Assembly (NCBI GenBank): GCA_018266295.1
Contig: JAFEAQ010000011.1
Location: 434,001 to 498,000 of the forward strand
Source of the DNA: Bdellovibrionales bacterium
GTDB taxonomy: Bacteria > Bdellovibrionota > Bdellovibrionia > Bdellovibrionales > Bdellovibrionaceae
Direction of reading: 5' to 3'
Length of the DNA: 64,000 bases
The notes below the pieces were generated by a model. That model was not told the origin of the DNA, made no database searches, and saw only the letters and a list, made by a program, of their open reading frames with translations. Below, piece by piece: positions 1 through 64,000 of this stretch; position 1 is the stretch's first letter; the number at the start of each line of letters is the position of its first letter. The position numbers and the translations under genes were made by a program.

Positions 1-308
1 AGAATCCGACGGCGCAGTTAGTGCGCAAGAGTTCCTCTTTCACGGTGGCTTTGAACGAAGATGAGACGGTCCTAGATTTGCGCGGAAAAACTTCTGAAGA
101 CGCGATCGAGGAGCTCGAAGTGGCTCTGGATAAAGCCGTTCAGACCCGCGAAGACCGCTTGAAAATCATCCATGGTCACGGCACCGAGGCCCTGAAAAAA
201 GCCGTGCGAACCTATCTTTCCCGTAGCATCTACGTGAAAAAGTGGAAAGCCGGGGGTCCGGATTCTGGCGGAGACGGCATTACATGGGTGGAGCTCAGCC
301 TTGATTAG
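1..308 (+). CDS. mutS2: MutS2 family protein, C-terminal Smr domain (partial)
   Basis: The reading frame is open from the window edge, so the start lies upstream and only about 102 C-terminal residues are seen. They form a Smr domain: LDLRGKTSEDAIEELE at the front, the hallmark IIHGHGTEALKKAVR in the middle and a GGDGITWVEL end. In MutS2 the Smr domain is the nuclease module at the C-terminus, behind an ATPase core; MutS2 acts on branched DNA and on collided ribosomes. A GTG at position 21 could be misread as a start, but the upstream codons have no stop and read as coding. The gene ends inside the next gene (8-bp overlap). A stand-alone Smr protein cannot be excluded, because the ATPase part is outside the window. 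Confidence 0.85.
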   Translation, partial: NPTAQLVRKSSSFTVALNEDETVLDLRGKTSEDAIEELEVALDKAVQTREDRLKIIHGHGTEALKKAVRTYLSRSIYVKKWKAGGPDSGGDGITWVELSLD

Positions 309-1008
309 ATTTCCGAGTCTTTGCCTTTTGATTTTTGTTTTTGCTAGTCACGCCACTGCAGCGACAGTGCAAAAATACTCTGACAGCATGTCACTGGGGG
401 CGGGTTTCATCTACGTCAACAACAAGCAGCTGGACATGAATAGCGCGATCGACGATGCCAACAACATAGGAGCTGGCGTCCCTAATCTGGGACACGCGTG
501 GGAATTTTACGCCCAATGGACAACGCTCATTCAGTACTCAAATCTGACCTTGATCCTCCGCCCGTCTTACTTTGAGCAGTCAGCGCACAACGGCAGCATC
601 CTTTACAAACTCAGCGGCACAACGATTTTTCCGATTGTACGAATGCACGTAACCGATTTGCCGGGCATGAACTTGTTCATTCAAGGGGGCGTTGGCTACG
701 GAGAACTTCGCGGCGAAATCGACATCAGCAATAAAACTCTTAATTTCAGCGGCAACGGATTGGGAGTTCTCGCCGGTGTCGGCGCTGACACTTGTGTGAG
801 TGACCGCCATTGCTTTAATCTCGAGCTCAACGTACGCAATCTCTCAATCCCTCGCAATACTTCCACGGGAGGCAATTGCGTCAATAGTGGCGATATTCCA
901 GGGATTACTCGTTGCTATGTCGACTCCGAGGTCGAACGCAACTATTCAGATTTAAAAACCAACATGTCAGGCACGCAGATGCTGCTAGGTTATTTTTACC
1001 GCTACTAA
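301..1008 (+). CDS. Secreted barrel-like protein, possible outer membrane protein
   Basis: A 235-residue protein with an N-terminal signal peptide (hydrophobic LCLLIFVFASHATA, cut after ATA). The rest is rich in aromatic and glycine-containing alternating strands (MSLGAGFIYV, LFIQGGVGYGEL, GLGVLAGVGADTC) and ends in the aromatic residues YFYRY, as outer-membrane barrels do. Four cysteines in the C-terminal third could form two disulfides in the periplasm or outside the cell. The start is TTG, overlapping the end of mutS2, with GTGGAG seven bases upstream, so translation is probably coupled. Function is not recognisable; a small OmpW/OmpX-like barrel is the inference. It converges with the next minus-strand gene, 27 bp away. 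Confidence 0.65.
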   Translation: MIRFPSLCLLIFVFASHATAATVQKYSDSMSLGAGFIYVNNKQLDMNSAIDDANNIGAGVPNLGHAWEFYAQWTTLIQYSNLTLILRPSYFEQSAHNGSILYKLSGTTIFPIVRMHVTDLPGMNLFIQGGVGYGELRGEIDISNKTLNFSGNGLGVLAGVGADTCVSDRHCFNLELNVRNLSIPRNTSTGGNCVNSGDIPGITRCYVDSEVERNYSDLKTNMSGTQMLLGYFYRY

Positions 1009-1035
1009 GAACAGACATTTCCGCTGTGCAGTTGA

Positions 1036-1419
1036 TTATTTATTTTTATTGTGTCCAGGAGCATTGGCAGAATTGCCGCGATCGCTATTCTTGGGTGACG
1101 AGACTTTCGCATCTTTATCGCTATTGCCGGAATTTCCGCCAGCGCCCAGAGATGCTCTCTCTGCTTGATCTCTGGGATCGAGGGCCCCTTTACGAGCTTT
1201 TTTCTTCTGAGCCGTCGAGTTTTGCAAGTTGCGTGCTTCCTCAGAAATCTTCGCGCCAAATTGCGAATCCGTTGAACTCTTATGGGCCTGATTAATCTGA
1301 CTGTCAAATTCACTGAGATCTTCTGAAGTCGCAGGTACCAGCGTCTGGGCCATAGACACAGAACTTAAGAAAAGAGCTACGAATGTAGGTATCAGATTTT
1401 TTATCAGAATTTTTCTCAT
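1036..1419 (-). CDS. Small secreted Ser/Asn/Lys-rich protein
   Basis: About 127 residues from the ATG at 1419, chosen because GGGAGA lies five bases upstream; an in-frame ATG 18 bp earlier has no such site. A signal peptide (IPTFVALFLSSVSMA then QT) is followed by a polar, low-complexity, probably disordered chain with many Lys, Ser, Asn and Gly residues, ending APGHNKNK. No family is recognised. It is the last gene of the ECF sigma/anti-sigma operon, 20 bp after the anti-sigma-like gene, and so may be a periplasmic partner or output of that module. This role rests on position only. Confidence 0.6.
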   Translation of the reverse strand: MRKILIKNLIPTFVALFLSSVSMAQTLVPATSEDLSEFDSQINQAHKSSTDSQFGAKISEEARNLQNSTAQKKKARKGALDPRDQAERASLGAGGNSGNSDKDAKVSSPKNSDRGNSANAPGHNKNK

Positions 1420-1439
1420 AACTTCTCCCATAGCCACTT

Positions 1440-2015
1440 CTAGAAAACGACTGAGTTTCCTTGCTTCGCAAACGTGAGCTTCAGTACCTGCTCACGAACC
1501 ACTTCATTTTTCTCATTCAAGAGGCGCACGCGAATACTTTTCTCACCAGAAATATCCGAGGAAACCACAAACGGCAGCTTGCCACGTCCGAGAGCTTTCA
1601 CGCTGACCGGCAAAGTGAGTTTACGCTCTTCACGAATCTCTTTATTTGAAGACACAAAGTGAACGTGCTCTGGAAGTTCGACTTCCGCTTGAGCCACCAT
1701 TTCTTTATCGCTTTGGTTGAAATCAATGTGAATCACATAAGCTTGTTGAGTCAGACCATCGCTTTTCTTTTGCTGAAGCAACTGATAGCTCACAAAGCTC
1801 AAGGTCAAAACGCCGGCCAGAGAAATACCTGAGAGCCACTTCCAAAAAAGCAGCCCCTTCGGAGTGCGTCTCTCACGCCAGTGTGCTAGCACTCGGGTCT
1901 TTAAATACGGCGAAGGCTCAAGAGGAGCCTTCTGAACTCTTGCAAAGAGCTCATGAAGCGCCTTTTGGTCCTGAGAGTCTTCTCGTCCGTGTTCTCGCCC
2001 TTGTTTGTCTGACAT
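1440..2015 (-). CDS. Anti-sigma-factor-like membrane protein
   Basis: About 191 residues. A charged cytoplasmic N-terminus of about 60 residues precedes one membrane helix (LSGISLAGVLTLSFVSYQLL) and a periplasmic domain of about 110 residues with alternating strands. This one-TM layout directly downstream of an ECF sigma gene is the usual one for an anti-sigma factor. The zinc motif HxxxCxxC of ZAS-type anti-sigmas is absent and there are no cysteines, so it would belong to another anti-sigma class or be diverged. The ATG at 2015 is preferred to one at 2021 because AGAGG stands nine bases before it. Sigma inhibition is inferred from context. Confidence 0.6.
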   Translation of the reverse strand: MSDKQGREHGREDSQDQKALHELFARVQKAPLEPSPYLKTRVLAHWRERRTPKGLLFWKWLSGISLAGVLTLSFVSYQLLQQKKSDGLTQQAYVIHIDFNQSDKEMVAQAEVELPEHVHFVSSNKEIREERKLTLPVSVKALGRGKLPFVVSSDISGEKSIRVRLLNEKNEVVREQVLKLTFAKQGNSVVF

Positions 2016-2090
2016 AAGCATCAACCTCTAATATAAAGACGAATCAGCACCGGAAATCGTTTCAACAAAAAGTGTCTTATTTTGAGACTT

Positions 2091-2630
2091 TTAACTCTTT
2101 TTATTTGAGCTGTATTTCTGCATAAATAGCTGGCGGAGACGATGGAGTTTCGATCTGACGGCATCCTCGCTCATACCGGCGTGCTCTCCGGCTTCCTTAT
2201 AGGAGCAGCCACCTAACTCAATAAGCAATAATAGAAAGCGCTCTTCCGGGTCAAAATCGGCTAAAACCTTATGAACAATAACGACCGCTTCCAAATCTGA
2301 GCCCGAGGCCGCTTCTGGCATTTCCTCTTCGGAGACATTTTTCCGGAAAGCCGCACTCCGGGTCAGATCAATATACAAATTTTTAGCGATTTGATAAAGC
2401 CAGCCGACGAAGGTTGCCGGATTCTGCAGTTTGGAAATACTCTCGAGGGCTTTGATGAAAGTTTCCTGGCAAAGGTCTTCAGCAATCTCGCGATTGCGAC
2501 TGAGCAAAAGGCAGAACTTGTATAACGACGCCTGCGTGGCTTCGATCAACTCACCACAGGCTCTCTCATCGCCATTTTGTACCCGCACCACCAAGTCCGT
2601 GAGTTCGGGGGTTTCTTTTGTCTCAGCCAT
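2091..2630 (-). CDS. ECF-type RNA polymerase sigma factor
   Basis: A 179-residue protein with the two ECF domains. Region 2 is at about residues 25-90 and contains AEDLCQETFIKALESI and the -10 recognition helix GWLYQIAKNLYIDLTRS. Region 4 is at about 118-170 with the helix-turn-helix SYKEAGEHAGMSEDAVRSKL. It would direct RNA polymerase to a small regulon, probably an envelope or extracytoplasmic response. AAGGAAA precedes the ATG. It lies 18 bp downstream of the TPR/barrel gene and upstream of the anti-sigma-like gene, all on the minus strand, so the four probably form one operon. The exact ECF group cannot be set from the sequence alone. Confidence 0.93.
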   Translation of the reverse strand: MAETKETPELTDLVVRVQNGDERACGELIEATQASLYKFCLLLSRNREIAEDLCQETFIKALESISKLQNPATFVGWLYQIAKNLYIDLTRSAAFRKNVSEEEMPEAASGSDLEAVVIVHKVLADFDPEERFLLLLIELGGCSYKEAGEHAGMSEDAVRSKLHRLRQLFMQKYSSNKKS

Positions 2631-2648
2631 GCATTTCCTTAGACTCTA

Positions 2649-4151
2649 TCAAAACACATCCCACCCAAGTCCCGCCAGAAGATTTGTGTTATCATAGTTT
2701 TTATCCCGGACGTCGTCACTTCCGAGCGTCGACTTATTCGGGTTGTATTCAGCCAACAAATAAGCCACCCAGCCTTGCGAAAATCCGTAAACGTACTTGA
2801 GCGAAGCGCTCAGCTCATGATCCTGACGATGCTTGTCCCCGGGCAGAGCATTGTTTGTATAATTGCGCTCGAGGTACAGCATCTGCGCGAGCAATGATGA
2901 CGACGACGTAAGACGCCAAAGACCGCGCAGACCCGGCCCTTGATAGTTATGTTGCAATGGCAAGCGCGACCCGTCGGAGTAGACGATGTCCTGAGTCCCG
3001 TCACTTCCTAATAGCCAATAAATCTGCAGAGTCCAAAGGCCCGCACCGTAGCTGAAAAAAGGTCGAACCGAATAAGAGGACCCCGTCAGGTATGAATACG
3101 TATCATTTGTTCCTCTCTGAGAATAAACTTCGAGATCAAAACCGCCGCCCCAGGCGCTTCCTAAAGTTGCGGTCCTTACGAGAGCCCCCGTCTTTTGTGC
3201 GGCAAAAGTTCCGTTCCATATCTCCGCCTGAGTGAACGGAACCAGACCGAACTCAAAAAGGCGGTTTTGATAAACCAACGGCACCTGAAGAGAGTGATTT
3301 TGCGTATTGAGCTCCGGCGCATTGGTCGGATTTTCGTAGTCGAAAAGATAAGAGACCTTTTGCTGCCACGAAGGGCTTTGATAAAAACGATAACTCGCAC
3401 CGATTCCTGCTCGCACAAGCGGGCTTGAAACCGGAGCATAACTTCGCCCTTCCAAATACGCGTTGGTTGTCGTACCCGCAGCAAGATCCAGAAAAAGACC
3501 GTAGGTTTTTGCTGAGGCCTCTAAGGGTTTCAGCGCCGCTACTAAGTCACGAGCCGAAGCTTTGTCTGTCGCCGGTAAATCCGTTGCGGCCGCGACACTT
3601 TTCAAAACCTTCTCTGCTTCGCTGTTTTTATTTTCCTTCATCAGAATCATGCCCAAGAGCAGCTGGGTTTTACTGTCCAGCGGCCGGGGCATTTGCCTTA
3701 CCTGCGCTTCGGCCTGTGCATACATCTCTTGTTGATAGAGCTCTAGAGCATAGTCCGCACGCAAGCCCGGCGGTAGGGATTCACTCTGCATCTCTGCCAG
3801 AGCCTTGCGGGCTCCTTCCGTCTGACCCATCTTCAGCAAAGCTTTGGCTTTATACAGTTTGGCCGCCGGAGTCAGAGGACTCTGAAGCTGAACGACTTTG
3901 TCATAGGAAGCGACAGCCTTGTCGTAGGCACCTGACATAGAAAAGCAGTTACCGATATTAAACCAATAAAGACCTTTTTTCGGCTGCAGCCTCAAGAGCG
4001 CGGTGAGATTGCTGACGCAGGTATTGAAGTCATTTTTTTGATAGGCCTGCATCGCAGTTTTAAACAGGACTCCTTCATTCGGCGCGGCCCAAGCCTGGTC
4101 GGGCCCGAGATTCGAACAAACTAAAAAAAGAAAGAGAACTACTGCTCGCAT
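2649..4151 (-). CDS. TPR protein with C-terminal barrel-like domain
   Basis: About 500 residues with a signal peptide (VVLFLFLVCSNLGPDQAWA, cut before APN). Residues about 30-200 are tetratricopeptide repeats (AYQKNDFNTCVSNLTALLRL, YWFNIGNCFSMSGAYDKAVA). Residues about 215-500 are aromatic, strand-rich repeats (SYSVRPFFSYGAGLWTLQIYWLLG), ending GLGWDVF, typical of an outer-membrane barrel. It probably sits in the outer membrane with TPRs in the periplasm. The ATG at 4151 is preferred to a TTG at 4160, though neither has a strong ribosome site. It heads the operon with the ECF sigma factor, so it could be a surface sensor or the main product under that sigma factor. The combination resembles surface-lipoprotein assembly or polysaccharide export proteins, but no family is certain. 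Confidence 0.65.
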   Translation of the reverse strand: MRAVVLFLFLVCSNLGPDQAWAAPNEGVLFKTAMQAYQKNDFNTCVSNLTALLRLQPKKGLYWFNIGNCFSMSGAYDKAVASYDKVVQLQSPLTPAAKLYKAKALLKMGQTEGARKALAEMQSESLPPGLRADYALELYQQEMYAQAEAQVRQMPRPLDSKTQLLLGMILMKENKNSEAEKVLKSVAAATDLPATDKASARDLVAALKPLEASAKTYGLFLDLAAGTTTNAYLEGRSYAPVSSPLVRAGIGASYRFYQSPSWQQKVSYLFDYENPTNAPELNTQNHSLQVPLVYQNRLFEFGLVPFTQAEIWNGTFAAQKTGALVRTATLGSAWGGGFDLEVYSQRGTNDTYSYLTGSSYSVRPFFSYGAGLWTLQIYWLLGSDGTQDIVYSDGSRLPLQHNYQGPGLRGLWRLTSSSSLLAQMLYLERNYTNNALPGDKHRQDHELSASLKYVYGFSQGWVAYLLAEYNPNKSTLGSDDVRDKNYDNTNLLAGLGWDVF

Positions 4152-4199
4152 GGAACTCAAATAGTAAGAAACTTTTCAGATGAAATACATAAAAAAAAA

Positions 4200-4221
4200 G
4201 AGGATCCATTTCTGGATCCTC
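4200..4221 (-). terminator. Intrinsic terminator of the 4273-4923 lipoprotein gene
   Basis: Perfect 8-bp arms (GAGGATCC and GGATCCTC) surround a 6-nt loop. On the minus strand they are followed by an unbroken run of nine T residues (4191-4199). It lies 50 bp past the stop of the lipoprotein gene and just before the TPR/sigma operon, insulating the two. Confidence 0.85.
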
Positions 4222-4272
4222 TCACACGGGGTCACACACACTACACCTAAGAGCACCTTAGGATTCTGTTAT

Positions 4273-4923
4273 CTATTTCATTTCACCCATCTTCTTTAAA
4301 AGCTCGCTCACTTGAGCATCAGTAACAATTGAAGCATTATGACAAGTGCCTTTGCTGCCAGGAAAGATCTCAGTACACTGGCGGCCAGCATCTGCCTGAG
4401 CCATCGGCGCGCTCGCATCGAGGCTGCAGCTGTGCTGAACAGCGAAGGCGTTAATCAATTTCAAGCAGGCATTCTCAGACATACAGACGCGAACTGAGGT
4501 TGAATTGCCGTGCTGAACAAAGAGCTCATAACTCAAAACAACTTTCTTATTTGGGTGCAACATCTGACACTCAACCAAACCACTGACATCAGTGCCATCT
4601 GAAGTCTTGTCTTTATCCTTACCACCGGCTTGTGGTGGCAGTGATGACGGATCTTTTGGGCCACCTTTTTTATCATCCGGTGTCGCTGTTGGCGCCGGAG
4701 TTGGCGTTGCTGTCGGAGTTGGTTGCACACCGTCCCCTGGAGGCATCAATACTTGTCCATCATCACCTGCTGTATGGCCGTCGTCAGGAATTGCTTCAGC
4801 CTTCAAAACCGCGCCGTCTAAGTCTGAGCTGAAGTGAGTTTGTGAACAGTTTTGATAACCGAACAAAACAACCAACGTAAGGCTCGCAGACGTGAGGTAA
4901 AAAGAAAGCTTATTCCATTTCAT
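4273..4923 (-). CDS. Predicted lipoprotein with Pro/Thr linker
   Basis: A 216-residue protein with an N-terminal hydrophobic segment ending VVLFGYQNCSQ. That is an unusual lipobox, with Asn before the Cys. A disordered linker rich in Pro and Thr (TPTATPTPAPTATP) then leads to a C-terminal domain of about 100 residues with seven or so cysteines (CQML, RVCMSENACL, HSCSL, QCTEI, GTCHN), probably disulfide-bonded in the periplasm or outside. No family is recognised. The last ten residues are charged. It is monocistronic, with its own terminator, and divergent from the lipoprotein at 5196. Confidence 0.7.
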   Translation of the reverse strand: MKWNKLSFYLTSASLTLVVLFGYQNCSQTHFSSDLDGAVLKAEAIPDDGHTAGDDGQVLMPPGDGVQPTPTATPTPAPTATPDDKKGGPKDPSSLPPQAGGKDKDKTSDGTDVSGLVECQMLHPNKKVVLSYELFVQHGNSTSVRVCMSENACLKLINAFAVQHSCSLDASAPMAQADAGRQCTEIFPGSKGTCHNASIVTDAQVSELLKKMGEMK

Positions 4924-5195
4924 GACATTCCCCCTGTTACATGAACTTATATTAGAAAGACGAGGCGCCCGGACGATTCGTTTCCATCTTTTTTAAATAT
5001 TTAAAAAAATGTCAGCCCAAAACGTCACTTTGTTAGGAAAAAGTGCCCCATCCCAAGACGTCTCAAAGAGAGCCATGCCAGCCCCTTCTAAGTGCATGAA
5101 TTCCGATCATAAAACCGCTGTTTCAGAGCGAAACGCTGGCACCCTCGTTGCTCTAATAAAGAGTATCAAACGAATTTTAAACTTAGGGGGATTCA

Positions 5196-5936
5196 ATGAC
5201 GACTCAAACAACACTTAAAACAGCTCTTCTTCTGACAGTTCTTGCGATGCTCACAGCTTGCGGCGCTCAAAACACCGATGTTTCAAGCGACTTCGCCAGC
5301 CGCACACCTGTGACATCAACGACAGTTCAGCCTGTTGGCACAACCGTGTTGTACTGTAATCAAAGATCCAAAGACGGCCTGACTGCAAAGTTGATGGTCT
5401 ATACAGATGCTGCCAACCAAGTTCGTAACGACTATATGAAATTAAAAATCACTCAAATGCCTGCAAGCTTCGGTTCTGGTGACTACATTCAGCTTTTCCG
5501 CTGGCAAGCAAACACTTCAAACACCGTCTACGTAGATCCTACTCCGGTTCAGGCTCGTTTTGAGACTCTGGATGGCCGTTTGATCACGAACTTCTCGTCA
5601 TCTCTTTATTGGAGCCAAGTTTCTGCCATCGCGGCCGCTTGGGGTATTAGCGACGTAAACACCTTCTTCCAAAACGTTCGCTTGGTCGTTGATATCCGCG
5701 ACCCACAAGCTAACTTCGATGCTTTGAAAATCGCGATGTACAACACCAGCAATACGAACACGATCAACATGGATATGTTGCTGCCAGCTTTCGCTGCAAG
5801 CCCAAGCGTTTACGCAAATGATGGCGGCGCGGTTCGTTCCAGCTACTTGCAAAAGCTCCACCCCTTCGCGGCTTACATCAATTCTGGTTACACTCCAGAT
5901 CAATTCCTCAGCATGGGCAGCAGCTATTGCTTCTAG
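5196..5936 (+). CDS. Predicted lipoprotein
   Basis: A 246-residue protein with a clear lipoprotein signal (TALLLTVLAMLTACGAQ; Cys about residue 22). GGGGG stands seven bases before the ATG. The mature part is rich in Ser, Thr, Asn and aromatic residues with alternating strands (FGSGDYIQLFRWQA, VRLVVDIRDPQANFDALKIAMYN) and has two more cysteines (LYCNQ and the terminal SYCF), which may pair. No family is recognised. It overlaps the tail of the following minus-strand gene by 4 bp, giving a convergent pair. Confidence 0.75.
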   Translation: MTTQTTLKTALLLTVLAMLTACGAQNTDVSSDFASRTPVTSTTVQPVGTTVLYCNQRSKDGLTAKLMVYTDAANQVRNDYMKLKITQMPASFGSGDYIQLFRWQANTSNTVYVDPTPVQARFETLDGRLITNFSSSLYWSQVSAIAAAWGISDVNTFFQNVRLVVDIRDPQANFDALKIAMYNTSNTNTINMDMLLPAFAASPSVYANDGGAVRSSYLQKLHPFAAYINSGYTPDQFLSMGSSYCF

Positions 5937-6841
5937 TGCGAACTTTCCTGAACGACTTCTTCAGCCTGAAGATTTTCACCCTGGCGGTAACGATCGACCA
6001 GGGTGTTGTCGTTTGTAGGGAATGAGAACAGCAACGAATGCACATTGCTTGTATCATCCTCTTGGGTGACAACGATGTAGGTTAAATCCTTCACCGTTTC
6101 ATGATCCGGGTATTCCTTGATAAAAGTCACAAGCACATTCCCCTCAAGGTCGTTCTTGCGCCAGATTTCATCGGCATTTTCGATGGTATCTTCGCGGAAA
6201 TCTGCAAAGTCACGGAACTTGGATTGATCAATGTCCTTTTCTCCGCGCACTTTCATCATCGCAATGTAAAGTCCCATCGAGAGCGGGTCCCCCTCGCCGA
6301 GGGCATCTCCGTCGATCGCCCCGTCTTGGACGTATTCGTACTTTTTATCATAAACCAGGTCGCCGCGTTGATAGTTCTGCAGAACGCGGAGGTCTTTGGT
6401 CGGAAAGTGAATAAACACAAAGCTCGGGTAGGATTCTTCGGAGGTCACATAGGCAATCGCCACGTAATGGAAAACCTGGTCCCCCACCTCAAACGAGCGG
6501 ACAAAGTGATGTATCGGCAGCTCCGGGAAGGTCTTCGTGTCTTGCCAAATCTCATCCGGCTCATCCAGGGTGCTTTCGAGGTAGTCTTGAAGCCCCAGTT
6601 GCTCGTCATCGGTAAAGTCCTCTTCAGAGCGGACGGACTGGTACTCCTCTTCGAGGGCGCGGATGTTTTGTTCAAAGTAACCAAACAAATCGGCCTCATT
6701 CTCAAAGATAAGCCCATTTGTTTCGTCTATGATGATGTACTCCTTCTCGGGACTGGACTTCACTGACGTCACTTTTTTGGTGCCGCGAGATTTAGATCTG
6801 CCTTTACTTGCTGTCGACTGTGCTGCTTTTACTTTTGCCAT
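5933..6841 (-). CDS. Cytoplasmic protein with two PBECR2-like repeats
   Basis: A 302-residue protein without signal or membrane segments. A Lys/Ser-rich basic N-terminus (about 30 residues) and an acidic spacer precede two copies of one domain, at about residues 88-167 and 217-293. Both carry xDEIW near the front (EPDEIWQD, NADEIWRK), a central strand pair (VFHYVAIAYVT, KDLTYIVVT) and a C-terminal block F-FPT-D/N followed by YRxG or YQRG. This pattern resembles the PBECR2 fold (Barnase/EndoU/ColicinE5/RelE-like), which is known in phage and toxin settings, but I see no certain catalytic set. Whether it is a nuclease or only a binding fold is open. No immunity partner is apparent nearby. Confidence 0.55.
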   Translation of the reverse strand: MAKVKAAQSTASKGRSKSRGTKKVTSVKSSPEKEYIIIDETNGLIFENEADLFGYFEQNIRALEEEYQSVRSEEDFTDDEQLGLQDYLESTLDEPDEIWQDTKTFPELPIHHFVRSFEVGDQVFHYVAIAYVTSEESYPSFVFIHFPTKDLRVLQNYQRGDLVYDKKYEYVQDGAIDGDALGEGDPLSMGLYIAMMKVRGEKDIDQSKFRDFADFREDTIENADEIWRKNDLEGNVLVTFIKEYPDHETVKDLTYIVVTQEDDTSNVHSLLFSFPTNDNTLVDRYRQGENLQAEEVVQESSH

Positions 6842-6922
6842 TTATTCATTCGCCCCTGTCAGAGTGACTAGACTCATTATCAGTGATTCATCGACAGAGT
6901 CACAAGGTTAAAAACTCCCTCA

Positions 6923-6939
6923 ATGACAAACACTGTCAT
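6923..6939. promoter_or_regulatory. Short inverted repeat, possible operator
   Basis: ATGACA and TGTCAT are separated by 5 nt, in the 173-bp gap upstream of the gene starting at 7015. Six-base arms are short, so it could be chance; no regulator is implied. Confidence 0.25.
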
Positions 6940-7014
6940 GCTTAATGTTTTTGTCTTGCAAGGAGAATTCTTTTTCTTCACCATTTGCTTAAGACCATCG
7001 CAAGGAGGCGGGTT

Positions 7015-7332
7015 TTGTCAATTATCGAAGAAAAAAGCTTGGAGCGCATGGAAGCTCTTCTTTCTCATTCGGCCATGGGTGTGCACGTACTCTTCGACAA
7101 TAAATCCATCGCGGATGTTCTCAGTCAGGTGAAAGACGACAAAGACTTTTACGACTTCAACAAGATGAAGAAAGTCCAAGACGTCATGACGGAGCTGATC
7201 GCGAAACGCACCTACATCGAGAAAGTGGCTTACTTGAAGTCCTTGGAGCAAGAAGCTTACGAAATGGTCGTCCGTGCATATTTCCACATCGTGGAAAATA
7301 CGGCGCGCGCGAACCAGGATTTGGCTCACTAG
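7015..7332 (+). CDS. Small conserved-looking cytoplasmic protein
   Basis: A 105-residue soluble, mostly helical protein with acidic and basic residues mixed (MEALLSHSAMGVHVLFDN, DFYDFNKMKKVQDVMTEL, ending AYFHIVENTARANQDLAH). The start is TTG at 7015 because a strong AAGGAGG lies at 7002-7008 just upstream; a longer frame from 6985 would place that site inside the gene. No family is recognised. Codon use fits its neighbours and the gene looks real. It is monocistronic, followed by a repeat-bearing gap. Confidence 0.7.
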   Translation: MSIIEEKSLERMEALLSHSAMGVHVLFDNKSIADVLSQVKDDKDFYDFNKMKKVQDVMTELIAKRTYIEKVAYLKSLEQEAYEMVVRAYFHIVENTARANQDLAH

Positions 7333-7766
7333 CTCCCCAGGCTCACGTAAATTCTGAAATCTGACTTCAGTGGCCTCTCCTGGGCCGCTTGGAATTATTT
7401 TTCCCCGTTTTTTGTAGAAATCTTCATGTTGGGTTGGCTTTCTTGCTGGCTACCGCACTTCTTTCTCCGTCCGTGAGAATCGAGGACTCTGTCCTCGAGC
7501 TCCAGCTACAGCCGGCCATCGTGGCCGTCTGTCCAACGTACGGTGGAGACAAGTACTGACTGTCGTAGAATTTTCCCCAGTGACACTAGAAGGTCGGCCA
7601 CGATGGCCGAGCTTTCGGGGGTTCGGGGCGCGAGCCCTGATTGCAGGATGCAGGAAGACCTGCGGAGCTATCCCATTAATCCAAACTATTCCAGACACTT
7701 AACCACGATACCTCGACCTTTGGCTAAACTGTTTAAGGAGCATCTCACTCTTTCCGATAAAGACAC
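7333..7766. other. Gene-free stretch holding a dispersed repeat
   Basis: 434 bp with no credible gene. An 82-codon frame from 7543 runs through the repeat and lacks a ribosome site. The centre (7481-7611) is copy A1 of a repeat family also found near 12.6 and 34.5 kb. The last 60 bp probably hold the promoter of the small secreted protein at 7767. Confidence 0.7.
7481..7611 (+). repeat. Dispersed repeat A, copy A1, with stem-loop module
   Basis: Begins CGAGGACTCTGTCCTCGAGC, then after 9 nt the hairpin CGGCCATCGTGGCCG (7513-7527). The tail GTGGAGACAAGTAC (7543-7556) is shared with copy A2. A reverse copy of the hairpin, CGGCCACGATGGCCG, stands at 7595-7609, so the two 15-mers can also pair with each other across 67 bp. 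Copy A3 on the other strand shares the hairpin module with one compensatory base-pair swap. This is a structured intergenic repeat, not a coding remnant that I can identify. Confidence 0.7.
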
Positions 7767-8081
7767 ATGCGAAAGCTTCTCGGCGGTCTGATTTTAAGCA
7801 TCTGCGGTCTTGGCGTGATTGCTCACGCGGAGTATCGCATGTTCACGCTCAAAATCACCAATACCCAGACAAAGGACTATCGCTTGGTCGATAGCACTCT
7901 CGACCCAATTCAATATCCGTACTATCACACCGTGCAAAAAGACGAGATCGTGCAATACACTGATACTTGGCGCTGCTATGGCGACACCGGGGGTTTTAAA
8001 CCGCCGTGCCCGAATCCGAAGCTCAAGCCCGCAGAGGGTTCTGAGCAAAACCAAGGCCCAGCACCGAGCGCGAATCCTTAG
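7767..8081 (+). CDS. Small secreted protein
   Basis: A 104-residue protein with a signal peptide (LLGGLILSICGLGVIAHA, cut before EYR). The mature part carries two cysteines (RCYGDTGG, PPCPNPK) and a Pro-rich, Asn/Gln-rich tail ending PAPSANP. The middle (FTLKITNTQTKDYRLVDSTL) looks like a small strand domain. No family is recognised. The ATG is at 7767, without a strong ribosome site. It lies 64 bp before the coiled-coil/Hsp20 gene and may share a transcript with it. Confidence 0.6.
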   Translation: MRKLLGGLILSICGLGVIAHAEYRMFTLKITNTQTKDYRLVDSTLDPIQYPYYHTVQKDEIVQYTDTWRCYGDTGGFKPPCPNPKLKPAEGSEQNQGPAPSANP

Positions 8082-8144
8082 AGCGTTCCTCTAAAAAATG
8101 CTATTCTAGGAATGAAACGACTTTTCCAGGAAGGAGATGCGTTC

Positions 8145-9440
8145 ATGTCCGTAGAGTCTTCAAAAGCCCGTCATAACCAACAGGCAGATCTGAGCGATCT
8201 TCAATCTGAGTACGCCCAGAAAAAGAAAAAGTATGCGCGTGAGCAAGAAGAACAGCTCGACGATTTGAAAGACTATTACAACGGCCGAAAAGAAGAGACT
8301 CGCGAACAGGGCGAAGCTGCCATCAATCATATTCGCAAACGCCAAAGCGAAAACGTCGCCGCGGCTGAAGAAAGCCGTCACGAAATCAATGAACGCGGCC
8401 AGAAGCAGCTGAATGAAATGGAAACCGACTATCGTAAAAAGATGGCCGACACCCGCCTGAAACGTCAAGCGCAGCTCGATGAAGCCCGCACGAACAGCCG
8501 CGATAAGATCAACGAAATCACTGAGAACCAAGAACAAAAAGTTCAAAAGGTTCGCGAAGAATCCAATAAAGAAATTCAAACTGTTAAAGATAAATACAAT
8601 AAAGAACTCCACAACACTCAAGAGTTCACCGACAAACGCCTGGCTCAGATTAAAGACACCAACCAAACTGCAGTTAAGAACGAGCAAGAAAAAGGCCGTC
8701 AGGTTCAGGCAAAGCTCCACGAGAATTTGCAAAAAGAATATAACTTCACCAACGAAACCGGCGAAAAGCGCATTAGTGAGCGTAAAGCCATTCAAGACAC
8801 TCAGTACAATCGCCAAGAGAACGAGTACGACAAGCGCTTCCATCAACAACAAGATCAATGGGATGCGCGCGAAAAAGGCCAGAACGAGCAATACCAAAAC
8901 CGCATTGCTCACAGCAAAAAAGCTTACGAGAACCAACTCAAAGATCAGCACGAGCGCTTTGAATCGGTTTACCAAAAAAATGGTGAAGCCAACCGCGAAT
9001 CTTTGAATATTCAAAAAGGCAATCTGCTTAAAGAACAAGTTGAGATGAAAAAGAAGTTCTTTAAAGAAAACGAAAAGTACGCCGGCAAAGAAGATGATCC
9101 GTTCTACAAACTTCAGGATCGTGGCAACCGCCTGCGCGAAAATCCGGATTTTTATATTATTGAAGCCTATGTTCCGCACCACGAAAAAGACAATATCAAA
9201 GTCACCATCAAGGACGATGTCGCTTCGATCTCAGGCAAGCGCGCTTTCAAAGATCAAGTGGAAGAAGACGGACGCAAGCTTTCAACCAGCAATTATCAAA
9301 CATTCCGTGAAGAATTCAGCTTTGAAAAGCCTGTCATCACCGAGGGCATGACCCGAGAACGCAATGGCGACTATGTGACATTCTGGGTGCCAAAACTGAA
9401 TAGCTTTGACGGAGTTCGTAAACTCAGCAAAAAAGTTTAG
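8145..9440 (+). CDS. Long coiled-coil protein with C-terminal Hsp20 domain
   Basis: A 431-residue protein. Residues about 5-310 are an almost unbroken coiled coil very rich in Lys, Glu, Gln, Arg and Asn (KKKKYAREQEEQLDDLKDYY and similar). Residues about 330-425 are an alpha-crystallin domain: DFYIIEAYVPHHEKDNIKVTI, then DVASISGKRAF, FREEFSFEKPV, and FWVPKL where small heat-shock proteins have their last strand. Hsp20 proteins hold unfolded clients without ATP and usually have only a short N-terminus, so a 300-residue coiled coil is unusual. The start at 8145 is chosen for AAGGAG at 8131-8136; an ATG at 8112 has no good site. It may be a structural rod or a chaperone tethered to filaments; neither is shown. 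There is no signal peptide, so it is cytoplasmic. Confidence 0.75.
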   Translation: MSVESSKARHNQQADLSDLQSEYAQKKKKYAREQEEQLDDLKDYYNGRKEETREQGEAAINHIRKRQSENVAAAEESRHEINERGQKQLNEMETDYRKKMADTRLKRQAQLDEARTNSRDKINEITENQEQKVQKVREESNKEIQTVKDKYNKELHNTQEFTDKRLAQIKDTNQTAVKNEQEKGRQVQAKLHENLQKEYNFTNETGEKRISERKAIQDTQYNRQENEYDKRFHQQQDQWDAREKGQNEQYQNRIAHSKKAYENQLKDQHERFESVYQKNGEANRESLNIQKGNLLKEQVEMKKKFFKENEKYAGKEDDPFYKLQDRGNRLRENPDFYIIEAYVPHHEKDNIKVTIKDDVASISGKRAFKDQVEEDGRKLSTSNYQTFREEFSFEKPVITEGMTRERNGDYVTFWVPKLNSFDGVRKLSKKV

Positions 9441-9471
9441 CGCCCCCCACTTTTCCTGTTAATCTTTGGCC

Positions 9472-10257
9472 ATGACACCAACCTCATGGAATCTCGAAAA
9501 TAAAAATGCATTAGTCTGTGGCGCTTCTCAAGGTATCGGAGAAGCCACGGCAAAACTTCTTGCGGAGCGCGGCGCACGCATCGTGGCTCTCGCACGCAGC
9601 GAAGACAAACTTGCAGAGTTGATTAAAAACCTTCCTGGCAAAGGCCATAAGTACTTTGTGATTGATTTCGCCGACACTGCAAAGCTGCAGTCCGAAATCG
9701 CGCCGCTCGTTGCAAAAGAAAATATTCAGATTCTCATCAACAACGCCGTGGGCCCCAAAGGCGGCCTGCTGTCAGATACCAAGCCGGAAGAATTCGATGC
9801 GCCGATGCGTGTGCACCTCTTGGCATCGCACATTCTGACTCAAGCTTGTTTACCGGCAATGAAGACCGCGGGCTATGGCCGCATTGTCAACATCATCTCT
9901 ACCTCTGTAAAAACGCCGATTCCAAATCTCGGAGTTTCCAACACGGTTCGCGGCGCGATGGCCAATTGGTCTAAGACTCTTGCTGGCGAACTCGCGGCTT
10001 TCAATATCACGGTTAATAATATTTTACCTGGCTACATCCGCACAGGACGTTTTAATTCCCTCGTCGAAGCATCGGCTCAACAAAGAAAGGCCTCGACCGA
10101 AGAGATTGAAAATCAATGGCAAGAGACGATCCCGATGAAAAGAATCGGCGAACCTCTAGAAGTTGCCGAGGCCATTGCTTTCCTCAGCAGTCCTGCGGCA
10201 TCCTATATTACAGGGATCAATGTTCCAGTGGATGGCGGACGAACGCCTTCTTTGTAG
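9472..10257 (+). CDS. SDR family oxidoreductase with altered active site
   Basis: A 261-residue short-chain dehydrogenase/reductase. The NAD(P) site is complete: GASQGIGEA near residue 20 and NNAVG near 90. The catalytic Ser region (NIISTSVKTP) is present. Where the family has YxxxK, this protein reads SNTVR before GAMANWSKTLAGEL, so the catalytic Tyr and Lys appear replaced by Ser and Arg. The tail (GYIRTGRF, SPAASYITGINVPVDGG) is like FabG-type 3-oxoacyl reductases. SDR subgroups with this replacement exist, and their reaction is uncertain. The ATG at 9472 is preferred to TTG at 9466. It lies 31 bp after the Hsp20 gene and 15 bp before the AcfC-like gene. Confidence 0.85.
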   Translation: MTPTSWNLENKNALVCGASQGIGEATAKLLAERGARIVALARSEDKLAELIKNLPGKGHKYFVIDFADTAKLQSEIAPLVAKENIQILINNAVGPKGGLLSDTKPEEFDAPMRVHLLASHILTQACLPAMKTAGYGRIVNIISTSVKTPIPNLGVSNTVRGAMANWSKTLAGELAAFNITVNNILPGYIRTGRFNSLVEASAQQRKASTEEIENQWQETIPMKRIGEPLEVAEAIAFLSSPAASYITGINVPVDGGRTPSL

Positions 10258-10272
10258 CTTAACGGAGTCCAC

Positions 10273-11037
10273 ATGAAATTTTTGACATTCAGTTTTGTTT
10301 TACTCGCCGGTATTTCGTCTTTTGCCGAAGAAAATACTAAACAGACTTTTAGAATTTTCGGCACCGAAGGCCCCTATTCTCCGATGAAAGAGGCCGCAGA
10401 CGCTTTTGCGGCCAGCAATAATCTCAAAATCGAAATCACCGGCAAGGCCGTTGAAAGCTGGAAAGCCGCCGCCGCGAAAGACTCTGACATCATCTACAGC
10501 AGTTCTGAAAACGTCATGGACACTTATAACGACACACTGTCGTTGCTTGATGCCGGCACGATCACGACTGTGTTCATGCGCCCTGCTGCGATTCTTGTTC
10601 GCCCGGGCAATCCGAAAAAAATCAAAGGCGTGAAAGATCTCATTCATCGCGATCTTAAAGTGATTATCGTGAATGGCCAGGGTCAAGTGGCCCTCTGGGA
10701 AGATGTTGTCGGCCGCCTTAAAGATATCGAAGCGATGCAAGAATTCCGCAAGCACATTGCATTTACGGCACGCACCACCTCTGAAGCCATTCAATACTGG
10801 AAAAATCACGATGAGGTCGAAGCTTTTCTGACATTCAATACTTGGGGCAAAGAAGAAGGCCTCTCGGCGGACATCGTGAACATCGAAAAAGATTTAGTGA
10901 TCTATAGAAGCATGGGCGTCGCAGTGACGAGCATCACCAATCAGCGAGAGACAGCTTTGAAATTTATTGATTACTTAAAGACCGCCGAAGCAGAGAAGAT
11001 TTTTAAAGCCAAGGGTTGGTTTAAAAAAGAGAAGTAG
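10273..11037 (+). CDS. AcfC-like periplasmic substrate-binding protein
   Basis: A 254-residue protein with a signal peptide (FLTFSFVLLAGISSFA, cut before EEN). The fold is a type 2 periplasmic binding protein. Its front (FRIFGTEGPYSPMKEAADAF), SDIIYSSSENVM and RPAAILVRPGNPKKI match accessory colonization factor AcfC and molybdate-binding ModA relatives. No ABC permease or ATPase lies beside it, so it may serve a distant transporter, signal by itself, or scavenge an anion; the ligand cannot be read from the sequence. It follows the SDR by 15 bp, probably in one transcript, and ends in a hairpin shared with the convergent small gene. Confidence 0.75.
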   Translation: MKFLTFSFVLLAGISSFAEENTKQTFRIFGTEGPYSPMKEAADAFAASNNLKIEITGKAVESWKAAAAKDSDIIYSSSENVMDTYNDTLSLLDAGTITTVFMRPAAILVRPGNPKKIKGVKDLIHRDLKVIIVNGQGQVALWEDVVGRLKDIEAMQEFRKHIAFTARTTSEAIQYWKNHDEVEAFLTFNTWGKEEGLSADIVNIEKDLVIYRSMGVAVTSITNQRETALKFIDYLKTAEAEKIFKAKGWFKKEK

Positions 11038-11061
11038 GAAGGCCGAACTTAGTCGACCTTC
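11038..11061. terminator. Hairpin between convergent genes
   Basis: GAAGGCCGA and TCGACCTTC pair with one C-A mismatch around a 6-nt loop, between the stops at 11037 and 11049. No T-run follows on either strand, so termination strength is doubtful. Confidence 0.35.
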
Positions 11062-11282
11062 ATCATGTAACGGATTTCGCGGTTCAAAAAAGTTAAACGC
11101 GAAGCTAGATCCGTTAGAACTTGCAAATTCGTTTTCAACTGAGTCAAAGCATCCACCTCGAGAACGGGAGTATCTTCCATCTCGTGATAAGAACGGTGTT
11201 CCGCCATAGAATCGGCCATCAGCTCGGCTTCCAAGACATCAGCAATTTGCAGATTTTCAGCACTTTTTTCGTTTAATCTCAT
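11049..11282 (-). CDS. Small acidic protein
   Basis: 77 residues from the ATG at 11282, chosen because AAAGGAGT lies a few bases upstream; a longer frame from 11312 would place this site inside the gene. The chain is soluble and helical, with acidic residues in the first half (QIADVLEAELMADSMAEHRS) and a more mixed second half (LTDLASRLTFLNREIRYMMKVD). No family is recognised. It has its own upstream gap and converges with the AcfC-like gene. Confidence 0.65.
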   Translation of the reverse strand: MRLNEKSAENLQIADVLEAELMADSMAEHRSYHEMEDTPVLEVDALTQLKTNLQVLTDLASRLTFLNREIRYMMKVD

Positions 11283-11386
11283 CTGCACTCCTTTGTTTTC
11301 GTTAGCGCACAATCAACAAGTCTAGTGACATTCATTTGAGCTCTTCAACTTAAATAATCTTACATAAATTATTTACAAGATTAGAG

Positions 11387-12010
11387 CTAGTACTCACATT
11401 GCAGAGCCGATTTATCCGTATCCGCAACGTTCACGCGATCTGTATTACTCGCCAGATAAGTGGCCATCACACTGCTATCGCGATCTTTATGTTTTAAACC
11501 CAATACGTGGCCCATTTCGTGAATGACGAGGGCTTCGATGTTAACTGAATTTGGGACGGCCGTTGATGCAACTCCAGGCTGATTCCAGTAGTAGGTAAAA
11601 TTCTTCGCATTGATTCGCATATCAGCTTCTTTGATCTGATCTCCGATCCAGTAGATCGAAGTGCGAGCCTGCTCTGAACTCTTATCTGACTCCCAAGAAT
11701 TGAAAAAGTATATAATATTTCTTCCATCTTTCTGTGGATTGATGGGGCCCGTCACTCTTTGATCGGTAACAATGTTGATCAAACGCTTTCCTGTCGCATC
11801 CTGCCAGGTGGCCGCGGCGGCTTCGATGGCGCCAACATATTGTTGAGGGACAGACTCATGCAGATACATGGTCACAGGCACTTCGCCTTTCCATGAGATA
11901 CGCTCGCCGTAGACGTTCTGAACAAAACCGCAGTCGTCTTGCGATTTCGGCGCACAGCCTTGCAGGCCGAACGCAATAAGAACGAGTAAGAAGCTGAAAT
12001 ACTTCCGCAT
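11387..12010 (-). CDS. Matrixin-type zinc metalloprotease lipoprotein
   Basis: A 207-residue protein. The signal peptide ends in the lipobox GLQGCAP (Cys about residue 19), so it is probably lipid-anchored in the envelope. The metzincin zinc site HEMGHVLGLKH is at about residues 164-174, with catalytic Glu165, three zinc His residues, and the Met-turn SVMATY near 182, as in M10 peptidases. It is about the size of a bare catalytic domain, with no propeptide cysteine switch visible. Cys27 and Cys205 could pair. Likely role: cleavage of envelope or prey proteins (inference). It appears monocistronic, next to the repeat-rich gap. Confidence 0.9.
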   Translation of the reverse strand: MRKYFSFLLVLIAFGLQGCAPKSQDDCGFVQNVYGERISWKGEVPVTMYLHESVPQQYVGAIEAAAATWQDATGKRLINIVTDQRVTGPINPQKDGRNIIYFFNSWESDKSSEQARTSIYWIGDQIKEADMRINAKNFTYYWNQPGVASTAVPNSVNIEALVIHEMGHVLGLKHKDRDSSVMATYLASNTDRVNVADTDKSALQCEY

Positions 12011-12544
12011 GAGTAAAGTCTCCTACAGCTATTCCTTAGCATGTCCCGAGCCAGCTCATTCCAACCGGTTTTTATGCGCTACACGTCTGATTTGATTGAT
12101 GTTTTTTAGATTCTCTGGATTTTCCACTTTTGCCACCCTGAACTGTTTAGATTTGAAGGAGTCCCCGTGAAAACACCTAAGTGGTGATTTTACTTAGGGA
12201 AAGGTGCTGTCGAATTTCTAACAGGGTGTGGGACGTGAATTGTTCCGGGGGACTCGTCTAATATAAGAAAATATTTGGGAGTCTATAATCCCCTGCCCAG
12301 AGACAAAAGCACACTGTATTTAGCCACTTACAGAACCTGGCCCAACATCCAGAGTGACACCACCCCACTAAGTTCTTGGAATCACTGCAAATCTCATTTT
12401 GGTACAGCCCTTGCTTAAGCATATCTATAACTTACCCAGCTCCTTCCGCAGTCGCGGAAACCTAGAGGGCTGACCATCCAACCTAGACATCCTACCCATC
12501 GGCCGGAGGAAGCGAAAAGCTCCCCACCCCGGCTTCGCGCGCCG

Positions 12545-12747
12545 AAAAGGTACCAGGTCGCTTTTCGGAATTGACTTGGCTCTTTGGGGGGCTCCGCACC
12601 TCTTCCTACATCCTGATAATCGAGGACTCTGTCCAACATATAGTGGAGACAAGTACAAGCGCTGTAGATCGGCTCCCAAACCTGAGCCAACAAACTCCCT
12701 CTCTTGTTTAATTCGAATTAGTCCGGAAAAGCGACCTGGTACCTTTT
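12545..12747. mobile_element. MITE-like element with 22-bp terminal inverted repeats
   Basis: A 22-bp sequence starting AAAAGGTACCAGGTCGCTTT (12545-12566) is repeated exactly in reverse at 12726-12747. The 203-bp unit encloses repeat copy A2 and no gene. The end sequence is a relative of the AGGTGCCAGGCC repeats at 46.7 and 51.1 kb. Perfect ends around a small non-coding core fit a miniature inverted-repeat element. I see no convincing target-site duplication, and no transposase is in the window to mobilise it. Confidence 0.5.
12601..12666 (+). repeat. Dispersed repeat A, copy A2 (no stem-loop module)
   Basis: Contains CTACATCCTGATA (12606-12618, shared with A3), CGAGGACTCTGTCC (12621-12634, shared with A1) and GTGGAGACAAGTAC (12643-12656, shared with A1). 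It lacks the 40 bp that in A1 carry the GGCC hairpin, so the family is modular. Confidence 0.65.
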
Positions 12748-12772
12748 GCCTTTTCCGAAATTCTTCTATACT
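12746..12772 (+). promoter_or_regulatory. Possible promoter of the isocitrate dehydrogenase gene
   Basis: TTGCCT at 12746-12751 and TATACT at 12767-12772 are 15 nt apart, about 40 bp before the GTG start. The -35 box overlaps the last bases of the MITE-like element, so the element may contribute part of this promoter. Confidence 0.35.
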
Positions 12773-12812
12773 TAGAGCCTCTCCAAAACTCTTACCCTAG
12801 AAGGAAACCTCT

Positions 12813-13811
12813 GTGAAAAAAGTGACGATTATTCCTGGCGATGGCATTGGTCCCGAAATCATGGCGCAGGTCGTGCGCGTTCTGAAGCAAGTAAATGCTC
12901 CGTTTGAATACGAAGAATTCGATGCCGGCGAAGTCGCACTTCATAAACACGGTTCTCTGTTACCGGCTTCCACAGTGGCTTCGATTGAAAAAACCAAGCT
13001 TGCGATTAAAGGTCCGACGACGACTCCGGTGGGCGGCGGCCATAAATCTATCAACGTGCAAATGAGACAGCAGTTTGATCTCTACGCAAACGTGCGTCCA
13101 GTGCGCGTTTTGCCGAATATCCCTTGCGTCACTCAAACGGTGGACCTCACGATCGTGCGTGAAAATACAGAAGACTTGTATGCAGGGATCGAGCGCATGG
13201 TGGATAACGACACTGCAGAGTCTATTAAACGCATTACTCGTAAAGGTTCTGAGCGCATCGCTCGTTATGCTTACGAGCTTGCACGCAAAACCGGTAAAAA
13301 GAACGTCGCCATTGTTCACAAAGCCAACATTATGAAAATGTCTGACGGTTTGTTTTTGAAAGTCGCACAAGAAGTCGGTGCTCAATATCCAGAAATCACG
13401 ACTCGCGATGTGATCGTGGACAACTGCTGCATGCAACTTGTAACAAAGCCTCAGCAATTCGAAGTGATTGTGACCGAAAACTTGTACGGCGATATCTTGA
13501 GTGACCTCTGCGCAGGTCTTGTCGGTGGCCTCGGTGTCGTTCCTGGTGCTAACATCGGTGACCGTGCGGCGATCTTTGAAGCGGTTCATGGCTCTGCCCC
13601 GGATATCGCTGGCCAGAATAAGGCAAATCCAACGGCGCTCTTACAGTCTGCCGTGATGATGCTTCAACATGTGGGAGAAACCCAGAAAGCGGATGCGATC
13701 ATGAAGGCCCTGATAGAGGCGTTGAAAGATCCAAATGCGCGTACAGGTGATTTGCAAGGCCGCGGAAATACCGTCAGTTTTACGGATGCGATTCTGCAGC
13801 AGCTTCGCTAG
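12813..13811 (+). CDS. icd: NAD-type isocitrate dehydrogenase
   Basis: A 332-residue member of the isocitrate/isopropylmalate dehydrogenase family. IIPGDGIGPEI is at the front. GPTTTPVGGGHKSINVQMRQ and YANVRPVR form the substrate region, RENTEDLYAGIE follows, then HKANIMK with its catalytic Lys, ENLYGDILSD with metal-binding Asp residues, and EAVHGSAPDIAG near the cofactor site. This pattern fits the short IDH3-like enzymes, which convert isocitrate to 2-oxoglutarate in the TCA cycle. Isopropylmalate dehydrogenase is less likely because there are no leu genes nearby and the GHKS loop is IDH-like. The start is GTG with AAGGAAA upstream. The 3' end overlaps the RDD gene tail-to-tail by 32 bp. 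Confidence 0.85.
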   Translation: MKKVTIIPGDGIGPEIMAQVVRVLKQVNAPFEYEEFDAGEVALHKHGSLLPASTVASIEKTKLAIKGPTTTPVGGGHKSINVQMRQQFDLYANVRPVRVLPNIPCVTQTVDLTIVRENTEDLYAGIERMVDNDTAESIKRITRKGSERIARYAYELARKTGKKNVAIVHKANIMKMSDGLFLKVAQEVGAQYPEITTRDVIVDNCCMQLVTKPQQFEVIVTENLYGDILSDLCAGLVGGLGVVPGANIGDRAAIFEAVHGSAPDIAGQNKANPTALLQSAVMMLQHVGETQKADAIMKALIEALKDPNARTGDLQGRGNTVSFTDAILQQLR

Positions 13812-16119
13812 ATTGACCGAAGCGCTTTTGCATATTCGGTGAGAGATGTGCTTTCAACTCCGGATGTTCTTTCAAAGACGTCCGGATATACTCAGTCCAC
13901 TTACGCACGTTCGCTTCATTTTTCATATCTTCGCTGGCACGTAAGAGGCCTTCCGCATCGGAGATATCTTTTCGCACATTGAAGGCCTGTTCAAAACTAT
14001 GAGCCGCTTCTGACGGCTGTTCTAAATACAGATAAACCCATGCCTTTAAATTATAGAACGCCCCTTGATCAGACACTGGCAATGTTTCAAGACCGGTGGT
14101 CACTGATTCCATCGTCGCTTTTGCTTCGGCAAACTTCCCCGTGCGCAAAAGCCCGCGGGCTTCTGACATCGCCGCTTTAGCCTGCTCTTCTGCTGATGGA
14201 ACTGGCGCCGCCGGTGCTTTCGCGGCTGGAGATGCCGTGGGAGATGTCGTCGGAGTTACAGACGCTGTCACCGTTGCTGACGGCGCAGCCACAGGCGACG
14301 GTGACACTGTTGGCGAAATCACAGGCGTTGGTGAGGTCGCCGGAGTTGGCGACACAGCAGGTGCTGCCGTTGCAGCGGCCGGTGTCGGCGCTGGAGTGGC
14401 TGCGGCGACGGCTTCTTTTGCCGCCGCTCTGGAAACTGTAATCGGCACAGCCTTGGACAGTAGCGCTTGCAAGCCTTCGCCCGCAGCAATAGTGTCTGCG
14501 GCGGCTATGAGTGGCTTAATGATCTCGAGTTCTGGCGGCTGCAGACTTGCAACGGGCTTTTGATAGCAAAGATCCGCCACCATTTCTTCGTGATTTGCAA
14601 AATGCGGCGCCATTTGCTTTTTGCCGTGAATTTCATAGAGAAAAATCTGATCCAGAGTCGCATCTTTTGAGAATAGCACCTGGCTGAAATTCTCAACCGG
14701 GCGAGGCATCATCTTAAACTGGAACTGACGATCCGCACGCACCAAGGTCGGCCCCTGCTCTGCGTCTGGTTTAAACTCATTACCACACACTTTGATTCCA
14801 TACTCGATATTCAGCGACGACATCATCTCAAGCGCGTTTTCACCTTCAGCACTGAGCTTCATGTCGAGGTCTTCGAGCGGCAGAGCTGTCTTAAACATCT
14901 CATTTAAAAGCAACTTATCCACTGTCATGGCGAGCTTGCCGCCTTCGTAAGAAAACTTGATCTTGTCGATCGTCATTCCGCCATCAAACTTCGTCGTCTT
15001 GGGATTTTTGCCAATAGCACCCTTAATATGGAAATCCACCGGAGCTTTAAGGATCGGCAAAAACTCAGGCCCCATGCCTCCTGTTGCCGCCACGACTTCG
15101 ATGCGACCAAACGCGGATTTAAAATCGAGTGTCTTTAAAGTAAAGCCAGGGATTTTGAATTGAGCTTCGCCAATGCGTAGCTCTTTATCTGCCATCTCAA
15201 GGTTTTTAACCGAAAACTCTTCAAGTTCTGAAACCGGTTTCTTCTGATGCTCGAATTTGATATTTTTGAGGTTCATTTTCGCCATCTTAAAATTGCCAAG
15301 AGATGGTCCGTCAGAATTTTCGGTATGGCCAATCGCCATCAAGTTTAAGAAGATCGTTGCCCATGAGAAATCCGGCGGCACTTCGACATGCCCCTCTTCC
15401 GCGGTCAGTTTTTCAATAATAAAAATACGCTCATAAACCAAAGCAGACAGACTGAATTTCAGATCCACGGATTTAAGCGAAAAATCCTGATTCTGATCAT
15501 GGCGACGGATCTCTGAAAAATGCATTCCGCCGGCAATACTTCCCGTCAATGACCCCACTTGGATGCCCGAGGCTTCGATTTTTTCTTTGATGGAATCAAG
15601 CGGCATCGATGTGTATAAAAACGCAATCAGAATCAGCGCCACGCCCAGTGGAATCGATAAAATCCCCAGCATCACCTGCTGGATTTTCTGCAACGTTGTT
15701 TTTTCTTCTTCATAAACGAGCGACACGACGTGCGTGCGGCTCATCATATCGTGCCATGCACGCTGATCCGGGCTAAACCGTGCCCACAGGTAACCCAAGA
15801 AAAACGGAATCGAGCTCAACATCTTACCAACGATTTCCCGCATGAAGGCCTGGCCCCAGCTGACCGGCGCCTTTTCATTCGCCTGGGGAACCACTTTCAA
15901 GCCTAAAAGCTTTTTTCCCAGCGTCTGACCAGTGGCCTTTGTCGGATAAACAAAATAGCCGATCGCAAACACAAAACTCAGCACGATGAGATTGCTCAAG
16001 GTTGCGAGTTCCGGAGCGTTTCGCTCGAGCACCATGCTCACGCCCTGCCAAATGGCGGTGTAAATGAGCATGTCCAAATTCATCGCGGCAAAACGTGAGG
16101 AAAAGCTAGCTGGCTGCAT
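13780..16119 (-). CDS. RDD membrane protein with AsmA-like region and C-terminal TPR
   Basis: A 779-residue multi-domain protein. Residues about 5-150 are an RDD domain with membrane helices (SNLIVLSFVFAIGYFVYP, then GQTLGKKLLGLKVV). Another membrane helix at about 153-175 leads to a periplasmic region of about 360 residues that resembles AsmA/GspN-type proteins, rich in repeated strand blocks (KMNLKNIKFEHQ, VDKLLLNEMFK). A linker of about 90 residues rich in Pro, Thr, Ala and Ser follows, and then TPR-like helices (AEEQAKAAMSEARGLLRTGK, GAFYNLKAWVYLYLEQPSEA). Its ATG follows GGGAGG and overlaps the end of the upstream rhomboid gene by 14 bp, so the two are coupled. RDD proteins are mostly of unknown role. 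A link of rhomboid protease to this membrane protein as substrate or partner is an inference. Confidence 0.75.
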   Translation of the reverse strand: MQPASFSSRFAAMNLDMLIYTAIWQGVSMVLERNAPELATLSNLIVLSFVFAIGYFVYPTKATGQTLGKKLLGLKVVPQANEKAPVSWGQAFMREIVGKMLSSIPFFLGYLWARFSPDQRAWHDMMSRTHVVSLVYEEEKTTLQKIQQVMLGILSIPLGVALILIAFLYTSMPLDSIKEKIEASGIQVGSLTGSIAGGMHFSEIRRHDQNQDFSLKSVDLKFSLSALVYERIFIIEKLTAEEGHVEVPPDFSWATIFLNLMAIGHTENSDGPSLGNFKMAKMNLKNIKFEHQKKPVSELEEFSVKNLEMADKELRIGEAQFKIPGFTLKTLDFKSAFGRIEVVAATGGMGPEFLPILKAPVDFHIKGAIGKNPKTTKFDGGMTIDKIKFSYEGGKLAMTVDKLLLNEMFKTALPLEDLDMKLSAEGENALEMMSSLNIEYGIKVCGNEFKPDAEQGPTLVRADRQFQFKMMPRPVENFSQVLFSKDATLDQIFLYEIHGKKQMAPHFANHEEMVADLCYQKPVASLQPPELEIIKPLIAAADTIAAGEGLQALLSKAVPITVSRAAAKEAVAAATPAPTPAAATAAPAVSPTPATSPTPVISPTVSPSPVAAPSATVTASVTPTTSPTASPAAKAPAAPVPSAEEQAKAAMSEARGLLRTGKFAEAKATMESVTTGLETLPVSDQGAFYNLKAWVYLYLEQPSEAAHSFEQAFNVRKDISDAEGLLRASEDMKNEANVRKWTEYIRTSLKEHPELKAHLSPNMQKRFGQSSEAAAESHP

Positions 16120-17686
16120 TCTTTTCCTCCCGGTGAATTTGGTGAATCAACTGACGAATCTGCGTCTGGAAATGATTGTCCGGATGATGATCCGAATAAA
16201 CCATCAATGTATCTAAAAGATGCGCTTTGGTTTCAGTATCAAACTTCTCGATATCATCAAAGATGCGCATCACTTTCGAGTTGATGTCTTGAGCCATCGG
16301 ATGTGCCGCAAAACTTGCAAAAAAGAGGTCGTAATATCTGAGCGTCTGAACCAGATCGCCGACTTCGTAAAACTCTTCAGCGCGCTCGATGATTTCATCC
16401 GGCGTCACTTTCAGTTCAAGCTCGGCCATATTCCAAGTGACCGGCACCATGCCGAGAATCTCGCGCGACAAGACATACTTTTCGTTCTTGCGGTCCACAT
16501 AGTGGAAGCACGAGACCATGATTTGTTTTACAAAAGCAAGGTCCTCTTTATTAAACGTCGACAGCAAAAAACCTTGCTTATGGAAATAGATAAAGAGTCC
16601 ACGAAACGCATAGAAGCTTTCGTGATTAAGAGCATAAATGCGTTTAAAGATTTCTAGCTTCTCTTCAATCACATCTGCGGATTTGGCCTGATAGTAGAGA
16701 TCCTGCTCTTGTGCAAATAAGAAACTTTTCTTGAGTGGAAAGACATCCATCTGCATGAAGGCAAAAATAAAGCCGATCGCAAACCCTGTCAGATGGGCGA
16801 GATGTGCAACACCACTCCCCGCTCCGACGGCGCCTACGACATCGCTAAACACCATGAACAAACCGATGTACATCCATGCCGGCATATAGATCATGCGATT
16901 GTATACGACCGCCGTCAGCAGGCAGCGCATCTTCTCGCGCCAGAAGTAGACGGCAAAAGCGCCGATCACAGCACTCACCGCACCTGAAGCTCCAAACAGA
17001 CGAACACCCATCGGCAAGAACGGCAGCTGCAAGAAGTTCGAACCAAGGCCACCCAGCACATACAACAACATCAAACCAAAAAAACCAATGCGTTGTTCAA
17101 CGAAAACCGAGAACAAGGCAAAGATCAGCATATTGCCGATCAAATGCACCCAGCCTTCGTGAGTTACCATCGCTTTAAGAGCCGCAACGAGCTTACCGTT
17201 GCCGCGAATAAAGATGTGCTCTTCTTTGGATTTCTGCAGACTTTTCTGTAGGTATGTTTCGCGAGCTACAAGATAAGCGCCGTACTCCGGAAGATTTGCT
17301 GCATCCGTTGATTTTAATTTTTTATCAATACGATCATCATTCAACCAGCCAAAGAGTGTACGGTTTTCCATGAAAGAAGCTTTTGGGAACTCTTTGCGAT
17401 AAGCCTTACCGAAACTTTGCAGATCAAAAAGATCCTCGGGCGTCAGATGAGCTTTAAGATAATCACAGGTCTCGGTTTCAAATTTTGACGAGCACGAAGC
17501 GATGATCAAATTTTTGCGAGCATCCAGGATTTTTGAATCGATCATCGCCTGACGAACATGGCGAATGTACAAAGCATTTTCTGAAAAATAGAAAACCGAA
17601 ACGGCGCACGTCACGACGATGAGAAGTAAAGTGGCAATAGGCCACTTTACGATTCGGCTTTGAAGTCCTAATGGTATCAGAAACAT
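16106..17686 (-). CDS. Rhomboid family intramembrane serine protease
   Basis: A 526-residue protein. An N-terminal membrane helix and a soluble region of about 130 residues precede six or seven membrane helices at about 155-320. The rhomboid markers are present: HEGWVHLIGNM (the HxxxN of helix 2), the catalytic Ser in FGASGAVSA near residue 235, and the catalytic His in AHLAHLTGFAIGF near 297. A soluble C-terminal region of about 200 residues, helical and TPR-like, follows. It would cleave membrane proteins within or close to the bilayer. It overlaps the RDD gene that follows, and a second rhomboid/RDD pair lies 9 kb away. CGATAAAT lies just before the ATG and no ribosome site is seen, so it may be leaderless. 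Confidence 0.92.
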   Translation of the reverse strand: MFLIPLGLQSRIVKWPIATLLLIVVTCAVSVFYFSENALYIRHVRQAMIDSKILDARKNLIIASCSSKFETETCDYLKAHLTPEDLFDLQSFGKAYRKEFPKASFMENRTLFGWLNDDRIDKKLKSTDAANLPEYGAYLVARETYLQKSLQKSKEEHIFIRGNGKLVAALKAMVTHEGWVHLIGNMLIFALFSVFVEQRIGFFGLMLLYVLGGLGSNFLQLPFLPMGVRLFGASGAVSAVIGAFAVYFWREKMRCLLTAVVYNRMIYMPAWMYIGLFMVFSDVVGAVGAGSGVAHLAHLTGFAIGFIFAFMQMDVFPLKKSFLFAQEQDLYYQAKSADVIEEKLEIFKRIYALNHESFYAFRGLFIYFHKQGFLLSTFNKEDLAFVKQIMVSCFHYVDRKNEKYVLSREILGMVPVTWNMAELELKVTPDEIIERAEEFYEVGDLVQTLRYYDLFFASFAAHPMAQDINSKVMRIFDDIEKFDTETKAHLLDTLMVYSDHHPDNHFQTQIRQLIHQIHREEKNAAS

Positions 17687-17795
17687 ACATATATTTATCG
17701 CCCACGAAAGCTGAGCACTTGAGCAAATCGACCGCTTTTTGTCCGCGGAATAGGTCTAGAACTCTGGGTCCTGCCAGAACTTAGTCGAGGCCTGC

Positions 17796-18692
17796 TTAGT
17801 GAAGGCTGCCTTTATGGATTTTCTCGGCGAGTTCTGAAAGTTCTTCCACCGGAACTTCGTAAGGACGTCCGCACATTTGACAGACAACTTCAGCCGGCTC
17901 TTTCTTCAAGATCATGTCTTCAAGCTCCGCCAATCCGAGAGTCTCCAGCGCACGTACGACGCGATCCTTTGTGCATGGGCAGAAGTATTCCACGCTGTGA
18001 TCGTGCTCGAGCTCCGTGAATGGAATTCCATCCATATAAGGCTTCACAAGATCAATCGGCTGGGCCCCGTCTAAGAGCATTTTTGAAATATTCTCTTTGA
18101 AGGCCTCTGCATTTTTTTGAATTTTATCAACGAGCGATTCTTCCACACCCGGCATGACTTCAAGCACCACACCACCTGCCGCACGCACTTTACCATAGGT
18201 GTCCAAGTAAACTCCCAATGAAACAAGGCTGCGGATCTGATGGGATTGAATCAAGTAGTGAGCGATATCGTCGCCGATTTCACCCGTCACCATTTCAACC
18301 GTTCCGTTGTGCGGCTGTTTTTGGAATGGCAAGTGACGAGTCACCGTGAGCATCCCTTTACCGAAATGAGGCCCGAGCTTGAGGCCGGTGTCATAATTTG
18401 CCGGCTCATAAACCGGCACCGGAGAATAACCGCGGACTTTTCCTTCGAAGCTGGCTTCTGCGTAAACAGCCGTGAGTGGGCCGTCGCCTTTAAAGTAAAG
18501 ACCAACTTGTTGACCTTCTTTCAGGTGACTTGCCATGAGAAGCGCCCCCGTCATCGCGCGACCGACGGCCACCGTTGGCAACGGATAGGTGTCCTGGAGC
18601 TTCTGCATTTCCGCAACAACTTCTGTGGAGTTCACCGCTGCGATGCGGATTGTAAAATCATTCGATACGAAACGGTGGACTTTTTCTTTCAT
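17796..18692 (-). CDS. hslO: Redox-regulated chaperone Hsp33
   Basis: A 298-residue Hsp33. The ATG at 18692 is chosen for GGGGAGAG before it; a longer frame from 18746 lacks such a site. The N-terminal part carries VGRAMTGALLMASHLKEGQQ and the fold strands expected. Near the C-terminus, Cys238 and Cys240 (CPC) and Cys271 and Cys274 (CQMC) form the zinc switch that opens on oxidation and turns on holdase activity. The length is normal for the family. It acts in the cytoplasm under oxidative and heat stress, which a predator meets inside prey. It is divergent from the histidine phosphatase gene with 65 bp between starts. Confidence 0.96.
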   Translation of the reverse strand: MKEKVHRFVSNDFTIRIAAVNSTEVVAEMQKLQDTYPLPTVAVGRAMTGALLMASHLKEGQQVGLYFKGDGPLTAVYAEASFEGKVRGYSPVPVYEPANYDTGLKLGPHFGKGMLTVTRHLPFQKQPHNGTVEMVTGEIGDDIAHYLIQSHQIRSLVSLGVYLDTYGKVRAAGGVVLEVMPGVEESLVDKIQKNAEAFKENISKMLLDGAQPIDLVKPYMDGIPFTELEHDHSVEYFCPCTKDRVVRALETLGLAELEDMILKKEPAEVVCQMCGRPYEVPVEELSELAEKIHKGSLH

Positions 18693-18757
18693 GACTCTCC
18701 CCAGACAGTAGGTGTCAAAGGTATCAAAGACGGCCAATAAAGGCAATATTGAGAGAC

Positions 18758-19252
18758 ATGAAAGTCTACCTTTTTCGCCATGGACAAAAAGACTCCCAAC
18801 CCTTTGAAGACCCTGATCTCACGGGTTTAGGCCATCAACAAGCAAACAAGCTGGCAGAGCTCATCCGCAATGGGACTCTTCTGAAAGGCACGCAGTTCTT
18901 GGCTTCACCGCGAAAACGCGCTCAGAGCACACTCAATCCAGCGGCGGCATTTTGCGCGGCTCCGATCCAGGTGATCAGTGGCCTCGATCAACGCACAACA
19001 TTTGAAAACAGCGACGCGTTTCGTTCACGCATTCAACAAACAGTGAATTCACTCGAAAAGAAATTTTCCAACGACGACGTGATTTATTTATGTTCTCACC
19101 ACGATTGGATTGAAGAATCTCTTTCAGTGATTCCGTCAGACACGGACCTGCTGGATCCGCGCTACTGGAGCTGGAGACCGGCTCAGTACATGCACTTTGA
19201 AGTCGCCGAAGGGCTGTGGGTTTTAAAAACTTTCAACAAGGTAGAACCATGA
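18758..19252 (+). CDS. SixA-like histidine phosphatase
   Basis: A 164-residue protein of the histidine phosphatase (phosphoglycerate mutase) superfamily. The RHG motif is at the very front (VYLFRHGQKDSQ), TGLGHQQANKLAELI follows, the second Arg lies in LASPRKRAQST and the second His in YLCSHHDWIEE. The small size and lack of a capping domain fit the SixA group, which dephosphorylates phosphohistidine on proteins; small-molecule substrates are also possible. The ATG at 18758 is preferred to a TTG at 18749. Its stop overlaps the start of the next gene (ATGA), so the two are translationally coupled. Confidence 0.85.
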   Translation: MKVYLFRHGQKDSQPFEDPDLTGLGHQQANKLAELIRNGTLLKGTQFLASPRKRAQSTLNPAAAFCAAPIQVISGLDQRTTFENSDAFRSRIQQTVNSLEKKFSNDDVIYLCSHHDWIEESLSVIPSDTDLLDPRYWSWRPAQYMHFEVAEGLWVLKTFNKVEP

Positions 19253-19839
19253 TCATTAGAAATATTTGGGCCATCGGACGTAACTACGCGGAGCACGCAA
19301 AAGAGCTCGGCAATGAAGTTCCCACGGAACCGTTGATTTTTTTAAAGGCCGGTAGCACCGCTGTAATGAACACTTCTGACTTTGCATTGCCGAAGTGGGC
19401 AACCGATGTTCATCACGAAGTCGAATTGGCTTTGCTTTTCGATGATCAGCTGAAAGTACACAAAGCCGCCGTGGCTCTGGATCTGACAGAAAGAACTTTG
19501 CAATCAAAACTCAAAGCCAAAGGTTCACCATGGACGCTGGCAAAATCGTTCACGAACTCCTGCCCGCTTTCTGATTTTTTCCCAGTGGGTTCCTTGGATG
19601 AACTCAAGAAGCTCGATATCTCGCTCACTGTGAACGGCGATCTTCGCCAAAAAGGCAATACCTCACAGATGATCTTCTCTCTTGAAAAGCAGATTGAGTA
19701 CGTACTGGCGCACTTTCCGGTCGGCCCTGGCGACGTGCTTCTGACAGGGACTCCTTCAGGCGTTGCGGGCATTAAGCCCGGCGATGCGCTGGTCGCTGAG
19801 ATCCACGGCAAAGTTCAGAAGCGCTGGACAGTTCGCTAG
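19249..19839 (+). CDS. Fumarylacetoacetate hydrolase family protein
   Basis: A 196-residue protein. The front NIWAIGRNYAEHAKELGNE and PLIFLKAGSTAV, the metal ligand pair in HHEVELALLF, the catalytic-site block AKSFTNSCPL and the end GDVLLTGTPSGVAGIKPGD are those of the FAH family (YcgM/FAHD1-like). Members hydrolyse acylpyruvates or decarboxylate oxaloacetate with Mg or Mn. The ATG at 19249 is chosen because AAGGTAG precedes it and it overlaps the previous stop. It is coupled to the histidine phosphatase, though a shared pathway is not evident. Confidence 0.9.
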   Translation: MIIRNIWAIGRNYAEHAKELGNEVPTEPLIFLKAGSTAVMNTSDFALPKWATDVHHEVELALLFDDQLKVHKAAVALDLTERTLQSKLKAKGSPWTLAKSFTNSCPLSDFFPVGSLDELKKLDISLTVNGDLRQKGNTSQMIFSLEKQIEYVLAHFPVGPGDVLLTGTPSGVAGIKPGDALVAEIHGKVQKRWTVR

Positions 19840-19892
19840 ACTAAGAGCCAGGCACCCTTGTAGACCTCTCGTGCCCATAGAATAATCATTCT

Positions 19893-20303
19893 GTGGGTCA
19901 TCACTCCAAACAACATCCTTGCCTGAGCTGCGGCGCCTGCTGTGCGCATTTCCGCGTTGCTTTTTATTGGCGAGAGGCCGAACCCGATGGCATCTGGAAA
20001 GTTCCGATCAAGCTCACTGTGGATTTAGATTCCACATACCGCTGCATGAAAGGCACAGAAGTAAAACACCAAAACAAGTGTATCGCCCTGACCGGCCGGA
20101 TCGGGCGCGATGCCCATTGCAGTATTTATCAAAACCGCCCCACTCCGTGCCGCAACTTTATAGCCTCCTATGAGGACGGCAAGCACCATCCGCGCTGCGA
20201 TGAGGCCCGTGAACACCACGGATTACGCCCACTTCGCAAAGATGATTACGCAGGTGTGGAACTGCCTCCGCCGCCAAGTAAATCGCCTCAAATTGAGACA
20301 TAG
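19893..20303 (+). CDS. YkgJ family cysteine-cluster protein
   Basis: A 136-residue soluble protein with the YkgJ/UPF0153 pattern: CLSCGACCAHF near the front, then further Cys residues at YRCMKG, NKCIAL, AHCSIYQNRPTPCRNF and HPRCDEA. Such proteins probably bind zinc or an Fe-S cluster through CxxCxxCC and the later SIYxxRPxxCR motif; their role is not known. The start is GTG at 19893, with no obvious ribosome site, so the exact start is uncertain. It follows the FAH-family gene by 53 bp on the same strand. Confidence 0.85.
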   Translation: MGHHSKQHPCLSCGACCAHFRVAFYWREAEPDGIWKVPIKLTVDLDSTYRCMKGTEVKHQNKCIALTGRIGRDAHCSIYQNRPTPCRNFIASYEDGKHHPRCDEAREHHGLRPLRKDDYAGVELPPPPSKSPQIET

Positions 20304-20372
20304 TTTTTTTTGAATCTTCCATCGTCATTCAAAGCTTGATTGCTAATCTAGCTTCATCACGAGGAGGTTCTT

Positions 20373-20684
20373 ATGAACACATTCTATACCGGCGCCAAAA
20401 TCTTCGCAGTCAGTTTTCTGATGGCTCTCACGGCCTATGCGCAAGAACAACAAGACGGTGACTTCCCACCACCACCGCCAAAATTCTCTGCCGAAAAGAA
20501 AGCAGAAATGGATAAAAAAATCGAGACACTCAAAACAGCTTGCGCAACGGACATCGCGAATTTGTGCGCACAGGATGAAGGCCACCGCATCATCGGCTGT
20601 CTGAAGCACCAAAAAGATTCAATCACGGTCAGCGCTTGTTCGGATGCTTTGGCATCATTCCCGGATCGTCCACCACGTCAATAA
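20373..20684 (+). CDS. Small secreted Cys-rich repeat protein (GLG1-like)
   Basis: A 103-residue protein with a signal peptide (IFAVSFLMALTAYA, cut before QEQ) and AGGAGG before the ATG. After a Pro-rich linker, the core reads KTACATDIANLCAQDEGHRIIGCLKHQKD cut by spacing, then VSACSDAL. Its four cysteines follow the pattern C-x5-C, CL, C of the Cys-rich GLG1/FGFR repeat seen in small secreted bacterial proteins. Two disulfides are likely. Its function is unknown. It is monocistronic, with a long hairpin after it. Confidence 0.7.
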   Translation: MNTFYTGAKIFAVSFLMALTAYAQEQQDGDFPPPPPKFSAEKKAEMDKKIETLKTACATDIANLCAQDEGHRIIGCLKHQKDSITVSACSDALASFPDRPPRQ

Positions 20685-20697
20685 CACATCTCCCCAT

Positions 20698-20733
20698 GAG
20701 GAAAGGGAGTCTTCCTACCCGCTCCCTTTCCTC
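20698..20733. terminator. Long perfect hairpin after the Cys-rich protein
   Basis: Twelve-base arms GAGGAAAGGGAG and CTCCCTTTCCTC match perfectly around a 12-nt loop, starting 14 bp after the stop. There is no T-run, so this may be a factor-assisted terminator or an RNA end protector. Confidence 0.5.
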
Positions 20734-20896
20734 CTCCCACCTGGAAGATCCTGAGAAGTTCGCTTTCGCTTTCGACGAAGCTACGATTAATTCCCCACAG
20801 CAAATTTGTACTTAGTCATATTACCGGAAAGGGATTCAACGCCTTTTGGCTTTCTGACTATGCTGGCAGCAGTTTCCAACCACAAGGAGCATTGAC

Positions 20897-21391
20897 ATGA
20901 ACACAACTTCATTAGAGCACCCTGAATTTGACTGGGCCCGCGAAGGCAACCGCGTCGCACTCGCCGAATTTTTCCGGCATGGCGGTTCGGTGAATGTCAA
21001 AAATGCCAAGGGCTATTCACTCCTGATGCTGGCCGCTTACAATGATCATTGGGGAACTTGTGCGTGGCTCATACAAAAGGGCGCCGATGTGAACTCGATT
21101 GATATTTCTGGCAATAGTGTGCTGATGGGAAGCTGCTTTAAAGGTCACGTGCGCATCGTGAAGCTGTTGCTGAGCTCGGGCGCGGATCCGTTTTTACAAA
21201 ACTGTTATGGAATGACGGCGTTAGATTTGGCGAAAGCCTTTGGCCGCCACGAAGTCGTGCGAGTTCTCACAGGCGACACCTTCACCACCCCCGAAAGACT
21301 CTCGAATGTGGTGAAACTGATTACGCGAAGAATTGCGTCGCAACCTACTTCGTCATACAAGGAAAGGTCGCAAGACGATTCCCTAAACTGA
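20897..21391 (+). CDS. Ankyrin repeat protein
   Basis: A 164-residue cytoplasmic protein of about four ankyrin repeats: NAKGYSLLMLAAYNDHWGTC, AWLIQKGADVNSIDISGNSVL, VRIVKLLLSSGADPFLQNCYG and MTALDLAKAFGRHEVVRVLTG. AAGGAG lies 8 bases before the ATG. Ankyrin repeats bind other proteins. In several bacteria a similar gene sits beside catalase, but none is here. The last 47 bp overlap the tail of the minus-strand gene after it. Confidence 0.92.
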   Translation: MNTTSLEHPEFDWAREGNRVALAEFFRHGGSVNVKNAKGYSLLMLAAYNDHWGTCAWLIQKGADVNSIDISGNSVLMGSCFKGHVRIVKLLLSSGADPFLQNCYGMTALDLAKAFGRHEVVRVLTGDTFTTPERLSNVVKLITRRIASQPTSSYKERSQDDSLN

Positions 21392-21824
21392 AGAAGACAA
21401 TATTGCCTTTACCGTCATGAATAAATCGGAGCCAGTGATCGTAACCATCATGGGCTTCGATTTTCACCTCTTCACCCGTGCCGCTCCAGTGATTTGAACC
21501 GTAGCGAGTGCCGTAAGTGGCAATCTCCGCCGGGATCAAAACTTTCACCTTGGTATCAGAGTAAATGCCGCGCGGATAATAAACGACTTCAATCAACTCA
21601 ACAAGTTTTTTGCCTGTCGTGAACGTCCGCTCTTCTTTGATGGTGCGAACCTTCAGATCGCACTTCAGATGGGGCGCGAGCTTTCCGGCATAGAGCATTT
21701 TGGTAATGCCATCAAACTCATCCATCGTCAGGCGCTTGGTGGCTTGAGCCTCTTCAGAGGCAAACTCTTGAGAAAACGCCGGCAGCGTTAACATGGCCAC
21801 GATGGTAAACACTAAGAAACGCAT
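21345..21824 (-). CDS. Periplasmic protein of unknown function
   Basis: A 159-residue protein. The ATG at 21824 is chosen because AAGGAGAGG precedes it; it gives a good signal peptide (FLVFTIVAMLTLPAFS, cut before QEF). The mature part has a helix (TMDEFDGITKMLYAGKL), then strands (KLVELIEVVYYPRG, TKVKVLIPAEI) and two cysteines (HLKCDLKV, FPCMTK). No family is recognised. It converges with the ankyrin gene with a 47-bp overlap. Confidence 0.65.
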   Translation of the reverse strand: MRFLVFTIVAMLTLPAFSQEFASEEAQATKRLTMDEFDGITKMLYAGKLAPHLKCDLKVRTIKEERTFTTGKKLVELIEVVYYPRGIYSDTKVKVLIPAEIATYGTRYGSNHWSGTGEEVKIEAHDGYDHWLRFIHDGKGNIVFFSLGNRLATFPCMTK

Positions 21825-21931
21825 AAACCTCTCCTTGTGAGGAATATTTAAGCGACTTCCATAATATCGGACCAATCAATTAAATTGATGAGAACTATAA
21901 GATTTTTACCGGACCCCACCCGTTGTCCTGT

Positions 21932-22507
21932 CTATGAGTTTGTCGAATACTCGGACTTTAGCAGACCATAGACTGCGAGATCGACGAACACTCCTTCGGA
22001 GAACATCTCTTGGCGGAGAGTGCCCTCGTAGCTCATCCCCAGCTTCTGCATGACTTTCCCCGAAGCTGGATTCGTAACTTTGTGGCGCGAAGTGATCTTG
22101 TTCAGTTTCAGTTGTTCGAAAGCATATTTTACAAGGACTTGCCCCGCTTCAGTGCAATAGCCTTTGCCCCAGTGATCGACGGCCACCCAGTAGGCGATCT
22201 CACCCTTTTGGTGTTTCTTGGAAATACCCGCAAGAGACATGCAACCTACAAGTTCGCCGTTCCCTTTCAGAGTTATCGCGCAAACGACCTCCGTGCCATT
22301 CGCAAAACCTGTGGGATGTCCTTGGATCCAGCTCTCTGCTAAGCCATCCGGATATGGATACGGAATCATCCCGGTTCTTGAAGTGATCTCTTTGTTGCCC
22401 GCCAAATGCTGCACGGTTTTGGCGTCGCTCAGCTGGAAGGGTCTTAAGATCAATCTTTCGGTCTCGAATGAGGGTCGGTTGTCCTGAAGTAAAGCTTGTG
22501 TATCCAT
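21932..22507 (-). CDS. GNAT family N-acetyltransferase (RimJ/RimL type)
   Basis: A 191-residue protein. ETERLILRPFQLSDAKTV at the front, IAYWVAVDHWGKGYCTEAGQ (the acetyl-CoA binding loop with the QxxGxG/A variant GKGYCT), and KITSRHKVTNPASGKVMQKLGM are typical of RimJ/RimL acetyltransferases, which modify N-termini or small amines. The substrate cannot be told. The ATG at 22507 is preferred; an upstream TTG at 22585 would add 26 residues of unlikely composition. It is divergent from putA. Confidence 0.88.
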   Translation of the reverse strand: MDTQALLQDNRPSFETERLILRPFQLSDAKTVQHLAGNKEITSRTGMIPYPYPDGLAESWIQGHPTGFANGTEVVCAITLKGNGELVGCMSLAGISKKHQKGEIAYWVAVDHWGKGYCTEAGQVLVKYAFEQLKLNKITSRHKVTNPASGKVMQKLGMSYEGTLRQEMFSEGVFVDLAVYGLLKSEYSTNS

Positions 22508-22602
22508 AGGAAAAGGATGAGATGGAATGCCGCCGGAAGCAACGAGAACGGGCCCCGTGTCACCTCGCGATAAACGCCGCGTCAACAGCGTCCAGAGTGG
22601 GG

Positions 22603-22618
22603 TTTACGTTCCCGTAAA
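22603..22618. promoter_or_regulatory. Short inverted repeat upstream of putA
   Basis: TTTACG and CGTAAA are separated by 4 nt, about 60 bp before the putA start and between it and the divergent acetyltransferase gene. It could be an operator; the arms are too short to be sure. Confidence 0.3.
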
Positions 22619-22678
22619 GTCCTTGAGTTTTTGCTCTCACGGAGCGAATATGCGGGCCTCTCAATTGGGGTAAAATTT

Positions 22679-25627
22679 ATGTCAGATATTCAGGCGCAGA
22701 TTCTCGCTAAGGGCGAAGAAATTCTCAAAAACATGGAAGGCCAATCCAAGGCTTCAATTTTCTCTAAAGACTTCTGGTACGGCTCCATCATGGAATGGAG
22801 CATGAAGAACGAAAAGTTCAAAACTAACATGTTCCGCTTTGTCGACGTTTTGCCATCGCTCAATTCTGGCGACGAAGTGTCTCGTCACTTGAAAGAATAT
22901 TTTTCTGAAGACGGCGGCAAGCTTCCTCCAGTGTTCAACGTGGGACTTGGTTTGGGATCACTCGCTCCGGGCTTAATGGCTGGTGCGATTAAGAAAAACG
23001 TTGTCGGTATGGCGCAAATGTTCATCACGGGTGAAAATCCCGATGAGGCTCTGCCGGTTTTGAAAAAAGCCCGTAAGAACAAAATGACTTTCACCGTGGA
23101 CATCTTGGGTGAAGCGATTCTCTCTGAGAAAGAAGCGCAAGAGTACACGAACAAATACGTGGAACTTGTGAACTGGCTCGCGAAAGACGCTGAGAAGTGG
23201 GACGAAATTCCGCAAATCGACCGCGATCACGAAGGCGCGATTCCTAAAGTGAACGTGTCTGTAAAAATGACGGCGCTCTACTCGCAAATCAAAGATCTTG
23301 CTTGGGATGAGACTAAGAAAATCCTGAAAGACCGCATGCGCCCTGTTTTCCGTTTGGGTATGGAAAAAGGAGTCTTCATTAATCTGGATATGGAACATTA
23401 CGGTGTTAAGCATTTGACGCTGGAAGTGTTCACCGAGCTCATCAACGAGCCTGAATTCAAAAATTACAAATACTTCGGTATCGTGATCCAAGCTTATCTT
23501 CGTGACTCTTTCGAAGACATCAAAGCCATGACAGATTTCGCGCAAAAACGCGGAACTCCGTTCTGGGTTCGCCTTGTGAAAGGCGCTTACTGGGATTATG
23601 AAACGATTGAAGCTGAACAACGTGGCTGGCCGATCCCGGTTTACACGAACAAAGCGGAATCCGATGCGAACTATGAAGTTTGCGCGAAGTACTTGCTTGA
23701 AAACATCAAACACATCCGCCCTGCTTTTGCTTCCCACAACGTGAGAACTCTTGCAGCGTGCATGGTCTATGCTGAGAAGCTGGGTATTCCAAAGGCGGCT
23801 CTTGAGTTCCAAATGCTTTACGGCATGGCCGAACCTGTGAAGAAAACCATCGTCGACATGGGCTACCGCCTGCGTGAATATGCTCCGGTGGGCGAACTCA
23901 TTCCGGGCATGGCGTACCTTGTTCGCCGTTTGCTTGAGAATTCATCTAACGAATCTTGGTTGCGCGGAAAGTTTGCCGACAACAAATCGACGGCGGAACT
24001 TTTGAAAGATCCTGCTCAAGGTTTGACTCCGACCTCTTCACAAGTTGTGAAAAAGCCTGGCAAGTTCTACAACGAGCCTTTACTTGATTTTGCCGTGAAA
24101 GCAGACCGCGAAAAAATGCTCAAAGCTTTGAGCGACTTCAAAGCGACATTGCCTGTGAACGTGCCTTTGCACATTAACGGCAAAGAAATTCAAACGAGTA
24201 AAATCTTTGATCGCGTGAATCCATCTGAGTCTGCTCAAGTCGTGGGTAAGATCAACATGGCGTCTATCGAGCATGCTGAACAAGCGATGCAAGCGGCACA
24301 AACTGCTTACAAAACTTGGAAGAATGTTCCTTGCGAACAACGTGCAGCGATGGTTGATAAGCTCGCGGACATTATGGTTCGCGATCGTTTCAAGTTGATT
24401 GCGACTCAAGTGTTGGAAGTTGGTAAACCATGGGCCGAAGCGGATGGCGATATCGGTGAAGCCATCGACTTCTGCCGTTACTACGCTCGCGATATGCGCA
24501 ATTTACAAAAACCACTTCGCGTGGGTGGTTTGCCTGGTGAGTTGTCTCATTACATCTACAAATCTCGTGGCGTGACGGCTGTTATTGCTCCGTGGAACTT
24601 CCCATTGGCAATCTTGGCCGGCATGGTGACGGCAGCAGCTGTGACTGGAAATACCGTTGTGATGAAACCTGCTGAACAGTCGTCAGTGGTTGCTTGGGGC
24701 TTGATGAAAATGATCGCTGAAGCGGGCTTCCCTGCTGGCGTGATTAACTTCTTGCCTGGTTACGGTGAAGAAGTTGGTGAATACATCGTGAACCACAAAT
24801 TCACGACGACCATCGCTTTCACAGGTTCTAAAGCTGTTGGTTTGCACATCTTGAATCGCGCTTCGCACGTTCAGGCTGGTCAAACGCACGTCAAACGTTG
24901 CATCATCGAAATGGGTGGGAAGAACGCTGTCATCATCGATAACGATGCGGACCTTGATGAAGCCGTGGATGGAGTTCTTTACTCAGCCTTCGGTTTCAGC
25001 GGTCAGAAATGTTCTGCTGCGAGCCGCGTGATTGTATTAGACGAAGTTTATGATCGTTTCACGGATCGTTTGGTTGAGGCTGCAAAATCGATCGACGTTT
25101 TGTCTGCTGAAAATCCAAAAGCTTACATGGGCCCGGTTGTGGACCAAGAAGCTCATCAACGTATTTTGAATACCATTGCTGAGGCTGAGAAGACGAACAA
25201 ACTTCTCTTCAAAGGCCAAGTTCCTACGACAGGCTTCTTTGCTCCGCCTACTATTTTTGGAAATGTTCCAGGAGATTCAAAGCTTGCTCAGCAAGAAATC
25301 TTCGGTCCAGTAGTGGCTGTGATTCGCGCAAAAGATTTGGATCAAGCTCTCGAGATCGCTAACAGCACGGAGTATGCTTTGACTGGTGGTATGTTCTCTC
25401 GTAGCCCAGCCAACATTGCTCGCGTGAAAGAAGAATTCGAAGTGGGTAACTTGTATATCAACCGTGGTATCACAGGTGCAATGGTTGACCGTCATCCATT
25501 TGGCGGTTTCAAAATGTCTGGTATCGGTTCAAAAACCGGCGGTCCAGATTACTTGAAACAGTACATGGAACCGGCAGCGGTCACTGAGAACACTCTCCGC
25601 CGCGGCTTCGCTCCGGCGGAAGAGTAG
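22679..25627 (+). CDS. putA: Bifunctional proline dehydrogenase / P5C dehydrogenase
   Basis: A 982-residue enzyme that oxidises proline to glutamate in two steps. The FAD-dependent proline dehydrogenase barrel is at about residues 130-425 (VNVSVKMTALYSQI, FWVRLVKGAYWDYE, FASHNVRTLAACM). The aldehyde dehydrogenase part is at about 495-975: APWNFPLAILAG, FTGSKAVG, the catalytic Glu744 in EMGGKN and Cys778 in GQKCSAAS, 34 residues apart as usual. There is no N-terminal DNA-binding domain, so it is not a self-regulating PutA. The ATG at 22679 follows GGGG; an upstream frame start at 22631 is unlikely. Glutamate enters the TCA cycle, which fits growth on prey protein. A strong terminator follows. 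Confidence 0.96.
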   Translation: MSDIQAQILAKGEEILKNMEGQSKASIFSKDFWYGSIMEWSMKNEKFKTNMFRFVDVLPSLNSGDEVSRHLKEYFSEDGGKLPPVFNVGLGLGSLAPGLMAGAIKKNVVGMAQMFITGENPDEALPVLKKARKNKMTFTVDILGEAILSEKEAQEYTNKYVELVNWLAKDAEKWDEIPQIDRDHEGAIPKVNVSVKMTALYSQIKDLAWDETKKILKDRMRPVFRLGMEKGVFINLDMEHYGVKHLTLEVFTELINEPEFKNYKYFGIVIQAYLRDSFEDIKAMTDFAQKRGTPFWVRLVKGAYWDYETIEAEQRGWPIPVYTNKAESDANYEVCAKYLLENIKHIRPAFASHNVRTLAACMVYAEKLGIPKAALEFQMLYGMAEPVKKTIVDMGYRLREYAPVGELIPGMAYLVRRLLENSSNESWLRGKFADNKSTAELLKDPAQGLTPTSSQVVKKPGKFYNEPLLDFAVKADREKMLKALSDFKATLPVNVPLHINGKEIQTSKIFDRVNPSESAQVVGKINMASIEHAEQAMQAAQTAYKTWKNVPCEQRAAMVDKLADIMVRDRFKLIATQVLEVGKPWAEADGDIGEAIDFCRYYARDMRNLQKPLRVGGLPGELSHYIYKSRGVTAVIAPWNFPLAILAGMVTAAAVTGNTVVMKPAEQSSVVAWGLMKMIAEAGFPAGVINFLPGYGEEVGEYIVNHKFTTTIAFTGSKAVGLHILNRASHVQAGQTHVKRCIIEMGGKNAVIIDNDADLDEAVDGVLYSAFGFSGQKCSAASRVIVLDEVYDRFTDRLVEAAKSIDVLSAENPKAYMGPVVDQEAHQRILNTIAEAEKTNKLLFKGQVPTTGFFAPPTIFGNVPGDSKLAQQEIFGPVVAVIRAKDLDQALEIANSTEYALTGGMFSRSPANIARVKEEFEVGNLYINRGITGAMVDRHPFGGFKMSGIGSKTGGPDYLKQYMEPAAVTENTLRRGFAPAEE

Positions 25628-25648
25628 AAAAACTTAACTACAAATACC

Positions 25649-25675
25649 AAGGGGACCAGAAGGTCCCCTTTTTTT
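25649..25675 (+). terminator. Intrinsic terminator of putA
   Basis: Arms AAGGGGACC and GGTCCCCTT pair perfectly around a 4-nt loop, and seven T residues follow. It lies 22 bp after the putA stop. Confidence 0.93.
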
Positions 25676-25688
25676 ATTGATCTAAAGA

Positions 25689-26696
25689 CTAAAACCACTC
25701 TTCGTCATCGTAATCGTCGCGGTCTTCTTCGTGCTTTGGAACCGGCACGGGATCGACAAATACCAGCGGACGCTCGACGTGCAAAACCCAGCGGGCAAAG
25801 GCGCCTGTGATCACACCAAAGATCGTACCGCCGACATGGGCTGAGTACGCGACTCCACTGCCGATCCCCTCAGGATTGGCGATCAAGCTCGTAAAATCGA
25901 CCAGCAAGAAAAGCGGAATGATCAACAAGGTTGGCAGATAAATGAAGCCGTTATGCCCCGGGAATGGCGAGATGAAATACACAAAGCGCACGCGACGGCG
26001 TGTCTCAGCCACCACGTAGAAGGCCAAGAGCGCACTTATCGACGCACTCGCCCCGACCATCGGAATCACTCCGTGACCGTTATAGAATAAAAATGCTGCA
26101 CCACCGGCGATGCCGCCTAAGAGATAAATCACTAAAAGCGCAAAACTACCCACCATGGTTTCAACCGCAGTTCCCATCACGACAAGAAAAAGCATATTAC
26201 TAAATAAGTGAGTGAGACTCGCGTGCGAAAACTGATACGTGATCCAGGTAATAGAGTTCTTATCGGCTTTATTCAAACCGAAGTTGTACATCGTATCTTC
26301 ATCGTAGAATTTCATGAAAGCCGCTGCTTGCTCGCGCCAGCGATTGATAGCGACTTGATCCCCCGTATAAGGAAAGCTCTCGGCTTGGCCCAGGAAATCC
26401 GCATCGCGAAGAGCATACGAGCCCAGGATTTCCATTTGATCATCGCTCTCGGCGTTGAGTTTGTAAATCCACGAAGCGCGGCTTGATTGCTCAAAGCTGC
26501 TGAGGTGTTGGAGATACTGATGATAGAGTTTGCCGGTAATAATCGTTGATTCTGTCTGCAAAATCTTTTGCTCTTGAAAAGCATCCGGCTGACCGGCAAA
26601 GAATAGAAAGTATATCAGAACATTCAAGGCTAGCAGCGTCCACGTCAGAGGATAGCGATGAAACTTTGAAAGAGGTTCTGGGTTAGGTAAAATCAT
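25689..26696 (-). CDS. Rhomboid family intramembrane serine protease (second)
   Basis: A 335-residue protein. A first membrane helix (WTLLALNVLIYFLFFAG) and a soluble region of about 110 residues precede the rhomboid core: HASLTHLFSNMLFLVV, the catalytic Ser in VGASASISALLAF near residue 215 and the catalytic His in AYSAHVGGTIFGVITG near 283. It ends in a short acidic tail (EEDRDDYDDEEWF). The layout matches the first rhomboid of the window without its long C-terminal region. It overlaps the end of the upstream RDD gene by 4 bp (ATGA), so the pair is coupled, here in the order RDD then rhomboid. Confidence 0.92.
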   Translation of the reverse strand: MILPNPEPLSKFHRYPLTWTLLALNVLIYFLFFAGQPDAFQEQKILQTESTIITGKLYHQYLQHLSSFEQSSRASWIYKLNAESDDQMEILGSYALRDADFLGQAESFPYTGDQVAINRWREQAAAFMKFYDEDTMYNFGLNKADKNSITWITYQFSHASLTHLFSNMLFLVVMGTAVETMVGSFALLVIYLLGGIAGGAAFLFYNGHGVIPMVGASASISALLAFYVVAETRRRVRFVYFISPFPGHNGFIYLPTLLIIPLFLLVDFTSLIANPEGIGSGVAYSAHVGGTIFGVITGAFARWVLHVERPLVFVDPVPVPKHEEDRDDYDDEEWF

Positions 26697-27940
26697 TCGA
26701 TTTCATACCGTTTCTTGAACTCTTGAAGAATTTGTTTTTCATCGGCACTCGCAGGAACACGAGAGTTCTTCTGAGTCGCCTGAGCATTCAAGATCCACGC
26801 CGCCTTCACGAGATTCTTATTTAAGAACCCCTCGAGCGGAGATTCCATCTCAAGATCCTTGATAAGACCGACCGCCGAAGCATAGTTCTTCTGATCCATT
26901 GAGTCTTTCAAAAGAAGCAAACGCGAAGACACAAGACCTAAACCCGCGCGACGCAGGATATTGCCCTTGTCTTTATCTTTAGATTTTAAGTAGTTTGAAA
27001 TCGCACAAGCCTCGGACTTCTCACTCCCCGCGCAAACGAGGTCCTGATAAGCAGCGGCTTCTTTTTCATCCTCTGCGATAACAGCCATGGCCAAATTGCC
27101 GAGAGCTTTGTTTTCGCCTTCGAGAGCCCAAACAGCCTTCTGAGCTTCGGTGTAAACGCAGGCATCGTCGGCTTCATCCGCTAAGTACATCGCCAAAGCG
27201 ACATCCAGACGCTTTTGCCCCTGATAGCGATCTGTCGGAATGCTTGGACAATAAGCCTGACTAAATGTCTTCTTACCGTTCAGACCTTCAAGGACTGCCG
27301 CTTTATAGGCTTTCCCCATCAATGCCAGCCCCATCACAAACATGAAGCCGAAGAAAATCCAAAGTGTCGAACTGATGTAACGAGTCTCGACCGCCAGTGG
27401 CAGATCCACCGGTTCATGCTTATGAGAAATCACGAGAGTGTCAGAAACTCGCTCATGAAAAGCACGACGCAGAGGATGGCCTAAGATCTCGAGAAATGGC
27501 ACTCCCATCAACAGAGAGCCAAACCACCAGCCCATTGGACGCAAGAACGATTGTGCGAAGGTCAGTTTGCGATGATCACTCAAAGCTTGCGGATAGGAGA
27601 TGACTTCCAACTGAAGAAACTTCTGCCCAGGGGTCGCCTGCCAGAAGTAGATGAAAAATGCCTGAACCAATGAAGACACACAAACAATGCCCACAACGAA
27701 GAGAGCCCAAATCACAACGGCTTCTTCAGAGTCAGAGTTTAAAAGCAAAACAGTTTTTAGATTTCTGAGCACTCCAGCGACACAAAAACTCACAACCGGA
27801 GAAAGGATAAGGAAATCCAAAATGAAGGCGATAAAGCGATCTGTGACTGGAGCCAGCGGCAGTTGCGCCGTCGCAGGTGTCGACGGTTTATAATTGCGTG
27901 GCGGATGTGTTTCTGAAAATGATAAATCCCTTACTACCAT
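26693..27940 (-). CDS. RDD membrane protein with C-terminal helical domain (second)
   Basis: A 415-residue protein. Residues about 25-180 are an RDD domain: APVTDRFIAFILDFLILSPV, then membrane helices, ATPGQKFLQLEVI and the RRAFHERVSDTLVI end. A further membrane helix near 190-210 leads to a soluble helical region of about 200 residues with four or so cysteines and TPR-like pairs. No AsmA-like part is present, unlike the first RDD protein. It is coupled to the rhomboid that follows and lies 48 bp after the gene at 27989. The start codon sits in the loop of a perfect 13-bp inverted repeat and has no ribosome site before it, so another start cannot be ruled out, although the frame is certain. 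Confidence 0.75.
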   Translation of the reverse strand: MVVRDLSFSETHPPRNYKPSTPATAQLPLAPVTDRFIAFILDFLILSPVVSFCVAGVLRNLKTVLLLNSDSEEAVVIWALFVVGIVCVSSLVQAFFIYFWQATPGQKFLQLEVISYPQALSDHRKLTFAQSFLRPMGWWFGSLLMGVPFLEILGHPLRRAFHERVSDTLVISHKHEPVDLPLAVETRYISSTLWIFFGFMFVMGLALMGKAYKAAVLEGLNGKKTFSQAYCPSIPTDRYQGQKRLDVALAMYLADEADDACVYTEAQKAVWALEGENKALGNLAMAVIAEDEKEAAAYQDLVCAGSEKSEACAISNYLKSKDKDKGNILRRAGLGLVSSRLLLLKDSMDQKNYASAVGLIKDLEMESPLEGFLNKNLVKAAWILNAQATQKNSRVPASADEKQILQEFKKRYEIE

Positions 27941-27952
27941 AAGGGATTTATC
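27921..27952 (-). promoter_or_regulatory. Perfect 13-bp inverted repeat around the RDD start codon
   Basis: GATAAATCCCTTA and TAAGGGATTTATC are separated by 6 nt. In the minus-strand transcript the AUG starts at the last stem base and lies mainly in the loop. This may be an RNA hairpin that blocks translation, or a DNA operator; the GATAAAT part also looks like a -10 box. Confidence 0.5.
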
Positions 27953-27988
27953 GGTCTAACAGTCTTAAAACTGCGGTCTAGTTATATA

Positions 27989-28618
27989 TTATTGGACAAT
28001 CTTCAAGGACAGAACTCGCCCTTGTTCATCGAGGTCAAACTGAGCATGACCGAGGTCTTTATTTGCCGAACTCATCAGTTTATAAACCTCTTTGCTGCCC
28101 TCGCGGCTTTCCAACTGGACTTTTGCATAACCCACTGTGAAAACGCTCTTGAAGATCTTCAAGAATTCCGCTTTCTCTTTGATGACCAAAGGCTGGTCTC
28201 CAGCTTGGTTTTCAGTAAAGTCGAAGCCTTCGATCTTTGCGTTGACCAAACGAGTTTTGTATTTCCCCTCAAGGAAACCAAACACCAATTCGTCTTTCAA
28301 AGTGGGCTTCACAGCCATGAGGCTTTTTGCAGACTCTTTTTCTTCAGCGAATTTTTTAGCGATTTCATGTTCCCATTTGATGCTCTCAACAGAATCGCGA
28401 TCGTCGAAACTTGCGATTCCACGGTTGCCCTCAGTGATGGCATTGACTGACTGCTGGGATTTTACAATCCATTCATTGAGGAAAACCGTCATGACCAAAA
28501 CAGACACAATCGAAAGACCCAAAACGGCTTTCTGATCCTGACCACGATCCATCAAACGCTTGCGCAATGATTTGGATTGTGGAAACTCAAGGACTTTGTT
28601 TTCTGCTTGTTTAGACAT
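27989..28618 (-). CDS. Single-pass membrane protein of unknown function
   Basis: A 209-residue protein. A basic N-terminus (about 30 residues with SKSLRKRLMDRG) precedes one membrane helix (AVLGLSIVSVLVMTVFLNEWI) and an outer or periplasmic part of about 155 residues, with a coiled region (EHEIAKKFAEEKESAKSL) and a strand domain (YAKVQLESREGSKEVYKL, AQFDLDEQGRVLSLKIVQ). GAGGGG stands before the ATG. No family is recognised. It lies directly upstream of the second RDD/rhomboid pair and probably shares their transcript. Confidence 0.65.
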   Translation of the reverse strand: MSKQAENKVLEFPQSKSLRKRLMDRGQDQKAVLGLSIVSVLVMTVFLNEWIVKSQQSVNAITEGNRGIASFDDRDSVESIKWEHEIAKKFAEEKESAKSLMAVKPTLKDELVFGFLEGKYKTRLVNAKIEGFDFTENQAGDQPLVIKEKAEFLKIFKSVFTVGYAKVQLESREGSKEVYKLMSSANKDLGHAQFDLDEQGRVLSLKIVQ

Positions 28619-28797
28619 CTACGGCCCCTCTTGTTCGACACGTGAAATTTCCGGTCGGGTTAGTCTTAATGATCTATTATAAGACTTAAGCGAATCCCAT
28701 GCCGAACCTGTACTTCACCAGCTTCTTTTAAAGTACATCTTATCGTACACTCGCTCAACATCCGACTGTAAGTTGTTAGACGTTTTAATATGAGACG

Positions 28798-30033
28798 CTA
28801 AAACAGTTGCACCGCAGTCTTCACCCAACTGTCTTCGCCATTCTGTAGCTCTCCCAAATGATAATAGAGAACTTTATCGACCTGGACTCCTGGACCTTCG
28901 ATCTTGTGGCCCCGCTTCGTCTGATAAATCGCTTCAGGCACGGAGATTTTTACGCCCTGAGACAAAGCTGGCAATGGATACCAAACACCCACCAGCAACT
29001 GACCTGCACTGGCCGAGCCGAAGATTTTTGCTCCGATATAATCCTTCAATGCCTGCGCCACCATCTCGGCCGTCGAAGCACTGCTCGAGTCGACGAGAAC
29101 CGCGACCGACGCCGTTAAGCAGTCATAGTCCTCAAAAGTTAAAAGCCGAACAAGAAAAGACTCATCCAGAATCTCCACCTGGTGTTCATCATCGAGATCA
29201 TCAGGCAATACGGCTTCTTTTTTAAGTTTGGATTTTGGCTTCCACAAATACCCGATATCCTGAGAGCCGCACATAAACGGCGACAAAAACCGAAGACCTG
29301 CGACGAAATTCCCGCCCAAATTGCCGCGCAAGTCGACGATGATTTTCTGATACTTCTTAAGTTCTGCGATCTGCTTTCGCCACTGATCTTTTTCAAAATA
29401 CTCCGCACGGAAAGAAGGGACAACGAGCCTTGCCGTGCGCTCTGAAACCCGCTCGACGCGGGGGTTTTCTTCGCGCTTAATTTCTTTTGCGACGATTTTG
29501 TATTCAGTGATTTTTTTATTCCTGACAATAAGGTATTTGCCCGAGGTTTTCTCTGCGATTTCCGGAGTGCCGAGGTCATCGTTAATTTGGTAAATGATAT
29601 CACCCATGCGAAGGCCGACAGCCTCCGCCGGGGAATTGCGGTGAACTTTAAAGATGACAAGCTCCCCTTCGACGTAGCCGGACTCTATACCGGTCTCTGT
29701 ACTCTCGCCGCTCCAGACTCGTTTTGACTCGGCAGCATTGTAAATCACTAAGTGAGAGGTGTGGAGTGCCGAGAATTGATCATTGAGATCTTCGATGATG
29801 TTGCCGACTGCGGTATCTGGCTGAACAAGTTCGGAGCGCTTCAAACAATTCTGGCCCCAAGTTCGGACCGTGTCGCCATTCATGTAGATGTGCTCGGTCA
29901 CGAAATGGCAAATCTGTGCATAGGCGTTGACGGGTTTTGCTTTACGAACCGTCCAAACACCGAAGGCTATACACAGTAGTAAAAATAAAAAGCCAGGAAT
30001 CCATCCTGGCTTTTCGAAGACCTTCATCTTCAT
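28798..30033 (-). CDS. S41 family C-terminal processing peptidase
   Basis: A 411-residue protein anchored by an N-terminal membrane helix (PGFLFLLLCIAFGVWTV). A PDZ-like segment at about 120-165 (IFKVHRNSPAEAVGLRMGDI) is followed by the S41 catalytic core: VDLRGNLGGNFVAGLR, the catalytic Ser in VDSSSASTAEMVAQAL, then a Lys region (FGSASAGQLL) where the family has its general base. CTP/Tsp proteases trim envelope proteins in the periplasm. It lies 11 bp after the Fis-type regulator gene and its first codons contain a strong terminator hairpin; no ribosome site is seen before the ATG. Two in-frame ATGs (30033, 30027) are possible. Confidence 0.88.
   Translation of the reverse strand: MKMKVFEKPGWIPGFLFLLLCIAFGVWTVRKAKPVNAYAQICHFVTEHIYMNGDTVRTWGQNCLKRSELVQPDTAVGNIIEDLNDQFSALHTSHLVIYNAAESKRVWSGESTETGIESGYVEGELVIFKVHRNSPAEAVGLRMGDIIYQINDDLGTPEIAEKTSGKYLIVRNKKITEYKIVAKEIKREENPRVERVSERTARLVVPSFRAEYFEKDQWRKQIAELKKYQKIIVDLRGNLGGNFVAGLRFLSPFMCGSQDIGYLWKPKSKLKKEAVLPDDLDDEHQVEILDESFLVRLLTFEDYDCLTASVAVLVDSSSASTAEMVAQALKDYIGAKIFGSASAGQLLVGVWYPLPALSQGVKISVPEAIYQTKRGHKIEGPGVQVDKVLYYHLGELQNGEDSWVKTAVQLF
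29981..30014 (-). terminator. Intrinsic-terminator hairpin inside the S41 peptidase 5' coding region
   Basis: On the minus strand AAAAGCCAGGA and TCCTGGCTTTT pair perfectly around TGGAT and lead straight into TTTTTATTTTT. It covers codons 7-18 of the peptidase and so lies between the regulator gene and most of the peptidase gene. It could end the regulator transcript, or attenuate the peptidase depending on translation. Confidence 0.7.
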
Positions 30034-30044
30034 AATAGGGAATA

Positions 30045-30482
30045 TTAAGCCGCTCTCTTCTTACGAGCTTGTGACGGATCGATGTGATATTGCTTCACTT
30101 TACGATAAAGTGTCGCACGACCGATACCCAAAGCTTTTGCTGCTTCAGTCAAATTCCCTTTGTACTGAACAATCGCATTTTCGATAGCATGAGCTTCCAA
30201 CTCATCCATCTTTTGGATTTTGTTGTCAGCTGTATAAGAGCCTGGACCTGGGAATGGCAATACATTGTTGCCACCAGTTTCGCCGCTGACTGAGCTAGAA
30301 CCAAATGCCAATGCAGGAACACCAGCAACGAGTTGCTGACGGAAGAACGGAGATTCCATTCCTTCTCTCCATTGCGTTGGTGAGTATACTTGGAAAGTCA
30401 CATCGCTGTGTTCCCATTGCTTCTTGGCATTATCGATCGCCTCAGCATTATCACTCACCATAATCATAATCGTACGAGACAT
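30045..30482 (-). CDS. Fis-type helix-turn-helix regulator
   Basis: A 145-residue protein. The first 90 residues are not recognised and contain a flexible Gly/Ser/Pro part (FGSSSVSGETGGNN). Residues about 92-135 are a Fis-type DNA-binding domain: ELEAHAIENAIVQYKGNLTE, AAKALGIGRATLYRKVKQY, as in the C-terminus of NtrC activators. The AAA+ domain of those activators is absent, so it cannot activate sigma-54 by itself. The basic tail is ARKKRAA. GGGGAGG precedes the ATG. It may be a nucleoid-type or local regulator, and is transcribed toward the S41 peptidase. Confidence 0.85.
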   Translation of the reverse strand: MSRTIMIMVSDNAEAIDNAKKQWEHSDVTFQVYSPTQWREGMESPFFRQQLVAGVPALAFGSSSVSGETGGNNVLPFPGPGSYTADNKIQKMDELEAHAIENAIVQYKGNLTEAAKALGIGRATLYRKVKQYHIDPSQARKKRAA

Positions 30483-30739
30483 TTCGTCCTCCCCTATTGA
30501 TACGTTAAACGTTCATGTTTGAATCACTTTTATCGTATCGGCGTTTCATCGTGAGAATTTAGGGGTCTCAACAAAAATATTTTGAGACAGTTTAAGCCTC
30601 GAGAAAGACTCCACAATCAACCTGTCTCACAATGGGACTTGACTTATAACGAGAATGAGCACTGGACCCAGGTCGAGTTGAATCGAGCTGAGCCCAGTTC
30701 GGTGGAAACTGACAATATTATAGAGAGCAGCACAGCCGA

Positions 30740-32404
30740 CTAGCAGCCCGTCGACGTGCCTGATGGCAATGGCTGCTGACGGCAACGAGGCTGACCTTCC
30801 GAACATTTCAAGCGCAGGTGGAAGTGATTGTCATGGCCTGGCGCTGATGTATTCAAGCTGCGCAATGTTCTGAATGCCACACTTGTTGTATCACCCGATT
30901 TGAAATCACCCGAGCGAGTTGCAAATGCACAGAGATCTTTCTTAATCACCGGATCGACAAAGATGAACGCCACGATGTTCTGTTCAACAAGGGACTTAAA
31001 CAACGTCCACTGCTCATCTTCCATAAAACTTCTTACAACTTTCGAAGACTCAACAGCATCATCAAGACCCTTTTGCTTGTTCACGTCATCAAAGTAGTAA
31101 GAGATATCTGCATCAATACCCATTTGATGGGAGCTATGGTTACCGAGGCTACCACCCTTTTGACGAGAGACATCTCCGACTTTTGTCACATAGCCATTTA
31201 CTTTAGCTTTGTTGAACTTACCGATATTCATGAGAGCGTTCAGCATATCTTCGGTACCGTAGTAAGTCTCACGCTTCGGATAGATAAAGTGAAAGCCGAT
31301 ATCTGGAATCTTCTGTTCATAGCTATAAAGATTCGTCGCGTTTTCCAAACGGCCAACCGTAAACTTAGGATTGCCACGCTTATCATAAACAACCGAAGTC
31401 ACCGCCTGGTTCAACTTACGAAGAATCGTACCGACAATACCCGTGTTCTCAGAATCAGATTTTGTATCTGTCTTCTTATCGTCTTTTGCAGGTTGTTGCT
31501 TAGGTTCCTGCTTCGGATCTTTCTGAGTATCTTGACCTGCGTTCTGTTTGTCATCCTTCTTACCGCCGGATTTAGGGTCTTGCTTGTTATCATCTTTCTT
31601 CGGCGACTCCTTCTGTGGAGTCAAATCCGGGAAGATCACGTTCACGTCACGCTCTTGCTGACCGACGTAGAAACCACCATTTTCATTGCTGTCTGCATCG
31701 CCATCGCTATGCTCGAACTGAGAGCCGTCATCCTCATACTGCTTCTTAGGCTTCTTTGGTTCTGGCTTCGCTGGAACATCTTTAGATGGCTCTAAAGACG
31801 GTGCATTTCCGCCCGTGCCTTTGCCTGAGCCTTTTGTAGGAGCCGAAGTTGTATCCGAGTCCTCATCATGTTGAGGATAGTTCCCCTTCGTAAAATCAGG
31901 GATCTCGTTTTTGTGTGCCTGAACCTGATGATGGTAGACATAATTATTTTGGTAAACGTAGATATCGATGAAAGAATCCGCACAGTTTGCAGTCAAGCAC
32001 GTGATCTTTGCGCCCATTCGCATATTCTGAGTGGCCAAGTGGTCGTTATTAAGCGGCTTCATGTATCCCATAGCGCCGAAATCAGGATCTTCTTCAATCG
32101 TTCCTTCGACATCGACTGGGACATTCACGCGACCGACGCCGATCACGTTTACAGCGACATTACCCTTCACAGATGTCTTTGCCGTTTTGCCGTCGATAGA
32201 AAGTTTGAGGTCGTTCGATTGAACATAACCTTCGACGATGGCGAGATCGCCGACTTTGCGGGAGATATAAGGTTGCTCAACTTTTTTGATTGTGGGTTGA
32301 GTTTCTTCCTTTTGCAGTGTCACCAATGGTTCCTGAAACCCGTGCGGCGAGCAGGATGCAAAAAGGAATGCCAGTAATGGTAATAATACGATCTTACGTT
32401 CCAT
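30740..32404 (-). CDS. MepA-type murein endopeptidase lipoprotein with long disordered linker
   Basis: A 554-residue protein. The lipobox LFASCSP near residue 18 predicts a lipid anchor. Residues about 30-170 are strand-rich; about 170-310 are a disordered linker very rich in Lys, Asp, Gln, Gly and Pro; about 330-535 are the peptidase. There SLGNHSSHQMGIDADISYYF supplies zinc-binding His and Asp, and APGHDNHFHLRLKC supplies the second His group, as in penicillin-insensitive endopeptidase MepA (M74). MepA cuts D-Ala-DAP cross-links of peptidoglycan. The ATG at 32404 follows GGAG; a GTG at 32416 overlaps that site. It is divergent from an L,D-transpeptidase gene. Action on the prey wall or its own wall is inferred. 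Confidence 0.87.
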   Translation of the reverse strand: MERKIVLLPLLAFLFASCSPHGFQEPLVTLQKEETQPTIKKVEQPYISRKVGDLAIVEGYVQSNDLKLSIDGKTAKTSVKGNVAVNVIGVGRVNVPVDVEGTIEEDPDFGAMGYMKPLNNDHLATQNMRMGAKITCLTANCADSFIDIYVYQNNYVYHHQVQAHKNEIPDFTKGNYPQHDEDSDTTSAPTKGSGKGTGGNAPSLEPSKDVPAKPEPKKPKKQYEDDGSQFEHSDGDADSNENGGFYVGQQERDVNVIFPDLTPQKESPKKDDNKQDPKSGGKKDDKQNAGQDTQKDPKQEPKQQPAKDDKKTDTKSDSENTGIVGTILRKLNQAVTSVVYDKRGNPKFTVGRLENATNLYSYEQKIPDIGFHFIYPKRETYYGTEDMLNALMNIGKFNKAKVNGYVTKVGDVSRQKGGSLGNHSSHQMGIDADISYYFDDVNKQKGLDDAVESSKVVRSFMEDEQWTLFKSLVEQNIVAFIFVDPVIKKDLCAFATRSGDFKSGDTTSVAFRTLRSLNTSAPGHDNHFHLRLKCSEGQPRCRQQPLPSGTSTGC

Positions 32405-32712
32405 AGGGATCTCCACGCTTCTCTACCAAGCACGAGATGTGCCAAAACGAGACACGCACTTAGCTCCAATTAATCCATCATCCATCCATTTTCATCTGTC
32501 GAACTTTTTAAAAAGCGACCCTTTTTGTCATCCCCCGAAGCCGCAAATTGTGGGGTCTCACCTCCAGGAGGCTTCGTTTATTTCCGCGACCTACGTTTTA
32601 TTTTTTCTCAGTCGAAGGTCTTGATTTCAATTGTTTAGTCAGCAAATCCGCGCCAGCAGCCGAAAACGTCTTGTAGCCTTTGAACGCACACTGAAACCAC
32701 AAGGGGGATCTA
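32405..32712. other. Divergent intergenic region between peptidoglycan genes
   Basis: 308 bp between two divergent starts. No gene is credible; it must hold both promoters. AACTTTTTAAAAAGCGACCC near 32506-32526 has a short AT-rich palindrome (CTTTTTAAAAAG), which could be an operator. No terminator or RNA structure is clear. Confidence 0.5.
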
Positions 32713-33462
32713 ATGGTAAAAATGATTTCAAGAGTATTTCTGATGTGCAGTTTGGTATTCAGTTTCACAGCTTGTGGCAACAACTTCAGTAACCCTGGTC
32801 AAACTGCGCTCAACGATGATCCGACAACAGAGCAGCCTGGGAATTCCGCTGCCGGTGAGGGAGACACGACGAATAAGGATTTGGGAGAGTTGACTCCGCC
32901 ATCCCAAAATCAAGGCGATAAAGACGTGGCTTTGTCCAAGTATGACTACTTGGATCCAAGTCACATCGTTCCAAGCAAAGCACTTGCTGATACTGTTGCT
33001 TACTTCGAGGCCAACCAATCAAAAATCAGCAACAAAAACTACATCGCTGTGATCAACTTCGCACAAAGCTCGAAAGAAAAACGTTTTTATATTATTGATA
33101 TGAAAACCGGCAAGGTGATGGCAATCCACGTTGCTCATGGCAAAGGTTCCGATCCTGATCACGACAGTTACGCAACAAAGTTCAGCAACGTCTCTGGCTC
33201 AAACGCAAGTTCACTGGGCTTCTATACGACAGCAGAAACTTACAGCGGCAACCACGGTCTTTCATTGAAATTGGATGGACGTTCAACAACAAACTCAAAC
33301 GCTCGTAGCCGTGCCATTGTTATTCACGGCGCAGACTATGTCAGCGAATCCAGCGTGACCCAAGGCCGCAGCTGGGGCTGCCCTGCAGTCACAATGAGCC
33401 TTCGCACTCAAGTGATCAACATGTTAAAGGGCGGCGCGCTCATCAACGCAGTCTACAAGTAG
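32713..33462 (+). CDS. Murein L,D-transpeptidase catalytic-domain lipoprotein
   Basis: A 249-residue protein. The signal ends in the lipobox SFTACGN (Cys about residue 20). A flexible acidic linker precedes the catalytic domain at about 85-249: NYIAVINFAQSSKEKRFYII, MKTGKVMAIHVAHGKG, then IVIHGADYVSESSVTQ and the active-site motif GRSWGCPAV, with Cys as nucleophile and His in HGADY. This is the YkuD-like family of PF13645 type. Such enzymes make 3-3 cross-links or exchange terminal residues. GGGGG precedes the ATG. Divergent from the MepA-like gene, it gives a wall-modifying pair. Confidence 0.9.
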   Translation: MVKMISRVFLMCSLVFSFTACGNNFSNPGQTALNDDPTTEQPGNSAAGEGDTTNKDLGELTPPSQNQGDKDVALSKYDYLDPSHIVPSKALADTVAYFEANQSKISNKNYIAVINFAQSSKEKRFYIIDMKTGKVMAIHVAHGKGSDPDHDSYATKFSNVSGSNASSLGFYTTAETYSGNHGLSLKLDGRSTTNSNARSRAIVIHGADYVSESSVTQGRSWGCPAVTMSLRTQVINMLKGGALINAVYK

Positions 33463-33467
33463 TGCCG

Positions 33468-34409
33468 TTAAATCATCCGCTCGAATTGTTCTAAGGTCGT
33501 TTTACGATATGATTGTGCCTCGTCTGCCGGGAAATGTTCTGCGGCGACGGGGCACAGTTCTATATTCTGAAGCATTTGATAGATCTCAATGCGCCGTAAT
33601 TCCAGATCACTGAAGCCACTTCGGCCATAACCCTGTAAGAAGCCTTTACGGCTCCCCGGCCAGTCTTCACCATGAACCCAGCGGCAGAGATCATAAAGAG
33701 GATCTCCCGCAAAAGCCCATTCAAAATCCAAAACCGCAGTGACTTTCAAATCCTGGTGCAAAAGATTGCCAAGATGATAATCCATATGAATGAGGCTTGC
33801 TTCTGTGACAGATTCAAAAATCTCGCGGCGATCCTGCAAAGCCTGACGGAAGCGATCCTCCGTTGCGGCTTCAAAGATTTTAAATTTTGCTGATTGCTGA
33901 AGATGATACTCGAGCCGCGCTTCAAGATACTCAATCCAAGTCCCAGTACGTGGCAGCGGCCCGCGATTCGTCAGTTCTCCGAAAAAATCAAAGCTCTGTC
34001 GATGTAACTGCGCTAGCCATCGCCCGGCGTCTGCTGCTACGAGCTCACGCTCCTGCGTATCTAGAGAAGGCCATTGAGCTTCGATATTCTGACCCGGCAG
34101 CATTTTAGTGATCAGCACCTCATAAGGAACGAACTCGCGGCTTTCATCTAAAACAAACGACTTAGGAGTCGGGATCCGCGAAGCATGAAGAAGCGAGAAC
34201 ACAAACTTCTCGCGCTGAAATTTCGGCACCTCAGGATCGCGAGCGTTAAAACGAATGACATACTCCTCGTTTAAAAAGAAACAAGGATTGACCCATCCGT
34301 TCTCATCGAGCCGAAGCAAGATAACTTCACCGAGTCCATGCTTATCCGCCAGCTGCGGAATCGCTGTACGACAAACTTCTTTAATAGCTAAATGATTCGG
34401 AGATCTCAT
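33468..34409 (-). CDS. Aminoglycoside phosphotransferase family protein
   Basis: A 313-residue soluble kinase-like protein. The catalytic loop LIHMDYHLGNLLH near residue 205 (Asp in HxD, Asn after it) and the metal-binding VLDFEWAFAGDPLYDLCRW near 225 are those of the APH/choline kinase fold. The N-lobe has VIRFNARDPEVPKFQREK. Most family members outside resistance cassettes act on small metabolites such as homoserine, choline or sugars; there is no evidence here of antibiotic resistance. The ATG is at 34409. The stop lies 6 bp from the end of the convergent L,D-transpeptidase gene. Confidence 0.88.
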   Translation of the reverse strand: MRSPNHLAIKEVCRTAIPQLADKHGLGEVILLRLDENGWVNPCFFLNEEYVIRFNARDPEVPKFQREKFVFSLLHASRIPTPKSFVLDESREFVPYEVLITKMLPGQNIEAQWPSLDTQERELVAADAGRWLAQLHRQSFDFFGELTNRGPLPRTGTWIEYLEARLEYHLQQSAKFKIFEAATEDRFRQALQDRREIFESVTEASLIHMDYHLGNLLHQDLKVTAVLDFEWAFAGDPLYDLCRWVHGEDWPGSRKGFLQGYGRSGFSDLELRRIEIYQMLQNIELCPVAAEHFPADEAQSYRKTTLEQFERMI

Positions 34410-34461
34410 CTTTCAAAGCTAATTCCATAAAAATTAAAAGACAACTCCCAAGCACATTGAA

Positions 34462-34547
34462 CTGACGGGCACGATGCCCGTCAGCAGCAGGAGCTCGAGG
34501 ACAGAGTCCGCGATGAGCTGCGCTGCCCTTCGGGTATCAGGATGTAG
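34462..34547 (-). repeat. Dispersed repeat A, copy A3, with stem-loop module
   Basis: Read on the minus strand: CTACATCCTGATA (34547-34535), a 20-nt insert, then GGACTCTGTCCTCGAGCTCC (34509-34490). Nine nt later comes the hairpin CGGGCATCGTGCCCG (34480-34466). The spacing to the hairpin equals that in A1, and one stem pair is swapped from C-G to G-C while the loop ATCGT is kept. Confidence 0.7.
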
Positions 34548-34577
34548 AAAGACCAGCGGAGCCACCACTCCAAGGGC

Positions 34578-34611
34578 AAAAAAAAAGCTGACTTTCATAG
34601 TCAGCTTTTTT
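34578..34611 (-). terminator. Intrinsic terminator of the acidic-protein gene
   Basis: AAAAAAGCTGACT and AGTCAGCTTTTTT pair perfectly around TTCAT. On the minus strand the stem is followed by a run of T residues (34586-34578). It lies 22 bp past the stop of the gene at 34633 and could also work on the plus strand. Confidence 0.88.
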
Positions 34612-34632
34612 CTTTTCAAGTCTACGCAGAAA

Positions 34633-35196
34633 CTATCTACGGCCAGACTTAATTTTTACCTGAAGTTTAGAAATCAAATGAACCGCCATCTTTTCTTGTA
34701 CGCGGCACATTTTCAATTCGTCACGACGGTATGAACGTTGAGATGGAGTCAAAGTTCCTGTCTCGAGTTCCATTTCGTAATCAAGTTTAGAAGAACGGAT
34801 GCCTTCCAACTCTTTCGTTTGTTGCTTGAACAGCTTAGTAACGCCACTCAATGGAGCCACTTCGATCCACTCTTCTTTAGAGCGGTACCAGCTCACCATG
34901 CGCAAGAAACGTGCTTTGTTCTTCGCGAGGGTGAACTTAGGATATTTGTCATCAGTGAGATCCAAGATATTGTCGATCTCATCAAGATTCATGTCTTCTT
35001 CTTCTTCGCCCAATTGGCCAAGAGAGTTCAGACCTAACTGACCTTCGAGAGCTTCGGCAGATAAACCGTCGTCACCGAACTGATCTTCGGCTTCTTCACC
35101 ATCAAGATCCTCATCGAGTTCATCGTTGAGATCACTGTCGAGTTCATCCATTTCTTCTTCAATAGCATTTGGATTTGTACCAGTTGAATCGATCAC
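34633..35196 (-). CDS. Protein with acidic N-terminus, unknown function
   Basis: A 187-residue soluble protein. GTG at 35196 is taken as the start because GGGGAGG lies 9 bases before it; an ATG at 35214 would have that site inside the gene. Residues about 12-80 are extremely acidic (EEEMDELDSDLNDELDEDLD), probably disordered. The second half is basic and helical (FLRMVSWYRSKEEWIEVAPL, ending SKLQVKIKSGRR). A strongly dipolar chain like this may bind basic proteins or RNA-binding partners. No family is recognised. It is monocistronic, with its own terminator. Confidence 0.7.
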   Translation of the reverse strand: MIDSTGTNPNAIEEEMDELDSDLNDELDEDLDGEEAEDQFGDDGLSAEALEGQLGLNSLGQLGEEEEDMNLDEIDNILDLTDDKYPKFTLAKNKARFLRMVSWYRSKEEWIEVAPLSGVTKLFKQQTKELEGIRSSKLDYEMELETGTLTPSQRSYRRDELKMCRVQEKMAVHLISKLQVKIKSGRR

Positions 35197-35415
35197 GGCC
35201 CCAAGCCTCCCCATTTATTTTTTAAGCGTTTAGCAGAGGAAAAGGTTATATCCTAAAAGACCCAATGACACAATATGGCAATTGGATGAAAAAATGACAA
35301 AACCGAAAATTTCCAACTATTTAAACAAATCGATCGAGTGAAATTGCAATTTCTACGTAGAAAAACCATGCCTTTTTGGCGGGCACTTCGACGAGAAATT
35401 ACACTGAAATCCTCT

Positions 35416-37242
35416 CTAGAAAAGCATCTTAGCACCTAACCAAACAAATCTTCCTGGAGTCAGATAGCCATAAATGTCTTCATAGAAAGTATTGCCAAGG
35501 TTGTTCACCCTTAAAAAGTATTGCCCATAAACGCCTTTATAGGTCACAGCCACGTTCCAGAGCGTCACGGCATTGAGAGCCACGCGCTGAGTTCCGGTAC
35601 TATCCTCGCGCTCGCCGATGTAAACGAACTCGTTCATCAACCGGAGCGGCTCATAAATGTTATAGCCGAGGTTCCAAGCCCCCTGCCACACCGGACGACG
35701 GAGCAAATAAGATCCTGTCTCCTCATCCTTTGCGTAAACCTGCGAAAGCGAGAGCTGCGAATCCCAGAAAACCGCATCGTATTGATGGCTAAGTTCAGCG
35801 CCTTCGGTTTTGGCACGCTTGGTGTTCTTATATTTTGAAACCGCAAAGTCGTAATCAATGAGGTCCGTAAACTGATTGGTAAAGAGGGCGAGTTTCACCT
35901 TTTGTGGAGTCCCGAATCTCTGCACGAAGCCGAGCTCATAAGCCCGGCTTCGCTCCGCCGCCAAGCTTTGATCGCCGTAGCTCGAGTAAAGCTGATACAG
36001 CGTCGGACGCTTCAGACCGCTGCTCACAACGCCATAAAGGCTTCGCTGAGCTTCCGCCCAATGCCACTGGTAAGAGAGCTGATAAACCGCTACGCAGTCC
36101 TTAGAGTCCTGGCAATTGCCACGCACGCCCCATGAAAGGTCTGAGCTCTGAAAGTTCCAGTCGTTCACTAAATAAACGCTGCCGTCATTGGTGTGCGGGC
36201 TAAATGAACTCCCCGCCGGATCTGTATTGGAGTTTGAGTAAAAATCGCCATGCTCATCGTTATACTCAAGGCCCACTTGCCACAGGCTTTTGAGCGCACG
36301 GATGTTGTTGCGATTCAAGAAGCTGGTACGAAGTCCTTTGGATTGATCCAAATAATAATCAGAGTTGTAAACATCTGTCGGATTTTTATTTTCACGGTCG
36401 GTGTTCTGCTGCGTAACTAAGAACGAGCTGTCGGCGCTATCACTCCAGTTGGCTTTGTAGCGGGCCTTCCATTGCGTCCCGCGATTTTCAGTGTGCGCAT
36501 TGATATCATCCAAAGGAGGAGCATCGTCGCTGAGCGTGTCGCGAAGGCCATTCACCATGATCTGCAACTGATCCTCACTCGGAAGGTCAAAGCTCGCAAT
36601 AAGGCTGGCTGAACTTTTCTGACGGCCGTCGGTTTCAAGTTTGCCATCACTGCCACGCGGAACCGCCGCATTGTATGCTGAAACACCTTCCGTGCTAAGA
36701 GCTGAGCCCCCAACCGCTAGTTGCCAGCGATTGCCGCGGAAGCGGAACTCGCCAGTGCCACGGCTGGTGGCAAGGCTGCCGCCGGCGACCTCTAGGCTTG
36801 AATCCAAATCCGGATCATTATCGATCAGAACCACGCCGCCCATGGCTTGAGTTCCGTAAAGCAAGCTCTGCGGGCCTTTCAAAACACGAATGCGATTTGA
36901 AAACTCCGCGCCAAAACCGAACGGATCCGTTGCGCCGGTGGGCGCGGTGAAGTTATCCGCACGAAAATCATTCCAAATGAACAGTGTCTGATCGCCACTA
37001 GCTCCGCGCAAGAAGAGGCTTCCGGCATAGGTCGTCACTTCTGATCCCACCATCACCACACCCGGCAAGGATTTCATGGCTTCTGTCGGAGTGACATCCT
37101 GGCGCTCTTGAATCGTGTCGCTGGGAATTTCCTCTGCCGACGTCGGCGCCTGCATGAAAGATGTGTTGTTGTTCTGAATCTGAAGTCCCATTCCCAGAGC
37201 GAAGAATGGAACCATGAAGTGTTTGCGAAGCTGTGTTGTCAT
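35416..37242 (-). CDS. TonB-dependent outer membrane receptor
   Basis: A 608-residue protein. The plug is at about residues 45-165 (EAMKSLPGVVMV, FLRGASGDQTLFIWND, RIRVLKGPQSLLYGTQAMGG, VVLIDND). A barrel of about 440 residues follows and ends WLGAKMLF, a proper C-terminal aromatic. The size and plug resemble the BtuB (vitamin B12) group, but siderophore receptors share them. A TonB box is not obvious. The N-terminal signal is weak (VPFFALGMGLQIQ), so the start could be misjudged; no ribosome site stands before 37242. No B12 riboswitch is visible upstream, so the ligand stays open. Confidence 0.87.
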   Translation of the reverse strand: MTTQLRKHFMVPFFALGMGLQIQNNNTSFMQAPTSAEEIPSDTIQERQDVTPTEAMKSLPGVVMVGSEVTTYAGSLFLRGASGDQTLFIWNDFRADNFTAPTGATDPFGFGAEFSNRIRVLKGPQSLLYGTQAMGGVVLIDNDPDLDSSLEVAGGSLATSRGTGEFRFRGNRWQLAVGGSALSTEGVSAYNAAVPRGSDGKLETDGRQKSSASLIASFDLPSEDQLQIMVNGLRDTLSDDAPPLDDINAHTENRGTQWKARYKANWSDSADSSFLVTQQNTDRENKNPTDVYNSDYYLDQSKGLRTSFLNRNNIRALKSLWQVGLEYNDEHGDFYSNSNTDPAGSSFSPHTNDGSVYLVNDWNFQSSDLSWGVRGNCQDSKDCVAVYQLSYQWHWAEAQRSLYGVVSSGLKRPTLYQLYSSYGDQSLAAERSRAYELGFVQRFGTPQKVKLALFTNQFTDLIDYDFAVSKYKNTKRAKTEGAELSHQYDAVFWDSQLSLSQVYAKDEETGSYLLRRPVWQGAWNLGYNIYEPLRLMNEFVYIGEREDSTGTQRVALNAVTLWNVAVTYKGVYGQYFLRVNNLGNTFYEDIYGYLTPGRFVWLGAKMLF

Positions 37243-37368
37243 GGATTTGTCTTAACACCAAAAAGGGCCTCTGTCTAAAAGCTTAACAGCTGAGACCTGC
37301 GTAAAGAGTTTGCAACCCTGGTCTCGGGTTTGAAGGTAGCACCGGTTGGAACTTTCAGGAGAAATATT

Positions 37369-38187
37369 ATGAAACGCGTTTTGTTGATATCTTTAGCTGC
37401 TACTTTCTGCGTTGCTGCTTGCGGTGACAAGAGCCAATTACAGCTCAAAGCCCGTCAAATGAAAGACAATCAGGCCAAGGCGGGAGCTGGAAATAGCGGA
37501 AACCCTTCTGAAAAGACCGGCGATGATAATAGCGACGGCATTTTGAACATGCCGACGAACACCAACAGCCGCAGAATTATGATGAACGGCAGCGCCATTC
37601 GACATGTTTCTATCAGCGGCGAAAGCATGACCACGACTGTTTTCTGTGCCGAAAACATCGCAAAATCTCAAAACGAAAAAGAGCAAATTAAAATTCAAGG
37701 CAAGAGCCAGATCATCCTTCGCCAAGTCGTGACCATGGACATTCCTGAAGCGGTTCTGCCGACTCGTCAAAAAGAAACGACGAAAGAAGCTCCAAAAACT
37801 TTGGTCAGCCTTGCTTGCCTTGGCAACTCCGCGGATCTTGACAAAGAACCGGCGGATCAAGACATCACAACTGTGAAACTGACTCCTGGCAAGACTGTGG
37901 CGGCTATCGGCCGATTCAGCAGTGTCATCCCAGAGCGCGAGAACAAGGCTGTCTTCGCCTGTGTGACTGCAAAAGACATGGCAAAAGCGAACGACCTCCT
38001 TTTGCCTGATGATGCTTCAAAGGCCGCTGATATTTTGATGGCTGGTAACTCTAAACTCTTGGTACAGACTTCGAGCAAAGACAAAGATATTAAGAAGTAC
38101 ATCTTAGTGACTTGCGAAGAACCTGCGACGGCTCCTCCTACCGAGGACAAAAAAGATTCTACTGACGATGCATCAGACTTCGAATAG
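37369..38187 (+). CDS. Predicted lipoprotein
   Basis: A 272-residue protein with a lipobox (LAATFCVAACGDKS, Cys about residue 19) and CAGGAGA before the ATG at 37369. A charged Asn/Gly-rich linker follows. The body has strands and five cysteines (FCAEN, LACLGN, FACVTAK, VTCEEP) that may pair. It ends in an acidic tail (TDDASDFE). No family is recognised. It is divergent from the TonB receptor gene, with 126 bp between the two starts. Confidence 0.7.
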   Translation: MKRVLLISLAATFCVAACGDKSQLQLKARQMKDNQAKAGAGNSGNPSEKTGDDNSDGILNMPTNTNSRRIMMNGSAIRHVSISGESMTTTVFCAENIAKSQNEKEQIKIQGKSQIILRQVVTMDIPEAVLPTRQKETTKEAPKTLVSLACLGNSADLDKEPADQDITTVKLTPGKTVAAIGRFSSVIPERENKAVFACVTAKDMAKANDLLLPDDASKAADILMAGNSKLLVQTSSKDKDIKKYILVTCEEPATAPPTEDKKDSTDDASDFE

Positions 38188-38290
38188 GTCCCTTTCATAA
38201 ACGACAATAAAGTGATTTCTCAGAGAGAATTTCTTGCCCTAAATCACCCTCGGCTTGCCATTAGACGTCTATGGCTTATAAAATGCCTTC

Positions 38291-38788
38291 ATGATTCATA
38301 AACTTCGTATCGGGATACACCGCAAAGGCCTGCACCTTATCGCCGCATTTGAAGCGTTTAAGGGCACTCTTGTGCTGGCTGCAGGCTTTGGCATTTTGCG
38401 TTTCGTTCACCACGATCTGCAAAAACTCGGTGAGCATCTGGTGGTTCACTTGGGTCTGCACGAACGCTATTCGCAAATCTTTTTGAAAATCATCGCGGGA
38501 CTCCACGATCGGGATATCGTGCTGCTGGCCTGCCTTGCGTTCGCCTACTCGGCTCTCCGCTATGTTGAAGCCTATGGTCTGTGGAAACAGCGCACATGGG
38601 CCCAGTGGCTGGCAATCATCTCGGGTGGCTTGTATTTACCGGTGGAGTTTTACGGGCTCTATCACCACATGACGCTGCTGAAGGCCCTAGTGACTCTGTT
38701 TAATATCTTATTGATCGTGTATTTGATTTGGATCAAAAACGCGGATGATAAAGCGCGTGCCGAGATCCTCGGCGAAAACCAGCCTTAG
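38291..38788 (+). CDS. DUF2127 membrane protein
   Basis: A 165-residue protein with four membrane helices (GTLVLAAGFGILRFV, DIVLLACLAFAYSALRYVEA, WLAIISGGLYLPVEFYGLY, LVTLFNILLIVYLIWI). RIGIHRKGLHLIAAFEAFKG and the pattern RYVEAYGLWKQRTWAQWLA are typical of DUF2127 (YfbV-unrelated). The function is unknown. TATAAAA lies 7 nt before the ATG with no ribosome site, so the mRNA may be leaderless. The stop overlaps the tail of the minus-strand lipoprotein gene by 4 bp. Confidence 0.85.
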   Translation: MIHKLRIGIHRKGLHLIAAFEAFKGTLVLAAGFGILRFVHHDLQKLGEHLVVHLGLHERYSQIFLKIIAGLHDRDIVLLACLAFAYSALRYVEAYGLWKQRTWAQWLAIISGGLYLPVEFYGLYHHMTLLKALVTLFNILLIVYLIWIKNADDKARAEILGENQP

Positions 38789-39570
38789 TCACCCCAGTCA
38801 TAGAAATGATCCTCGGTCGCATCATATTCGTTCACTTTCGTGTCATAGTCGGCGACTTTCAAAGTGAGCACATACTGAGGTGCGCCCCAGGCGTCGTTGC
38901 AAGAGATTTGATAGTCCTGAAAATCGGTGCCGTCGTAAGTCACAGGCGATGAAATCGGCGTTGATCTTAAAGCCGAAGGCAGATTGTTCGCGGCATTCAC
39001 ATTGGTTTTCAATGCCGGATCTTTCAAATTGTCACCGCGTAATGTGTTTGATGCTTTCAAATTAAAGGTTGCCTTCGATGCCACGGCCGGAAGGAAGTAA
39101 ACTCCCGTGAGTGCCGGAAATTTCGTCAGCATACTGACGGCGGCTCCACCAAAACATTTGGCATCAGCTCCGGCTGAGCAATCAATAGCAGTCGTATCGC
39201 CAGGAGGTGTGAAAGACCCTGTGCTGTCTTTACGATAGTAGTACGGGTAGAAAGCAACTTGAGCACAGGTTACGATGTCATTTGAGCCGATTTCAAAATG
39301 CAGATCTGAGTAATAAAGTGTCAGCTCTGGAATTCGCACTGTGCAGCTGACAGCTTTAGGCGGTGTCGCTGTCGAGTCAACGTAGCACGCGCCCTGCGTG
39401 GTCGTGTCTGTTTGTCCTTCGTAAGACGTCGACACCAACACATACAAAGGTGAGCCCGCAACCTTTTGCTTTGGATCCGTGACTGAATAGTATTCATCGC
39501 TCGCTTTTTTTCCGTTACAAGACGCTAGAAAACTCAACGCCACGCCCACTAAAATAATTCTATTATACAC
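38785..39570 (-). CDS. Predicted lipoprotein
   Basis: About 261 residues with a lipobox (VGVALSFLASCNGK). The GTG at 39570 is preferred because AGAGG lies five bases before it; a GTG at 39576 touches that site. The mature chain is rich in Thr, Asp, Tyr and Ala, with strands (GSPLYVLVSTSYEGQTDT, CTVRIPELTLYYSDLHFEIG) and several cysteines (GACYV, VSCTV, VTCAQ, IDCSAG, KCFGG, ISCND) suited to disulfides. No family is recognised. It is likely exported to the envelope. Confidence 0.7.
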   Translation of the reverse strand: MYNRIILVGVALSFLASCNGKKASDEYYSVTDPKQKVAGSPLYVLVSTSYEGQTDTTTQGACYVDSTATPPKAVSCTVRIPELTLYYSDLHFEIGSNDIVTCAQVAFYPYYYRKDSTGSFTPPGDTTAIDCSAGADAKCFGGAAVSMLTKFPALTGVYFLPAVASKATFNLKASNTLRGDNLKDPALKTNVNAANNLPSALRSTPISSPVTYDGTDFQDYQISCNDAWGAPQYVLTLKVADYDTKVNEYDATEDHFYDWGD

Positions 39571-39625
39571 ACTCACCTCTTTATCTACTGAAGTAAGTTT
39601 ATAAACAGTTTCTTGACTTGTAAAT

Positions 39626-41503
39626 TTAGTCGAACGCTTTTCTAGACTGAAGACTCGACAGCAGGAGACGACGGAACACGCGCTCTTGGAGCGATTTCGG
39701 TGACTGGAGTTTCATTCTCTCCAGCTCTTCTCTGAACTCAGATCCATTGACACTGAACCCCTTGATAAGACTCTGAATTAATTCAACCAGAGTTTGCGTC
39801 TTTAACCTGAGAAGTCCCGCCTGAAGACGCTCCTCGACCGGAGTGAAATCACTGCCAAAAGGAAACTCGGTAAAAAGACCTTGGCCTTGGTAGGAACGCG
39901 TAAACTTCAAGATTCTATCAGGGTGATTGTGACGGGCCTCTGCGGGCAGTTGCCAATTCGAAGAGACTTTTCCGAAGCTCTTGGCTTGATCCAAGAGTTC
40001 TTCCTGAAACTCGGAGTCGGCAATCATCAAAAGACGTTGAATGCAGACCTCATCACTTTGCCCTTTCAGCGCCGCAATGCCGTATTCGGTGACAACCACG
40101 TCCCGAAGATGGCGCGGAATCGTCAGGTGGGCCGGTGACCAGATGATATTTGAAGCTCTCTTTCGGCCTTCTTTGCGAAAGCTTTTGAGCATGAGAACAG
40201 AATGCGAATCCGGCAGTTCATGCGACATGGCCACAAAGTTATACTGTCCGCCCACGCCACTGACGACACCGCCATTTTCAAGAGTTTCCGAAGCTGCTCC
40301 TCCGAGCAGACTTACTTGCATGCAGGTATTGAAAAAACGCGCGCGTTTGCGCTGTCGGCGCAGGGCCAGCTCGTGCACATCATAAAGATCGTTGACCTTC
40401 GACACCCGAGTCATCGATAGGCCGTCATAATCTTCGCCCTTGAGCCCTCTGAGCCATTCATAGAACTCCGCCGAGCCCAAGTAAAAAGCTCCGTGCAAAT
40501 AACGGCGGGCTTTTTCATCATGATCAAAAATAAGCCTTTTAAGAACCCCGCCCCGGCGCAGATTCATAAAGCCATCCATCAGCATTTCACTCGTCCCATA
40601 AATTCCGTGATGAAAGATGTCTGAAAAAATCTCTACGCCCTGCGGAGATGCACCACCTTGATCAAGAGACTGCAGTAATTCTCGATACAGCTCGTTCTTT
40701 CCATGGCGAAGCAACGTCGCATACACTAAAGCGTCTGACAAAGAGCCTATGCCGATTTGCAAAGTGCCGTCATCGGGAATTAGACGACTTGCATGCAGGC
40801 CAATTAAATAGTCGACTGGAGTCACCGGTGCCTTTGGCACTGCAAAGAGCTTATCCTTGACCTCCGGTGTTTTCACGATCGCATCAAAGAAATCCAAGCC
40901 CACTTCGGCGTCGCCTCCGAGAAAGGGCAGATCCGGGTGTACGACACCAATGAGGAGCAACTTCTTTCCTTGTTGCTTATAAAGGTCTCGCAAATCCAAT
41001 GTCAGATCCGGATTACAGCTCAGACTGCAGCGCTGCCCATCTGGGGACAGAGCCACGAGTTGAACGATCACATTGATCTCCATCTCAAAGATCGCCCTCG
41101 TCACATGGGTATAATTCAAACTGATGTAATTTTGCTGCGCGAGTGGAATTTTTAACTGCGACCCGGCCTGAAAATAAAATTCATGCAACCGGATATTTGA
41201 AGGAACAGACTTGCTATGAAGATCCCGAAGATAGTCAAGGCGAGGATAATTCTTACCGAAGTGGCGTTCGTAAAAAGGTTCTACGAAGCGGCTTTCTAAA
41301 TCACTCTTAGGATCCGGCATGTCTAACGACAGCGCGGTAAAAATCGTCAGGGATATTGAAGCATCTTTCTTTGCATGGTTGTAGATCTGATTCAACAGCT
41401 GGTTGGGTTTACCAAGACCGAGAGGTGTTGCCAGACGAATTTCTTTGCCAAGCTGGGAGAAAATCAGGTCTTCAGCACTTTTCAGATCGTTCAGCAACCA
41501 CAT
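39626..41503 (-). CDS. Acetyl-CoA hydrolase/transferase family protein
   Basis: A 625-residue cytoplasmic protein. The C-terminal catalytic region at about 330-480 has GGVVSGVGGQYNFV, MSHELPDSHSVLMLKSFRKE, SNIIWSPAHLTIPRHLRDVV and TEYGIAALKGQSDEV, as in acetyl-CoA hydrolase/CoA-transferase proteins. LQIGIGSLSDALVYATLL near 245 is the CoA-binding glycine region of the family. The enzyme would move CoA between acyl groups or release acetate. It is longer than typical members (about 430-550 residues), with an extra N-terminal and C-terminal part. GTAGGAG precedes the ATG. Bacterial homologues often help use acetate or butyrate; the substrate is unknown here. Confidence 0.87.
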   Translation of the reverse strand: MWLLNDLKSAEDLIFSQLGKEIRLATPLGLGKPNQLLNQIYNHAKKDASISLTIFTALSLDMPDPKSDLESRFVEPFYERHFGKNYPRLDYLRDLHSKSVPSNIRLHEFYFQAGSQLKIPLAQQNYISLNYTHVTRAIFEMEINVIVQLVALSPDGQRCSLSCNPDLTLDLRDLYKQQGKKLLLIGVVHPDLPFLGGDAEVGLDFFDAIVKTPEVKDKLFAVPKAPVTPVDYLIGLHASRLIPDDGTLQIGIGSLSDALVYATLLRHGKNELYRELLQSLDQGGASPQGVEIFSDIFHHGIYGTSEMLMDGFMNLRRGGVLKRLIFDHDEKARRYLHGAFYLGSAEFYEWLRGLKGEDYDGLSMTRVSKVNDLYDVHELALRRQRKRARFFNTCMQVSLLGGAASETLENGGVVSGVGGQYNFVAMSHELPDSHSVLMLKSFRKEGRKRASNIIWSPAHLTIPRHLRDVVVTEYGIAALKGQSDEVCIQRLLMIADSEFQEELLDQAKSFGKVSSNWQLPAEARHNHPDRILKFTRSYQGQGLFTEFPFGSDFTPVEERLQAGLLRLKTQTLVELIQSLIKGFSVNGSEFREELERMKLQSPKSLQERVFRRLLLSSLQSRKAFD

Positions 41504-41618
41504 ATTAAAACTCCTACCTTAGGCGTTCGCGAAATACTTTTACGAATCAGGAATCTTGTCCAAATACAAAATTTCAAAGGCCAAAACAAGTTAAAAGTAA
41601 TTTTGAAGGAGATGTCCT

Positions 41619-42191
41619 ATGAATCCACTGCAGGAGTATACTCGCAAAAGAAACTTCCGAGTCACCTCTGAACCCAAGGCACGCATTCTTAAGAAAACCA
41701 AAAGCAAGCCACTTATTTTCGTCGTTCAAGAGCACCACGCCTCACATCTTCACTACGATTTCCGTCTAGAGCTCGACGGCGTCCTGAAAAGTTGGGCGGT
41801 TCCTAAGGGCCCATCAACAACTCCCGGGGAAAAGCGTCTTGCGGTTGAAGTGGAAGATCATCCTCTCGGTTACGCAGAATTTCATGGCGATATTCCCGAA
41901 GGCGAATATGGTGCAGGTCATGTTGAGATCTGGGATCATGGAACTTGGCTGAGCAACGGAGATCCTCACGACGGGTTGGAAAAAGGACACTTAGAATTTA
42001 CTCTTAAAGGAAGCCGTCTTCAAGGCGACTGGATGCTGATCCGGACTCGCTTTAGCGGCAAAAAGGCACAATGGTTACTCATCAAACGAAGCAAACCGGC
42101 GGAGCTCGCACGGACGAGCTCGAACCTCACCCATCCAGAAAAAATTCTTTTCACGGCGGAAGAGCCAAAGAAAAAGAGAAGACGGTCATAA
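41619..42191 (+). CDS. Stand-alone LigD-type 3'-phosphoesterase
   Basis: A 190-residue protein equal to the N-terminal phosphoesterase domain of the NHEJ ligase LigD. The catalytic block HHASHLHYDFRLE carries His39, His45, Asp47 and Arg49, lined up with the known Mn-binding residues, and His81 lies in VEDHPLGYAEF. IPEGEYGAGHVEIWDHG and WLLIKR complete the domain. It removes 3'-phosphate or ribonucleotide ends before joining. No ligase, polymerase or Ku gene is in the window. AAGGAG precedes the ATG. The stop codon lies in the loop of a 15-bp terminator shared with the convergent gene. Confidence 0.93.
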   Translation: MNPLQEYTRKRNFRVTSEPKARILKKTKSKPLIFVVQEHHASHLHYDFRLELDGVLKSWAVPKGPSTTPGEKRLAVEVEDHPLGYAEFHGDIPEGEYGAGHVEIWDHGTWLSNGDPHDGLEKGHLEFTLKGSRLQGDWMLIRTRFSGKKAQWLLIKRSKPAELARTSSNLTHPEKILFTAEEPKKKRRRS

Positions 42192-42207
42192 GCCGTCTTC
42201 TCTTTTT
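42171..42207. terminator. Bidirectional terminator overlapping the phosphoesterase stop codon
   Basis: Perfect 15-base arms (AAAAAGAGAAGACGG and CCGTCTTCTCTTTTT) around TCATAAG, with T-rich ends on both strands. It serves the phosphoesterase and the basic-protein gene, whose stop is at 42211. Confidence 0.92.
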
Positions 42208-42210
42208 AAC

Positions 42211-42576
42211 CTAGTGAGCGCTCATGCGACGGCTTGTTTGACCTCTGCGGGAAGACGTTTGTCTTTTAGCAGAAGCACTGCGAACAGCGCCAGAGCGAAC
42301 CGCACTAGAACGACCTGGCTTTGATAAAGCACGACGGCCGATTGTAGATGCAGATTCCGATTTCAATGTTTTTACGTTAGCTCTTGCACGACGGCTTTTG
42401 CTAGCGCTTTGCGGGCTACGAGCCACTTTTGAAAGTCTTTTCTTCTTAGATGAAGAAGCACCGGACATTTTCATTCCAGAAGACTTTGATGAAGCTGATG
42501 CAGATCTAGATGCTTTACGACCGTTTCCACGGCGGCTAGTGTTGCGACTTCTCTCTGATGCAATTCTCTCAGGCAT
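42211..42576 (-). CDS. Very basic Ser/Arg/Lys-rich protein
   Basis: A 121-residue protein made almost only of Ser, Arg, Lys, Ala and Gly (RNTSRRGNGRKASRSASASS, KKKRLSKVARSPQSASKSRR). The ATG at 42576 is chosen because AAAGGGAGG precedes it; a longer frame from 42663 is unlikely. The low complexity and high charge resemble histone H1-like or nucleoid proteins. DNA or RNA binding is inferred, and there is no folded domain visible. It converges with the phosphoesterase gene; both may act on DNA. Confidence 0.75.
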   Translation of the reverse strand: MPERIASERSRNTSRRGNGRKASRSASASSKSSGMKMSGASSSKKKRLSKVARSPQSASKSRRARANVKTLKSESASTIGRRALSKPGRSSAVRSGAVRSASAKRQTSSRRGQTSRRMSAH

Positions 42577-42741
42577 AAAACCTCCCTTTTGATTGAGTTC
42601 ACTGACATTACGACGATACGACCCAGTCTTCGGGTTTATTTGACAAAAATATTTGTTTTTCACTAAATGGTGATTTTAATCTTCGAGAACGGCCTTGAGC
42701 TTCTTGTCCACGAACGCGAGCTTAAAAATGTCCATATCTCT

Positions 42742-43308
42742 TTATAGCAAGCTAGAGAACGCGACTTTATTTCCGGCGAGGGTGAGTTCTAACTCCGGCG
42801 TCGCACTCGCCAGAATTTGCGAAAGGCCTAAGGTCTGAAACATCTGCAGCTCTTTGGCCTGCAGGTGCGGAATGCGAATCTCCTCCACGAGCGGTCGGTG
42901 CGTTTTCAGCTCTTCACGCTCTTGCACTTCGATCAAGGTCGGAATTCCAGGCCGCGCAAGATAGGCCGTCTTACTTTGCCGGATCATCTTGACACTGCGA
43001 GGATGCAAAAGCCAGCCACTGCTGGCAATGCTATCCAAAAAATCTTCCATGTGGAGAACATCGATCGCCAGATGGTGCAAACCCGGGCCGCGTTTTTTCA
43101 TCGCGTGACTGTAAGCACCCTCTTGAATGGGCTCCATCAAAAGAAGACTCGCCATCTGTGAGTCCAGATCTCCAACGTAGATTTCAAGCGTGCCTTCACC
43201 TTCCCACTGAGCCGCGGGATTCATCTTAGCTCCCAGAGGACGCAAAATCTCTGAAGCGCGTTCGGCCGAAGGGAGTAAGAGTGCCACGTGATTTAAAACT
43301 GTTTTCAT
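42742..43308 (-). CDS. VOC family protein, methylmalonyl-CoA epimerase-like
   Basis: A 188-residue protein. LNHVALLLPSAERASEIL at the front, LLMEPIQEGAYSHAM, RGPGLHHLAIDVLHMEDFLD and IPTLIEVQEREE follow the plan of methylmalonyl-CoA epimerase (VOC fold), with metal ligands His8, His77 or 78 and Glu near 127. A C-terminal part of about 50 residues is additional. Glyoxalase-like enzymes are the alternative. The partner mutase is not in the window. No ribosome site lies before the ATG. Confidence 0.75.
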   Translation of the reverse strand: MKTVLNHVALLLPSAERASEILRPLGAKMNPAAQWEGEGTLEIYVGDLDSQMASLLLMEPIQEGAYSHAMKKRGPGLHHLAIDVLHMEDFLDSIASSGWLLHPRSVKMIRQSKTAYLARPGIPTLIEVQEREELKTHRPLVEEIRIPHLQAKELQMFQTLGLSQILASATPELELTLAGNKVAFSSLL

Positions 43309-43405
43309 ACACTGAGCTTAGTGTTTTTCTGCGGCGCCAGCAAGCGAAACAAGTTTTTTGCACCAGCGACGTTTTTAATATCAACTTCGAAAGAAGTTCT
43401 GAATA

Positions 43406-43840
43406 ATGGCGAGCATGAAAACACTTAAAACATCTCTCATCGCGGCTCTTATGTTTTTCACAGCGCAAGCTTTTGCAAGCCCCGTACAAGTGCATATCCA
43501 TGGACTCAAAAAGAATACGGGTTCGATCATCCTGAACCTTTTTGCCAAGTCCGCGAGCTGGGACAATGAAACGCCGGACGCCGTAGTACAAATCACACCT
43601 TTGCAAGGCGATACAGCAAGCACAACAATGGATTTACCACCAGGCGAATATGCGTTCTTCCTTTATCATGATGAAGACGGCAGTGGTGATTTGAAACGTG
43701 GCACTTTTGGTTTGCCGGGTGAACCCTATGCCTTTAGCAATAACGTGAGAATCGGTTTCTCAAAACCGAGCTTTGCTAAAATGAAATTCGCAGTGAGCGC
43801 GAGCGGTGCTACTCAAGAAATCCAGCTCGTTCACCCATAA
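43406..43840 (+). CDS. DUF2141 secreted protein
   Basis: A 144-residue protein with a signal peptide (TSLIAALMFFTAQAFA, cut before SPV). The mature domain, VQVHIHGLKKNTGSIILNLF, DLPPGEYAFFLYHDEDGSGD and KRGTFGLPGEPYAFSNNVR, is the DUF2141 immunoglobulin-like domain found in exported bacterial proteins. Function is unknown. ATGs at 43406 and 43415 are both possible; neither has a strong ribosome site. Confidence 0.9.
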   Translation: MASMKTLKTSLIAALMFFTAQAFASPVQVHIHGLKKNTGSIILNLFAKSASWDNETPDAVVQITPLQGDTASTTMDLPPGEYAFFLYHDEDGSGDLKRGTFGLPGEPYAFSNNVRIGFSKPSFAKMKFAVSASGATQEIQLVHP

Positions 43841-43866
43841 ATACCAAAAATTCGATTTATACTTTA

Positions 43867-45060
43867 TTAAGTCAGCGGCAATTCAAAAAAGAAGGTTGCA
43901 CCGCGGCCCTTAACACCTTCAGCACGGATACTGCCCCCATGCATTTCAATAATTTTTGCTGAAGACGCCAGCCCCAATCCTGTTCCCGCAAACTCAGCTT
44001 CTGAGTGCAAACGACTCATTGCCCGAAAAAGCTTATGCGAGTCTTCGTTATGAAAACCATCGCCGTTATCTTTTATATAAAAAAGAACCGAGCTATTGGT
44101 TGTGCCGAGCTTTTTAAACTGAATCAAAGCCTGAGAATTGCGAGCCGTGTACTTCACGGCATTCCCCAACACATTCTCCAGCGCCAGACGAATTAAGTGG
44201 GCATCTGCCATAACTATGACATTGGATTCAATTTCCACTTTGATCTCTCGGCCGACGGCCTGGGCCTTCAGTTGCTCAGTGATGTCATAAACCAACGCCG
44301 ACAGATTAACTTCGGTCTTTTCAATTGTCCGGCTGCGCACGCTGTACAAGGACAACATCTTGCGGATTTGTTCATTGGCGTGACGACCGGTTTTCAAAAT
44401 AGACTCGATATAACTGAGCAGCTTCTGATCCTGCGTCGATCCCAGTTTATTTTGTAGCAACTCCGTAAAGAGCATCATCGTACTCAGAGGATTCCTAAGA
44501 TCATGAGCCAGAGTGTGAATCGCCGTTTCAAATTCCTTTTCTCGATCGGCGTTATCGTTTTTCGCAGAAGGCTTTAGATTCTCTTTCAACTGAAAATTCT
44601 CCAGCGCGATCGCCGCACTATTGGCAAGGACCTGCAAAAGCTTGATTTCTTCCGGGCCTGGACAATAGCCATTCGCCCAATAATTTCCGATGGCTCCCAT
44701 AGGCGCTTCGGTACGGATCGGAACCATGCAAAGACTTTTTACGAAGGTCGGTCGGTAAGCATCATGCGGGATACGGTTATCTTTATAGATATCTTCGATC
44801 ACAACGACCTGCCGATGATTCATCGCCCAGCCGCTGATGCAAGTTTCAAGAGGAAAACGACGGCCTTTCCACAACGGAGAAATCGCCGTCTCGTCCGCGT
44901 AAAAGCAATGATCATGATCTCTTAAGACGAAGGTGGCGCCGTCCGCCCCTGTCAATTTTCGGGCGGCGGCTGCAACCGTTTGGGTGATGACCGGCAAGGT
45001 ACTTGCCATCGAGAGCTTCTCAACAACATCGGTGAGAATAGTTCCTGGATTCGTATTCAT
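43867..45060 (-). CDS. Cytoplasmic GAF-domain sensor histidine kinase
   Basis: A 397-residue soluble kinase. A GAF domain is at about 20-160 (GADGATFVLRDHDHCFYADE, CISGWAMNHRQVVVIEDI). The H-box THTLAH-type segment has its phosphorylated His at residue 186 in AHDLRNPLSTMM. The ATP-binding region has ENVLGNAVKYT (N), DNGDGFH (G1) and GTGLGLASSAKIIEMHGG (G2). Its start overlaps the stop of the response-regulator gene by 4 bp, so it is almost surely that protein's partner. The GAF domain may sense a ligand, redox or light; HCF is the only cysteine nearby. Confidence 0.94.
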   Translation of the reverse strand: MNTNPGTILTDVVEKLSMASTLPVITQTVAAAARKLTGADGATFVLRDHDHCFYADETAISPLWKGRRFPLETCISGWAMNHRQVVVIEDIYKDNRIPHDAYRPTFVKSLCMVPIRTEAPMGAIGNYWANGYCPGPEEIKLLQVLANSAAIALENFQLKENLKPSAKNDNADREKEFETAIHTLAHDLRNPLSTMMLFTELLQNKLGSTQDQKLLSYIESILKTGRHANEQIRKMLSLYSVRSRTIEKTEVNLSALVYDITEQLKAQAVGREIKVEIESNVIVMADAHLIRLALENVLGNAVKYTARNSQALIQFKKLGTTNSSVLFYIKDNGDGFHNEDSHKLFRAMSRLHSEAEFAGTGLGLASSAKIIEMHGGSIRAEGVKGRGATFFFELPLT

Positions 45061-46400
45061 GCTGAGGCTCCATTGTTATCACAAAGAGATTTTAATGCCG
45101 TAAAAGAAACACGATCAAGCTCACCACTATGATCAACCACCATCTGCCGGATTGCTACAGCCGCACTGCTGCCCGAAGAATGGGGACTTACGAGAGCCAA
45201 GTAACAAAACCGGTCTGCCACAGCAACGATTTTCGCCAGCGGATGGATTTTTTCAGGCGGCACCTGGCGAGGATACCCCCGGCCCGTGCAGTCTTCATGG
45301 TGCTCATAGACAATTTGAACGATGTCCTCTGAGATTTCACGAAGTTCACGCAGAATTTCACGGCTACGAGCCGCGTGGGACTCCATTCTTTTACGCTCAT
45401 CAAAACTGAGAAGTCCGCGCCCACGGGCCAAAATTTCTTTTTCGAGTTCCTTTTGGCCGATGTCATGGAAAAGCCCGCTCATCGCAAGCTTAAACAGGGT
45501 CGACTGACTGCTAAATCCCATCTTACGCCCGATCATCACGCTGTAAACGCTGACCCCTAAACTATGAGCATAAAGCCAGTCCGAATGCCCATTTAGAATC
45601 TCAAGCATGCCGAGGATGTTTTCACTTTCCGAGATCACGGCAAGGCAGGTGTTCAGGCAATCGACGGCCTGCTGAAAGCTCCTCGAGTGAATTCCGTTCA
45701 CTGCCGTGTTTTCAAGAATCAGCTCCGCCGTATATCGCAAGAACGCGAGCTTCTTTTCAGCCGAAATTTTCGATGACTTTTTTAGGACCTCGGACAAATT
45801 CAAATTAAAACCGACAAGACGAGTAAAATCCTCTTTCCTCGCATAAAGAAACGCCAGGCCCCGGGATTTGTAATTCTCGACTCGCTCGTCGGGAATCTCA
45901 TCGCCTTTATGGGCGACACGGACGTATTTTTTTTCTGCCAGCTTGATATAGACGCTGATTTGAATCCCCGAGCTTGAAACGAAGTCCTCAATGGGAATTC
46001 GGCAGTAAAGGGCATCCACATCTTCGGGTTCTGTCGCACCTGCGGCACCGTTACGCAGTTTATTGATGGCGTCAGTAATCGCTTTAAAACTAAATGGCTT
46101 TGAGAAAAACTCTTCGACACCAAGCTGGTAAGCTTGCTGAGTTTCCAAAATTTGCGTGAAGGCGGTTAACAGAAAAATCGGCGTCGGCTGACGAGCTTTA
46201 ATCCATTGGATAAGCGCAAGCCCGTCGACCTCAGGCATTTGTAAATCCGTGATCACCAGATCAAAAGATTCGGAACTCAGAATTTCCTGAGCCCTTCTGC
46301 CATTTTCGGCTTGGACTACTTTATGACCGCCTTGATGTAAAATGGCTTCGAGGGCCGCGCGAATTCCCGGCTCATCGTCCACCACCAAAACCTTCAACAC
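45057..46400 (-). CDS. Response regulator with HD-GYP domain
   Basis: A 447-residue protein. The receiver domain is at 1-120, with acidic DDE at 8-10, the phosphorylated Asp52 in VITDLQMP and Lys in FFSKPF. A middle part of about 130 residues is followed by the HD-GYP domain at about 255-430: FHDIGQKEL near 311 and HHEDCTGRGYP near 371, both motifs complete, so it probably hydrolyses cyclic di-GMP. The start is GTG, with AGGAGG before it. It is coupled to the GAF kinase gene. The kinase would set the level of the second messenger, which controls motility and predation in Bdellovibrio (known for the genus, not shown here). Confidence 0.93.
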   Translation of the reverse strand: MLKVLVVDDEPGIRAALEAILHQGGHKVVQAENGRRAQEILSSESFDLVITDLQMPEVDGLALIQWIKARQPTPIFLLTAFTQILETQQAYQLGVEEFFSKPFSFKAITDAINKLRNGAAGATEPEDVDALYCRIPIEDFVSSSGIQISVYIKLAEKKYVRVAHKGDEIPDERVENYKSRGLAFLYARKEDFTRLVGFNLNLSEVLKKSSKISAEKKLAFLRYTAELILENTAVNGIHSRSFQQAVDCLNTCLAVISESENILGMLEILNGHSDWLYAHSLGVSVYSVMIGRKMGFSSQSTLFKLAMSGLFHDIGQKELEKEILARGRGLLSFDERKRMESHAARSREILRELREISEDIVQIVYEHHEDCTGRGYPRQVPPEKIHPLAKIVAVADRFCYLALVSPHSSGSSAAVAIRQMVVDHSGELDRVSFTALKSLCDNNGASA

Positions 46401-46568
46401 ATTTCCTCCTGAAATGTAGATCCCCCCAAAAAGGATGTTATAAACAGGATATTGTTATCAAGAACTTTCTTGAGTTTATAGACCAAAAAGGATGGGACAA
46501 CGGGTGCGATTCCTAGAAACATTTGTGAGCAAGACTATTTAGAAATGCAAATATTTGAGAAAACGAAA

Positions 46569-46645
46569 TGGTGCGGCCGGAGAGATTCGAACTCCCGACA
46601 CCTTGGTTCGAAGCCAAGTACTCTATCCAGCTGAGCTACGGCCGC
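46569..46645 (-). tRNA. tRNA-Arg (anticodon TCG)
   Basis: The minus strand folds as a full cloverleaf. The acceptor arms GCGGCCG and CGGCCGC pair perfectly, the D arm is GCTC/GAGT and the anticodon stem CTTGG/CCAAG has loop CTTCGAA. The T arm contains GTTCGAATC, then come discriminator A and an encoded CCA. Anticodon TCG reads CGA. It lies between the HD-GYP operon and the LemA/TPM operon, with no integrase or att-like duplication nearby. Confidence 0.98.
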
Positions 46646-46704
46646 CCGAGAATAGTAAAGACCTATCACTATTTAGTGGCTCAGGGAATTTATTGCGCCC
46701 ATAT

Positions 46705-46742
46705 GACGCGGCATAACCAGAAACAGGGCCTGGCACCTATTC
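46705..46742 (-). repeat. Dispersed repeat C, single copy at a gene end
   Basis: Read on the minus strand it begins AATAGGTGCCAGGCCCTGTT, overlapping the TAG stop of the TPM gene at 46737. Its plus-strand form GACGCGGC...CAGAAACAGG-CCTGGCAC matches 51095-51126 at 26 of 32 positions. Here no inverted partner is visible. Confidence 0.7.
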
Positions 46743-47405
46743 CTTGATGATGAGGTTATTGCTGATTTCGTTGGCAGCGTCGTGTTCTGGAAGATGCTGC
46801 TTGAGTAGCTCGCCGCTTCTGCGAATGGCGTCTTGAAAGCCCTTTGCCCATTCCCCGCTTCGCATAAAGCCTGTGAGTGGTTTTAGAACCTCTTCCCAGG
46901 TTTGCGGCGGAAGATGTTTTGCAATGCCCTCATCAGCCAGAATGACCGCCCGTCTTTCCATCACGGAAACAAAGATCAACACGGCGGTTTTTTTGTGGGT
47001 GCGGTTTAAGCGATGGAGGAAAAATTCCAACTGGGCCCGCTTCCAAACCTGCTCTTTTTCATCTTCATCAGAAGTCAAAAGCCTTTGCACGGGATGCAGA
47101 TGCGAGAGCCCCCAAGCGATTAATAAAAGCACCAGCAAGAAGCCCACCTGATAAGCCCAGTGGCCCATCAGAAATGGCAGGAAATCACTGAAGTACCAGC
47201 CATTCAGGCCCAGCATTTCAATCCCCAAAAAAATCAGAGCAAAGCTCAGTCCCAGAACTAAAGGCACATGACGAACCGCCGAGCTTCGGCGCACGATCAT
47301 CGGCACAATATCGCCACCGGTGCCGAGTTCCGCCTGTTGCACGGCTTTACTGATATCAGCGACTTGTTCTTCAGAAAGATATTTTGTGACCCATTTTTTA
47401 TGCAT
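46737..47405 (-). CDS. TPM-domain membrane protein
   Basis: A 222-residue protein. A short N-terminal region (KYLSEEQVADISKAVQQAEL) leads to two membrane helices at about 45-115 (VPLVLGLSFALIFLGIEML, YQVGFLLVLLLIAWGLSHL) and a second half of the TPM fold (KTAVLIFVSVMERRAVILAD, GEWAKGFQDAIRRSGELL). The TPM domain seems split by the helices. It follows the larger TPM gene by 3 bp. LemA/TPM proteins are common but their role is not settled; some TPM proteins have phosphatase activity. The stop codon overlaps a dispersed repeat. Confidence 0.83.
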   Translation of the reverse strand: MHKKWVTKYLSEEQVADISKAVQQAELGTGGDIVPMIVRRSSAVRHVPLVLGLSFALIFLGIEMLGLNGWYFSDFLPFLMGHWAYQVGFLLVLLLIAWGLSHLHPVQRLLTSDEDEKEQVWKRAQLEFFLHRLNRTHKKTAVLIFVSVMERRAVILADEGIAKHLPPQTWEEVLKPLTGFMRSGEWAKGFQDAIRRSGELLKQHLPEHDAANEISNNLIIKE

Positions 47406-47408
47406 AAA

Positions 47409-48131
47409 TCACCATGAGCCCGAAGCTCCGCCTCCACTGAAACCACCGCCACCGCCGGACCAGCCGCCGCCTCCACCGCCACCGAAGCCTCCACCTCCGA
47501 AGCCGCCGCCGCCCCATCCACCACGGCCACCGCCACGGAATGAAGACGCCGGCAAGAAGCGCCCGATGAACAACAATAAAAGAAGAATGACGATGATCAC
47601 CCAGCCCGGAATGCTTTTTGTCGGCTCAGGTTCTGGTTGTGACAGATGTTGATCCGCATATTCTTGATCGATGTACTTAATGATTTGATAAGTACCAACA
47701 ACAATACCCGCAGAAAGATTGCGGGCTTTAAAAAGAGGAACCACTGTATCCGCGATAATTCGCTTCGCGATCACGTCAGGCAGAGCGCCCTCGAGCCCCT
47801 GCCCCACTTCGATGCGGAGCTTGCGCTCATTCGGCGCAATCAAAAATAAAATACCGTTGTCTTTTTTCGCCGTCCCCAATTTCCACGCATCGGTGATTTT
47901 GATGGAGGCTTCTTCAATCGTCAGATCTCCGAGAGAATCGATAACAAGAACTTGTAACTGCGCTTTTCCCTGGCTGTTGTAATCACGGATGACATCCTCA
48001 AGATCCCGACGATCCTGTGGACGCAAAACCCCCACCTCATCCATCACGGGACCCGTCAGGCGCGGCACTTCAAATGCCGCGTGGGCCCAGCTCGCAAACA
48101 ACAATGCGAAAGCAAACAGCCAGCGAGTCAT
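47409..48131 (-). CDS. TPM-domain protein with Gly-rich tail (YgcG-like)
   Basis: A 240-residue protein. A signal peptide (WLFAFALLFASWAHA) precedes a periplasmic TPM domain at about 20-150 (DEVGVLRPQDRRDLEDVI, LGTAKKDNGILFLIAPNERK, IEVGQGLEGALPDVIAKRII). One membrane helix near 177-195 (IPGWVIIVILLLLLFIGRFL) is followed by a tail of about 45 residues that is nearly all Gly and Ser. This is the YgcG plan. It lies between lemA and the second TPM gene with gaps of 4 and 3 bp, so the three are one operon. Confidence 0.93.
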   Translation of the reverse strand: MTRWLFAFALLFASWAHAAFEVPRLTGPVMDEVGVLRPQDRRDLEDVIRDYNSQGKAQLQVLVIDSLGDLTIEEASIKITDAWKLGTAKKDNGILFLIAPNERKLRIEVGQGLEGALPDVIAKRIIADTVVPLFKARNLSAGIVVGTYQIIKYIDQEYADQHLSQPEPEPTKSIPGWVIIVILLLLLFIGRFLPASSFRGGGRGGWGGGGFGGGGFGGGGGGGWSGGGGGFSGGGASGSW

Positions 48132-48135
48132 CGAA

Positions 48136-48729
48136 TTAGAAATTCACTTGTGGTGGTTTTTCTACTTTGCCTTTTTCATCTTCAGACACATCCCACTGAG
48201 GCATTTTCTCGTGGTGGTAAAGCATCGAGTTCGTCCAGCTTGTCGGCGGAACCGTCACAAGATTGTTAAACTCTTGCACAGATTGAATGTATCTTTGACG
48301 AGCCACTGTAATGCGGTTTTCAGTGCCTTCGAGTTGCGCTTGCAAATCGCGGAACTGAGTATCGGCTTTCAAGTTTGGATATTGCTCAGACACTACCATC
48401 AGACGACCGAGAGCTTGTGAAACGCCACTTTGCGCCGCTTGATACTCTTTCAATTTTTCAGGTGTAACTTTGCTAGGGTCAATGGTCACTTGAGTTGCTT
48501 TTGCACGGGCTTCAATGACGGAAGTCAAAGTTTGCTCTTCGTGTTTTGCGTATCCTTTAACAACACTGACGAGATTTGGAATCAAATCAGCTCGACGTTT
48601 GTACTGATTCTGAATTTCAGCGAGGGAGGCCTCGACCTGGTTCTTAGCCTGAGGAATAGACTGCATACCACAACCAGAAAGAACAGAAAGTGTTAAAAAG
48701 AGAGTTGCGAGTTTTGTTAGTGTTTTCAT
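48136..48729 (-). CDS. lemA: LemA family lipoprotein
   Basis: A 197-residue protein. The signal ends in LSVLSGCGMQ, a lipobox. The helical LemA core follows: QVEASLAEIQNQYKRRADLI, PNLVSVVKGYAKHEEQTL, LKEYQAAQSGVSQALGRLM, VVSEQYPNLKADTQFRDLQ and VARQRYIQSVQEFNNL. The family usually has one membrane anchor and a helical bundle outside; here the anchor is a lipid. GGAGG lies before the ATG. It heads the LemA-TPM-TPM operon. Confidence 0.94.
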   Translation of the reverse strand: MKTLTKLATLFLTLSVLSGCGMQSIPQAKNQVEASLAEIQNQYKRRADLIPNLVSVVKGYAKHEEQTLTSVIEARAKATQVTIDPSKVTPEKLKEYQAAQSGVSQALGRLMVVSEQYPNLKADTQFRDLQAQLEGTENRITVARQRYIQSVQEFNNLVTVPPTSWTNSMLYHHEKMPQWDVSEDEKGKVEKPPQVNF

Positions 48730-48774
48730 CTCGGTGAATCCTCCAAATGTGAGACTAATCTACTGAATCTCTCC

Positions 48775-50430
48775 GTGACCCACAATCAAATCCGTGTAAC
48801 GCTCATGGACATGGGCTCTTCTCATTCTGATTTCATTTTTACTCAAAAACCAGCGGGCTATAACACCCATTCACCGGATATTGGCAAAAAGGGATTCGTC
48901 GAAGTTCTTTCCGAGACAACGCACCAAGAACTTCTTGTCGTGCACCGTCTCGACAAAGAGACCTCAGGCGCTATGCTGTTTGCCAAAAACAAAGCGGCGG
49001 CGGCAGAGCTTGCATCGCTTTTTGAAAAGCATCTCATTCAAAAAAAGTATTTGTTTTTAACCGATAAAAAAATCAATCTGACTCGTTTTGAGTACGAATC
49101 TTTCATCGAAAAAGACAAGGGCCAATTCGTCAACGTCGCCAACCGTGCGCCGAATTCAAAAACTCTTTTCACAAAAATGAAAACTCTCGGCAAGTATGAT
49201 TTGTGGCTGGCGGAACCTACCACCGGCAAACCTCACCAAATCCGCTTGCACGCTGAAGCGAGCGGCATTGCGATTCTCGGCTGCAAAGAACACGGAGGCA
49301 GCGCTTTCTATCGCCTGTGCCTTCACGCCGACTCGTTGGCGTTTGAATACAAAGGCCGTCCTTACAGCTTTCAAGCAGAAGATCCTGTTTGGATCACTGA
49401 GATTGAAAGCAATTCGGACATCGAAGAAGAAGAGCTGATGATTCTCGAAGCATTTCAAAAACGCCAATGGCTTTTGGATGTGATGAGTAAACCAGATGAA
49501 TGCTTCCGCCTGAGCCATCAAGACATCGACTCTTACCGTATTGATATGTTCGGTGAGTATTTGTGGTTCTACTGGTACCGCGACAGCGATCCGACAGTAA
49601 AAGATCTCGAGCGTTTTGAACGCGTCGCCACTCGCTTCAAAAAGAAGTATTATGTTCGTAAGATGCTCAATCGCGGTGAAGACCCGAATGCGCAACTCTT
49701 GTGGCCGACAAAAGAACAAAATCGCTGGATCGCCAGCGAGAACGCCGTGAAATTCGAATGCCGTAACGACACGGGTCTTTCTCCGGGTCTCTTCTTGGAT
49801 CAACGCGAGAATCGCAAATGGGTGCGCGAGCATAGCAAAGACAAATGTGTCTTAAATCTGTTCTCATACACCGGCGGCTTTAGCGTGAACGCAGCTCTCG
49901 GCGGCGCCAAAGAAGTGGTGACAGTCGATGTCAGCAATAACTTCCTGGAGTGGAGCAAAAAGAATTTCGAGGTTAATGGCCTTGAAATGCCAAAACCCGA
50001 AGAAGCGGGACAACAGCGGCCCAAGCTTGATTTCAAATCCATGATGTCGGATGAGAAGCAAAAACCCATCTATGAGTTCTGGAACCAGGATGCGATCCTC
50101 TTTTTAAAGGGCACAGCCCGCCGTAAGCGTAAATTTGACCTGATTGTCTGCGACCCTCCCTCCTTCGGAAGATCTAAAAGTGGGACATTCAGCATCAGTA
50201 AGAACTACGAAGAATTGATCGTCAATTGCCTCTATTGCCTTGGCAAGGGCGGTTTGTTACTATTTTGTACGAACTATGAGAAATGGACCCAGGCTGATCT
50301 GGTTAAAAACATCCAAAAGCTCAAAAACCAGTTCTATTTCACGGTTCTCTCTTCTCCTGGATTCTGTTTGGATTTCGAACTTCCCGACGAAGACCCTTTA
50401 ATGAAGTCGGTGATCATTCGCAAGAATTGA
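48775..50430 (+). CDS. Fused RluA-type pseudouridine synthase and RlmI/K-type methyltransferase
   Basis: A 551-residue two-enzyme protein. Residues about 20-210 are a pseudouridine synthase: LLVVHRLDKETSGAMLFAKN with catalytic Asp60, IQKKYLFLTDKK and GKPHQIRLHAEASG. The S4 domain is missing. Residues about 250-551 are a Rossmann methyltransferase: LSPGLFLDQRENRKWVRE, VLNLFSYTGGFSVNAALGGA (SAM site, near 360), VDVSNNFLEWSKKN, and the catalytic CDPPSFGRSKSG near 460. This part is like RlmI/RlmK, which make 5-methylcytosine or 7-methylguanine in 23S rRNA. Together they suggest two modifications of one rRNA region. The start is GTG; an ATG at 48805 is possible. Confidence 0.9.
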   Translation: MTHNQIRVTLMDMGSSHSDFIFTQKPAGYNTHSPDIGKKGFVEVLSETTHQELLVVHRLDKETSGAMLFAKNKAAAAELASLFEKHLIQKKYLFLTDKKINLTRFEYESFIEKDKGQFVNVANRAPNSKTLFTKMKTLGKYDLWLAEPTTGKPHQIRLHAEASGIAILGCKEHGGSAFYRLCLHADSLAFEYKGRPYSFQAEDPVWITEIESNSDIEEEELMILEAFQKRQWLLDVMSKPDECFRLSHQDIDSYRIDMFGEYLWFYWYRDSDPTVKDLERFERVATRFKKKYYVRKMLNRGEDPNAQLLWPTKEQNRWIASENAVKFECRNDTGLSPGLFLDQRENRKWVREHSKDKCVLNLFSYTGGFSVNAALGGAKEVVTVDVSNNFLEWSKKNFEVNGLEMPKPEEAGQQRPKLDFKSMMSDEKQKPIYEFWNQDAILFLKGTARRKRKFDLIVCDPPSFGRSKSGTFSISKNYEELIVNCLYCLGKGGLLLFCTNYEKWTQADLVKNIQKLKNQFYFTVLSSPGFCLDFELPDEDPLMKSVIIRKN

Positions 50431-50436
50431 GGATTT

Positions 50437-51075
50437 ATGAAAGCTCTTTTAGCTCTCGCACTTCTCGGCACTTCACAGTTTGCAGTCAGCAGCGCTCTTG
50501 CGGCTGCAGCCTCGGATGAAATCAAGCTCATCATCGCCTGCAACGAAGCCATGGATGGAAAATCCAGCGGAGTCACCGATAAACTCGCTTTCGATTCCAC
50601 CACGCCGATTGCCTATGTCGCGACGAAGAAGATCTACTTCCTCACCGATAAATCGATTTACTCGCTCGAAAACAAGTATCGCGATCAGGACATCGTGGTT
50701 CACCTGACGAACAACGATAAAGATTTCTACCGCAAGCTCAACATCAACAAAGACGGTAAAATCGGCAATATCTCTTACGATGAAATCAAAGACAAAAAAG
50801 ACGCCCTCGAACCCAAAGCACAGCTGGATGAAGACACGTTGGGCCTTTTCAAAAAAGACCTCATCACTCGCGTAAATTCCATGCAGGGCGAATACCAAAA
50901 TAAGTTCGACCCACAAGACACTTTGAACGCGATCAAAATCTGCGACGAAGTAAAATCTCCGGAGATGCAAAAAGCAACGGCAAAGCAAACCGCTTATTAC
51001 GAAAAGCTTTTAAAAAAACCAAGCGCATACTCAGACGGCCTAAAGAAATCCAAAAAATCCAGCGGCCAACAATAG
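50437..51075 (+). CDS. Secreted protein of unknown function
   Basis: A 212-residue protein with a signal peptide (LLALALLGTSQFAVSSALA). The mature part is charged and mostly soluble. Two cysteines (IIACNEAM, IKICDEVK) may pair. The middle (KKIYFLTDKSIYSLENKY) is strand-rich and the C-terminus is basic (KKSKKSSGQQ). GAGGA stands before the ATG, 6 bp after the fused enzyme, so they share a transcript. No family is recognised. The stop overlaps an inverted repeat. Confidence 0.65.
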   Translation: MKALLALALLGTSQFAVSSALAAAASDEIKLIIACNEAMDGKSSGVTDKLAFDSTTPIAYVATKKIYFLTDKSIYSLENKYRDQDIVVHLTNNDKDFYRKLNINKDGKIGNISYDEIKDKKDALEPKAQLDEDTLGLFKKDLITRVNSMQGEYQNKFDPQDTLNAIKICDEVKSPEMQKATAKQTAYYEKLLKKPSAYSDGLKKSKKSSGQQ

Positions 51076-51130
51076 GTGCCAGGCCCTCTTTCCGGACGCG
51101 GCGCTTACAGAAACAGGACCTGGCACTTTT
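51072..51130. repeat. Dispersed repeat C, inverted pair between convergent genes
   Basis: The left arm begins AATAGGTGCCAGGCCCTCTT, overlapping the TAG of the plus-strand gene. The right arm is its reverse, CAGAAACAGGACCTGGCACT. They form a 17-bp stem with two mismatches and a loop of about 17 nt. It fills the gap between the stops at 51075 and 51129 and may end both transcripts. Relatives are at 46705 and at the ends of the element at 12545-12747. Confidence 0.7.
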
Positions 51131-51839
51131 AAGCCAGAGTCCCGCGCGAGAACATTTCTTTGAGATAATCAGCAGCGGAATCCTGAGTGCGCATGTAATA
51201 GAGCGCTTTTAGGATTTCTTGTTCCTTAGGCGTGAGATCCGCATTGCTGCCGGTACGGCGAATGCGGTCTTGCATGATGTGGTACAAGCACAGCGCGCCG
51301 GCCACAGAGATATTAAAGCTTTGCACGAAGCCCGGCATCGGAATGATCATGCGCTCATCAGCAGCATCAATCATTTCACGAGACACACCATCGCGTTCAT
51401 TACCAAGCACCAGCGCCGTTTTGCCTGAGAAGTCGATTTCTGCAATCGGCTTACTTGCCTCCAACGTTGTGACGCAAATACGGTAGCCTTGGTCCCTCAG
51501 AGCTTGAATGCAGTCTTTGGATTGCTTCCACTTCTGCACTTCGACCCATTTGTCGGCACCTTGAGTAACCCGATTGGCTTCTTTAAATTTTTCCTGAGTT
51601 TCAACCACGTGGAAGTTGGCATAACCCAACCCTTCCGCGGTTCTCATCACGGCACTGATATTGCCGCGATCATAGATCCCTTCAAGTACAACCGCCGTTT
51701 CAAAATTACGGCCGGCTACGACCCTGTCGATTTTTTGACGGCGCTCCGCTGTCAGCAGAGGGCCAATGTGTTGCAAGACGAGCTCGTAGTGAACGTTCAG
51801 GTTTGCATCGACAGGAATACGGTCAGAATGAGGGAACAT
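51129..51839 (-). CDS. TrmH-type RNA 2'-O-ribose methyltransferase
   Basis: A 236-residue SPOUT methyltransferase. ERRQKIDRVVAGRNFETAVV, then motif 1 GNISAVMRTAEGLG with the catalytic Arg, motif 2 TALVLGNERDGVSREMIDAA and motif 3 IIPMPGFVQSFNISVAGALC form the knotted SAM site. The N-terminal and C-terminal helices fit TrmH, which methylates G18 of tRNA; another SpoU enzyme is possible. AAGGATAG precedes the ATG, 8 bp after the acyl-CoA dehydrogenase gene on the same strand. Confidence 0.88.
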   Translation of the reverse strand: MFPHSDRIPVDANLNVHYELVLQHIGPLLTAERRQKIDRVVAGRNFETAVVLEGIYDRGNISAVMRTAEGLGYANFHVVETQEKFKEANRVTQGADKWVEVQKWKQSKDCIQALRDQGYRICVTTLEASKPIAEIDFSGKTALVLGNERDGVSREMIDAADERMIIPMPGFVQSFNISVAGALCLYHIMQDRIRRTGSNADLTPKEQEILKALYYMRTQDSAADYLKEMFSRGTLA

Positions 51840-51847
51840 TGCTATCC

Positions 51848-53059
51848 TTATTTGTAGAGAGACTCTGGGCTCTTAGACAAATCGCGAGTGATGTTCTTTT
51901 GGTGAGCTTCGAGAGTTCCGCCACCAATCTCAAGCAATTTTGCATCTCTCCACAAGCGCTCAACAACGTACTCACCAACGTAACCGTAACCACCCAACAC
52001 TTGGATTGCGCGGTCCGCGACGTTTTTACCCATTGTTGTCGCCACAAGTTTCACACCGTCTGAATCCAAACGATTGCCTTCTTTATGCAGATCCATACGA
52101 CGAGCTGTCTCGTAAACATAGGTACGAGCTGCTTTGAACTCAGCGTAGCTGTCAGCGATGTAACGTTGCATTTGACCAAAGAAGTTCAAAGATTTACCGA
52201 AAGCCTCACGCTCTGTCGCGTAACGGTTCATGATTTCAACCGAACGACGAGCAATGCCCAAGCTCATCGCAGCCAGAGTCAAACGCTCAAGCTCGAGGTT
52301 TTTCATCATGTGAATCATCGAGTCGCCTTCCGCACCGATCAAGTTCTCAACGGGAACTTCACAGTCTTGGAACACAAGTTCCGCCGTGTTTGAACCACGC
52401 ATGCCGAGTTTGTCGTGGATTTTTTGACCCACTTCGAAGCCTTTGAATTTAGTTTCAACCAAGAATGAAGAAATCAAAGCACGGCCGTTTTTCTCGCCGG
52501 TCTTTGCGTAAACCAAAGTCAAATCGCACGGAGTTTTATTTTCATCGATCGTGCCGTTGGTGATCCACATCTTACGGCCATTCAAGATGTACTTGTCGCC
52601 TTTTTTCACCGCCGTCGTTTGCATACCGAGAACGTCGGTACCAACAGCCGGCTCAGACATCGACATAGAGCCGATCCACTCGCCTGAACAAAGTCTTGGC
52701 AAGTACTTCATACGCTGCTCATCACTCGCGTTCATCGCGATATTGTTCACGCACAGCATCGAGTGTGCGAGGTAAGCCAATGTGAAACCCGGATCAGAAG
52801 CAGACATTTCTTCGTGCACGATGGCCGCCGCTGTCGCATCCATTCCGGCGCCGCCGAATTGTTCTGGCACAGTCAGGCCCAAAAGACCGAGTTCGCCGAC
52901 TTTGCGGAAAAGCTCCAAATTGAAGCGCTCTTTACGATCGTACTCATGAGCTTGGGGTTCGATTTCTTCCTTGGTGAAAGTCGCGACGGTTTCGCGAAGC
53001 ATCGAATGCTCTGGAGTGGGATTGTAAAGATCAAATTGCTTCCAATTGAATTCAGACAT
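51848..53059 (-). CDS. Acyl-CoA dehydrogenase
   Basis: A 403-residue flavoenzyme. The front has FTKEEIEPQAHEYDRKERFN and GLTVPEQFGGAGMDATAAAI. The FAD region has MSMSEPAVGTDVLGMQTTAV and WITNGTID, then KLGMRGSNTAELVFQDCEVP. The C-terminal helices have MSLGIARRSVEIMNRYATER, EAFGKSLNFFGQMQRYIADS and AIQVLGGYGYVGEYVVERLWRD, followed by EIGGGTLEAHQKNI. The catalytic base would be Glu in the LEIGGGTLE region. It resembles isovaleryl-CoA and short-chain dehydrogenases, for branched amino-acid or fatty-acid breakdown. An ATG at 53068 is also possible. It heads a small operon with trmH. Confidence 0.95.
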   Translation of the reverse strand: MSEFNWKQFDLYNPTPEHSMLRETVATFTKEEIEPQAHEYDRKERFNLELFRKVGELGLLGLTVPEQFGGAGMDATAAAIVHEEMSASDPGFTLAYLAHSMLCVNNIAMNASDEQRMKYLPRLCSGEWIGSMSMSEPAVGTDVLGMQTTAVKKGDKYILNGRKMWITNGTIDENKTPCDLTLVYAKTGEKNGRALISSFLVETKFKGFEVGQKIHDKLGMRGSNTAELVFQDCEVPVENLIGAEGDSMIHMMKNLELERLTLAAMSLGIARRSVEIMNRYATEREAFGKSLNFFGQMQRYIADSYAEFKAARTYVYETARRMDLHKEGNRLDSDGVKLVATTMGKNVADRAIQVLGGYGYVGEYVVERLWRDAKLLEIGGGTLEAHQKNITRDLSKSPESLYK

Positions 53060-53170
53060 GGGAACCATCCTGTTACGGTTTTGTAACCCTATTTTTTGCG
53101 AGTTATTCGCTTATAACGCAAGTCTAAAGCCATTTCGCTGCGATAAGTTATGGGATATATCTAGAGGCCT

Positions 53171-54286
53171 ATGCTAGTTGCAGTCGTCGGTGTCGGAACA
53201 GAGCTTACCAGTGGCCAAATTATAAATAAAAATGCGGCCTGGATCTCCAAAAATCTAAAAGATTTGGGAGTTCCTACCAGTTGCCATTTAGTGGTGCCCG
53301 ATGACCGTGCACTGATCCTCGATGCTCTCCATTTTGCTTCCGAACGCTGTGACACTTTGTTTGTGACCGGCGGCCTTGGCCCCACGACTGACGATTTTAC
53401 CCGGGAGCTGATTTCGGAATGGACACAAGCACCACTGGAGTTCGATCCGGGCTCTTGGGAGCATATCGTGGATCGTCTGAAATCCCGCTCCATTGAAATT
53501 CGCGAAAGCCAGCGCCAACAGGCGATGTTTCCAAAAGGCTCGATCGTGATCGAGAATCCTGACGGCACGGCCAACGCGTTTCGCATGAAGGCCTTCAACA
53601 AGGATGTCTTTGTTTTACCAGGCCCGCCGAGTGAAATCGCCGCCGTCTGGAAAAATGGCATCGAAGAATTTGTTCGTGAAAAAACTAAGGGCCTTGATCG
53701 TCATATCACCTACTCCTGGGACACGATCGGCCTTGGCGAATCCGACGTGGCACATATGACCGAGCTCTGTCTTGATGGGATTGAAATCGAAAAAGGCTAT
53801 CGCGTGCATCTGCCTTACGTAGAGGTCAAAGTCACTTGCCTCGAGTCCCGACTCGCGACCCTGAAGCCCGCGATCGACCGTTTAGACAAAACTTTGCATT
53901 CGATCACCGTCACTCGTAACGGCGAAGATGTTCCGGATCTGCTCGCCAAAAAATTGACGACCATCAAACGCTTGCAAGTACAGGATTCGCTCTCGGGTTC
54001 GGCGATCGTGAACCGTCTGGCACCTGCCTTAAAAAATTATATGAAATCCGGCGAGTGGAGTTTCGCCAATCACAACGACGTCCTTTTAGATCCACAGACT
54101 TTGTGTTTAATTCTTCGTCCTTGGGATACGACGACAGCCGTCGCTGAAATTTACTACCATGGAGCGCACTTCAAAACTTATTTCGAAGCCCCCTTCATGA
54201 TTTCACGGATGACCGACAGAAGGGCCCTGTATTTCGCAGAACGCGCCATGATCTTCTGGCTGCAAAAAATGGATGATCTTATCTAG
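53171..54286 (+). CDS. CinA family protein with degenerate C-terminal domain
   Basis: A 371-residue protein. Residues 1-170 are the molybdopterin-binding-like CinA domain: VGVGTELTSGQIINKNAAWI, FVTGGLGPTTDDFTREL and FVLPGPPSEIAAVW. A middle domain of about 90 residues is normal for CinA. In the last 110 residues the position of the NMN deamidase motif ESCTGG reads DSLSGS (VQDSLSGSAIVNRLA), and little else of that domain is kept. It may retain only the ADP-ribose-like hydrolase role of the N-terminal part. The start at 53171 has no strong ribosome site. The tail overlaps the following minus-strand gene by 4 bp. Confidence 0.85.
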   Translation: MLVAVVGVGTELTSGQIINKNAAWISKNLKDLGVPTSCHLVVPDDRALILDALHFASERCDTLFVTGGLGPTTDDFTRELISEWTQAPLEFDPGSWEHIVDRLKSRSIEIRESQRQQAMFPKGSIVIENPDGTANAFRMKAFNKDVFVLPGPPSEIAAVWKNGIEEFVREKTKGLDRHITYSWDTIGLGESDVAHMTELCLDGIEIEKGYRVHLPYVEVKVTCLESRLATLKPAIDRLDKTLHSITVTRNGEDVPDLLAKKLTTIKRLQVQDSLSGSAIVNRLAPALKNYMKSGEWSFANHNDVLLDPQTLCLILRPWDTTTAVAEIYYHGAHFKTYFEAPFMISRMTDRRALYFAERAMIFWLQKMDDLI

Positions 54287-54534
54287 TAGCACCAGCATCT
54301 CACATTTTCTTGATCATAGGGATTCGAGCGTTGGTGGCAAAATCCCGCTTGGCCTTTTTGCGCATCGACCATGCAAATCGAATCCACCGGACGGCCAAAG
54401 CACTGCGAATCACTCAGTTCATCGCAGATAAGAACTTTTCTGTCTTCGCTCGGCTGAATGTCATCATCCAGCGCCTCTGCAAAAGTGATCGCAGGAAATA
54501 TAAATGCCACGACAATAAGGAATACGGTCTTCAT
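54283..54534 (-). CDS. Small secreted Cys-rich protein
   Basis: An 83-residue protein with a signal peptide (TVFLIVVAFIFPAITFA, cut before EAL) and AAAGGAGG before the ATG. The mature part of about 64 residues has six cysteines (LICDE, SQCFG, SICMV, GFCHQ and the end RCWCY), suited to three disulfides. No family is recognised. It is convergent with cinA by 4 bp and lies upstream of an RNR gene in the same strand order, separate from it. Confidence 0.75.
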   Translation of the reverse strand: MKTVFLIVVAFIFPAITFAEALDDDIQPSEDRKVLICDELSDSQCFGRPVDSICMVDAQKGQAGFCHQRSNPYDQENVRCWCY

Positions 54535-54569
54535 AAAAACCTCCTTTGAGTCGAGCTCCTAGCCGCGAG

Positions 54570-56930
54570 CTAAGCACATCCCACGGTGCTGCCACAGTTT
54601 GGACAGCGGTAGCAGCCACTCGTCAAAACAGTATCACTGCCGCATTCCGGGCACTTCATTGTCCATGTCGCATTTTGCGTATTATCAACAACTTTTCTTT
54701 GCTCTTTCACAGAGTCTTTAACAGTGTCCTTCGACTGATTCAATGGCTGACTCATTTTGCTGCCATCACGGTAGATCGCCACGGCTTTCAAGCCCAGATG
54801 CCAAGATTGTAAATAGATCTCGCTAATATCTTTCTCTGTGGCCGAATTTGGCATGTTCACCGTTTTCGAAATCGCGCCGCTAATAAATGGCTGCACTGCC
54901 GCCATCATTTTAATATGACTTTCCGGCGGCAGAGCACGCTTTCCAGCTTGAGCAGAAGCGCAATCAAACACCGGCAGATCTTCCGCACGCAAGTCCGGCG
55001 AGCCTTCGATCGTGCGATGTTGTTTGATGTAAGCCATAATACTTTCAATCTCTTTTTCAGGATAGCGCAACACACGCAAGGCGGCCGTCACTGATTGATT
55101 GACGATTTCAACCTCACCGCCGCCAACAAGTTTTTTATATTTTACGAGAGAAAAATCAGGTTCAATCCCCGTCGTATCACAATCCATCAAAAGGCCAATG
55201 GTGCCTGTCGGTGCAATCACTGTGGCCTGAGCATTACGAAAGCCATGCTTTGTGCCCGTGACGACAACATCGTCCCATAGATCGTTGCATGTTTCGCGGA
55301 AAGATTCCGGCACAAGCTTCCAGTCAATTTGTTGACGAGCTTTAGCATGCTTATTGATCACCTTGAGCATCGACTTTTTATTTTTGGCATAACCCGCAAA
55401 AGCACCACGAGTTTCGGCAAGCTGCGCGCTTGTCCAATAAGCCACTCCGTGCATCAGATTCGCAATCGCTCCAGCCCAAGCGCGCCCCTCATCGCTGTTG
55501 TATGGCAGTGCTTTTCTCATTAAGAAACTTCCAAGATTGGCAAAGCCCAAACCCAGGGGACGATAGTTGTGGCTATTCTCAGCGATCTTTGCGGTCGGAT
55601 AGCTCGAATAATCGACCAGAATTTCTTGCGCCGTGAACATGATGCGAGCGGCATGCATGAAACTCACGAGGTCGAAATCCCCTTCGGATGTCATGAATTT
55701 GACAAGATTCAGCGACGCCAAGTTGCAGGCGCTGTCATCCAGGAACATATACTCTGAACACGGGTTGCTTGCGCGGATTTTGCCGGATTCAGGGCACGTA
55801 TGCCATTCATTAATTGTGTCATGGAACTGCACGCCCGGATCCGCGCACATCCACGCAGAGTGAACGATGCGATCCCAGACTTCTTTGGCCGGCAATGTTT
55901 TTAAAACTTTATTGCTGACTCGTGCACGCAACGACCAATCTTTGTGATCAATCAATGCATTCATAAATGATTTTGGAATACGAACGGAGTTATTGGCGTT
56001 TTGCCCCGCAACGGTTCTGTAGGCTTCACCTTCAAAATCCGCCTCATAGCCTGCGGCGATCAAGGCGTGGGCTTTTTTCTCTTCGCGCATTTTCCACTCA
56101 ATAAAATCCAGCACTTCGGGATGATCCAGATCCACACAGACCATCTTCGCCGCCCGGCGAGTGGTGCCGCCCGACTTAATCGCTCCGGCACCGCGATCTA
56201 AAACTTCCAAAAAAGAAATCAATCCAGAGCTGGTCCCGCTACCGCTCAAAAGCGGTTCGTACTTACTACGCAGGCGCGAGAAATTTGTTCCCGAGCCGGA
56301 TCCATATTTAAATAACTTCGCTTCGGTTTTGGCGAGGTCAAAAATACTTTCCAGACTGTCTTCGACACATTGAATGAAACAAGCTGAGCACTGCGGGCGC
56401 TCATACGCATTTTGAATTTTCTGCACCTTCTTGGTTTTTTCGTCCCAGGCAAAATGCTCACTCTCAGAGACAATGCCATAACTATCAAACAGTCCAACGT
56501 TAAACCACACAGGACTGTTAAAGGCCGCGCGCTGTGAGTACAGAATAAACTTCAACTCTTTGGCAAAAATTTCCGCTTGGGCTTTATTAGCAAAAACGCC
56601 GCCTTGCCGAGTGCCAGCTTTCACCACTGCATCCACCACGCGAGTCACCATTTGCTTTACTGAGTGTTCGCCCTTGAAACTCCCCGTCTTTTTACGGAAA
56701 TATTTACTCGCGGCAATGTCGACTGCCAGTTGCGACCAGCCTTCGGGAGCTTCGGCATTTTTCATCTCAAAGAAGACGCCGCCGCGACGGTCTTTGATAA
56801 GACAATCCCTGCGGCTCCATTTAAACATCTTCTCGACGTCTTGGCCCCCCGTCGTAAAGTGCTCTGCAAAGACGAGGGACTTACCAGCGGAGCGACGTTG
56901 AACTGAGCTTTGTGTTTTCTTTTTTGCCAT
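54570..56930 (-). CDS. nrdJ: Adenosylcobalamin-dependent ribonucleotide reductase (class II)
   Basis: A 786-residue enzyme that makes deoxyribonucleotides. [51 protein letters not shown] and the active-site stretch [20 protein letters not shown] (with the radical-site Cys and Glu) identify the class II reductase, and [20 protein letters not shown] is conserved. The C-terminus is a zinc ribbon with CPECGSD and CYRCPNCGS, as in the vitamin B12-dependent family. It works with or without oxygen and needs cobalamin. No ribosome site lies before the ATG; TAGAAT stands 7 nt upstream, so the mRNA may be leaderless. It is divergent from the cysteine desulfurase with 18 bp between starts. Confidence 0.97.
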
Positions 56931-56948
56931 GGTATCTATTCTAGGCAG
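56931..56948. promoter_or_regulatory. 18-bp divergent start region with overlapping -10-like boxes
   Basis: On the plus strand TATTCT lies 6 nt before the desulfurase ATG. On the minus strand TAGAAT lies 7 nt before the nrdJ ATG. The boxes overlap. Each would start transcription about at the AUG, giving leaderless mRNAs; the -35 elements would lie in the opposite gene and are weak. Confidence 0.4.
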
Positions 56949-58106
56949 ATGGACAGTATAAGCAAACCCATTTATTTGGATTACAACTCAACGACGCCTG
57001 TAGACCCGCAGGTTTTTGCCGCGATGGAGCCTTACTTTAAGACTCACTTCGGCAATCCTTCGAGCTTCGCCCATCAATGGGGCTGGGCCGCACAAAAGGC
57101 CGTCGACAAAGCCCGCGTGCAGTTGTCGGATCTCATTGGCACAAAACCTCTGGAGCTGACTTTTACCGGCGGGGCGACTGAGAGCAATAACTGGGTCGTC
57201 TTTGGACTGATTGAAAAATTTCGCGCCGAAAACCGCAACGAACCGATTCACATTATCGCGAGCCACATCGAGCATAGCTCCGTGATGAACTCGCTCAAAG
57301 AAGCTCAACGTCGCGGCGTTGAAGTCGATTTCGTAAAGACCAATAAATACGGCCAGGTCGAAGTCGAAACCGTCGCAAAAGCGATTAAGCCGCACACCAA
57401 ACTGATGAGCTTTATTTGGGTGAACAACGAAATCGGCAGTATCAACCCGATCCGTGAGCTCGCACAACTCGCAAAAGAAAAACAGATCTACATTCACACT
57501 GATGCCACTCAGGCTGTTGGTAAAATCCCAGTGAATGTGCAAGAAGCGCCAGTGGATTTGCTGTCAGCTTCGGCTCATAAATTCTATGGGCCGAAAGGGA
57601 TTGGTTTCTTGTACGTGCGAAGCGCTCACCCGAAAGTGAGCCTGCCGCCGTTTATTTTTGGCGGCGGTCAAGAGCACGGAAATCGCTCGGGCACTCACAA
57701 CGTGCCTGGGATCGTGGGCCTCGGAGCTGCGGCGGAAATCTGCCACAAGCAGCTCCCTGAAGAGTACGAACGCACGACCGAGTTACGTAACTATTTGTGG
57801 ATGGGACTCCAGCAGCGCCTTCCTTCGGCACGCCTCAATGGACACCCGACGGAGCGCTCGCCGATTAATTTGAACATCACTTTCCCGGGTAAAAACATTG
57901 AGCAGCTTTTGCCAAAGCTCGGCCGTTTGGGCTTCAGCCAGGGTTCAGCTTGTCATACGGGAACCCTCGAAGTGAGCCCCATGTTAGTGGCTTTGGGACT
58001 GACTCCCGAGGAGGCCCAAGGCACCCTCAGACTCAGCCTGGGACGCTGGACCACGAAGGAGGACCTCGATACGGCCATTGAAGTCCTCGCGAAAGCCTTA
58101 AATTAG
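56949..58106 (+). CDS. Cysteine desulfurase
   Basis: A 385-residue PLP enzyme of the IscS/NifS type that takes sulfur from cysteine for Fe-S clusters and thio-modifications. [14 protein letters not shown] opens it, [15 protein letters not shown] and ASHIEHSSV are the cofactor side, [13 protein letters not shown] follows, Lys211 in [12 protein letters not shown] holds PLP, and the mobile Cys335 lies in [24 protein letters not shown] is conserved. The ATG at 56949 is preferred to one at 56910, which would overlap nrdJ. It lies 104 bp before an A-type Fe-S carrier gene. Confidence 0.95.
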
Positions 58107-58210
58107 CGTAATATTTTCAATTACTTACAATGGGGCGCCAAATCCCACCCAAGTCTTCTCAGAGAAGCCCCACTGTGGTATTATGGTGGTAATTGTGAAG
58201 GAGAGTTATC

Positions 58211-58537
58211 GTGATCACAATCTCTGAATCTGCCGCAAAAAAGTTAGCAAATTTGAAATCAGAAGAAGGTCAAGTTGATGAGGCTTTCTTGCGCGTTGAA
58301 GTTAAAAAAGGTGGATGCTCGGGCTTGTCTTACAAGATGAATTTCGACACGGTTTCTCGCGAAGGCGATAAACTGTTTGAAAGCAACGGCCAGAAAATCG
58401 CCGTCGACCCGCAAAGCTTGCTCTACATTTTGGGGATGACTCTGGAATATTCCGGCGGCCTCAATGGTAAGGGCTTTGTTTTTAATAATCCCAATGCCAG
58501 CAAAAACTGCGGCTGCGGATCTTCATTCAACGTTTAA
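58211..58537 (+). CDS. A-type iron-sulfur carrier (IscA/ErpA/SufA)
   Basis: A 108-residue protein. ITISESAAKKLANLKSEE, VKKGGCSGLSYKMNF with Cys36, and NASKNCGCGSSFNV with Cys100 and Cys102 give the three cysteines of the HesB/IscA family, which carries Fe-S clusters to target proteins. The start is GTG, with AAGGAGAG before it. It follows the cysteine desulfurase by 104 bp on the same strand. Which of IscA, ErpA or SufA it matches cannot be told. A strong terminator follows. Confidence 0.95.
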   Translation: MITISESAAKKLANLKSEEGQVDEAFLRVEVKKGGCSGLSYKMNFDTVSREGDKLFESNGQKIAVDPQSLLYILGMTLEYSGGLNGKGFVFNNPNASKNCGCGSSFNV

Positions 58538-58557
58538 GAGATTTTTAAATTCCAACG

Positions 58558-58591
58558 AAAAAGGGACTGACGAACTCAGTCCCTTTTTTTT
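58558..58591 (+). terminator. Intrinsic terminator of the Fe-S carrier gene
   Basis: AAAAAGGGACTGA and TCAGTCCCTTTTT pair perfectly around CGAAC, with T residues after the stem. On the minus strand it also carries a T-run and may serve the gene ending at 58602 from the other side. Confidence 0.93.
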
Positions 58592-58601
58592 ATTCCTTTT
58601 G

Positions 58602-60179
58602 CTATTTCAATTTTTCAAGCTGCTGGGTGACCACCGGAACCAACCACTGATATTTGAAATCTGATTCTTGCTGAAGATCTTTCAAAGCGCCGCTCAAAAC
58701 CTCGCGGGCCTCTTCTTTCTTTCCCAATGCTGCATAGAGATTTCCCAGATTCACGCGCATTTCATAAGTGTCACGAACACGCTTTGTAGCGCCAATCCCC
58801 TCTTTGAGAAGCTCTATAGCTTTAGCCGGAGAGAATCCTGTATAGCGAGAATCGGCGTAAATATTTGCAAGATTATTGTACGCAAGAATCTTATTTCCGT
58901 CATTCGATGGCAGACGCAAGATCCGTTCATAAAGTTCGGCCGCTTCGCCCAGCATTCCGGCATTTTGATAATCAAGACCCAAGTTATTTAAAGCAATCGT
59001 ATTGGTCGGAACGACTTTCAAAGTCTGAACCCACAGCGCGCGATTACTGACCCACATCTCACTGCGGGCGTAAGAAAGAACCGCCATCAGAATTCCGCAC
59101 ACGATTCCCACAGCCAGCATTTGCTTGGGTCTAAAGTACCAGCAGACCAAGGCCACGAACCCAATCATCGGCAGATACATATAGCGTTCGTTGACGTAGT
59201 TAATGCGCGGGAAAATCTGCAAAACCGGCAGCAAGAACAACAAAAACCAAACCCAGCCAAACCGCGGAAGAAATTCTTTTCTGCGATAAACAGCAAAGCT
59301 CAATAGTAAAACCACCACCAGCATCCATCCTGCAGTGATCAGCGTCGCCGTTGTCATTTCAAAATCAGGATAGATTGCCGAGCTTTGAAGGGGCGCTAAA
59401 AGAAATTTGAAGTAGATATCTAAAGCGTTCAACGCCCGCACCGGCACCGTTAGAAGATAAACCCCTGTCAGCAAACTTGCGGGGTTTGCTTCAATACTTG
59501 CAGAATACGCCAAAATCCGAAGACCCATTAAAACCATGGCCGCCACAGCAAAAGGAGCAATGCGCTTTCCCCACTGGCGCAAATGATCGCCGGACTTTGC
59601 AATATCGAGCATCACAAATAACACCGGCATCAAAAGCGCCGTGGCCTTCGTAAGCCCCGCACAGATAAAGAACACCAGTGCGAGACCGTACCATTTCTTT
59701 TGATTGCTCTCTTGTGATTGCAGATAAAAGAGTAGAGACAAGAACGTGAACACCGCAGAGAGCACGCTCTTACGCTCTGAAATCCACATCACCGTTTCTG
59801 TTTGCACAGGGTGTATCGCGAAAAACAGTGACACCAGCACCGCAAATGTCATGCTCTTCGTGAGCTTGTACAAACAGCTTAGAAGCAGCAACGTTGCCGC
59901 CATATGCAAAATCAGGTTTTCAGTGTGCTGAAAGAAGGCGCTCACGCCGGCAAGTTGCACATCAAGCCAGTAACTCATCAATGTGAGCGGGAAATAATCG
60001 CCGTGATAGTAGTTGCTGAAAGAGACTTTGACAGCCTCCCAGAAGGGCATTTTCAAGATGGGATTATTCAATACCAGGGCATCATCGTCCCACAGCACAT
60101 ACTGAGCAATAAACGCCCTTTGAAACACCAAAGGAATAAGAATTGCCAGGAGGAGATACCACCATCCGTTTTTTTTCAT
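58602..60179 (-). CDS. TMTC-like polytopic membrane protein with TPR domain
   Basis: A 525-residue protein. About ten membrane helices fill residues 5-375. The first loop has LWDDDALVLNNPILKM, the acidic motif of glycosyltransferase family C (PMT/TMTC/ArnT-like), and AIHPVQTETVMWISERKSVL is typical of the TMTC group. Residues about 395-525 are TPR repeats (TIALNNLGLDYQNAGMLGEA, ILAYNNLANIYADS, RVNLGNLYAALGKKEEAREV). The likely role is transfer of a sugar from a lipid carrier onto an envelope protein or glycan; this is inferred from the fold. It lies 15 bp after the hydrolase gene, as an operon. Confidence 0.85.
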   Translation of the reverse strand: MKKNGWWYLLLAILIPLVFQRAFIAQYVLWDDDALVLNNPILKMPFWEAVKVSFSNYYHGDYFPLTLMSYWLDVQLAGVSAFFQHTENLILHMAATLLLLSCLYKLTKSMTFAVLVSLFFAIHPVQTETVMWISERKSVLSAVFTFLSLLFYLQSQESNQKKWYGLALVFFICAGLTKATALLMPVLFVMLDIAKSGDHLRQWGKRIAPFAVAAMVLMGLRILAYSASIEANPASLLTGVYLLTVPVRALNALDIYFKFLLAPLQSSAIYPDFEMTTATLITAGWMLVVVLLLSFAVYRRKEFLPRFGWVWFLLFLLPVLQIFPRINYVNERYMYLPMIGFVALVCWYFRPKQMLAVGIVCGILMAVLSYARSEMWVSNRALWVQTLKVVPTNTIALNNLGLDYQNAGMLGEAAELYERILRLPSNDGNKILAYNNLANIYADSRYTGFSPAKAIELLKEGIGATKRVRDTYEMRVNLGNLYAALGKKEEAREVLSGALKDLQQESDFKYQWLVPVVTQQLEKLK

Positions 60180-60194
60180 AATGTCATTGAAGCA

Positions 60195-61010
60195 CTAGGC
60201 GGCTTTTTCGGCAACCGCAGAAAGATACTGGTGGATCGCACGAGAAATGAGTTCAGGGCGCGATTTAATTGCTAAGTGGCCGGCGCCATTGAGCTCCACA
60301 ACCTTCTCGGCGTGACAGTCTTCCGCAAACTTCAGATAAACTTCTTTCGAGAACAACAAGTCCTCGCGATCATAAATCAGCAAAGTCGGGAAATCGGTCT
60401 TAGAAACCTTTTCTTGCCACCACTGCCAGTCTTCGCGACGGAGCATCCACGCGAAATTATAAATCAAATGCGACACAAAGAGCAGTCTGCGACCCTTCAA
60501 GGAATCCAAACGCCCTACACCGCCGCTGCGTTCATCACGGAAAATCATCGCTGCGCGCTTAAGGAAGGCTTTTCCGATCGGAGTAGAAAGCAACACATAG
60601 ATCGAACGCGAATTCATCGGCATCACAAAGAAGTACCGAAGCTCCGGCAATGAAAACTTCGGAACCGGATCCGGCACGACCGGATTAATTAGAATCAATT
60701 TCGAGATCAACTCCGGACGCTGGCGAGACAGAGCCCACGCCAAAGCTCCACCGAAACTAAGACCAGCAAGATGCACTTTTTCATTTGGGAAATTCGTACG
60801 GATAAACTGGGCAATGGCCTCAACTTGCACCGTGAAGAAAACACGGTCCGTACTCATAAACAGATGTGATAAGTTTGGAACGATCACGCGATAGTTTTTT
60901 GAAAGCTCCTCAGCGCAGGATTCCCAATGGTGAACGCTTCCGCCGAAACCATGCAGAAGAATAAGGATGGGGCCCTGACCGCGTTCACGAAATGTAATCT
61001 TATGAGCCAT
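60195..61010 (-). CDS. Alpha/beta hydrolase
   Basis: A 271-residue soluble hydrolase. GPILILLHGFGGSVHHWE provides the oxyanion region, the nucleophile Ser is in LAGLSFGGALAWAL near residue 105, the acid Asp in LLIYDREDLLFSK near 218 and the His in ELNGAGHLAIKS near 245. The Ser-Asp-His triad is complete. The substrate (ester, lipid or lactone) cannot be told. It precedes the TMTC-like gene in one operon. Confidence 0.92.
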   Translation of the reverse strand: MAHKITFRERGQGPILILLHGFGGSVHHWESCAEELSKNYRVIVPNLSHLFMSTDRVFFTVQVEAIAQFIRTNFPNEKVHLAGLSFGGALAWALSRQRPELISKLILINPVVPDPVPKFSLPELRYFFVMPMNSRSIYVLLSTPIGKAFLKRAAMIFRDERSGGVGRLDSLKGRRLLFVSHLIYNFAWMLRREDWQWWQEKVSKTDFPTLLIYDREDLLFSKEVYLKFAEDCHAEKVVELNGAGHLAIKSRPELISRAIHQYLSAVAEKAA

Positions 61011-61080
61011 ACTTACTTTTCGGTATGGCGTGAATCCATGTTAACTGGACCGAGGTCGGTGAGTCCCTCTCAGATCGAAA

Positions 61081-61614
61081 CTACAAGCTCCCGCCGCCGG
61101 ATAGAACAATAAAATATTGTGTTTCATCCTTCGGGAGGACGATGTTGTTCTGATCTTCGCGGGTTTTGAAGTAAGACAAGTACTTGGCACCGCCACCGAC
61201 TTTGATACTACCGAGGGTGAAAATCACGCCGGCTTCTGCGGTTGCGGCATTGTTATCCGCCGAAGCGAAACGAACTCCGGGACCGGCAAAAATCTGAAAG
61301 CCCAGAGTGCGACTGTCATTACTGACATCATAGGCAGCAAGAAGTGCCGAATCCAAACCGCTGACTGATTGAATATTCGAACCAAAGCGAGTGAAAACAC
61401 CATTTCGCCAGTTCAACCAATCCGTCATGTACCAGTTTAAATTCAATTTGAGTTCAGAATACGCATTGCCATTTTCAGTTCCTGACGAAGCACTGACATC
61501 GTAAGTGAATGTCGGATGAGAATCTGGAATCACTCTCATCGCAGGCATCGAGCGAGCCTGCGCGAAAGAAGTCATAAGAATAAAAACACCTGTCGCTAGA
61601 AGAATCCTTCTCAT
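61081..61614 (-). CDS. Secreted barrel-like protein
   Basis: A 177-residue protein. The ATG at 61614 is chosen because GAGG lies six bases before it. A signal peptide (ILLATGVFILMTSFAQA, cut before RSM) precedes strand-rich repeats (SELKLNLNWYMTDWLNWRNG, FQIFAGPGVRFAS, GSIKVGGGAKYLSYF, YFIVLSGGGSL). This looks like a small outer-membrane barrel of about eight strands. No family is certain. It lies 12 bp after the ferredoxin-like gene and is probably in its operon. Confidence 0.68.
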   Translation of the reverse strand: MRRILLATGVFILMTSFAQARSMPAMRVIPDSHPTFTYDVSASSGTENGNAYSELKLNLNWYMTDWLNWRNGVFTRFGSNIQSVSGLDSALLAAYDVSNDSRTLGFQIFAGPGVRFASADNNAATAEAGVIFTLGSIKVGGGAKYLSYFKTREDQNNIVLPKDETQYFIVLSGGGSL

Positions 61615-61626
61615 AGCTAACCTCAC

Positions 61627-62304
61627 TTAATTTTTAGGCTGTTGTGGCTTTTGCGGACGCCCCTGCTGCTGCTGCTTTCCCTGCTGCGGCTGCTTGTTTT
61701 GATTGTGCTGCTTATTCTGGTTCTGATTGTGCTGTTTGTTTTGGTTTTGCGGCTTGTTCTGCTGCTTACCTTGTTGCTTATTCTGATTCTGGTTTCTATT
61801 TTGATTTTGTTGCTTGTTTTGATGCTGGTGCTGCTTTGCCTGCTGAGGGCGTTGCTCACCTTCAGCGCGCTCATCTTGCTGAGAACGTTCCGGTCTTTGA
61901 TGATCCGGTTTATCTTCAGGCTTTTCCGTTAGCAACATCGTATCTTGAACTGCACGTGACTCAATATGCTTCTGAGTGCGGAAACCACGAACCTTTTTGC
62001 TTTGATTTTCTTGGCGTTCGATTTGCTCTGTGAGATCCACAGTCACATTACCGAAGCAACGGACTTGGCAAGAAAGACGGCGGCTATCTATACGCCAATT
62101 CGTACCAATCAGACCGAGCTCCGTCTTATTAGGCGGAAGGACGTTGTTTTCGCCTTCAACAATGTGCACACGGCATTCCGCACAGCTTGGAACTCCCTTA
62201 CAAATGGATTTAATCTCGATCTGATTTTCTGTCGCGATTTGCAACAGACTCTTCTCGGGAGTCACATCCACTTCAATATTTTGCGGGACAAATTTAACTT
62301 TCAT
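61627..62304 (-). CDS. 2Fe-2S ferredoxin with long Gln/Asn-rich tail
   Basis: A 225-residue protein. Residues 1-100 form a plant-type ferredoxin: VKFVPQNIEVDVTPEKSLLQ, cluster cysteines in SICKGVPSCAECRVH (Cys35, Cys41, Cys44) and the fourth in RLSCQVRC near residue 79. This is close to ordinary ferredoxin and carries one electron. Residues about 125-225 are almost only Gln, Asn, Lys, His and Pro (QNKQQNQNRNQNQNKQQGKQ), a disordered, prion-like tail not usual in ferredoxins. GGGTAGAG precedes the ATG. It lies 26 bp after tyrS. Confidence 0.88.
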   Translation of the reverse strand: MKVKFVPQNIEVDVTPEKSLLQIATENQIEIKSICKGVPSCAECRVHIVEGENNVLPPNKTELGLIGTNWRIDSRRLSCQVRCFGNVTVDLTEQIERQENQSKKVRGFRTQKHIESRAVQDTMLLTEKPEDKPDHQRPERSQQDERAEGEQRPQQAKQHQHQNKQQNQNRNQNQNKQQGKQQNKPQNQNKQHNQNQNKQHNQNKQPQQGKQQQQGRPQKPQQPKN

Positions 62305-62330
62305 TGCTCTACCCTATTTCAGCTACGGGT

Positions 62331-63560
62331 CTACTTAACTATAAACTTAATAAATTTTTTCTTACCGGCTTTGAGGACGAAGCTTTCACCGGTCTTCAAA
62401 TCCCAGCGAGCCTTCGGGTCAGCCAGCTTCACGCCATCACGCTGAACGCCGCCGCCGGCAATCAATCTGCCGGCTTCGCCGTTACTTGCGGCCATCCCCG
62501 CTTTCACCATGAGAGCGGCAATGCCCACTTGGTTCTCGGCAAAGACTTCAAATTCTGGAACTTCATCCGGCAAGCCTTTATCTACGAAAATACGATTGAA
62601 TTCGTCTTCAGCTTGCTGAGCCGCCGCTTCCGAGTGGAAACGTTTGATCAAAAATTTCGCTAAAGCGACTTTCACTTCGCGCGGATGCTTGCGTTTTTCC
62701 GCCACATCGGTTTTCAACTGCGACAACGCGGGCCCTGTGATATCAGTCAAAAGCTGGTACCAACGGTACATCAAATCATCGGAAATTCTCATTGTCTTCC
62801 CGAACATGTCTTTCGGGGTGTCGATAACAGAAATATAATTATCTAAGCTCTTCGACATTTTGTTCACGCCGTCGATCCCCTCAAGGATCGGCATCGTGAG
62901 CACACACTGAGGCTCTTGGCCGTAAGCACTTTGTAAATCACGGCCCACTAAAAGGTTGAACTTCTGATCCGTACCACCAAGCTCCACATCAGACTTCAAA
63001 GCCACAGAGTCGTAGCCCTGAGTCAGTGGGTACAAGAATTCATGCAAAGCAATCGGACTACCAGATTTATAGCGATTCGTGAAATCATCACGTTCCAGCA
63101 TACGAGCGACGGTGTACTTTGAAGCCAAACGAATGACATCGGCAAAATTCAATTTGCCACACCAGTGAGAGTTAAAAACAATTTCCGTTTTTTCTGGATC
63201 AAGAATCTTGAAAATTTGTTTCTTGTACGTAGCTGCGTTGATTTCAATATCTTCCGGAGTCAACATCGGGCGAGTGGTGTTCTTGCCGGAGGGATCCCCG
63301 ATCAATGCCGTGAAATCCCCGATTAGGAACTGCACGTGATGGCCCAAATCCTGGAAGGTTTTCAGTTTATTAATCACGACTGTGTGACCAATGTGAATGT
63401 CCGGACGCGTAGGATCCGCCCCGAGCTTGATTCTCAGAGGCTGATTCTTTTCTTTACTGCGTTTGAGCTTTTTCAGCATGTCTTCATCACTGATGAATTC
63501 AGCCACGCCGAATTTGATTCTCTCAAGCTGTTCGCGAGGATCCATGAAAGACATGCTCAT
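62331..63560 (-). CDS. tyrS: Tyrosyl-tRNA synthetase
   Basis: A 409-residue class I synthetase that charges tRNA-Tyr. DIHIGHT at 54-60 is the HIGH signature and [12 protein letters not shown] at 233-244 is the KMSKS loop. [18 protein letters not shown] and [14 protein letters not shown] shape the tyrosine site. Residues about 345-405 are the S4 RNA-binding domain ([20 protein letters not shown]). The motif pattern is that of the bacterial TyrZ-like type. The start overlaps the stop of rny by one base (TAATG), so the two are coupled. Confidence 0.97.
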
Positions 63561-64000
63561 TACCTCGCGTGTTCAACAGTGCGGCTCTCACGAACCACGG
63601 TGACTTTAACCTGGCCAGCTTGCGGCATTTCACGCTCGATCTTACGAGCGATATCACGCGCAAGCATGGTTGATTGATCGTCAGTCACTTTAGCACTTTC
63701 CACCATCACACGCACTTCACGGCCGGCTTGCAATGCAAATGTTTTCAAGACGCCGTCGAAGCTATTGCCGATACTTTCAAGATCTTCCAAACGATGGATG
63801 TAAGCATCCATGTGCGGACGACGCGCGCCCGGACGAGATGCTGACAAGATATTTGCGGCATGGATAATCCACGCCAAAGCAGACGTTGGTTTCTCATCAT
63901 CTTGGTGAGCACGGATCGCATGGCAGATCTCTTCAGATTCACCGTATTTTTTCGCCCACTCTGCACCAACCAATGCATAACTGCCTTCAGCTGTGTGCTC
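63560..64000 (-). CDS. rny: Ribonuclease Y, C-terminal part (partial)
   Basis: The frame is open to the window edge, so the start lies beyond 64000 and about 146 C-terminal residues are seen. [60 protein letters not shown] and [18 protein letters not shown], ending [16 protein letters not shown], match RNase Y, a membrane-linked endonuclease that begins mRNA decay. Its HD active site and KH domain are outside the window. It is the first visible gene of the rny-tyrS-ferredoxin-barrel cluster. Confidence 0.95.

Follow-up and report, generated by a model that had tools for sequence, protein, structure and literature searches.

A candidate regulator terminator within the first codons of an S41 peptidase gene in Bdellovibrionota

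In-gene terminators and the present locus

Intrinsic terminators inside genes are known, and some of them respond to translation. An important example is the bmrB terminator of Bacillus subtilis, which brings about ribosome-mediated attenuation of bmrCD (PMC4191407). As far as the accessible part of that report describes it, a coding region ahead of the controlled sequence contains a perfect intrinsic terminator that allows partial read-through, a layout like the one proposed here. The bmrB leader ORF, however, has 53 codons, predicted anti-terminators and a drug response established by experiment (PMC4191407), whereas the terminator considered here would sit at the 5' end of the coding sequence of the very enzyme it controls, with no known anti-terminator or signal. 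In Escherichia coli, the in-gene intrinsic terminators of narY and rsxC are suppressed by coupled translation and, as at our locus, an in-ORF terminator has to be passed before full-length mRNA can be made; in the sections of the paper available, these terminators are found within operon genes, while ours appears to be the preceding gene's terminator overlapping the next start (PMC5021804). A map of E. coli 3' ends likewise contains premature ends in 5' UTRs and ORFs, largely ascribed to premature termination (PMC7815308). The likeness to our locus lies in the premature ends, which in E. coli were mapped experimentally, and the accessible portion of that article contains no regulator terminator that doubles as signal-anchor codons (PMC7815308). 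In the open-licence literature, we found no report on the regulator/peptidase pair described below, or on a signal anchor encoded by a terminator. What is added by the present locus is that the probable terminator of one gene also supplies the predicted signal anchor of the next, and that this arrangement is seen in several lineages.

The hairpin and its flanking genes

The locus lies in a 64,000-nt stretch of DNA from a Bdellovibrionales bacterium, a relative of predatory bacteria; this whole stretch is called the window, and the features of interest are listed in Table 1. The regulator scores 48.5 bits against HTH_8 (PF02954; curated cut-off 22) and falls far under the NCBIfam cut-off for Fis itself. 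The ORF that follows scores 75.9 bits against the S41 peptidase domain (PF03572; curated cut-off 24) and is under the cut-off of every NCBIfam model that it matched. Between the end of the regulator stop codon (30045) and the peptidase ATG (30033) lie 11 nt, the same gap as in the original prediction for this locus. A murein endopeptidase gene (M74, window 30740-32416) is found upstream on the strand of the regulator; next to it, a plus-strand ORF of 249 aa (window 32713-33462) may encode an L,D-transpeptidase-type protein.

Table 1. Coordinates of the regulator-peptidase junction and its elements in the window
Feature	Position	Strand	Remarks
Fis-type regulator gene (HTH_8), 145 aa	30045..30482	minus	PF02954 E 7e-13
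S41 peptidase ORF, PDZ-like part, 411 aa, intact	28798..30033	minus	PF03572 E 4e-21
Two in-frame ATG codons	30033-30031 and 30027-30025	minus	Sole ATG/GTG/TTG ahead of codon 51
Small hairpin GAAGAT-GAAG-GTCTTC	30016..30031	minus	RNAfold; directly ahead of terminator hairpin; contains second in-frame ATG
Putative terminator hairpin	29987..30015	minus	12-bp stem (11 Watson-Crick + outer G-U), 5-nt loop
T-rich tail ATTTTTACTA	29979..29986	minus	Directly 3' of stem; doubles as Phe/Leu signal-anchor codons
Predicted membrane anchor IPGFLFLLLCIAFGVW, codons 12-27	29953..30000	minus	Alignment A1, hydrophobicity scan

Read along the minus strand from 30015 to 29987, the hairpin is GAAAAGCCAGGA-TGGAT-TCCTGGCTTTTT, and together with its tail it occupies codons 7-18 of the ORF at 30033-28798. 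The perfect 11-bp stem, 5-nt loop and T-rich run that had been noted on the coding strand at these codons were all found again. RNAfold gives the hairpin a free energy of -18.5 kcal/mol (z -5.7), and none of 200 dinucleotide shuffles was equally stable. A G+C-rich hairpin followed immediately by a T-rich run on the coding strand is what is seen at an intrinsic terminator, and by its sequence the window hairpin looks like a true one. When 83 nt around the site were folded, RNAfold returned the terminator, a small hairpin next to it and weak 3' pairing, with no competing (anti-terminator) fold in the MFE or centroid structure.

Sites of this strength within genes can be set against the rest of the genome, for which 464 kb were scanned, namely the window plus a 400-kb sample of the same genome. 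Forty-five strong terminator-like sites, defined by a T-rich tail behind a perfect stem of 10 or more pairs, were counted, and seven of them fall within some ORF. Only the window hairpin and a weaker-tailed site, L185, lie close to where a long ORF (at least 402 aa) begins; the other five are in spurious-looking ORFs of 91-108 aa. In L185, a stem of 11 bp and a moderately T-rich tail lie just past the signal-peptide-like start of a 402-aa plus-strand ORF that begins at position 4045 of contig C11 (genome G000), and this is possibly a second in-ORF terminator of the genome. A laxer scan, in which 382 ORFs were kept, gave 12 hairpin sites near longest-ORF starts. Weaker look-alikes are thus not rare, in part because signal-anchor codons are T-rich.

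The position of the peptidase start is important for any reading of the overlap. A start after the hairpin was rejected as the default for the window, since no ATG, GTG or TTG occurs between the hairpin and codon 51, and a start at codon 51 would delete the anchor. Full-ORF peptidase mRNA must therefore contain the hairpin. We place the start provisionally at the 30033 ATG, although the ATT at codon 12 or another rare start codon may also be considered. Neither in-frame ATG is preceded by a Shine-Dalgarno-like match, which bears out the earlier remark that the peptidase has no ribosome site. Part of the predicted anchor is encoded within the hairpin and its tail, so RNA and protein constraints do overlap here, as had been proposed. 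Compared with 16 homologues, the hairpin region of the protein has about 10 extra codons; among these homologues, L013 carries an extension of its own at the hairpin position.

Terminator position and peptidase start among relatives

The regulator was matched in all 66 genomes of the family (a few matches are weak or cover the HTH part only), and the peptidase is present in 34 of the 66 at E <= 1e-20. A search among phages found nothing. Removal of identical sequences left 63 distinct same-family regulator junctions. Where the junction includes the peptidase, 32 of 33 have a terminator-like hairpin 3' of the regulator, and where it does not, 21 of 30 have one, as scored by a finder that accepts loops of 3-8 only; some of the misses (e.g., L038) are hairpins with longer loops. 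Across the family this place at the regulator 3' end is retained even as the sequence varies, and we therefore assign the hairpin to the regulator, most plausibly as the intrinsic terminator of this upstream Fis-type gene. The idea of an intrinsic terminator within the first peptidase codons agrees with the hairpin, the T-run and their conserved place after the regulator. The further claim, that the purpose of the element is to couple peptidase output to translation, does not fit the hairpins found at this position behind regulators that have no peptidase after them.

The nearest genus, represented by L002, has the hairpin AAAAAGCCGGCGCC..GGCGCCGGCTTTTTT after the regulator stop, and ATGAAAGTC comes a few nucleotides later. 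In Bdellovibrio (e.g., L032/G044), the peptidase ATG is likewise past the U-tract. A MAFFT alignment of the window and L002 alone misplaced the hairpins and was discarded. We consider it likely that the window hairpin is the regulator's intrinsic terminator, overrun by the peptidase ORF, and that peptidase mRNA arises by read-through. The spacer that parts terminator and peptidase start in relatives would have been lost or overrun in the window lineage, for which spacer deletion and a shift of the hairpin are both conceivable routes. The ORF would then begin at the ATG, 18 nt before the hairpin starts, and the codons of its signal anchor would double as 3' arm and U-tract. Judging from sequence alone, the majority of regulator transcripts would terminate at the hairpin and the peptidase would be made from the read-through minority only, a supply that could result in a low, regulator-linked peptidase level.

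Across the order, the peptidase is found in 73 of 140 genomes at E <= 1e-15, including 13 of 13 in the family of G034. A script scored 63 of 65 distinct regulator-peptidase junctions as having a terminator-like hairpin, with the start after it in 51, within it in 10 and before it in 2, and with no terminator in the remaining 2. These classes were then corrected by reading. Three junctions (L010, L013 and L101) owed their call as starts after the hairpin solely to a TTG within or next to the U-tract and were recounted as overlaps. Three others called as starts within or before it (L056, L108 and L173) were dropped for a broken gene, a weak hairpin and an AT-rich hairpin. In L056 (genome G079), the peptidase homologue consists of separate matching pieces along a long open frame and may be damaged or rearranged. 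By reading, the start lies before or within the hairpin in 12 of the 65 junctions, in five genera and four families, with all start codons placed from sequence. These are the window, five junctions in genus g30 (family f10), four in g33 and one in g59 (both f4), and one in g21 (f2). The arrangement differs between genera. For instance, in g33 the ATG is in the hairpin loop, the 3' arm is read as Arg-Arg codons and the tail as Leu/Phe codons, while several g30 species have a start codon about 8-9 codons ahead of the hairpin. Other g30 species (e.g., G086, L147) have no good start codon close to it. A loop ATG in genus g36 (L169 and L170) was not counted as an overlap, as it is out of frame in L170 and a TTG follows. 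The U-tract of L170 has one T more than that of L169, and the loop ATG is in frame in one species only; this one-T difference indicates that an in-frame ATG inside a terminator need not be used.

Such layouts bear directly on the proposal that the peptidase is governed by a translation-dependent attenuator, in which a ribosome on the peptidase melts the hairpin and output rises with early translation. The ribosome might perhaps re-initiate from the regulator stop codon 11 nt upstream. In the window and in those g30 species with an early start codon, the start does precede the hairpin, and the window ORF is open through it. L013 also has a GAGGT match ahead of its GTG. Precedents are available as well, since the bmrB in-ORF terminator, as far as the accessible text goes, needs translation for efficient read-through (PMC4191407) and intrinsic terminators can be suppressed by advancing ribosomes, according to the available part of the E. 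coli work (PMC5021804). However, the window ATGs lack a Shine-Dalgarno match, and the roughly 24 nt between exposure of the start site and the termination point would probably be too short for most new initiations. In addition, the peptidase start is downstream of the U-tract in most junctions, out of reach of a peptidase ribosome, and this counts against the translation dependence that the original prediction had put forward. The start lies after the terminator in most junctions and in the loop in g33, which argues against attenuation as a general mechanism. Nor is it needed to account for the element, which keeps its position in junctions that lack the peptidase and in those whose peptidase start lies behind it. 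We regard attenuation as unlikely; it is possible in lineages with a start ahead of the hairpin. A broader reading can be offered, tentatively and with more doubt than confidence, for the Bdellovibrionota junction as a whole. The terminator would have moved repeatedly into the peptidase gene, where it ends the regulator transcript, encodes the anchor and acts as a translation-sensitive attenuator wherever the start precedes the hairpin, with Arg-Arg or hydrophobic codons forming the arms and Phe/Leu codons the U-tract. Orthologues whose start is before, in or after the hairpin provide a ready comparison of translation start and termination.

RNA-level constraint on the shared sequence

The overlap could also be a neutral accident of genome compaction, a relic with weak or no termination, in which case the peptidase would be an ordinary second gene of the operon. 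The window alone gives this idea some room. Its genus is represented by a single genome, so the stem could be such a relic, and the peptide itself favours pairing. When this peptide was recoded synonymously, a stem of 12 or more pairs survived in 1216 of 20000 recodings, and 45 of 3000 folded as stably as the native sequence. With a comparable stem kept in about 6% of recodings, such pairing is fairly likely from the peptide alone, and codon choice in the window is therefore weak evidence. On the other hand, the window stem is as long as the other strong sites of the genome, and hairpins are retained at the same place across the family.

More evidence against a relic comes from genus g30, for which five species (G034, G089, G086, G088 and G087) were compared. 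All five have the in-ORF hairpin in a single codon register, with the hairpin peptides VTTLERVSS, VTTLLGVSS, ITILLGVSL, MTMFFGASS and VTTFLLVSS. Five of 15 pairs have changed on both sides and 92% of cells pair, compared with 31-55% when the structure is slid along the alignment. The covariation score was reached by none of 500 shuffles, on five sequences and with shuffles that ignore relatedness. Among shared residues, the same codon is used at 32 of 36 stem codons versus 785 of 2054 beyond codon 24, a level of conservation matched by none of 20000 random codon sets. The covariation and codon-use tests agree on these few sequences, and the RNA pairs are preserved where residues of the anchor have been exchanged (V to I or M, S to L, L to F). 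From covariation and synonymous-site conservation together, it follows that terminator and signal anchor share a sequence under RNA-level selection in g30. The expectation that synonymous sites would keep the stem is thereby borne out in this genus, which is not that of the window, and a relic appears quite unlikely. Genus g30 is a clean natural case of how a protein segment tolerates selection at the RNA level.

In g33, covariation is weak and not significant, as its score was reached by 96 of 500 shuffles. Here another explanation can be considered, namely a peptidase promoter inside the terminator, with its -35 element before the hairpin and its -10 in the loop; the transcripts would lack the 5' arm, escape termination and be nearly leaderless. 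A TTGACC that could be the -35 element occurs at a near-fixed distance, 10-20 nt before the hairpin, in four of four g33 genomes (L007, L158, L159 and L161), and the loop is AT-rich with the ATG at its end. This promoter is nevertheless very improbable, as the spacing to the best -10 varies among these genomes, a consensus scan of the minus strand found no promoter-like site across the window hairpin and the regulator 3' end, and a start codon ahead of the hairpin makes the proposal inapplicable to the window and g30, leaving it as a rival for g33 only.

A second stretch of high synonymous-codon conservation was observed near the 3' end of the peptidase gene in L145-L148, at codons of about 404-413 (L145 numbering). 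It corresponds to CGCTCGGCNAAGGGC..GAGCTTGAG and encodes the peptide RSAKGQELEG.
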